Positions 1 through 25,520 of a DNA stretch of 25,520 bases are shown piece by piece. The stretch lies in NCBI GenBank assembly GCA_024280535.1, contig JAJRPY010000168.1, forward strand, positions 1-25,520, given 5' to 3'. How positions within the stretch are numbered: the stretch's first letter is position 1; the number at the start of each line of letters is the position of its first letter. The stretch is from Gammaproteobacteria bacterium (GTDB lineage: Bacteria > Pseudomonadota > Gammaproteobacteria > PS1 > Pseudothioglobaceae). Position numbers and translations under genes: made by a program. The notes beneath the pieces were generated by a model. It made no database searches and had not been told where the DNA came from. It saw only the letters and a list, made by a program, of their open reading frames with translations.

Positions 1-84
1 CTTGAGTGGAGCATAGGTATAAACCCCTAAAGCCTCAATCGGACTATATTTATAACATTTTACTGATAGACATTTTTTAAATTC

Positions 85-108
85 GTGCAATAATGCACTA
101 TCTTTTTT
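85..108 (+). terminator. Possible weak hairpin terminator upstream of the b561 gene
   Basis: A 5-bp perfect stem GTGCA/TGCAC with loop ATAA (85-98) is followed after four bases by six T. It could end a transcript entering from the left. The first 30 bases contain only a short open stretch ending in TAA at 28-30, so no upstream gene can be named. The stem is short, so this may be chance in AT-rich DNA. Confidence 0.3.
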
Positions 109-127
109 AAAAAAATAGGAGTTTGCA

Positions 128-796
128 ATGAAAGCAAGTAGAAGGGTTGACTATGTAGAGACAAAAGTTTGGGATGGTTTGGTACGTATATTCCATTGGT
201 CTTGAGTTGTCTCTTTCTTTATTGCTTATTTTACCGATGGCAAGAGTTTGTGGCATATTTATACTGGTTATGGTGTTCTTGCTTTAATTATATTTAGAGT
301 TTTGTGGGGGTTTATGGGCAGTAAATACGCTCGTTTTAGTCAGTTTATTTACTCCCCAGCAAGCACATTGGATTATGTAAAGACACTTGCTGACAAAAAA
401 CCAAAGCACTATGTGGGTCATAATCCCGTAGGCGGTTTAATGGTGGTAATTTTGTTGTTTAGTCTTTTTGTGGTCACCCTAAGTGGACTGAAAATTTATG
501 CCATTGAAGAAGGGAAAGGTCCATTTTCAGAAACCAACATTTCTATTATTAGCAATGCGTATGCAGATAATGATGATTATCGATTTAGAGGGGATGAGTA
601 CGATGAACATGATGATAAAGAAGACGAAGCGGAGGAATTTTGGGAAGAAATACACGAAGTGGCAACAAATTTCACCCTATTTTTAATTTTATTACACATT
701 CTAGGCGTGGGTGCATCAAGTAAAATACATAACGAAAATTTAATTAAAATCATGATAACTGGAAAGAAAACCTTACAACAACAGGAGAAAAAATGA
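128..796 (+). pseudogene. Cytochrome b561-family membrane protein, interrupted by in-frame TGA
   Basis: The reading frame starts at ATG 128, six bases after a good AGGAG ribosome site (117-121). It encodes an N-terminus typical of di-haem b561 proteins (VWDGLVRIFHWS), but codon 26 (203-205) is TGA. The same frame then continues uninterrupted to 796, giving 222 codons in total, normal for the family. Later parts look intact: a His in HIYTGYG, a transmembrane segment near GGLMVVILLFSLFVVTL, an acidic loop rich in D and E, and a last helix HEVATNFTLFLILLHILGV with two candidate haem ligands. These proteins carry electrons between quinol and c-type cytochromes in the inner membrane. The stop falls inside helix I right after its His, so a restart downstream (for example TTG 248) would lack that helix. 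The stop overlaps the next cytochrome c start (ATGA), suggesting the two were coupled. It may be a fresh pseudogene, recoding, or a base error. Confidence 0.8.
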
Positions 797-1200
797 AAAC
801 TTCAATATTTACTATGCTCATACTGGCATTCGTTTCAACCTCAGCAAGTTCCAACCCAGGCAAACACAATTATGAAAAATTATGTCTCAGTTGTCACTTA
901 ACTTCCAAGACAAAAGACACCAAAGCAATTGCACCGCCAATTTTCGCGGTAAAAACCCATGTTAAAACAGCCTATCCAGATCGTGAAGATTTCATCCAAA
1001 CTATCGTCGATTGGGTGGAAGATCCTGATGCAGATGCCTCGCTTATGCCAGGTGCTATTAGAAAATTTGGTTTAATGCCTAAATTGCCTTATGCGCCGTC
1101 AGAGGTTCGCAAGGTGGCAGAATTTATTTACGATACCGATTTTAATTCACCTAATTGGTACAAAAAACATTATAAAGCCAAGCATCCAACCGTTCAATAA
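793..1200 (+). CDS. Periplasmic monohaem c-type cytochrome
   Basis: A 135-residue protein with a hydrophobic N-terminal signal peptide (about residues 1-20), a single CxxCH haem site (C31-L-S-C34-H35) and a probable axial Met in FGLMPKLPY. The C-terminal helix (PSEVRKVAEFIYDTDF) is the standard end of class I cytochromes c. The DPDA...MPG stretch before the Met is usual in small electron-transfer cytochromes. Its ATG overlaps the stop of the b561 gene, so it was presumably made together with that membrane partner and took electrons from it or gave electrons to it. With the b561 gene broken, its partner in this strain is uncertain. Maturation would need the Ccm system, parts of which lie just downstream. 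The physiological donor cannot be read from the sequence. Confidence 0.85.
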   Translation: MKTSIFTMLILAFVSTSASSNPGKHNYEKLCLSCHLTSKTKDTKAIAPPIFAVKTHVKTAYPDREDFIQTIVDWVEDPDADASLMPGAIRKFGLMPKLPYAPSEVRKVAEFIYDTDFNSPNWYKKHYKAKHPTVQ

Positions 1201-1373
1201 TGCTAGTGCCTTAATCCAAAGATGGACAAGAAAACAAAGAATGTTATTTGGCACATCTTTTCAAATTAACTAAATAATTGGGGTCAAATGCTGTATTCAA
1301 GGTTAATGTTTTTTCGTGTGGGAAGCCTCTTTATAATAAGCATTTTTTACCAATTATGGATACAAGGTGACGT

Positions 1374-2195
1374 GTGAAAACCATTATTCTACATAGTCAA
1401 GATATAAAAGTGGCACAGTTGGTTGCCCAATATTTGGGTGTCAGTATTCAAAAAAAGCGTACGCATTATCGTTTTACCACTGATAAAGTGGTTGATTTAG
1501 AGGCGTTGAGGCAGCGGTTTAAGCTTGATTTTAATTTTGCGCCTGAACATTTTTCAATAGACCAGGCGGCGTTGTTTGTTAGTGATATGGATTCAACGCT
1601 GATTAATATTGAGTGTATTGATGAAATTGCAGCGTTTGCGCAATTGAAACCGCAAGTAGCGGCCATTACTGAGCGTGCAATGCTGGGTGAGTTGGATTTT
1701 GATGCCTCTTTGATAGAGCGTGTTGCTTTGTTGGCAGGGCTGGATGTGTCGGTGTTGGATAAAGTTTATACAGAAAAATTGCAGCTTAATTCAGGGGGGC
1801 AGGCGTTGATTCATTTTTTGCAGGGTAATAATATAAAAAGTGCTGTGGTGTCAGGTGGATTTACCTATTTTACCAATCGGTTGGCTGAGGATATTGGGCT
1901 GAATTATGCGAGTGCAAATGTATTGGCAATAGAGAATGGTCGTTTAAATGGAAAAATACAAGGCCGTATTATCAATGCGCAAGCCAAGGCTGATTTTATT
2001 CATGAGTTGTGTGCGCTCAATTCAATTGACACCAGTCAAGTGATTGCCATTGGTGATGGTGCTAATGATTTGGCCATGTTGGAGGTGGCAGGCTTGTCAA
2101 TTGCCTATCATGCTAAGCCGATTGTTGCTAAACAAGCAGATATTGCCATTAATGTGGGTGGATTAGGTAAAATGATAGATTTATTTGATGAGTAG
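1374..2195 (+). CDS. serB: Phosphoserine phosphatase SerB
   Basis: A 273-residue HAD-superfamily phosphatase catalysing the last step of serine synthesis, phosphoserine to serine, in the cytoplasm. The HAD motif I DMDST (in VSDMDSTLINIECIDEIA) carries the nucleophile Asp. Motif II is SGGFTYF and motif III/IV is AIGDGANDLAML. The size matches SerB enzymes that carry an extra N-terminal domain of about 75 residues. The chosen start is GTG 1374, preceded by AAGGTGA (1364-1370). A TATAAT-like -10 at 1332-1337 lies upstream, without a clear -35, so a promoter here is only a weak suggestion. The ccmF gene follows after 6 bp, so the two are probably cotranscribed although functionally unrelated. Confidence 0.95.
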   Translation: MKTIILHSQDIKVAQLVAQYLGVSIQKKRTHYRFTTDKVVDLEALRQRFKLDFNFAPEHFSIDQAALFVSDMDSTLINIECIDEIAAFAQLKPQVAAITERAMLGELDFDASLIERVALLAGLDVSVLDKVYTEKLQLNSGGQALIHFLQGNNIKSAVVSGGFTYFTNRLAEDIGLNYASANVLAIENGRLNGKIQGRIINAQAKADFIHELCALNSIDTSQVIAIGDGANDLAMLEVAGLSIAYHAKPIVAKQADIAINVGGLGKMIDLFDE

Positions 2196-2201
2196 CTGGA
2201 T

Positions 2202-4115
2202 ATGTTGATTGAATTTGGACATTTCGCATTGGTACTGGCCTTGGCCTTTGCTCTTTTGCAGGTGGTTTTGCCGGTGGCAGGGTTATGGCGGGGTAATTTC
2301 TCGCTTGCTCAATTATCAAGACCTATGTTATGGGCTCAATTTTTTTGGACTTTAGTGGCATTTTCCGTCTTAACAAGTGCCTTTATTGGCGATGATTTTT
2401 CTGTGAAGTATGTGGCCAATAACTCTAATACTGAATTGCCAGAAATGTTTAAAATTTCTGCTGTATGGGGTGCTCACGAAGGCTCTTTATTACTATGGGC
2501 TTTGATATTATCAAGTTGGAGTGTTGCAGTATCAATATTTTCTAAGCGCCTGCCAAACGAAGTGTTAAATCATATTTTGATTGTTTTGGGGATTATTAGC
2601 ATTGGATTTTTATTGTTTTTGTTGCTAACCTCCAATCCTTTTGAGCGCTTGGATATTATTCCATTACAAGGCAGAGAGTTGAATCCATTGTTGCAAGATT
2701 TTGGCTTAATTATCCACCCGCCAATGTTGTATATGGGCTATGTGGGCTTGGCAGTACCGTTTGCATTTGTGCTGTCTGCTTTGGTGCGTGGTCAGCTGGA
2801 TTCTACTTGGTTGCGTTGGTCTCGTCCGTGGACATTGACCGCTTGGGCATTTTTGACATTTGGCATTACACTAGGCTCTTGGTGGGCGTATTATGAGTTG
2901 GGCTGGGGCGGCTGGTGGTTCTGGGATCCTGTTGAAAATGCCTCATTTATGCCGTGGTTGGTGGCAACTGCTTTGGTGCATTCGCTGAGTGTTAGTGAAA
3001 AACGTGGGGCATTTAAACATTGGACGGTATTGCTGGCAATTGCTGGATTTTCATTAAGTTTGTTGGGTACTTTCTTGGTTAGGTCGGGTATTTTGACATC
3101 GGTGCATTCCTTTGCAGCCGACCCTGAAAGAGGCTTGTTTATTTTAATCTTTTTGCTGATTGTTATTGGTGGGTCGTTGGCGTTATATGCTTGGCGTTCT
3201 ACCTCGATGCGTAGTAGTAATTCATTTTCTTGGCTGTCTAAAGAAAGCGGACTATTGATTAATAATATTTTATTAGTGGCAGCTATGTTGAGTGTATTTT
3301 TGGGCACCATGTATCCTTTGTTGCTAGACTCATTAGGGTTGGGGAAAATTTCAGTAGGGGAGCCGTATTTTGATGCGGTATTTGTGCCTATTATGATTCC
3401 AGCAGTAATTGCTATGGCGATTGCGCCTTTTTTGCGTTGGAAAAAAGACACTGTTTCTCGTGTTGGTGCATTGCTAAAAAATGCATGGATAGGCGTGGCT
3501 ATTTTGTTTGCGATTAGTGTGTATGTGGTGGATAATAAATTTATATTGTTGGCAGTTTGTTTATTCATTTGGATTGTCTCGCATTCGTTGTGGTTGTTGG
3601 TCAATCGTATGCGTCAAAATAGCCGACCAAATCTGGCTTTTGTGGGGATGCTTTTTGCGCATATTGGGATTGCTGTGTTTTTGTTAGGGGCAACGGTGAC
3701 CACGCAATTGGGTATCGAAAAAGATGTTAAGATGGAGATTGATCAGTCAATCACCATTAAGGGTTATGAGTTTGTTTTTAAGGGTGTAGATGATTTCTCG
3801 TATCAAAACTATCAAGGTCATCAAGGCAGAATTGAAGTGTATCAGGCGGGTGAATTAATGGCTAATTTGAACCCAGAAAAGCGCCAATATGCAACAGGTA
3901 TGCCAATGACCGAGGCAGCCATTGACCCATCACTGTATCGAGATTTATACGTGGCATTGGGTGAATCCTTAGGAGCGGGGGCATGGAGTTTAAGGATTTA
4001 TTACAAGCCATTGATTAGATGGATTTGGCTGGGTGGCTTGCTGATTGCATTGGGTGGTCTGTTGGCAGCGTTTGATCGCCGGTATCGCTTAATTGCTCAA
4101 AGGGGAAAATCATGA
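2202..4115 (+). CDS. ccmF: Cytochrome c maturation haem lyase subunit CcmF
   Basis: A 637-residue polytopic inner-membrane protein, close to the usual CcmF length of about 650. It carries the WWD haem-binding domain (GGWWFWDPVENASFMPW, near residues 235-251) and conserved His-containing loops such as AHEGSLLLW, IIHPPMLYMGY and the later LVHSLSVSEKRG. It attaches haem from holo-CcmE to CxxCH sites of apocytochromes in the periplasm, working with CcmH and CcmI. Many transmembrane segments are visible, ending with RWIWLGGLLIALGGLLAAFDRRYR. The stop overlaps the start of ccmI (ATGA at 4112-4115), so translation is coupled. In most gammaproteobacteria ccmG and ccmH lie between ccmF and ccmI; here they do not. 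Confidence 0.95.
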   Translation: MLIEFGHFALVLALAFALLQVVLPVAGLWRGNFSLAQLSRPMLWAQFFWTLVAFSVLTSAFIGDDFSVKYVANNSNTELPEMFKISAVWGAHEGSLLLWALILSSWSVAVSIFSKRLPNEVLNHILIVLGIISIGFLLFLLLTSNPFERLDIIPLQGRELNPLLQDFGLIIHPPMLYMGYVGLAVPFAFVLSALVRGQLDSTWLRWSRPWTLTAWAFLTFGITLGSWWAYYELGWGGWWFWDPVENASFMPWLVATALVHSLSVSEKRGAFKHWTVLLAIAGFSLSLLGTFLVRSGILTSVHSFAADPERGLFILIFLLIVIGGSLALYAWRSTSMRSSNSFSWLSKESGLLINNILLVAAMLSVFLGTMYPLLLDSLGLGKISVGEPYFDAVFVPIMIPAVIAMAIAPFLRWKKDTVSRVGALLKNAWIGVAILFAISVYVVDNKFILLAVCLFIWIVSHSLWLLVNRMRQNSRPNLAFVGMLFAHIGIAVFLLGATVTTQLGIEKDVKMEIDQSITIKGYEFVFKGVDDFSYQNYQGHQGRIEVYQAGELMANLNPEKRQYATGMPMTEAAIDPSLYRDLYVALGESLGAGAWSLRIYYKPLIRWIWLGGLLIALGGLLAAFDRRYRLIAQRGKS

Positions 4116-5287
4116 ATATGATGATTATAATGGGCGTTATGTTGCTGGTTTCGTTGGCTTGGATTGTTTGGTTTTTGAAAAAACCATTGGCAGATAATGG
4201 GGTGGATTTGCGCCAGTCAAATATTGATTTAGGTAAGCAGAAAAAATTAGAATTACAGCGTGATTTTGACCAAGATTTGATTGATCAGGTGCAATTTGAA
4301 TTGGCATTGGATGAAATATCAGCTACCTTGGCAGTGGAGCTTGAGCAGCAAAGTGTCAAACCTTCAAACGTTGAAAACAACATACTTTCGATGTTGGCAA
4401 TTGTAGTATTGTTACCAATTTTTTCTATTGGGATGTATCAAAGTTTAAGTACGCACAAGTTCACTACTATAACCACCCAGATTGTAAATTCAACGCCGCA
4501 AGCGCTTGAGCAAAGTATTCAGGCACTTAAGCAACATTTGGTCGATGAGCCTGATGATGCCAAGTCGTGGGCAGTGTTAGGATTGAGTTATTTTGAATTG
4601 AATAAGTTCAAAGAATCGCTTGAGGCTTATGAAAAGGCGTATCAATTAACGCCAGATAACCCAAAACTGCTGGTTGAATATGCATCAACCTTGGTAAGCA
4701 CTAGTGATAATCAATTTTCAAAACGCTCAGTGGCACTTATCAAGCGCGCACTTGAGATAGATGCTAATGCTCCAGATGCGTTATATTTAGCGGGCATACT
4801 GGCAATTGACATACAACAATTTGAGTTGGCTAAGGGCTTGTGGAATAGGGCGTTGTCTGTTTTGCCTAAAGATGGCAAGGATTATCAGGCCTTAGCAGCA
4901 TTGGTAGATGAATTGGAGCAGGCTGATAAGAAGCAGGCAAGTGGCACGGTTACGGCAGTAGTTACCGTCAATGTTACGATTGCTGATGATATTTTAGCCA
5001 CTCGGTCAGCAGAAGATTATTTAATGATTTATGTTAAAGCTGCTAAAGGCAGACCTATGCCGATTGCGATTGAAAAACTCAAATTGAAGGATTTTAAGGG
5101 GCAGGTTGTTTTGAGTGACTTAAATTCTATTATGCCAACCAGACCATTATCAGAGCATGATAAGGTGTTGGTTGTGGCAAGGTTGAGTCGCACGGGTAAT
5201 GCGATGACACAGGCAGATGATATACAAATAACCAGCGCTGTTGTGAATGTTGCTGATAATCCAACTGTTAGTTTAGAATTACAATAA
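4112..5287 (+). CDS. ccmI: Cytochrome c maturation chaperone CcmI (TPR protein)
   Basis: A 391-residue protein with the CcmI layout: an N-terminal transmembrane segment ([20 protein letters not shown]), a cytoplasmic coiled region ([18 protein letters not shown]...), a second transmembrane segment near residues 92-110 ([18 protein letters not shown]), then a periplasmic TPR region ([20 protein letters not shown], with three or so repeats) and a C-terminal beta-rich domain ending in TVSLELQ. The family binds the C-terminal helix of apocytochromes c and delivers them to CcmF/CcmH for haem attachment. In organisms with a fused CcmH the N-terminal part would carry a CxxC motif; none is seen here, so this is CcmI alone. 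It is translationally coupled to ccmF. Confidence 0.9.
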
Positions 5288-5291
5288 GTCT

Positions 5292-6422
5292 ATGAGCGAT
5301 ACTCTCAAATTAGCACAAAGCCTAATCCGCATTGATTCGATTACCCCTAATGATAAGGGTTGCCAATTATTAATGACTGAACATTTAAAGCGCTCAAATT
5401 TTGATATTACCGAGTTGAAATTTGCAGAAGTGGATAATTTTTGGGCTGCGCATGGTACTGGTTCGCCAGTATTTATGTTTGCTGGGCATACGGATGTTGT
5501 CCCTGTGGGTGAGGAGTCAAACTGGCACTTGGCACCTTTTTCTGCTGAGATAAAAGATGGGTTTTTGCATGGGCGGGGTGCGGCGGATATGAAGGGCTCC
5601 TTGGCGGCTATGTTGAGTGCTACGGAACGTTTTGTTGCTGATTATCCAAATCATCAAGGCACGATTGCATATTTAATTACGTCAGATGAAGAAGGGCCGG
5701 CAATTAACGGCACGCTGAAAGTCTGTGAATACTTGAATGAAATTGGGCAAAATGTTGATTATTGCTTGGTTGGCGAGCCATCAGCAAGCCATGTATTGGG
5801 AGATGTGATTAAGAATGGACGTCGTGGCTCGCTCAATGGCACGTTGAGGATTATCGGCAAGCAGGGGCATATCGCTTATCCGCACTTGGCTGATAATCCA
5901 ATTCATTTGGCTATTCCTGCACTGGATGCGTTGAGTGATATGGTATGGGATGAAGGCAATGAGTATTTTCCGGCGACCAGTTTTCAAATCTCTAATATTC
6001 ATGCGGGTACAGGGGTGACTAATGTGATTCCAGGCGAGATTGAGGTGGTGTTTAATTTTCGCTATTCAACAGAATCGACGCATGAGAGCCTGCAGGCGAG
6101 GGTTGGTGCAATATTAGACCAGCACTCACTTAATTATAAAATGGATTGGCAACATTCGGGCTATCCATTTTTAACGCCTAAGGGTGAATTGTTGAGTGCT
6201 TGCGTTGATGCGATTAAAAAAGTGGCTAAGGTGGAGGCGCAATTGTCAACCTCGGGGGGTACGTCTGATGGGCGATTTATTGCACCGATACTGAATGCAC
6301 AGGTGGTTGAATTAGGGCCTTTAAATGCGACCATTCATCAAGTGGATGAGTGTGTTTCTACTAAAGATTTGGATGCTTTGAGTGATATTTATTATCATAT
6401 TCTTAAAACCATGCTAAGTTAA
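5292..6422 (+). CDS. dapE: Succinyl-diaminopimelate desuccinylase DapE
   Basis: A 376-residue M20-family metallohydrolase that removes succinate from N-succinyl-LL-diaminopimelate in lysine and peptidoglycan precursor synthesis. Length matches the family. Visible metal and catalytic elements are [10 protein letters not shown] (H66), GRGAADMKG, the acidic pair in SDEEGPA (E133/E134), GEPSAS, and the late His in [10 protein letters not shown] dimerisation-domain signature is present around [20 protein letters not shown]. The gene starts 4 bp after ccmI and is followed 4 bp later by trmD, so it is in the middle of a tightly packed + strand run. dapA, another gene of the pathway, lies in the same window (9122) but not in the same run. 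Confidence 0.97.
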
Positions 6423-6426
6423 AAAA

Positions 6427-7104
6427 ATGATGCGTTTTGATGTTATTACGCTGTTCCCCGCTATGTTTTCAGCGATTAAAGAAGAAGGGGTAATTGCCCG
6501 TGGTATTAAAAAATCGCTATTGAGTATTCACACTTGGCAGCTTAGAGATTTTTCTGATAATAAGCACCGAAATATTGATGATAAGCCTTATGGCGGTGGT
6601 GCGGGTATGGTGATGCAAGTTCAGCCTATTCGCCGTTGTATTGCCAAAATTAAGCAAAAAAATCCTAATACCAAGGTGGTTTACCTGTCTCCGCAAGGGC
6701 AAAAATTGACCCATCAACTGGCTAAAACACTTTCTCAACTTGATGCAGTGACATTATTGTGCGGTCGTTATGAAGGGGTGGATGAGCGTGTTATTGAACA
6801 AGATGTTGATTTGGAAATTTCCATTGGAGATTATGTTATTAGTGGTGGTGAGTTGGCTGCTATGGTGCTAATTGATAGTGTTTGTAGGCAAATTTCAGGG
6901 GTGTTGGGCAATCAAGATTCGTTAAATGATTCGTTTGCTGATGGGCTGCTTGATTATCCGCACTATACGCGCCCAAAGGTAGTTGATGGTCAGCAAGTCC
7001 CCGAAGTATTGCTAAGCGGGCATCAACAGAAAATTGATGCTTGGCGTAAAGATCAGGCCTTGAAAAATACACGGCTAAAGCGTCAGGATTTAGTGACTGA
7101 ATGA
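6427..7104 (+). CDS. trmD: tRNA (guanine-N1-)-methyltransferase TrmD
   Basis: A 225-residue SPOUT-class enzyme that methylates G37 in tRNAs from S-adenosylmethionine, preventing frameshifting. The knotted cofactor site is visible in LSPQGQKLTHQLAK, LLCGRYEGVDERVIE and ISIGDYVISGGELAAMVLID. The DYPHYTRP motif precedes the C-terminal tRNA-binding domain (VLLSGHQQKIDAWRKDQAL). It is slightly shorter than the roughly 240-255 residues of many homologues, at the C-terminus. Two adjacent ATG codons (6427 and 6430) could each start it; the first is used here. In most gammaproteobacteria trmD belongs to rpsP-rimM-trmD-rplS; here it sits between dapE and a PII gene. Confidence 0.95.
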   Translation: MMRFDVITLFPAMFSAIKEEGVIARGIKKSLLSIHTWQLRDFSDNKHRNIDDKPYGGGAGMVMQVQPIRRCIAKIKQKNPNTKVVYLSPQGQKLTHQLAKTLSQLDAVTLLCGRYEGVDERVIEQDVDLEISIGDYVISGGELAAMVLIDSVCRQISGVLGNQDSLNDSFADGLLDYPHYTRPKVVDGQQVPEVLLSGHQQKIDAWRKDQALKNTRLKRQDLVTE

Positions 7105-7118
7105 GCGTATAGCTATGG

Positions 7119-7147
7119 TTGCTTTTTTTATGAGAAAAATCTATAAT
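7119..7147 (+). promoter_or_regulatory. Candidate sigma-70 promoter of glnK1-amtB1
   Basis: TTGCTT (7119-7124) and TATAAT (7142-7147) are separated by 17 bp, close to consensus. A second TATAAT occurs at 7160-7165 without a good -35. No GG-N10-GC sigma-54 signature is seen. Downstream, GCAAATC-ATCA-GGTTTGC (7166-7183) can form a 7-bp stem ending 8 bases before the Shine-Dalgarno, without a T-run. Confidence 0.5.
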
Positions 7148-7203
7148 AATCCACTATTCTATAATGCAAATCATCAGGTTTGCAAGTATCAAAGGAGAGC
7201 AGT

Positions 7204-7542
7204 ATGAAATTTGTCACCGCAATTTTGCGACCACACAAACTAGATGATGTCAGAGAGGCACTTTCAGAAGTGGGTGTATCGGGTATTACCGTTACTGAAG
7301 TTAAAGGCTTTGGTCGCCAAAAAGGGCATACCGAGTTATATCGTGGCGCCGAATATCAAATTGATTTTTTGCCAAAAATTAAATTAGAAGTGGCTATAAC
7401 TGCCTCAAAATTAGAAGCGGTTATTGAGGCAATTAGTAGTGTTGCCAGTTCTGGGAAAGTGGGCGATGGCAAAATTTTTGTCTCTAATTTAGAACAAGTC
7501 ATTCGTATTCGTACGGGTGAAACGGATCAAAATGCACTGTAA
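7204..7542 (+). CDS. glnK: PII nitrogen regulatory protein, first copy
   Basis: A 112-residue PII signal protein. The T-loop region TELYRGAEY contains Tyr51, the site uridylylated in proteobacteria, and the C-terminal signature [17 protein letters not shown] is typical. PII senses 2-oxoglutarate, ATP/ADP and, through uridylylation, glutamine, and gates AmtB by inserting its T-loop into the channel. ATG 7204 is preferred over upstream in-frame codons because AAAGGAG (7191-7197) lies just ahead and the protein then begins MKFVTAILRP as the family does. The ammonium transporter gene follows after 15 bp, the classic glnK-amtB arrangement. It resembles the second PII (13331) closely in protein but differs at many third codon positions, so the duplication is not recent. 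Confidence 0.95.
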   Translation: MKFVTAILRPHKLDDVREALSEVGVSGITVTEVKGFGRQKGHTELYRGAEYQIDFLPKIKLEVAITASKLEAVIEAISSVASSGKVGDGKIFVSNLEQVIRIRTGETDQNAL

Positions 7543-7557
7543 TCATTGGACAGAATA

Positions 7558-8832
7558 ATGAAAAAAATATTAATATTATTAGCTTTAATGCCGGTCACTG
7601 CACTGGCTAACGATTTAAATGGCGCAAACACTGCCTGGATTTTAACCTCAACTGCTTTAGTATTGTTTATGACTCTGCCAGGCTTGGCGTTGTTTTATGG
7701 TGGTCTAGTACGTGCCAAAAATATCTTATCTGTATTAATGCAATGTTTTGCTATTGCGGGTTTGGCATCACTTCTTTGGCTACTGGTGGGCTACTCAATT
7801 GCGTTTGCAGACGGCAATGCATATTTGGGCGATTTGTCTAAATTTATGCTATCAGGGGTAACAGAGGACACATTAAGTGGCGATATTCCTGAAAGTTTGT
7901 TTGCCTTGTTTCAGATGACATTCGCCATTATTACCCCAGCATTAATCGTTGGCGGATTTGCCGAAAGAATGAAATTTTCAGCCGTATTATTGTTTAGTGC
8001 TATTTGGCTAATTGTTGTTTATGCGCCAATTACGCATTGGGTTTGGGGTGGCGGTTGGTTAAGTGATATGGGCATACTGGATTTTGCCGGTGGTATTGTG
8101 GTGCATATTACTGCTGGTGTTGCCGCATTAGTGGCAGCGATGGTTTTAGGTCCAAGAAATGGTTTTTTGCGTAAGCCTATGCCACCTCATAATATGACTA
8201 TGACCATTACCGGTGCGGCAATGCTATGGGTTGGTTGGTTTGGCTTTAATGGTGGCTCCGCATTGGCAGCAAATGGCGATGCGGCTATGGCCATGCTGGT
8301 AACGCATATTGCAGCAGCAGCGGGGGCAATGACTTGGATGTTTTACGAGTGGATTAAATATGGCAAGCCGACAGCGCTAGGGGCAGTGACTGGTATGGTA
8401 GCAGGGCTAGGCACGATTACACCGGCTTCTGGTTTTGTGGGGCCAGCAGGTGGTTTGGTGATTGGTATTGTTGCGGGCATTGTTTGCTTTAATGCAGTTA
8501 TTTTAATCAAGCAACAATGGAAAATTGACGACTCTTTGGATGTGTTTCCCGTACATGGGGTAGGCGGTATTATAGGTACATTGATGGTGGCAGTCTTTGC
8601 ATCCAATGAGCTGGGTATTTTTTCTGGACAGGGTTTGAGTGAGGGTATGACTATTATGTCACAGTTAAAAGTTCAAGTGATTGGTGTTGCGGCAACGATT
8701 GTATATACGGCAATTGCAACTTATGTCATTCTTAAAGTAGTTGGCAGGGTGACTGGGCTAAGAGTCAGTGCCGAAGAAGAGCAACAAGGGCTGGATATCG
8801 TTTCTCATGAAGAAAGGGGCTACGATTTATAG
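7558..8832 (+). CDS. amtB: Ammonium transporter AmtB, first copy
   Basis: A 424-residue protein starting at ATG 7558, with a signal peptide (MKKILILLALMPVTALA) before the mature N-terminus, as in E. coli AmtB. Eleven membrane helices are expected. Both pore histidines are present: His160 in ITHWVWGGGW and His333 in FPVHGVGG. Other family marks are FYGGLVRAKN, FAERMKFSA and WVGWFGFNGGSALAANG. The C-terminal cytoplasmic tail (GLRVSAEEEQQGLDIVSHEERGY) matches the segment that contacts PII. It is a canonical ammonium channel regulated by the adjacent GlnK. An earlier in-frame TTG (7546) is a less likely start because it adds residues before the signal peptide. A lone mobile-element end begins 3 bp after the stop. 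Confidence 0.96.
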   Translation: MKKILILLALMPVTALANDLNGANTAWILTSTALVLFMTLPGLALFYGGLVRAKNILSVLMQCFAIAGLASLLWLLVGYSIAFADGNAYLGDLSKFMLSGVTEDTLSGDIPESLFALFQMTFAIITPALIVGGFAERMKFSAVLLFSAIWLIVVYAPITHWVWGGGWLSDMGILDFAGGIVVHITAGVAALVAAMVLGPRNGFLRKPMPPHNMTMTITGAAMLWVGWFGFNGGSALAANGDAAMAMLVTHIAAAAGAMTWMFYEWIKYGKPTALGAVTGMVAGLGTITPASGFVGPAGGLVIGIVAGIVCFNAVILIKQQWKIDDSLDVFPVHGVGGIIGTLMVAVFASNELGIFSGQGLSEGMTIMSQLKVQVIGVAATIVYTAIATYVILKVVGRVTGLRVSAEEEQQGLDIVSHEERGYDL

Positions 8833-8835
8833 TTT

Positions 8836-8861
8836 GAGACCTTTGTATAAATATGAATAAT
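8836..8861 (+). repeat. Solo terminal repeat of the miniature element
   Basis: This 26-base stretch, starting GAGACCTTTG, matches the left end of the element at 8924-8949 with a single mismatch (T versus C at its 13th base). It starts 3 bp after the amtB stop. No matching right end is present between the two copies (8862-8923), so it is a relic of an older or deleted copy. Confidence 0.8.
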
Positions 8862-8923
8862 TTGTTAAATTTTTTGCTTTTAGCGGGTTTTTTTATGCCT
8901 AAAAAACTGCATTCATATATAAT

Positions 8924-9084
8924 GAGACCTTTGTACAAATATGAATAATCATCAAAAATCCACTTTTCATTCACTTGGCAATTTTTTAAATCCTACCTTA
9001 GTCCTGCTGGGGTCGGGTTTAAGAAAATCACCCATTGAACAAAAATTGAATTTTGCTAATCATCCCTATTTATGCAAAGGTCTC
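8924..9084. mobile_element. Fold-back miniature inverted-repeat element (MITE-like) with target duplication
   Basis: A 161-bp element begins GAGACCTTTG and ends with its exact complement CAAAGGTCTC. It is flanked by the direct repeat ATAAT (8919-8923 and 9085-9089), as expected of a 5-bp target duplication. The two halves are imperfect complements over roughly 70 bases (by eye about two thirds to three quarters identical), so the whole element could fold into one long hairpin around 8995-9010. It contains no open frame of note. Ends of this kind resemble those of DDE-transposase insertion sequences, perhaps the IS5 group, but the parent cannot be named from here. Its right end lies 37 bp before dapA, so it has displaced or supplied upstream sequence of that operon. 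Confidence 0.8.
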
Positions 9085-9121
9085 ATAATCTAACTTAATT
9101 ATTTTTTTATTATCAATAGTA

Positions 9122-10012
9122 ATGCGTATAAATCATCCATTAACCGGTTCTATGGTCGCTTTAATCACTCCTATGCTGGATAATGGCTTGGTAGATTTTG
9201 ACGCACTTGAGGCCTTGGTTGAGTGGCATATTGAGGCAGGCACTAAGGCTATTGTTTCAATGGGTACCACTGGCGAGAGTGCAACGCTTAATCAGCAAGA
9301 GCATATTGAAGTAATGAAAAAAACTATTAAGTTTGCCGATAAACGCATGGCAATTATTGCCGGCACGGGTGCAAATTCTACCGCCGAGGCAATCGAACTC
9401 ACTCAGGCAGCCAAAGATATGGGGGCAACAGCGTGTTTATTGGTCACGCCATATTACAATAAGCCCACTCAAGAAGGCTTATATCAGCATTATAAGTTGA
9501 TTGCCGAAAGCGTTGATATTGATCAAATTTTGTATAATGTTCCTGGCAGAACTGCGGTGGATTTATCAGTGGCAACTGTTATGCGCTTAGCGACAATCAA
9601 AAATATTATCGGTATTAAAGATGCAACAGGCGATTTGAACGTGGCTCAAGCGTTAATTGACCAATGTCCGAAGGATTTTTTGTTGTATAGCGGTGATGAT
9701 GCCAGTGCTATTGAATTTATATTGATGGGCGGGCATGGCGGTATTTCTGTGACCGCCAATATTGTGCCAGAATCTCTTGCCAAGGCTTACGAGGCAGCAT
9801 TTGAAGATAATCGTAGTAAGGCAGAGTTGATTAATCAACCGTTGCTTAGTTTGCATCAACATTTATTTATTGAGTCTAATCCCATACCCGTTAAGTGGGC
9901 AATGTATAAAATGGGCAGGTGCGGAAGCGGTATTCGCCTGCCATTAACACAATTATCGCAACAAGGTCAAGTAACATTAGCACAAGATTTATCCAATTTA
10001 AAGGTAATATAA
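9122..10012 (+). CDS. dapA: 4-hydroxy-tetrahydrodipicolinate synthase DapA
   Basis: A 296-residue class I aldolase-fold enzyme condensing pyruvate with aspartate semialdehyde, the first committed step to diaminopimelate and lysine. The Schiff-base Lys166 lies in GIKDATGD and the catalytic Tyr138 in YNVPGRTAVD. The N-terminal GSMVALITPM and GTTGESATL motifs are standard. Length matches the family. No strong Shine-Dalgarno is seen before ATG 9122, but the protein aligns with the family from that Met. bamC follows after 2 bp, the dapA-bamC pairing known from other gammaproteobacteria. The miniature element immediately upstream may affect its expression. Confidence 0.97.
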   Translation: MRINHPLTGSMVALITPMLDNGLVDFDALEALVEWHIEAGTKAIVSMGTTGESATLNQQEHIEVMKKTIKFADKRMAIIAGTGANSTAEAIELTQAAKDMGATACLLVTPYYNKPTQEGLYQHYKLIAESVDIDQILYNVPGRTAVDLSVATVMRLATIKNIIGIKDATGDLNVAQALIDQCPKDFLLYSGDDASAIEFILMGGHGGISVTANIVPESLAKAYEAAFEDNRSKAELINQPLLSLHQHLFIESNPIPVKWAMYKMGRCGSGIRLPLTQLSQQGQVTLAQDLSNLKVI

Positions 10013-10014
10013 TT

Positions 10015-11145
10015 ATGATAAAAATAATAACAACAGTAGCAATAGCGTTATCCTTAGGGGGGTGTTTGTCAGCAGGCAACAAGCAGACAGACACAGCAGA
10101 AAAGGCAACCGATTTGGGCGAAAGAGATATTAAGTATTATTCAAATAAAACAGTTACTTCGTTAGACATTCCACCAGATTTAACCCAGCCAAGCGCTCAA
10201 AATGCGTTTAAATTAAGCGAGTATGTGTCGGATGTTAAAGAAGATACGATTAGTTTTTCTGATAAAGATAATGACCTTAAAAAAGCATCAAACATTCCTA
10301 AAATTGCTTTAAATATTGAGGTGAAGCGTGCAGGTGAGCGGCGCTGGCTAGTGGTTGAGCAAGAGGCAGAAGCAGTATGGGATTTGTCTAAAAGTTTTCT
10401 TAAATCTCATGGTTTTGAGTTGAAAAAAAGCAATAAAGAAGTAGGTATTATGGAAACAGATTTTTTAGAAAAGTATCCTGAAATTCCAGATCAATCAGTG
10501 GGTTTTGTACGCTCAATGTTAAAAAAATCCATTGCCTCGCAATACACATTACCTGTTGTTGACAAATATCGCATCCGCATTGAATCCTCTGACGATGGCA
10601 AAAAAACAGCCGTTTACTTATCACTAACCTCAATGGAAGAGGTGCTAACAAGGGCTGGAAAGGACGATGAAAACACAATTTGGCAAGCTCGCCCTAAGGA
10701 TTACACATTAGAAACGGAAATGCTATATCAACTAATGACATTCCTAGGCAGCGAGGCTGAAGCGGCTAAACAAGAAATTACAACCGCCAAAGAAGCAGAT
10801 AAAATAACCGTAACAGTCGTCAAAGGAATAGGCGGTTATGCCAAACTGGCATTTTCATTGCCACGCTTGGATACTTGGGATAACGTAGCTTGGGCGTTAG
10901 ATCAATTAAATATTGAAGTGGATGATAAAGATGTTAAGGAAGGCAGTTTTTATGTCAATATTACTCAAACTGAAAATACTGGCATTTTCTCAAGCTTATT
11001 GAACAATCAGTCATTCCAAATTATGGTTAAGCAAATTGATGGCAACTTAACCGAGGTTTATTTTAATGATCTGTCTGAAAAAAATGAGCAAGCAACCATT
11101 GATTTGAGTTATAAATTCTTGGGCGATATTGCTAAGCAATTTTAA
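10015..11145 (+). CDS. bamC: Outer membrane assembly lipoprotein BamC
   Basis: A 376-residue lipoprotein. ATG 10015 gives a short signal peptide (MIKIITTVAIALSLGGC) with lipobox LGGC, so Cys17 is lipidated. The frame is also open upstream inside dapA, but starts there would destroy the signal peptide. The motif LDIPPDLTQP in the N-terminal unstructured part is characteristic of BamC, which wraps around BamD in the outer-membrane protein insertion machine. Two helix-grip domains follow (about residues 100-220, RRWLVVEQEAEAVWDLSKSF, and 260-376, FSLPRLDTWDNVAWALDQL). The neighbour dapA is the same as in E. coli, where the gene was called nlpB. Confidence 0.9.
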   Translation: MIKIITTVAIALSLGGCLSAGNKQTDTAEKATDLGERDIKYYSNKTVTSLDIPPDLTQPSAQNAFKLSEYVSDVKEDTISFSDKDNDLKKASNIPKIALNIEVKRAGERRWLVVEQEAEAVWDLSKSFLKSHGFELKKSNKEVGIMETDFLEKYPEIPDQSVGFVRSMLKKSIASQYTLPVVDKYRIRIESSDDGKKTAVYLSLTSMEEVLTRAGKDDENTIWQARPKDYTLETEMLYQLMTFLGSEAEAAKQEITTAKEADKITVTVVKGIGGYAKLAFSLPRLDTWDNVAWALDQLNIEVDDKDVKEGSFYVNITQTENTGIFSSLLNNQSFQIMVKQIDGNLTEVYFNDLSEKNEQATIDLSYKFLGDIAKQF

Positions 11146-11155
11146 CTAAAGACTG

Positions 11156-13069
11156 GTGAGCCTATCAGAGAGTTCCATTCAGCAAATCATTCAACAGCAG
11201 CGTTTATTGAGTGATTTGTCAGATGAGGATTTGATTGAATTTTGCCAACGGGCTAATAGCGCTTATCGACAAGGTCATCCAATAATCAGTGATCAAGATT
11301 ATGATTTTATCTATCTTGCCGAGCTGAAGAAAAGACTGCCCCAGCACGCACTGGTTCAATCTGTTGAGCCTGAAGGACAGGGATTTTCTGATGAAAAAGT
11401 GCTGCTGCCTGAGTTGATGCTATCTACCGAAAAGGCCTATTCTTGGGCAGAAATTCACAAATGGATTGAGCGTCTTGAAAAAGCCTGTCTGGAGATTAAC
11501 CTGGATAGTCAAGAGGTGCAAATTAAGGCAACACCAAAATTAGATGGATTTGCAGGATATGATGATGGTCAGCACTTATACACGCGAGGTGATGGCAAAA
11601 AAGGCAGTGATATTAGCCGTGTTTTTGAGCGCGGTTTGCAGGTTTTTAATGCCTCTGGGCGCGGTCAGGGTGCTGGGGAGATTGTGGTTAAAAAAAGTTA
11701 TTTTCACCAGCATTTGGCCGACAGTTTTGAGTATCCTGGAAACTTTCAGGCTAGTCTAATTAAAGAAAAACCCTTGGACGACAAAGCCAAACAGGCTATA
11801 GCCGATCAGGCGGCGTTGTTTGTGCCTTTTGCTCAGTTGCCAAAGTGGCAGGGTAGTATTAGTGACATTTTGGAAAATTTCGAAAATATTATTAATGATG
11901 ATTTGCTGGTAGTTGATTTTGATGTGGATGGTGTGGTATTTGAGGTGACCCATCAAATTTTAAAAAGGCATATGGGGGCTAATCGGAAGTTTCATCGCTG
12001 GCAAATTGCCTACAAGGAAAATAAAGACAAGGCGCAAGTTAAGGTATTGGGCGTAACGCCACAAGTGGGTCGAACGGGAAAAATTACACCAGTGGCAGAG
12101 CTGGAGCCGACACTGCTCAGTGGTGCGACTATTGTCAGGGCTACGGGGCATCACTATGGATTGGTCAAAGAACAGGGTTTGGGTGCGGGCAGTGTGGTTG
12201 AGTTGACGCGTTCAGGTTTGGTCATTCCTAAAATTGTTAAAGTGTTAAAACCGGCGGCAACCAGCATTCCTAAGCAGTGCCCAAGTTGTGATGCGGTGTT
12301 GGTTTGGCAGGCTGATTTTTTGATGTGTGTGAATCGTCAAGAATGTCCGGCGCAATGTATGGCTAGAATGGAATACTTTTTTAAAATATTGGCGAATAAT
12401 GATGGTTTTGGCATTGCCACAATTGAAAAACTTTATGCGCATGGGATTCGGAAAATATCGCAAATTTATCAGCTGAATGAGCAAGCGTTTGTTGAGATGG
12501 GGTTTGGCGAGAAGACCAGTCAAAATTTACTTGCTCAATTAAGGCGCTCCGCTTCAGAGGAAATAGAAGATTGGCGTTTTTTAGCGGCATTTGGCATTGC
12601 AAGAATGGGCATGGGTAATTGTGAAAATTTGCTTAAATATTGCTCGATTAACCATATTTTTGCATTGGACGAATGTCAAATAGCTGATATTAATGGCTTT
12701 GCAACACTCAGTGCTGGGTTGATTGTGGACGGGCTAAAGGCCGTGCGTGAGGAATTTGAGCAGCTTGCTCAGTATGAATTTAATTTAGAATTAACGCCGA
12801 TTAAGCAAGAAAATGTGGCGTTTTCTCATGCTTTTGTGGGCAAGAAAATTGTTTTTACTGGAAAAATGCAAGGTGTTAGAGAGGAGATGAAAAAGCACGC
12901 CAAGTCAATTGGCATACAGGTGGTTTCCAGTGTTACTAGTAAAACTGATTATTTGATTATTGGGGATAAGGTTGGGCAAAAGAAAATTGAAAGTGCGGAA
13001 AAATTTAACGTTGAAATTATTAAAGAAGAGGATTATATTGGTATGATTGCTGATGTTCAACCTAATTAG
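11156..13069 (+). CDS. Divergent NAD-dependent DNA ligase (LigA-like)
   Basis: A 637-residue protein with the complete LigA domain order: Ia domain (ISDQDYDFIYLAEL), nucleotidyltransferase core with the KxDG motif (Lys128 in TPKLDGFAG) and TRGDGKKG, OB fold (VTPQVGRTGKITPVAELEP), four-Cys zinc finger (about residues 375-400, CPSC...CVNRQECPAQ), helix-hairpin-helix region and a C-terminal BRCT domain (FVGKKIVFTGK). The Ia domain and zinc finger mark the NAD-type family. It departs from usual LigA at sites known to matter in E. coli: the Glu two before the lysine is Thr, the conserved NPRNAAAGSLRQ block is replaced by NFQASLIKEKP, and the Lys of DGVVIKV is Glu (DGVVFEV). Start is GTG 11156, 10 bp after bamC; no strong Shine-Dalgarno is seen. 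It may be a second, specialised ligase or an altered enzyme; whether another ligA exists cannot be seen here. Confidence 0.85.
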   Translation: MSLSESSIQQIIQQQRLLSDLSDEDLIEFCQRANSAYRQGHPIISDQDYDFIYLAELKKRLPQHALVQSVEPEGQGFSDEKVLLPELMLSTEKAYSWAEIHKWIERLEKACLEINLDSQEVQIKATPKLDGFAGYDDGQHLYTRGDGKKGSDISRVFERGLQVFNASGRGQGAGEIVVKKSYFHQHLADSFEYPGNFQASLIKEKPLDDKAKQAIADQAALFVPFAQLPKWQGSISDILENFENIINDDLLVVDFDVDGVVFEVTHQILKRHMGANRKFHRWQIAYKENKDKAQVKVLGVTPQVGRTGKITPVAELEPTLLSGATIVRATGHHYGLVKEQGLGAGSVVELTRSGLVIPKIVKVLKPAATSIPKQCPSCDAVLVWQADFLMCVNRQECPAQCMARMEYFFKILANNDGFGIATIEKLYAHGIRKISQIYQLNEQAFVEMGFGEKTSQNLLAQLRRSASEEIEDWRFLAAFGIARMGMGNCENLLKYCSINHIFALDECQIADINGFATLSAGLIVDGLKAVREEFEQLAQYEFNLELTPIKQENVAFSHAFVGKKIVFTGKMQGVREEMKKHAKSIGIQVVSSVTSKTDYLIIGDKVGQKKIESAEKFNVEIIKEEDYIGMIADVQPN

Positions 13070-13090
13070 AGCGATTAATTTAAAAATAAG

Positions 13091-13119
13091 TTGCATTGAT
13101 TGTTGAATGTCATTATAAT
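13091..13119 (+). promoter_or_regulatory. Candidate sigma-70 promoter of the glnK2 leader
   Basis: TTGCAT (13091-13096) and a perfect TATAAT (13114-13119) are spaced by 17 bp. Transcription would begin near 13126, immediately before the first leader hairpin, giving a leader of about 205 bases to the glnK2 start. It lies just past the ligase stop at 13069. Confidence 0.6.
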
Positions 13120-13130
13120 GTTGCTCAGTT

Positions 13131-13170
13131 AGAATCCAAAGACGGATTTTTACAACAAACATAGACGTTT
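13131..13170 (+). promoter_or_regulatory. ANTAR-type dual hexaloop antiterminator hairpins (P1-P2)
   Basis: P1 is a 7-bp stem (13131-13137 with 13144-13150, one G-U pair) closing the loop AAAGAC. P2 is AAAC/GTTT (13157-13160 with 13167-13170), extendable past one mismatch, closing the loop ATAGAC. Both loops have six bases with A at position 1 and G at position 4, the known ANTAR recognition pattern. The linker is about 6 bases. The 3' side of P2 is also the 5' arm of the terminator at 13163-13215, so P2 and the terminator are mutually exclusive. An ANTAR protein is encoded downstream at 15489. Loops and pairings are read from the sequence; function is inferred. Confidence 0.8.
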
Positions 13171-13215
13171 ATTTAAATTCTTTATTAGTTAGGATTTAAA
13201 TAGACGTTTTTTTTT
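13163..13215 (+). terminator. Leader intrinsic terminator T1, competing with P2
   Basis: AGACGTTTATTTAAAT (13163-13178) pairs with ATTTAAATAGACGTTT (13194-13209): 14 of 16 positions are Watson-Crick and the other two can be G-U or mismatch. Nine T (13207-13215) include the end of the arm. The stem is AT-rich but long. Its 5' arm overlaps the P2 hairpin, as in ANTAR-controlled leaders. It could also serve as the terminator of the ligase transcript. Confidence 0.75.
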
Positions 13216-13217
13216 GC

Positions 13218-13259
13218 ATGCTTCACGGGGGAGTGTTGCATCAAATGGTATCGATGCCA
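13218..13259 (+). promoter_or_regulatory. Second, degenerate dual-hairpin element (P1'-P2')
   Basis: P1' pairs ATGC and CAC (13218-13226) with GTG and GCAT (13233-13241), separated by two T-T mismatches, closing a six-base loop GGGGGA. P2' pairs TGGT (13246-13249) with GCCA (13256-13259), closing ATCGAT, a six-base loop with A1 and G4. The 3' side of P2' overlaps the 5' arm of terminator T2. The layout copies the first element, but the P1' loop has G instead of A at position 1 and both stems are weak, so this is a tentative call. Confidence 0.4.
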
Positions 13260-13308
13260 GTTAATTTTATTTGCCAGTTTGCAGATAGGATTAACTGGCA
13301 TTTTTTTT
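13254..13308 (+). terminator. Leader intrinsic terminator T2, directly upstream of glnK2
   Basis: A perfect 12-bp stem ATGCCAGTTAAT (13254-13265) with ATTAACTGGCAT (13290-13301) is followed by eight T. The loop contains a second TGCCAGTT (13272-13279) that could pair with the same 3' arm. It ends only 22 bp before the glnK2 ATG, leaving no room for a promoter, so transcripts that make glnK2 must read through it. Confidence 0.85.
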
Positions 13309-13330
13309 GGTTTAAAAAAGGAGTAAGACA

Positions 13331-13675
13331 ATGAAAATGGTAACAGCAATTATTAAGCCGTTCAAGCTTGATGATGTTAGAGAGGCACTATCAGTGATTA
13401 GTGTATCAGGTATTACAGCAACTGAAGTGAAGGGTTTTGGGCGTCAAAAAGGGCATACAGAATTATATCGAGGGGCAGAATATACGGTGGATTTTCTGCC
13501 TAAGGTCAAGTTGGAAATTGCGATAGTAGCAGATCAAGTGGATGCTGTGATTAAGGCGATTAGTTCAGCGGCAAAATCAGATGGCGGCAAGATTGGTGAT
13601 GGCAAAATATTTGTCACTTCATTAGAGCAAGTTATTCGTATTCGTACGGGTGAAACTGGTTCAGTGGCACTTTAA
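13331..13675 (+). CDS. glnK: PII nitrogen regulatory protein, second copy
   Basis: A 114-residue PII protein with Tyr51 in the T-loop ([10 protein letters not shown]) and the C-terminal [17 protein letters not shown]. It has a strong ribosome site (AAAAAAGGAG, 13314-13323). An ammonium transporter follows after 11 bp with its own AAAGGAG. Relative to the first PII it differs mainly in the B-loop region, with two extra residues ([11 protein letters not shown] against SGKVGDGK). Its upstream leader carries two terminators and ANTAR-type hairpins, so it is probably controlled by antitermination, while the first copy has an ordinary promoter. It presumably gates the adjacent Amt2 and may act on glutamine synthetase regulation; either copy could be called glnK or glnB. 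Confidence 0.95.
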
Positions 13676-13686
13676 AGGAGTAATTT

Positions 13687-14904
13687 ATGGAAAATACAAT
13701 TTTAGAATTGCAATTTGCGATAGACACGTTTTATTTTTTAATGATGGGTGCCTTGGTTATGTGGATGGCAGCAGGATTCTCGATGTTGGAAGCGGGGATG
13801 GTGCGTAGTAAAAATACGGCAGAAATTCTAACGAAAAATATTGGTTTGTTTGCGATTGCTTGTACTACGTATATGGCTTATGGTTATGACATTATGTATG
13901 GCGGTGGCGTGATGCTAGACGGCATTGAGGTTATTGCCAAAGAGGCTACTTATGCAAAGCCTGCTGATTTTTTCTTTCAGGTGGTATTTGTGGCAACGGC
14001 GATGTCGATTGTTTCTGGGGCAGTGGCTGAGCGTATGAAGTTGTTTACGTTTTTTGCCTTTGCAGTGGTTTTTACAGGGGTTATTTATCCGATGGAAGGT
14101 GCGTGGACGTGGAATAGTGAATCAGTATTTGGCATGTACACGTTAGGAGAATTAGGTTTTGCTGACTTTGCAGGATCGGGTATTGTGCATATGGCAGGTG
14201 CAGCGGCAGCATTAGCAGGTGTGATTGTGTTGGGTGCTCGTCAGGGAAAATACAATAAAGACGGTTCATCAAATGCAATTCCAGGTGCGAATATGCCATT
14301 GGCGACGCTAGGCACTTTTATTTTATGGCTGGGTTGGTTTGGTTTTAATGGTGGCTCGGTGTTGGCCATGGCCAGTAAAGATAGTGCCAATTCGGTGGCA
14401 ATGGTATTTTTGAATACCAATGCTGCTGCTGCCGGTGGTGTGATTGCAGCGTTAATCTTGGTTAGATTGCTTTGGGGTAAGGCAGATCTTACCATGGCGT
14501 TAAATGGTGCATTAGCAGGGCTAGTTGCGATTACGGCAGGGCCTGATACGCCAACGGCACTGGAGGCGACATTGATTGGTGCAGTGGGTGGTGTGTTAGT
14601 AGTATTCTCAATTTCAATGTTGGATAGGGTGTTTAAAATTGATGATCCGGTCGGTGCCATTTCTGTGCATGGTGTGGTGGGCTTATGGGGTTTGTTAGCT
14701 GTACCCTTAACCAATTCAGGTGTTTCGTTTACGGGGCAGCTGGCAGGTGCAGGCACAATCTTTGTATGGGTATTTGGCACTTCAATGGTTTTATGGTTAA
14801 TCCTTAAAGCGGTGATGGGTATTAGAATCTCAGCAGAAGAAGAATACGCCGGTTCTGATATTTCAGAATGTGGCTTAGAGGCTTATCCAGAGTTTACAAA
14901 GTAA
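13687..14904 (+). CDS. amt: Ammonium transporter family protein, second copy (first pore His replaced)
   Basis: A 405-residue Amt-family membrane protein of a subfamily distinct from the first copy, without a cleaved signal peptide. Family marks include MLEAGMVRSKNTAEILTKN, VSGAVAERMKLFTF, WLGWFGFNGGSVLAM and the C-terminal MGIRISAEEEYAGSDISECG that would contact PII. The second pore His is present (His328 in AISVHGVVGLW). At the position of the first pore His, where the first copy has THW, this protein has GAW (Ala139), with Glu137 two residues before. Related Amt sequences with EGSW-type motifs exist, so this is likely a subfamily trait rather than damage. Transport kinetics may differ, or it may work partly as a sensor. 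Cotranscribed with glnK2. Confidence 0.93.
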   Translation: MENTILELQFAIDTFYFLMMGALVMWMAAGFSMLEAGMVRSKNTAEILTKNIGLFAIACTTYMAYGYDIMYGGGVMLDGIEVIAKEATYAKPADFFFQVVFVATAMSIVSGAVAERMKLFTFFAFAVVFTGVIYPMEGAWTWNSESVFGMYTLGELGFADFAGSGIVHMAGAAAALAGVIVLGARQGKYNKDGSSNAIPGANMPLATLGTFILWLGWFGFNGGSVLAMASKDSANSVAMVFLNTNAAAAGGVIAALILVRLLWGKADLTMALNGALAGLVAITAGPDTPTALEATLIGAVGGVLVVFSISMLDRVFKIDDPVGAISVHGVVGLWGLLAVPLTNSGVSFTGQLAGAGTIFVWVFGTSMVLWLILKAVMGIRISAEEEYAGSDISECGLEAYPEFTK

Positions 14905-14932
14905 TCCTCGCTAAAAAATTGTGAAATTTTTT

Positions 14933-14958
14933 GCCCTGCCCAGTGTGGGGTTTTTTTT
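14933..14958 (+). terminator. Probable terminator after amt2
   Basis: A short GC stem (CCC 14939-14941 with GGG 14947-14949, loop AGTGT) precedes eight T (14951-14958). Just before it an 8-bp A/T stem (14913-14920 with 14925-14932, loop GTGA) is present. Together they probably end the glnK2-amt2 transcript, perhaps partially, since the CBS gene follows on the same strand. Confidence 0.5.
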
Positions 14959-15026
14959 GGTATAAAAACCTTAATAAATTATGTAGAATAGTACCTAAAA
15001 ACAAGATTGATAAATAAGGAGAAAAT

Positions 15027-15470
15027 ATGATTGTTCAAGATATTATGACCACCAATGTAAAAACCGTTTCCCCGGATCAACCCGTTAAGGATATTGCATT
15101 AATGATGATTATGGATCACATTAGTGGCGCCCCTGTTGTGGACGCAGATAATAACCTAGTGGGTATTATTTCTGAAAAGGATATTTTGCAGCATATGTTT
15201 CCAGAACTTGAAGAGATTATGAGCGATACCCATTTTGATTTTGAAAATATGGAAACAAATTATAAAGACACGATGAATGCCAAAATTAGTGACATTATGA
15301 CCCATGGCGTAGATAGTATTGATGTGGATATGCCTTGTTTGAAGGCAGCAAGCACGATGTGGCTTAGAAATTATCGCAGGATTCCAGTCACCCAACAAGG
15401 TAAGTTGATTGGCATTATTAGTATTGGTGATGTGCATAGAGCGATTTTTAAATCGTGTATGACCTCATAA
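15027..15470 (+). CDS. CBS-domain pair protein
   Basis: A 147-residue cytoplasmic protein made almost only of two CBS motifs: residues 1-55 (MIVQDIMTTNVKTVSPDQPV ... NNLVGIISEKDIL) and about 88-145 (KISDIMTHGVDSIDVDMPCL ... GKLIGIISIGDVHRAIF). The acidic insert between them (FPELEEIMSDTHFDFENMET) is a common linker in stand-alone CBS proteins. Such pairs bind adenine nucleotides or similar ligands and report energy state, usually to a partner protein. It has a good ribosome site (AAGGAG, 15016-15021). It lies between the Amt2 operon and the ANTAR gene (18 bp to the latter), so it may convey an energy or nucleotide signal to that regulator; this is inference from position. No enzymatic domain is present. 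Confidence 0.85.
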   Translation: MIVQDIMTTNVKTVSPDQPVKDIALMMIMDHISGAPVVDADNNLVGIISEKDILQHMFPELEEIMSDTHFDFENMETNYKDTMNAKISDIMTHGVDSIDVDMPCLKAASTMWLRNYRRIPVTQQGKLIGIISIGDVHRAIFKSCMTS

Positions 15471-15488
15471 GTTTAGTATTGCACTCTT

Positions 15489-16073
15489 ATGAATATAGCA
15501 CTTAAAATTATCTTAGTGGATAAAAATACTGGGCGTTCTGCTATGTTGCGCAGAGCCTTACAAGACAAGGGTCATGAGGTGATTTGCCGTATGAACGATA
15601 GCTCACAATTGCTTGATAGCAATGAAATGACGCATGCGGATGTGGTGATTGTGAATGCAGATATTCCAGATGAAGCAGTGTTTGCCAATCTAACGGATGT
15701 TAATAATAGCAAGCCCAAGCCGATTGTAATGTTTACCGAAGAATCAAATTCTGAAATGGCAAATTCTGCGATTAAGTCGGGTGTTAATGCTTATATTGTT
15801 GACGGGCTTGAGGAAGACCGAGTGCAGCCAATTATTGATGTTGCCATAGCGCGTTTTAGAGAGTTTCAGGCGCTGAAAGATGAATTAGACGCAACCCGTA
15901 ATCAATTATCAGAGCGTAAGGCAGTTGAGAAGGCTAAGGGCTTATTAATGAAGCATAAGGGGGTCAATGAGAATGATGCCTATCAGTCTTTACGCAAGAT
16001 GGCAATGGACAAAAACAAGCGTATTGTGGACGTTTCTGAAGGTGTTATTAGTGCGTTTGAATTATTGGAATAA
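15489..16073 (+). CDS. ANTAR-domain RNA-binding antiterminator (NasT-like)
   Basis: A 194-residue protein with a receiver-like N-terminal domain (residues 5-120), a coiled linker (REFQALKDELDATRNQLSER) and a C-terminal ANTAR domain (about 137-190; KAVEKAKGLLMKHKGVNEND, with the conserved AYQSLRKMAM). ANTAR proteins bind paired hexaloop hairpins in leader RNA and prevent formation of a terminator. In NasT and relatives the protein is held by the nitrate sensor NasS. Here the phospho-acceptor position in the receiver is Asn56 (VVIVNADIPD) and only one Asp (D11) is present at the acidic pocket, so phosphorylation is unlikely. No nasS is visible; the gene follows a CBS protein and lies downstream of glnK2-amt2, whose leader has matching hairpins. 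The start has no strong Shine-Dalgarno. It converges on tatC with a 6-bp gap. Confidence 0.88.
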   Translation: MNIALKIILVDKNTGRSAMLRRALQDKGHEVICRMNDSSQLLDSNEMTHADVVIVNADIPDEAVFANLTDVNNSKPKPIVMFTEESNSEMANSAIKSGVNAYIVDGLEEDRVQPIIDVAIARFREFQALKDELDATRNQLSERKAVEKAKGLLMKHKGVNENDAYQSLRKMAMDKNKRIVDVSEGVISAFELLE

Positions 16074-16079
16074 AATGTA

Positions 16080-17012
16080 TTAAGATTTTTTATCAGGTTC
16101 GTCGTCTATTTTTTTCAAGTAATCTTCGAACTCTTCATCCATTTTTTGAAACTCACCGTCAATTTTATCCATTTCGGCATCAAGCTCATCCTCATCCCAG
16201 TCTTTGTTTTCTTCGTTATCAAAGTTGGGTTTTTTGGTGGGATTAGGCGGGTTGTTGTCTGGGTCAGTATCCTCATTTGTACTGTCTTCTTCTTTTTCTT
16301 TGCGAATGAATAACGGTGCAAAAATTAATCCAGCTTCAAATAGTAGCCACATTGGAATAGCAATCAATGTTTGTGAGATGATATCAGGTGGAGTTAATAA
16401 CATACCTAATACAAAGGCACCAATCACTACATAGGGGCGATTCTTTTTTAAGGTTTTAATGTCGGTCATACCAAACATAATAAGCAAAATAGTGGCAATA
16501 GGCACCTCAAACGCCACGCCAAAAGCAAAGGAAACTTTGAGGACAAAGTCTAGGTAATATTGAATATCTGGGGTGAAATCAACAATACTAGGGCCAATAC
16601 TAGACAAAAAACTAAAAATAACTGGAAAGACAATATAGAACGAAAAAAGCAGCCCAGCATAAAATAAAATAGTTGATGAAACCACCAGTGGTACAATCAT
16701 TTGTCTTTCATGTTTATAAAGTGCAGGAGCAATAAACTTCCAAACTTGATACAGCAAATAGGGCATGGCAAGATAGACTGCCATAATCAATGCCATTTTT
16801 AGCGGTGTTAAAAAGGGCGAAATAACACCAATGGCAATAATATTACTTCCTTGAGGTAAAACATTGATAATCGGGGCAGCGATAAAGCCATATACCTCAT
16901 TGGCAAATGGAAAAATGCTGATAAAAATAACCAAAATGGCAATAACGGAGCGTAATAAAATATCGCGAAGTTCAACCAAATGTTGAACAAAAGTCATGTC
17001 TTTAGAAGTCAT
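16080..17012 (-). CDS. tatC: Sec-independent translocase subunit TatC with acidic tail
   Basis: A 310-residue protein whose first ~240 residues are standard TatC: N-terminal FVQHLVELRDILLRS signal-peptide receptor region, six membrane helices, FIAPALYKHERQM and FVLGMLLTPPDIISQ. TatC recognises twin-arginine signal peptides and nucleates the translocon in the inner membrane. The last 70 or so residues form an unusual, highly charged cytoplasmic tail rich in Asp, Glu, Asn, Pro and Lys (for example DWDEDELDAEMDKIDGEF), longer than in E. coli TatC (258 residues). The start overlaps the tatB stop by 4 bp, so they are coupled. Last gene of hisI-hisE-tatABC. Confidence 0.95.
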   Translation of the reverse strand: MTSKDMTFVQHLVELRDILLRSVIAILVIFISIFPFANEVYGFIAAPIINVLPQGSNIIAIGVISPFLTPLKMALIMAVYLAMPYLLYQVWKFIAPALYKHERQMIVPLVVSSTILFYAGLLFSFYIVFPVIFSFLSSIGPSIVDFTPDIQYYLDFVLKVSFAFGVAFEVPIATILLIMFGMTDIKTLKKNRPYVVIGAFVLGMLLTPPDIISQTLIAIPMWLLFEAGLIFAPLFIRKEKEEDSTNEDTDPDNNPPNPTKKPNFDNEENKDWDEDELDAEMDKIDGEFQKMDEEFEDYLKKIDDEPDKKS

Positions 17013-17296
17013 GATTTATCGCTATTGACATTATTTTTAATGTCGTTAATAGTATCTTTGGTTTCATCAAAAATCTCAACAATGTTGGCATCTTTGTCTA
17101 TTGAGCTTAGTTGTTCTTTAAATTGCTCAATGTCTAATTCTTCACTCACATCGTCTTGGATTTTTGCAATAAAACGCTTGGCTTTGCCGACATATCGTCC
17201 AACCGTTCTGGCAATGCCAGGCATACGCTCAGGCCCGACAATAATTAAGGCAATGACCCCAATTAAGGCAAATTCCCAAAAGCCAACATCAAACAT
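17009..17296 (-). CDS. tatB: Sec-independent translocase subunit TatB
   Basis: A 95-residue protein with an N-terminal membrane helix (MFDVGFWEFALIGVIALIIV), the Gly-Pro hinge GPERMPG, then an amphipathic helix (IARTVGRYVGKAKRFI) and a polar tail. MFDVGF and GPERMP are typical of TatB rather than TatA. It partners TatC in binding Tat signal peptides. It lies 9 bp after tatA and overlaps tatC by 4 bp. A moderately short tail fits the lower end of the TatB size range. Confidence 0.93.
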   Translation of the reverse strand: MFDVGFWEFALIGVIALIIVGPERMPGIARTVGRYVGKAKRFIAKIQDDVSEELDIEQFKEQLSSIDKDANIVEIFDETKDTINDIKNNVNSDKS

Positions 17297-17305
17297 AAGA
17301 TAGTT

Positions 17306-17515
17306 TTATTTTTTGTCTTTATTGCTGTCGACAACTTTTGCTTCAATGATATCTTCTTTGTCATCAAGCTTTTGATTGTCGCTATCTTTCATTGATTTTT
17401 TAAAGCCTTTAATGGCATTTCCTAGGTCGCCACCAATGTTTTTTAAGCGTTTTCCGCCAAATAATAGTAATACGATTACTAAAATAATAATCAGTTCAAA
17501 AGGTCCTGGTATCAT
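17306..17515 (-). CDS. tatA: Sec-independent translocase subunit TatA
   Basis: A 69-residue protein: a short N-terminal membrane helix ([14 protein letters not shown]), the [10 protein letters not shown] hinge and an amphipathic helix ([15 protein letters not shown]), followed by a charged tail. It forms the oligomeric pore-forming part of the twin-arginine pathway. It is 14 bp after hisE and 9 bp before tatB. A Shine-Dalgarno (AGGAG, reading on the minus strand near 17521-17525) precedes the start. Confidence 0.93.
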
Positions 17516-17529
17516 AATTTTCTCCTGTT

Positions 17530-17847
17530 TTATTGATGTCTATTGGCTTTTTCTTCCAATCCAGATAAGCCAAAGCGTCTTGATAATTCCTGCTCTATTT
17601 TAGCCACTTCTATATTCTTGTGTCGAAGTAATACCAATGTGTGAAACCATAAATCTGCTACTTCGTAAATAATCTTATCTTTAACATCATCTTTGGTCGC
17701 CATAATCACTTCTGCGGATTCTTCGCCGATTTTTTTGAGAATTTCATCAGTGCCTTTTTGGTAGAGTGAAGAGACGTACGAACTATCCGCGCTGGCACTT
17801 TTACGTTGCTCTAAGATGGCTTCTAGCTGTGTTAAGATATTATCCAT
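17530..17847 (-). CDS. hisE: Phosphoribosyl-ATP pyrophosphatase HisE
   Basis: A 105-residue MazG-like enzyme performing the second step of histidine synthesis. The metal-binding acidic motif is visible in [13 protein letters not shown] and [14 protein letters not shown]. In E. coli this activity is fused to HisI; here they are separate genes with an 8-bp overlap (hisI ends at 17840, hisE starts at 17847), implying coupled translation. It is followed by tatABC, an arrangement common in beta- and gammaproteobacteria. Confidence 0.96.
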
Positions 17848-18220
17848 AAATCTCCTTTGGGTTTTTAATAACGTCGGCCGTTATTGACCAGTGGCCATTG
17901 TCTATTTTTTGAAAAAAGCAAGAGGCTCTGCCAGTGTGACAAGCAATACCCCCCACTTGCTCAACTTTAAGCAAAATAACGTCACCATCACAATCAATGT
18001 AGAGGTCTTTAATTATTTGTTTGTGACCAGATTCCTCGCCTTTAAACCATAATTTTTTTCTTGAGCGTGAATAATACACTGCCTGTTGTTTTTCAAGGGT
18101 GAGTGCTAATGACTGTTTGTTCATCCAGGCAAACATTAAAACCTCCCCAGTGTTGTTATCTTGGGCAATGGCTGGGACCAAACCTTGGTCGTCAAAGGTG
18201 ACTTGTGCTAATACATCCAT
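17840..18220 (-). CDS. hisI: Phosphoribosyl-AMP cyclohydrolase HisI
   Basis: A 126-residue enzyme opening the purine ring of phosphoribosyl-AMP in the third step of histidine synthesis. Diagnostic features are [33 protein letters not shown] and the zinc/magnesium site [15 protein letters not shown] followed by [11 protein letters not shown]. Length matches stand-alone HisI. It is the first gene of the minus-strand hisI-hisE-tatABC run; the divergent nuclease gene begins only 25-55 bp away, so promoters for both must share that short gap. No clear promoter elements are seen there. Confidence 0.96.
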
Positions 18221-18275
18221 ATAGTGAGTTATTGAATCGGTTAAAATGGTTAATTTTACGCCACTACTGGTATTG

Positions 18276-18758
18276 ATGAAATTATTTATTATCAGTTTGT
18301 TGTTGTCGTTTAATGTCTGGGCTGAAATGGGTCAATTTTCCGTTAGCAGTGCACAATCACTCTATATTATTGACGGCGATAGTATTAATTTGAAAATGCG
18401 TTTTGCTGACATTGATACGCCAGAAATAAAACAACAGTGCCAACGCTATAAACATAAAAAGCTTGATTGCGGCAGTCTTTCTAGGCGTCATTTACAAAAA
18501 TTGCTAAACAACTTGCCAGGCGATATTAGCATTCGTCCTGTGGGGGTTGACCATTATCAGCGCATTTTGGTGCGTGTTTATAAGGGTGATGCGAATATTG
18601 GACAATTGATGGTTCAAGCAGGGATGGCCTTTGCTTATAAAAATGTTTATGCCCAAGAAGAGCGTCTGGCTAGAGCGAAAAAAATAGGCTTTTGGGGATT
18701 TTATAAGCCACCGATTAAGCCTTATAAATGGCGAAAAACACATAAACGTAAATATTAA
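18276..18758 (+). CDS. Secreted thermonuclease-family (SNase-like) nuclease
   Basis: A 160-residue protein with a signal peptide ([16 protein letters not shown]) and one SNase-like OB-fold domain. Active-site elements of staphylococcal nuclease are recognisable: the Asp in IIDGDSI, Arg and Asp in [10 protein letters not shown], and the second Arg in [11 protein letters not shown]. It ends with [18 protein letters not shown], a basic tail as in other proteobacterial SNase-like proteins. It probably degrades or cuts nucleic acids in the periplasm or outside the cell with Ca2+. An in-frame ATG at 18246 would add 10 residues before the signal peptide; 18276 is preferred since it gives a standard signal sequence. 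Two Cys (QQCQRY and LDCGS) may form a disulfide. It converges with gor. Confidence 0.85.
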
Positions 18759-18790
18759 AAAGCACCAGTAAACATCAATAAATATGGCAT

Positions 18791-20122
18791 TTAACGCATA
18801 GTGACCAATTCTTCTGCACTGGATGGATGAATTGCCACAGTATCGTCAAACTGCTTTTTGGTGGCACCCATCTTAATGGCCACGGCAAAGCCTTGCAACA
18901 TTTCATCAGCGCCATGCCCCATAATATGACAACCAACGATTTTTTCATCCTTACCTTGGCAAACTAATTTAAGCGCGGTGGTGGTTTTGTGGTTCAATAG
19001 CGCATCAGCCATGGGCGTAAATTCTGATTGATAAATTTTGACTTGATCAAATTTTTCTTTTGCCTGCGCTTCAGTTAAGCCGATAGTGCCAATAGGTGGG
19101 TGCGAAAATACCACGGTTGCGATGTTATTATAATCAAGGTGGCGCTCAGTCATACCATTATACAAGCGGTCAGATAGCCTTCTGCCAGCGGCAATTGCCA
19201 CGGGTGTTAGCGGTGCACGGCCTGTGGCGTCGCCTAAGGCGAAAATATTATCAATATTGGTTGTTTGAAATTTGTCTGTTGTAATAAAGCCGCGTTGAGT
19301 ACATTCAACACCTGCATTTTCCAATCCTAGGTGCTGGGTCATGGGGTTTCTGCCGACTGCCCAAATAATGGTGTCAAAGCCGGAAAACTCCCCTTTATTG
19401 GTGTGGATGGTTTTGTCTTGTGACAGTTTTTCTATTTGCATTTTAGGGTGAATTTTAATGCCATGGTTGCTGTAATCTTTAATGAGCGCCTCTTGGATGA
19501 TTGGGTCAAATCCAGAGAGAAGTTTGCCCGATCTGGTGAAAATTTCCACGGTTGAGCCTAAGGCATTAAGCACGCCAGCCAATTCTACACCAATATAACC
19601 CCCGCCAATAACAGCCACTTTGCTAGGTAATTGCTCTAATTCAAAAAAACCATCAGAGGTAATGCCGTGTTCAGCCCCCTCAATATGTGCCACTGCGGGT
19701 TCGCCACCAGGGGACAAGACAATATGCTCGGCAGTATATTGCTTGCCGTTGACAGAAACAGTATGCTGATCGATTAGCTTGCCAAAGCCGTGGATATAAT
19801 CAATGCCCAATTTTTCTAAATAACCGTCATACCAAGTGGTAATGCCTTTGATGTAATTTTCTCGACCTTGTTTGAGTTTTTTCCATGAAAAGCTTTTCAT
19901 ATTAACCTCAAATCCAAACCCTTGAGCGCTGTTAATTTGGGCGGCAGTATTGGCAGCAAACCACATCACCTTTTTAGGCACACAACCAACATTGACACAT
20001 GTGCCACCAATGGTTTTAACCTCAATAACGGCGCATTTTTTACCATATTCTGCTGCCCTTTCTACCGCTGATAATCCGCCAGATCCAGCGCCAATTGCAA
20101 TCATATCGTAATCTGTATTCAT
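18791..20122 (-). CDS. gor: Glutathione-disulfide reductase Gor
   Basis: A 443-residue FAD-dependent disulfide reductase. The N-terminal FAD motif is [15 protein letters not shown], the redox-active pair is C42/C47 in [13 protein letters not shown], and the NADPH-binding motif is [20 protein letters not shown] with Arg in the following [21 protein letters not shown] is the second FAD contact, and the C-terminal [12 protein letters not shown] supplies the catalytic His-Glu pair from the other subunit. [13 protein letters not shown] separates it from dihydrolipoamide dehydrogenase. It maintains reduced glutathione. Divergent from pgi across a 232-bp gap. Confidence 0.93.
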
Positions 20123-20229
20123 ATTTTTCCCATTAAGTGTGTGTTTATTTTTTTAATAGACGATTAACCATTCAAAAATTATTTTTTTGTTAATTGTCCC
20201 ATTTTTTTTTTGCTATTTTACCTCACTAT

Positions 20230-20279
20230 TAGCCATAGCAAGCCCAAGCAAGACTTGTACTGTTTGAGGGCTATTTTTT
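20230..20279 (+). terminator. Possible terminator-like hairpin in the pgi upstream region
   Basis: TAGCC (20230-20234) pairs with GGCTA (20269-20273), followed by six T. The 34-base loop holds AGCAAG twice and a CTTG that could pair inside it. It lies 75 bp before the pgi start on the sense strand, where no gene ends, so it could be a leader terminator, a small RNA end, or chance. A 10-base direct repeat ATAAAATACT (20311-20320 and 20327-20336) follows. Confidence 0.3.
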
Positions 20280-20354
20280 AAATTTGGGTGATATTGTGTG
20301 GCTTAATCACATAAAATACTTGGGTAATAAAATACTCTAATTGAGGGTTCGGTT

Positions 20355-21566
20355 ATGCAATATACAAAAAATTTTTATCAGATAAAGTCTAATGCAGATA
20401 TTTTGGAAAAAATAAAAATTGAGCGTGACAGTATTGGATATTACCAATTATCACATCAAGACACCAGCGAGATTAAGCAATATGCACGTAGTATTGGCAA
20501 AAAATATATTGTGGTTTTGGGTATTGGTGGGTCTAGTTTGGGGGCTAGGGCAATTTATGAATTTTTGTTGCCGTCTGCTAGTTATAGCAAGGAATTGTTG
20601 TTTTTGGAAACCATTGATCCGCTTAAAATTAATCATTGTCTAAAAGGGGTTGATTTACAGGACGCGCAATTTGTGGTTATTTCAAAATCAGGCGATACCA
20701 TTGAAACGATTAGTATTTTTAAGTATTTAAATGCTTTAGCGACAATCGATAGCACTAATTGCACCATTATTTCTGAGGCTAGAAGCAAACTCACTCAATT
20801 TGCCAAAGATAATCATATTAAGCACTTTGATTTGGCAGAAAATGTGGGTGGTCGATTTTCGGTGTTTAGTGTGGTGGGGTTATTGCCACTGGCAATGATT
20901 GGTGTGGATATTGACAATCTTTTAAATGGCTGCCAGCGTGTGTCAAATAGTTTTTTTGATGAGACGGGGTATTGTAGCCCTATTTTAGAAAAGGCTCGAT
21001 TTTTGGTCGAAAATAAAACCAGATTTCATACCAATGTTATTTTTTCCTATTCATCAACGTTGGAAAGTTTTAACAAATGGTATGTTCAGTTGTGGGCTGA
21101 AAGTTTGGGCAAGATTAATATTAACAATACGCGCCAAGGACTAACCCCGATTGGGCTAATTGGGCCGGTGGATCAGCATAGTTTTTTGCAGTTGATTATG
21201 GAAGGCGTTAGAAATAAAACCGTTACTTTTATTAAAATTGACGATTTGAAAGATAATAGCGTTATTCCTGTGGATGAGGGTAATAAATTTGATGTTTTAG
21301 GCTTGCAATATGCTGAAAATATTAGTTTTAATGATTTGTTAAATAAACAGGCTGATGCGACGATTGAGTCTATTCAAGAGCAGGATAATATTCCTTGTGA
21401 TGTGATTTCAATTCGTACGATTGATGAATTTAACATAGGGTCGTTAATGTTTACTTATCAATTGCTCACTTCTTGCATTGGGGCATTTTTACAAATTAAT
21501 ACCTATGATCAACCTGGGGTTGAATATAGCAAACTCAAGTTAAAGGCGAGCTTAACTCATGACTAA
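20355..21566 (+). CDS. pgi: Glucose-6-phosphate isomerase, short form
   Basis: A 403-residue Pgi interconverting glucose-6-phosphate and fructose-6-phosphate. Recognised motifs: VLGIGGSSLGARA, VISKSGDTIET, AENVGGRFSVFSVVG (the signature region), and VDQHSFLQLIMEG. The C-terminal GVEYSKL is also standard. It is about 150 residues shorter than the common gammaproteobacterial enzyme (about 550) and resembles in length the compact forms of Campylobacter-like and some thermophilic bacteria. It overlaps galU by 8 bp, forming a sugar-phosphate pair; glmS, on the opposite strand just beyond, draws on the same fructose-6-phosphate pool. Start ATG 20355 is preceded by GAGGG (20343-20347). Confidence 0.93.
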   Translation: MQYTKNFYQIKSNADILEKIKIERDSIGYYQLSHQDTSEIKQYARSIGKKYIVVLGIGGSSLGARAIYEFLLPSASYSKELLFLETIDPLKINHCLKGVDLQDAQFVVISKSGDTIETISIFKYLNALATIDSTNCTIISEARSKLTQFAKDNHIKHFDLAENVGGRFSVFSVVGLLPLAMIGVDIDNLLNGCQRVSNSFFDETGYCSPILEKARFLVENKTRFHTNVIFSYSSTLESFNKWYVQLWAESLGKININNTRQGLTPIGLIGPVDQHSFLQLIMEGVRNKTVTFIKIDDLKDNSVIPVDEGNKFDVLGLQYAENISFNDLLNKQADATIESIQEQDNIPCDVISIRTIDEFNIGSLMFTYQLLTSCIGAFLQINTYDQPGVEYSKLKLKASLTHD

Positions 21567-22398
21567 AATAAGCAAATGTTTATTCCCTGTGGCAGGTTAC
21601 GGTACGCGTTTTTTGCCAGCGACCAAGGCCATTCCCAAAGAGATGTTGCCAATTCTGACCAAGCCATTAATTCAATATGGGGTGGAAGAGGCAATGAGCG
21701 CGGGCATCAATACGATGGTGATGGTGACCAGCCAGTATAAACAAGCGATTAAGCATCATTTTGAGGCACATGTTGAAATTGAATCTAGCATTCAAGGCAC
21801 GGCTAAGGCGTCGCTGCTGGATGAGGTCAATTATGCGATTAAGCACTGTGAGTTTGGTTATATTGAGCAGGCACAAATGCTGGGGCTAGGGCATGCGATT
21901 TATACTGGTCAAGTGCTGATTGGTGATGAGCCGTTTGCAGTCATTCTTCCAGATGATTTGTGCACGAATGATGGCAATTCAGTACTCAAGCAAATGATTA
22001 GCCTGCATACGCAGTATCCTGATTGTTGCATTGTGGCTATTGAGGAAGTGCCTATGGCGGATGTGGATAAATACGGCGTGATTGAGGGTGAATTATTAGC
22101 AGGTTCAGAGGATGCGTATCGAGTACATGCTATGGTAGAAAAACCCAGTCCGATGGATGCACCAACCAATTTGGCTATTATTGGTCGCTATATTCTTACT
22201 ACAGAAATATTTGATGCACTAGAAGATACCCAGCCAGATAAAAATGGCGAAATTCAAATTACCGATGCGTTAATGTTATTAGCCAAACAAGGCAAGGTGA
22301 TTGCTTATAAATTCCAAGGCAAGCGTTATGATTGTGGTAATGTGAAGGGGTTTGTGCTTGCTACTAATGCCTTTGCGCATGCTCAAGGTATGATTTAA
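21559..22398 (+). CDS. galU: UTP-glucose-1-phosphate uridylyltransferase GalU
   Basis: A 279-residue nucleotidyltransferase producing UDP-glucose for glycans and envelope sugars. The N-terminal nucleotide-binding motif is FPVAGYGTRFLPATKAIPKE, followed by MLPILTKPLIQYGVEEA. Also visible are AVILPDDLC, the active-site ALEDTQPDKNGEIQITDAL region, and the C-terminal KRYDCGNVKGFV. Translation is coupled to pgi by an 8-bp overlap. Its stop is only 3 bp from the stop of the convergent glmS, with no terminator between, so transcripts of the two may overlap at their 3' ends. Confidence 0.96.
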   Translation: MTKISKCLFPVAGYGTRFLPATKAIPKEMLPILTKPLIQYGVEEAMSAGINTMVMVTSQYKQAIKHHFEAHVEIESSIQGTAKASLLDEVNYAIKHCEFGYIEQAQMLGLGHAIYTGQVLIGDEPFAVILPDDLCTNDGNSVLKQMISLHTQYPDCCIVAIEEVPMADVDKYGVIEGELLAGSEDAYRVHAMVEKPSPMDAPTNLAIIGRYILTTEIFDALEDTQPDKNGEIQITDALMLLAKQGKVIAYKFQGKRYDCGNVKGFVLATNAFAHAQGMI

Positions 22399-22401
22399 AA
22401 T

Positions 22402-24249
22402 TTATTCCACGGTGACGGATTTGGCCAAATTTCTAGGCTGGTCAACATCAGTGCCTTTGATGAGGGCAACGTGGTAACTCAGCAATTGCAAAGGAATGGT
22501 GAAGATAATAGGTGCAGTAATGCGACCTAAGTCAGTGGTGGTGGGGATAATTGTCATGCCTTCCATTGGCGAGACTTGTGCCGCCTCATCTTCAAATACA
22601 ATCATTTCAGATCCTCGAGACTTGACTTCTTGAAGATTGGATTTGAGTTTTTCGAGTAAATTATCATTCGGCGCCACGGCAATAACAGGCGTATCAGCAT
22701 CAATCAGTGCGATAGGACCATGCTTGAGTTCGCCAGCGGGGAAGGCCTCCGCGTGGATGTAGCTGATTTCTTTGAGTTTGAGTGCGCCTTCCATGGCAAT
22801 GGCGTGCATGGTGCCGCGTCCTAGAAAAATTGCATTAAATTTATGTTTAAAAGTTTTTGCCAGTTCAATAATTTGATCTTCTTGTGCCAGCGTTTGTTTG
22901 ATTAAACCCGGTAGGCGATTTAGCCCCTCTATAATTCGAGCCTCTTGCTGTTTGGACAGTTGATTGTGGCATCTGCCAATGGTCACTGATAATAGAGCGA
23001 GTGCGACCAATTGCGTGGTAAAGGCCTTGGTACTGGCAACGCCAATTTCCGGGCCTGCATAGGTTAAAAAAGTCAGTTCTGATTCGCGCGTTAGTGACGA
23101 TTCTGCGGTATTACAAATTGCTAAAGAATGGATGTTTTTAGTGCATTTTTTAACGGCTTTTAAGGCCTCTAAAGTATCGGCAGTTTCGCCACTTTGGGAA
23201 ATGGTAATAAACAGTGTGTTGTCTAAAATAATCGGGCTACGGTATCGATATTCGCTGGCGACCTCAATATGAGTGGGGATTTTTGCGATGTCTTCTAGCC
23301 AATATTTGGCGACTAGCCCAGCGTTATAACTGGTACCGCAAGCGATAATTTGAATGTGTTTGATGGATGTAAAAATGGCCTTGGCGTTGTCGCCGAATGC
23401 TGAAACCAAGGCGGTGTCTTTGGTAATGCGTGCTTCGAGTGTGTCGCGAATTGCTTGTGGCTGTTCAAAGATTTCTTTGAGCATATAATGCGCGTAGCCA
23501 TCTTTTGAGATTTGCCCGATTTCCAGCTGGGAAGTGTTGATTTTTCGGGTTACTTGCTTGCCATTTTTGTCATAAATAGTCACAGAATTAAGGCTAATAT
23601 CCGCAATATCACCCTCGTTTAAAAAAATAAAATCTTTGGTAATATCCAATAATGCCATTTGATCAGAGGCAATAAAATTACCCTTGCTACTAATACCAAT
23701 CACCAGCGGAGAATCGCTACGAGCGGCAATAATGCGACCAGGGTATTGGGGCGAAATAACCCCAATACCATAAGCGCCTTTAAAAGTTTTAATGGCAGTT
23801 TGCGTGGCTTCTAATAGGCTGTTGCTTGTTTCTAGGGCTTGGTGAATGGCATGGACAATGACTTCGGTATCGGTATCTGAGGTGAAATTGTAGCCGGCGG
23901 ATAATTGCTGGCGCTTGAGGTCAAGAAAATTTTCGATAATGCCATTATGCACCACACTAACAGTGTTGTTGCAAATATGCGGATGTGCATTTTGAGCGCT
24001 GGGCTTGCCGTGTGTTGCCCAACGAGTATGAGCAATGCCAACATGGCCATTTAGTGCTGTTGGTAGGGTGTTGATGTTGTTTTCGAGGTTGACTACTTTA
24101 CCCACTGATCTGGCGCGGCTTAATGCGTTGTCTTGGTTTAAAACGACCATGCCAGCAGAGTCGTAGCCTCGGTATTCAAGGCGTTTCAGACCATTGATTA
24201 AAATAGGAGTAATGTTATTTCGGCAAATGCCACCAACGATTCCGCACAT
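22402..24249 (-). CDS. glmS: Glutamine-fructose-6-phosphate aminotransferase GlmS
   Basis: A 615-residue enzyme making glucosamine-6-phosphate for peptidoglycan and lipopolysaccharide. The N-terminal class II glutaminase domain starts MCGIVGG, so Cys2 is the nucleophile after Met removal; RWATHG and the VHNGIIEN loop follow. Two SIS sugar-isomerase domains cover about residues 285-420 (IACGTSYNAGLVAKYWLE, SQSGETADTLEAL) and 460-600 (GRGTMHAIAMEGALKLKE), and the C-terminus DQPRNLAKSVTVE carries the catalytic Lys. Length is normal (609 in E. coli). Upstream (24250-24395) no glmS ribozyme is seen; a TATAAT on the minus strand at 24278-24283 is a weak -10 candidate. Confidence 0.97.
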   Translation of the reverse strand: MCGIVGGICRNNITPILINGLKRLEYRGYDSAGMVVLNQDNALSRARSVGKVVNLENNINTLPTALNGHVGIAHTRWATHGKPSAQNAHPHICNNTVSVVHNGIIENFLDLKRQQLSAGYNFTSDTDTEVIVHAIHQALETSNSLLEATQTAIKTFKGAYGIGVISPQYPGRIIAARSDSPLVIGISSKGNFIASDQMALLDITKDFIFLNEGDIADISLNSVTIYDKNGKQVTRKINTSQLEIGQISKDGYAHYMLKEIFEQPQAIRDTLEARITKDTALVSAFGDNAKAIFTSIKHIQIIACGTSYNAGLVAKYWLEDIAKIPTHIEVASEYRYRSPIILDNTLFITISQSGETADTLEALKAVKKCTKNIHSLAICNTAESSLTRESELTFLTYAGPEIGVASTKAFTTQLVALALLSVTIGRCHNQLSKQQEARIIEGLNRLPGLIKQTLAQEDQIIELAKTFKHKFNAIFLGRGTMHAIAMEGALKLKEISYIHAEAFPAGELKHGPIALIDADTPVIAVAPNDNLLEKLKSNLQEVKSRGSEMIVFEDEAAQVSPMEGMTIIPTTTDLGRITAPIIFTIPLQLLSYHVALIKGTDVDQPRNLAKSVTVE

Positions 24250-24395
24250 AAAGAGTTATGATTAATATTTATGGGTTATTATAAACTTTGAGCGACGATT
24301 GGTGGGTTAGACTGAAAATAACTTCTTTTAGAGATAAATTGCAAAACGCTTTTTTTTAAAAAAATAGATGTTGAGAATAAGGTTAATCGCGGATA

Positions 24396-25241
24396 ATGAC
24401 CGCCATGAAAATAGATTTGCACAATCATTCGTATTATTCAGATGGGGTTTTATCGCCCAGTGAGTTGGTGCTGTTGGCTAAGCAGCAGGGTTGTACTGTA
24501 TTTGCGCTGACTGACCATGATACGACTGACGGACTGTTAGAGGCACAACAACAGGCTGATAATGTAGGTTTGCAATTGGTGCATGGGGTTGAGGTATCTG
24601 CCAAGTGGAGTAATATGACGGTGCATATTGTGGGCTTGGGGGTGGATATGAATAATGCAGTGCTGAAACAAGGACTCAAGCGCCATCAAGCCTTTAGACA
24701 AATTAGAGCGGAAAAAATGGCACGCGGGTTGGGCGGTGCAGGCGTGTTTAATGCGCTAGACAAGGTTAAGCTGGTTGCCAAAAAAGGTATGATTACCCGC
24801 ACCCATTTTGCCCAAATGTTGGTGCAAGAAGGGGTGTGTAAAGATATGCGTAGTGTGTTTAAGCGTTTTTTAACGGGCAAAAAACCTGGTGGTGTGGGCG
24901 GGCAATGGGCGCAGTTTGATGAGGTTATTAAATGGATACAGACAGCGGGTGGCAAGGCAGTATTGGCACATCCTTTACGCTACCGGATGACCAATACCAA
25001 AATTAAGCGATTATTAAGCCATTTGTCGGGCGCAGGTTTGGACGGCATAGAAGTGGTGACTGGCTCTAGTAGTGCTGATGAAATAACACAGGTTAGCCAG
25101 TGGGCAAAGGAGTTTGGTTTGTTGGCCTCGGTGGGGTCTGATTATCATGGCTGGCCTAATCAAAGAGTGCGTATCGGGCAGTTACAACAGATGCCAAACG
25201 TCAATGAAACGGTATGGAAAGATTGGTTATGGCAAGATTAG
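24396..25241 (+). CDS. rnm: PHP-domain phosphoesterase, RNase AM-like
   Basis: A 281-residue PHP-family protein with the metal-binding motifs DLHNHSYYSDG, LTDHDTTDG, HGVEVSAKW, the central ITRTHFAQML, LAHPLRY and the C-terminal GSDYHGW. This matches the YciV/TrpH group, shown in E. coli to be RNase AM, a 5'-3' exonuclease acting on RNA 5' ends and small oligonucleotides. The pairing with yciO, overlapping by 13 bp at the end, is the same as in E. coli and supports the assignment. Two possible starts, ATG 24396 and ATG 24405, precede the first motif; the first is taken. The central region between residues 90 and 150 is rich in Lys and Gly. Confidence 0.85.
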   Translation: MTAMKIDLHNHSYYSDGVLSPSELVLLAKQQGCTVFALTDHDTTDGLLEAQQQADNVGLQLVHGVEVSAKWSNMTVHIVGLGVDMNNAVLKQGLKRHQAFRQIRAEKMARGLGGAGVFNALDKVKLVAKKGMITRTHFAQMLVQEGVCKDMRSVFKRFLTGKKPGGVGGQWAQFDEVIKWIQTAGGKAVLAHPLRYRMTNTKIKRLLSHLSGAGLDGIEVVTGSSSADEITQVSQWAKEFGLLASVGSDYHGWPNQRVRIGQLQQMPNVNETVWKDWLWQD

Positions 25242-25520
25242 TAGCCATTCACCCGCAAAATCCGCAGCCAAGATTGGTGGCTGAAGTGGTTGATGTGTTG
25301 AAATCTGGGGGGGTTATTGTTTATCCAACTGATTCTGGATATGCGTTGGGTACAAGTTCGGGCAATAAAAACGGGCTGGAAAAAATTAGACAAATTCGCA
25401 ACCTATCTAAGCGCCACGATTTTACTTTAATGATGCGTGATTTATCCCATATTGGTGAATATGCCAAACTTGATAATAAGGCATTTCGACTTTTAAAGAA
25501 AATTTTGCCAGGTGCCTATA
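25229..25520 (+). CDS. yciO: YciO-like Sua5/YrdC-family protein, partial (3' end outside window)
   Basis: The first 97 codons of a Sua5/YciO/YrdC-family protein, running off the right edge. It begins MARLVAIHPQNPQPRLVAEV and contains the family motif VIVYPTDSGYALG and, further on, KIRQIRNLSKRHDFTLMM, the nucleotide-binding core. Members bind RNA and ATP; the YrdC/Sua5 type makes threonylcarbamoyl-AMP for tRNA t6A. The N-terminus with HPQNPQ and the rnm neighbour fit YciO better than TsaC. The start overlaps the end of rnm by 13 bp in another frame. Confidence 0.85.
   Translation, partial: MARLVAIHPQNPQPRLVAEVVDVLKSGGVIVYPTDSGYALGTSSGNKNGLEKIRQIRNLSKRHDFTLMMRDLSHIGEYAKLDNKAFRLLKKILPGAY

What the first reader, a model, noticed from the sequence alone, without database searches (positions are those of the whole stretch)
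13120..13330. Leader of glnK2-amt2 with tandem terminators and ANTAR-type hexaloop hairpins
Seen: a TTGCAT-N17-TATAAT promoter, then P1 (loop AAAGAC) and P2 (loop ATAGAC), both six-base loops with A1 and G4. Terminator T1 has a 5' arm that is the 3' side of P2. A second, weaker pair follows (loops GGGGGA and ATCGAT), whose second hairpin overlaps the 5' arm of strong terminator T2, 22 bp from glnK2. Known: ANTAR proteins bind such paired hexaloops and block an overlapping terminator. Inference: the operon is gated by two successive antitermination modules, perhaps to make induction steep. A doubled arrangement of this kind is not one I know to be described.
Basis: partly seen in the sequence, partly recalled or inferred. 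Interest (0 to 1): 0.9.

Follow-up and report, generated by a model that had tools for sequence, protein, structure and literature searches.

The report
Two-stage ANTAR antitermination leader
In one bacterial family, the RNA leaders of an ammonium-uptake operon and of a nitrite-assimilation gene carry two stop signals in a row, each overlapped by hairpins that look like binding sites for the same anti-stop protein, an arrangement we have not found described.

Summary
The finding is largely real and reaches beyond the window. Promoter -10 box, P1/P2 hexaloops, terminator T1, P4 and terminator T2 are present; a P1-P2-terminator rule hits the window once and none of 30 shuffles. The second pair is weak here: P3 has no A1/G4 hexaloop and a module-2 model scores at chance (6.2 bits, E 1.2). 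Comparison supports it. In 58 glnK2 leaders of the family (Pseudothioglobaceae), module 1 is conserved with compensatory changes in P1, and P4 occurs in 56, overlapping T2 in 52. Models trained on glnK2 leaders alone find module 1 in 29 and module 2 in 27 of 30 nirB loci, own genome included. An ANTAR gene was found in 68 of 83 genomes, single in 66; it has Asn at the phospho-site in 46 of 46 proteins, and no NasS-like match in the genus. Best reading: two ANTAR antitermination gates in series, the second less certain in the window genus, where P3 is a pentaloop. ANTAR control of P-II/amt genes is known; serial doubling was not found in our searches. Binding, termination and steep induction are untested.

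The parts
13091..13119 (+). promoter-like TTGCAT-N17-TATAAT; perfect -10, poor -35; transcription expected to start just before P1
   Evidence: not listed by the scan; a box matching TATAAT at 5 or 6 of 6 lies 8-32 nt before the P1 loop in 58 of 58 leaders
13128..13153 (+). P1 hairpin, loop AAAGAC (A1, G4)
   Evidence: G4 58/58 and A1 49/58 in glnK2 leaders
13157..13170 (+). P2 hairpin, loop ATAGAC (A1, G4)
   Evidence: G4 58/58, A1 55/58; stem almost invariant, one compensated pair in one leader
13163..13215 (+). T1 intrinsic terminator, A+U-rich; 5' arm overlaps the loop end and 3' side of P2; U-run to 13215
   Evidence: overlap found in 56 of 58 glnK2 leaders
13220..13234 (+). P3 hairpin in the conserved register, GCTTC[ACGGG]GGAGT, a pentaloop (hexaloop, mostly AAAGNN, in many relatives)
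   Evidence: weak in the window
13246..13259 (+). P4 hairpin, TGGT[ATCGAT]GCCA (A1, G4)
   Evidence: 56 of 58 glnK2 leaders hold such a hairpin, against 1.6% of shuffles
13253..13308 (+). T2 intrinsic terminator; 5' arm contains the 3' side of P4; U-run to 13308
   Evidence: overlap in 52 of 56 leaders
13331..13675 (+). glnK2, P-II signal protein
   Evidence: PF00543
13687..14904 (+). amt2, ammonium transporter, marine subtype TIGR03644
15489..16073 (+). pseudo-receiver + ANTAR protein, the only ANTAR gene found in the genome (83% complete); probable regulator

Best explanation
The glnK2-amt2 mRNA starts just before a leader with two ANTAR antitermination units in series: P1-P2 overlapping terminator T1, then P3-P4 overlapping terminator T2. 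Shown: the parts, their order, their conservation in the family at glnK2-amt2 and at nirB, compensatory changes in P1 and P3, and the overlap of P2 with T1 and of P4 with T2. Where an ANTAR gene was found it is nearly always single. Inferred: without active ANTAR protein, polymerase stops at T1 and what leaks stops at T2; active ANTAR binds the hexaloops, holds P2 and P4 open and lets polymerase pass both. Two gates would multiply their leak fractions, giving a lower uninduced level and a steeper response. Because the receiver lacks its phospho-acceptor Asp and no NasS-like partner was found in the genus, activity is probably set by a partner protein or ligand rather than by phosphorylation. 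In the window genus P3 has become a pentaloop at glnK2, so there the second gate rests mainly on P4, or is partly relaxed.
For: 58 distinct glnK2 leaders. P1-P2 on 56 of them: 59 cells changed on both sides against 25.4 in shuffles (0/500 reach it), 92% paired against 37-62% when slid. P3-P4 on the 29 with a good hexaloop P3: 19 against 5.8 (0/500). RNAalifold picks P1, P2 and P4 unaided. T1 overlaps P2 in 56 of 58 and T2 overlaps P4 in 52 of 56. Models from glnK2 leaders find module 1 in 29 of 30 nirB loci (E up to 0.032) and module 2 in 27 of 30 (E up to 0.01), own genome included. serB in genus g3 is double in two genomes (L206, L243). Single units occur too: module-1 type before serC and aldolase, P4 type before a PDC-like gene in three g6 genomes. 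ANTAR gene and module-1 matches co-occur over 83 genomes (65 both, 3 ANTAR only, 9 site only, 6 neither; counted by hand, Fisher p 0.0008). By eye, on the alignment with an inferred numbering offset, six EutV RNA-contact residues (K143, K147, Y164, R168, M172, R177; passages of PMC8934654) are matched.
Against: The window's own module 2 is not above chance, and in the family scan with R2 the own genome has no match at E 0.1 or better, neither at glnK2 nor at nirB (stricter filters; 73 of 83 genomes have some match, many weak ones look like chance). The own nirB site is weak in the genome-wide R1 scan (20.9 bits, E 0.056). P3 scores best as a pentaloop in 26 of 56 glnK2 leaders, and its choice demanded A1. 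Some of the five covariation measures are not exceptional (pairs changed on both sides 3 against 3.0; further pair types 10 against 8.6). P2 and P4 stems hardly vary. In L032, closest by Amt2, P2 and T1 are weakened and the P4 loop has G1 (by eye). Loop position 1 is G in P1 of 9 and P2 of 3 of 58. EutV contacts N173 and R175 are Asp and Asn here (by eye). The -35 box is poor and T1 A+U-rich. No binding, RNA-seq or 3'-end data. nirB and glnK2 leaders come from the same or related genomes and may share ancestry.
Confidence: 0.73

Rival explanations
1. Only module 1 is ANTAR-controlled. T2 is a plain second terminator that sets a fixed readthrough level, and P3/P4 are leftovers or chance.
For: Window module 2 scores at chance; P3 is a pentaloop in 9 of 10 window-genus leaders and was not recognised in the tenth; T2 is very stable; single module-1 leaders exist before serC and aldolase.
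Against: T2 overlaps P4 in 52 of 56 glnK2 leaders; P4 in 56/58 and 28/28 against 1.6% and 2.4% of shuffles; hexaloop P3 covaries; module 2 recurs before nirB and serB; a P4-type unit stands alone before another gene in three g6 genomes.
Confidence: 0.16
2. Module 2 is read by something other than the ANTAR protein (another RNA-binding protein, or a metabolite), giving a two-input AND gate.
For: P3 loop constraints differ from P1; two inputs would explain keeping two different gates.
Against: Hexaloop P3 and P4 loops resemble P1 and P2 loops in the same order (mostly AAAG.. then AT.G..); no relevant Rfam match at E up to 5; no second ANTAR gene in the own genome.
Confidence: 0.08
3. Translation of a leader peptide controls T1/T2 (classical attenuation).
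For: Overlapping alternative hairpins and terminators are also typical of attenuators; 52 of 58 leaders hold some start codon with at least six codons between P1 and T1.
Against: The window has no ATG, GTG or TTG in 13126-13207; in the 12 leaders listed there the positions vary. Loops are what is conserved.
Confidence: 0.03

Closest known systems
ANTAR target RNAs (eutP/eutG/eutS/eutA of Enterococcus faecalis; nasF of Klebsiella; amiE of Pseudomonas), PMC3369931 (passages and part of section 10)
   Same: Two short hairpins with hexanucleotide loops, A1 and G4, P2 overlapping an intrinsic terminator; nitrogen genes including P-II and ammonium transporters among predicted targets
   Different: In the passages read, one unit goes with one terminator; here two units follow each other before one gene, at two or more operons. 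The paper reports at least 13 sites in six transcription units in D. acetoxidans; we could not see whether any are in series.
NasT-NasS nitrate assimilation control (PMC5424462, passages; PMC6759348, listing only)
   Same: Receiver-like ANTAR protein; nitrate/nitrite assimilation leader with hairpins
   Different: No NasS-like match in 12 genus genomes (family: 11 of 83 at E 0.001, 4 over cut-off); targets include ammonium uptake; doubled leader
Tandem T-box and tandem riboswitch leaders (recalled, e.g. B. subtilis thrZ; not from a call)
   Same: Repeated antitermination gates in series before one gene
   Different: Those sense tRNA or a metabolite by RNA; here the gates look like protein-binding hexaloop pairs

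Membership tests
ANTAR target RNA (module 1) | two stem-loops with hexanucleotide loops, A1 and G4 | tested here: met
   window AAAGAC and ATAGAC; G4 58/58 in both, A1 49/58 and 55/58
ANTAR target RNA (module 1) | short linker between hairpins (5-12 nt in eut; 2-25 accepted in PMC8164766) | tested here: met
   window 6 nt counted from a 7-position P1 arm (3 nt from the full 10-position arm); 5-8 nt in 56 of 58, 12-13 in two
ANTAR target RNA (module 1) | intrinsic terminator overlapping the 3' side of P2 | tested here: met
   56 of 58 leaders
ANTAR target RNA (module 2, in the family) | two A1/G4 hexaloops overlapping a terminator | tested here: inconclusive
   Met where P3 is a hexaloop: 30 of 56 glnK2 leaders (29 with a good stem), with P4 in 56 of 58, and module 2 found in 27 of 30 nirB loci; the other 26 of 56 have a pentaloop P3
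ANTAR target RNA (module 2, in this window) | two A1/G4 hexaloops | tested here: not met
ANTAR target RNA | ANTAR protein encoded in the same genome | tested here: met
   one in G000; 68 of 83 family genomes, 0 of 14 controls
ANTAR target RNA | binding by the ANTAR protein and antitermination | not testable with these tools
   needs purified protein and RNA
Rfam RNA family | match to a curated covariance model | tested here: not met
   one irrelevant match below its gathering score, E up to 5; whether Rfam holds an ANTAR-site family was not checked
ANTAR response regulator (EutV type) | ANTAR domain with RNA-contact residues | tested here: met
   PF03861 64 bits, over cut-off; six of eight contact residues matched by eye on the alignment to 6wsh
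ANTAR response regulator (EutV type) | phospho-acceptor Asp in the receiver | tested here: not met
   Asn in 46 of 46 distinct family proteins, aligned with an Asp of EutV
NasT-NasS system | NasS partner | tested here: not met
   PF13379 as proxy: no match in any of 12 genus genomes

The most novel reading that the evidence does not exclude
One ANTAR dimer loaded at P1 escorts the polymerase and is handed from P2 to P4, opening both terminators from a single loading event. That would let P3 lose its hexaloop at glnK2 in whole lineages while P4 stays intact, and would be a limited form of processive antitermination by a hairpin-binding protein.
Probability: 0.12. Interest if true: 0.8.

Novelty: new variant of a known kind. 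Interest (0 to 1): 0.62.

Why it matters
If true, protein-controlled antitermination is used as two gates in series, kept across a bacterial family at ammonium uptake and nitrite assimilation together. That gives a natural test of whether doubling a termination gate lowers leak and steepens induction. It also points to one ANTAR protein, with no phospho-site and no NasS-like partner found, as a likely nitrogen switch of these bacteria, and opens the question of what it senses.

Tried and rejected
Rejected: serB of the window as a further target (R1 hit 1211-1249, 13.1 bits, E 0.09 in the window, and 0.37 over 30 serB loci; many of the other serB upstream regions printed look like a tRNA gene, by eye). 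Rejected as chance by eye (no overlapping terminator, or inside genes): R1 matches L296, L302 (G254, the only match outside the family among 274 class genomes), L304 and L305. Rejected as a universal partner: the PDC-like protein (19 of 83 genomes, not in the own genome). Outside the family R1 found nothing convincing in 78 glnK-amt loci (two matches, E 0.27 and 0.81). A strict tandem rule found 0 tandems there and single hits on 4 locus strands, against tandems in 22 of 58 glnK2 and 14 of 28 nirB leaders; the single hit near glnK in L097 looked like chance.

Dropped before counts: of 63 leaders extracted, duplicates L061, L062 and L172 (same as L042, L056, L058), L049 (no recognisable leader) and L169 (module 1 missing, beside a broken amt2). 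L144 and L170 were left out of R1 (long linkers). L032 and L164 had no P4 by a search pattern that itself demands A1 and G4. L051 and L143 were left out of A4. R2 was built from 29 of the 54 sequences of A4. nirB: the 30 best loci were examined, of 41 genomes with a match; a start was found by script in 28. Of the other R1 sites only those fetched were looked at.

Literature: 10 searches over open-licence PMC papers only. Nothing in the listings or passages seen showed ANTAR units in series. PMC8164766: passages, no occurrence of 'tandem'. PMC3369931: passages and part 1 of section 10. PMC8934654 and PMC5424462: passages. PMC6759348: listing only. Figures and supplements were not seen, so an example there, as in D. 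acetoxidans, is not excluded.

Full report
What is in the window. The window lies in a small genome (1.27 Mb, 83% complete). A named relative, L062, is Ca. Thiodubiliella, placed in Pseudothioglobaceae; its 420 bases upstream of glnK2 are identical to those of family genome G090 (L056). Downstream of ligA lie glnK2 (13331-13675), amt2 (13687-14904), a CBS-domain gene (15027-15470) and a receiver-ANTAR gene (15489-16073) (ligA recalled from its sequence). The leader has P1, P2, T1, P4 and T2 at the stated places and a TATAAT box. A rule for two A1/G4 hexaloops plus an overlapping terminator finds it once on the + strand, nothing on the - strand and nothing in 30 shuffles. Against this: TTGCAT is a poor -35 box, so the scan does not list the promoter, and T1 has only 3 G-C pairs of 18; that scan lists T2 but not T1.

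It is the lowest-energy fold of this one sequence but is not kept in relatives. The register kept in 9 of 10 same-genus leaders is TTC[5 nt]GGA, a pentaloop. A covariance model of module 2 (R2, 29 leaders, none from this genome) gives the window's module 2 only 6.2 bits, E 1.2, below two other places in the window. From the window alone the second module would not be accepted.

Comparison at glnK2-amt2. 63 leaders upstream of glnK2 were extracted and 58 kept after removing three duplicates and two without module 1. RNAalifold, given no structure, draws P1 and P2 on the 58 module-1 sequences; 8 of its 13 pairs have changes on both sides, seven in P1 and one (a single leader) in P2. It draws P4, but not P3, on 56 module-2 sequences, with one compensated pair. 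For P1-P2 on 56 sequences, 92.2% of cells pair (shuffles 82.1%) and 59 cells have both sides changed (shuffles 25.4), both reached by 0 of 500 shuffles; slid versions pair 37-62%; the number of pairs changed on both sides, 3, is what shuffles give. G4 is present in 58 of 58 P1 and 58 of 58 P2 loops; A1 in 49 and 55, the rest G. Terminators overlap P2 in 56 of 58 and P4 in 52 of 56; the four T2 misses have a broken T-run. A P4-like hairpin occurs in 56 of 58 leaders against 1.6% of shuffles. Choosing P3 by best stem among loops starting with A (hexaloops also with G4) gives a hexaloop in 30 of 56 leaders (29 with a good stem) and a pentaloop in 26 (24 with a good stem). On the 29 hexaloop leaders the stem covaries (19 both-side cells against 5.8, 0 of 500; further pair types 10 against 8.6, not exceptional). 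The loops tend to repeat in order: P1 is AAAG.. in 37 of 58 and hexaloop P3 in 28 of 30; P2 is AT.G.. in 40 of 58 and P4 in 55 of 56.

A second operon with the same double leader. R1, built from glnK2 module 1, finds the window site (47.8 bits) and one weak further site in the own genome, G000:C108:5879-5915 (20.9 bits, E 0.056), before nirB (TIGR02374, 755.6 bits, over cut-off). The 30 best nirB loci of the family (41 of 83 genomes have a match) were then searched. R1 hits 29 of 30 (E up to 0.032) and R2 hits 27 of 30 at E up to 0.01, downstream of the R1 hit; L263 is weaker (E 0.065), L258 has no R2 hit, L283 has neither. Of 28 nirB leaders read, P2 was found by script in 26, each with an overlapping T1; T2 overlapped P4 in 24 of those 26; P4 was found by one pattern in 27 and by a wider one in 28 (2.4% of shuffles). 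The own-genome nirB leader has P4 ATGGAA and, by eye, a hexaloop P3 AAAGGT. Models made at one operon finding both units in order at another is the strongest evidence that module 2 is real. Against it, in the genome-wide R2 scan the own genome has no match at E 0.1 or better (stricter filters).

A wider set of targets, from the sites fetched. serB in genus g3 is double in L206 (SerB over cut-off) and L243 (R1, R2; gene by similarity). Three leaders before a NarK-like transporter (L218, L290, L300; TIGR00886 below its cut-off in L218 and L290, L300 by similarity) have module 1 and, by eye, a P4 GGC[ATTGAG]GCC before a terminator, though R2 does not score it. Module 1 without an R2 match precedes serC (nine loci by similarity, one checked), class I aldolase (L221 checked, L287 by similarity), a 94-aa protein (L220 checked, no family; L291, L294 by similarity), a putative porin (L223) and a 274-aa protein without a family (L211). 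In three g6 genomes (G026, G032, G103) a single P4-type unit precedes a gene with weak, below-cut-off PDC-like matches beside glnK2. Several weak R1 matches look like chance.

The regulator. PF03861 matches 68 of 83 genomes: once in 66 and twice in two (G030, G035), with at least one piece at a contig end there; none in 15. The gene follows amt2 on the same strand within 1.6 kb in 42 of 55 loci; of the other 13, seven have under 1.6 kb left to judge and six lack it. ANTAR gene and R1 matches co-occur (65 both, 3, 9 and 6 neither, p 0.0008; the table includes weak R1 matches, and genomes are often incomplete and related, so this is only indicative). All 46 distinct proteins have Asn where EutV has Asp. 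A proxy search for NasS (PF13379) gives no match in the 12 genus genomes; in the family 11 of 83 at E 0.001 and 4 over cut-off. The signal is thus probably neither phosphorylation nor NasS; what it is remains open.

How it probably works. Transcription would start just before P1; a TATAAT-like box precedes P1 in 58 of 58 leaders. Without active ANTAR protein T1 stops polymerases and T2 those that leak. ANTAR binding to the hexaloops holds P2, then P4, and lets polymerase into glnK2. Two gates in series multiply their leaks; this and a steeper response are inference. In EutV work the minimal bound element is a single hexaloop, and a recruitment-then-antitermination order of P1 and P2 is proposed (PMC8934654, passages). 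On that model a loaded protein might be handed on to P4, which would explain why P3 could lose its hexaloop at glnK2; this is the boldest reading and is untested.

Comparison with what is known. ANTAR sites before P-II and ammonium transporter genes are in print (PMC3369931). In ten searches of open-licence papers nothing seen described ANTAR units in series before one gene, but that paper reports at least 13 sites in six transcription units in D. acetoxidans, whose figure and tables we could not see. Outside the family our tests were few: 78 glnK-amt loci and 274 class genomes, a few of them of the family, with the family-trained R1, which would miss distant forms. The claim is therefore a new variant of ANTAR antitermination, conserved in this family, not a new kind of system.

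Noticed in passing
window 7180-8832: A second glnK-amt pair (amt1) in the same window; no R1 or R2 match better than chance precedes it, so the two ammonium systems may be controlled differently.
   Followed up: partly
window 15489-16073: The receiver has Asn at the phospho-acceptor position, as do all 46 distinct family proteins compared.
   Followed up: yes
L307, L308, L309 (genus g6), upstream of glnK2: A protein of about 311 aa with weak PDC/YkuI_C matches sits before glnK2 in several genera and in three g6 genomes has its own single P4-type unit; not found in the window's genome.
   Followed up: partly
L147, L151, L153: In three g3 genomes both P1 and P2 loops of module 1 have G at position 1, while P3 and P4 keep A1: a correlated change in one module only.
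   Followed up: no
L167, L169, L170, L171 (genus g2 genomes): amt2 appears only in broken pieces in these single-contig genomes while glnK2, parts of the leader and an ANTAR gene remain; in L169 module 1 is missing.
   Followed up: no
window 15027-15470: A CBS-domain gene stands between amt2 and the ANTAR gene here; in five of 42 loci with both genes the gap is under 150 nt, so it is not always there.
   Followed up: no
L205, L288, L289, L292, L293, L295, L297, L298, L299; L206, L243: In genus g3 serC has a module-1 leader and serB a double one in two genomes, which would link serine synthesis to the same regulator.
   Followed up: partly
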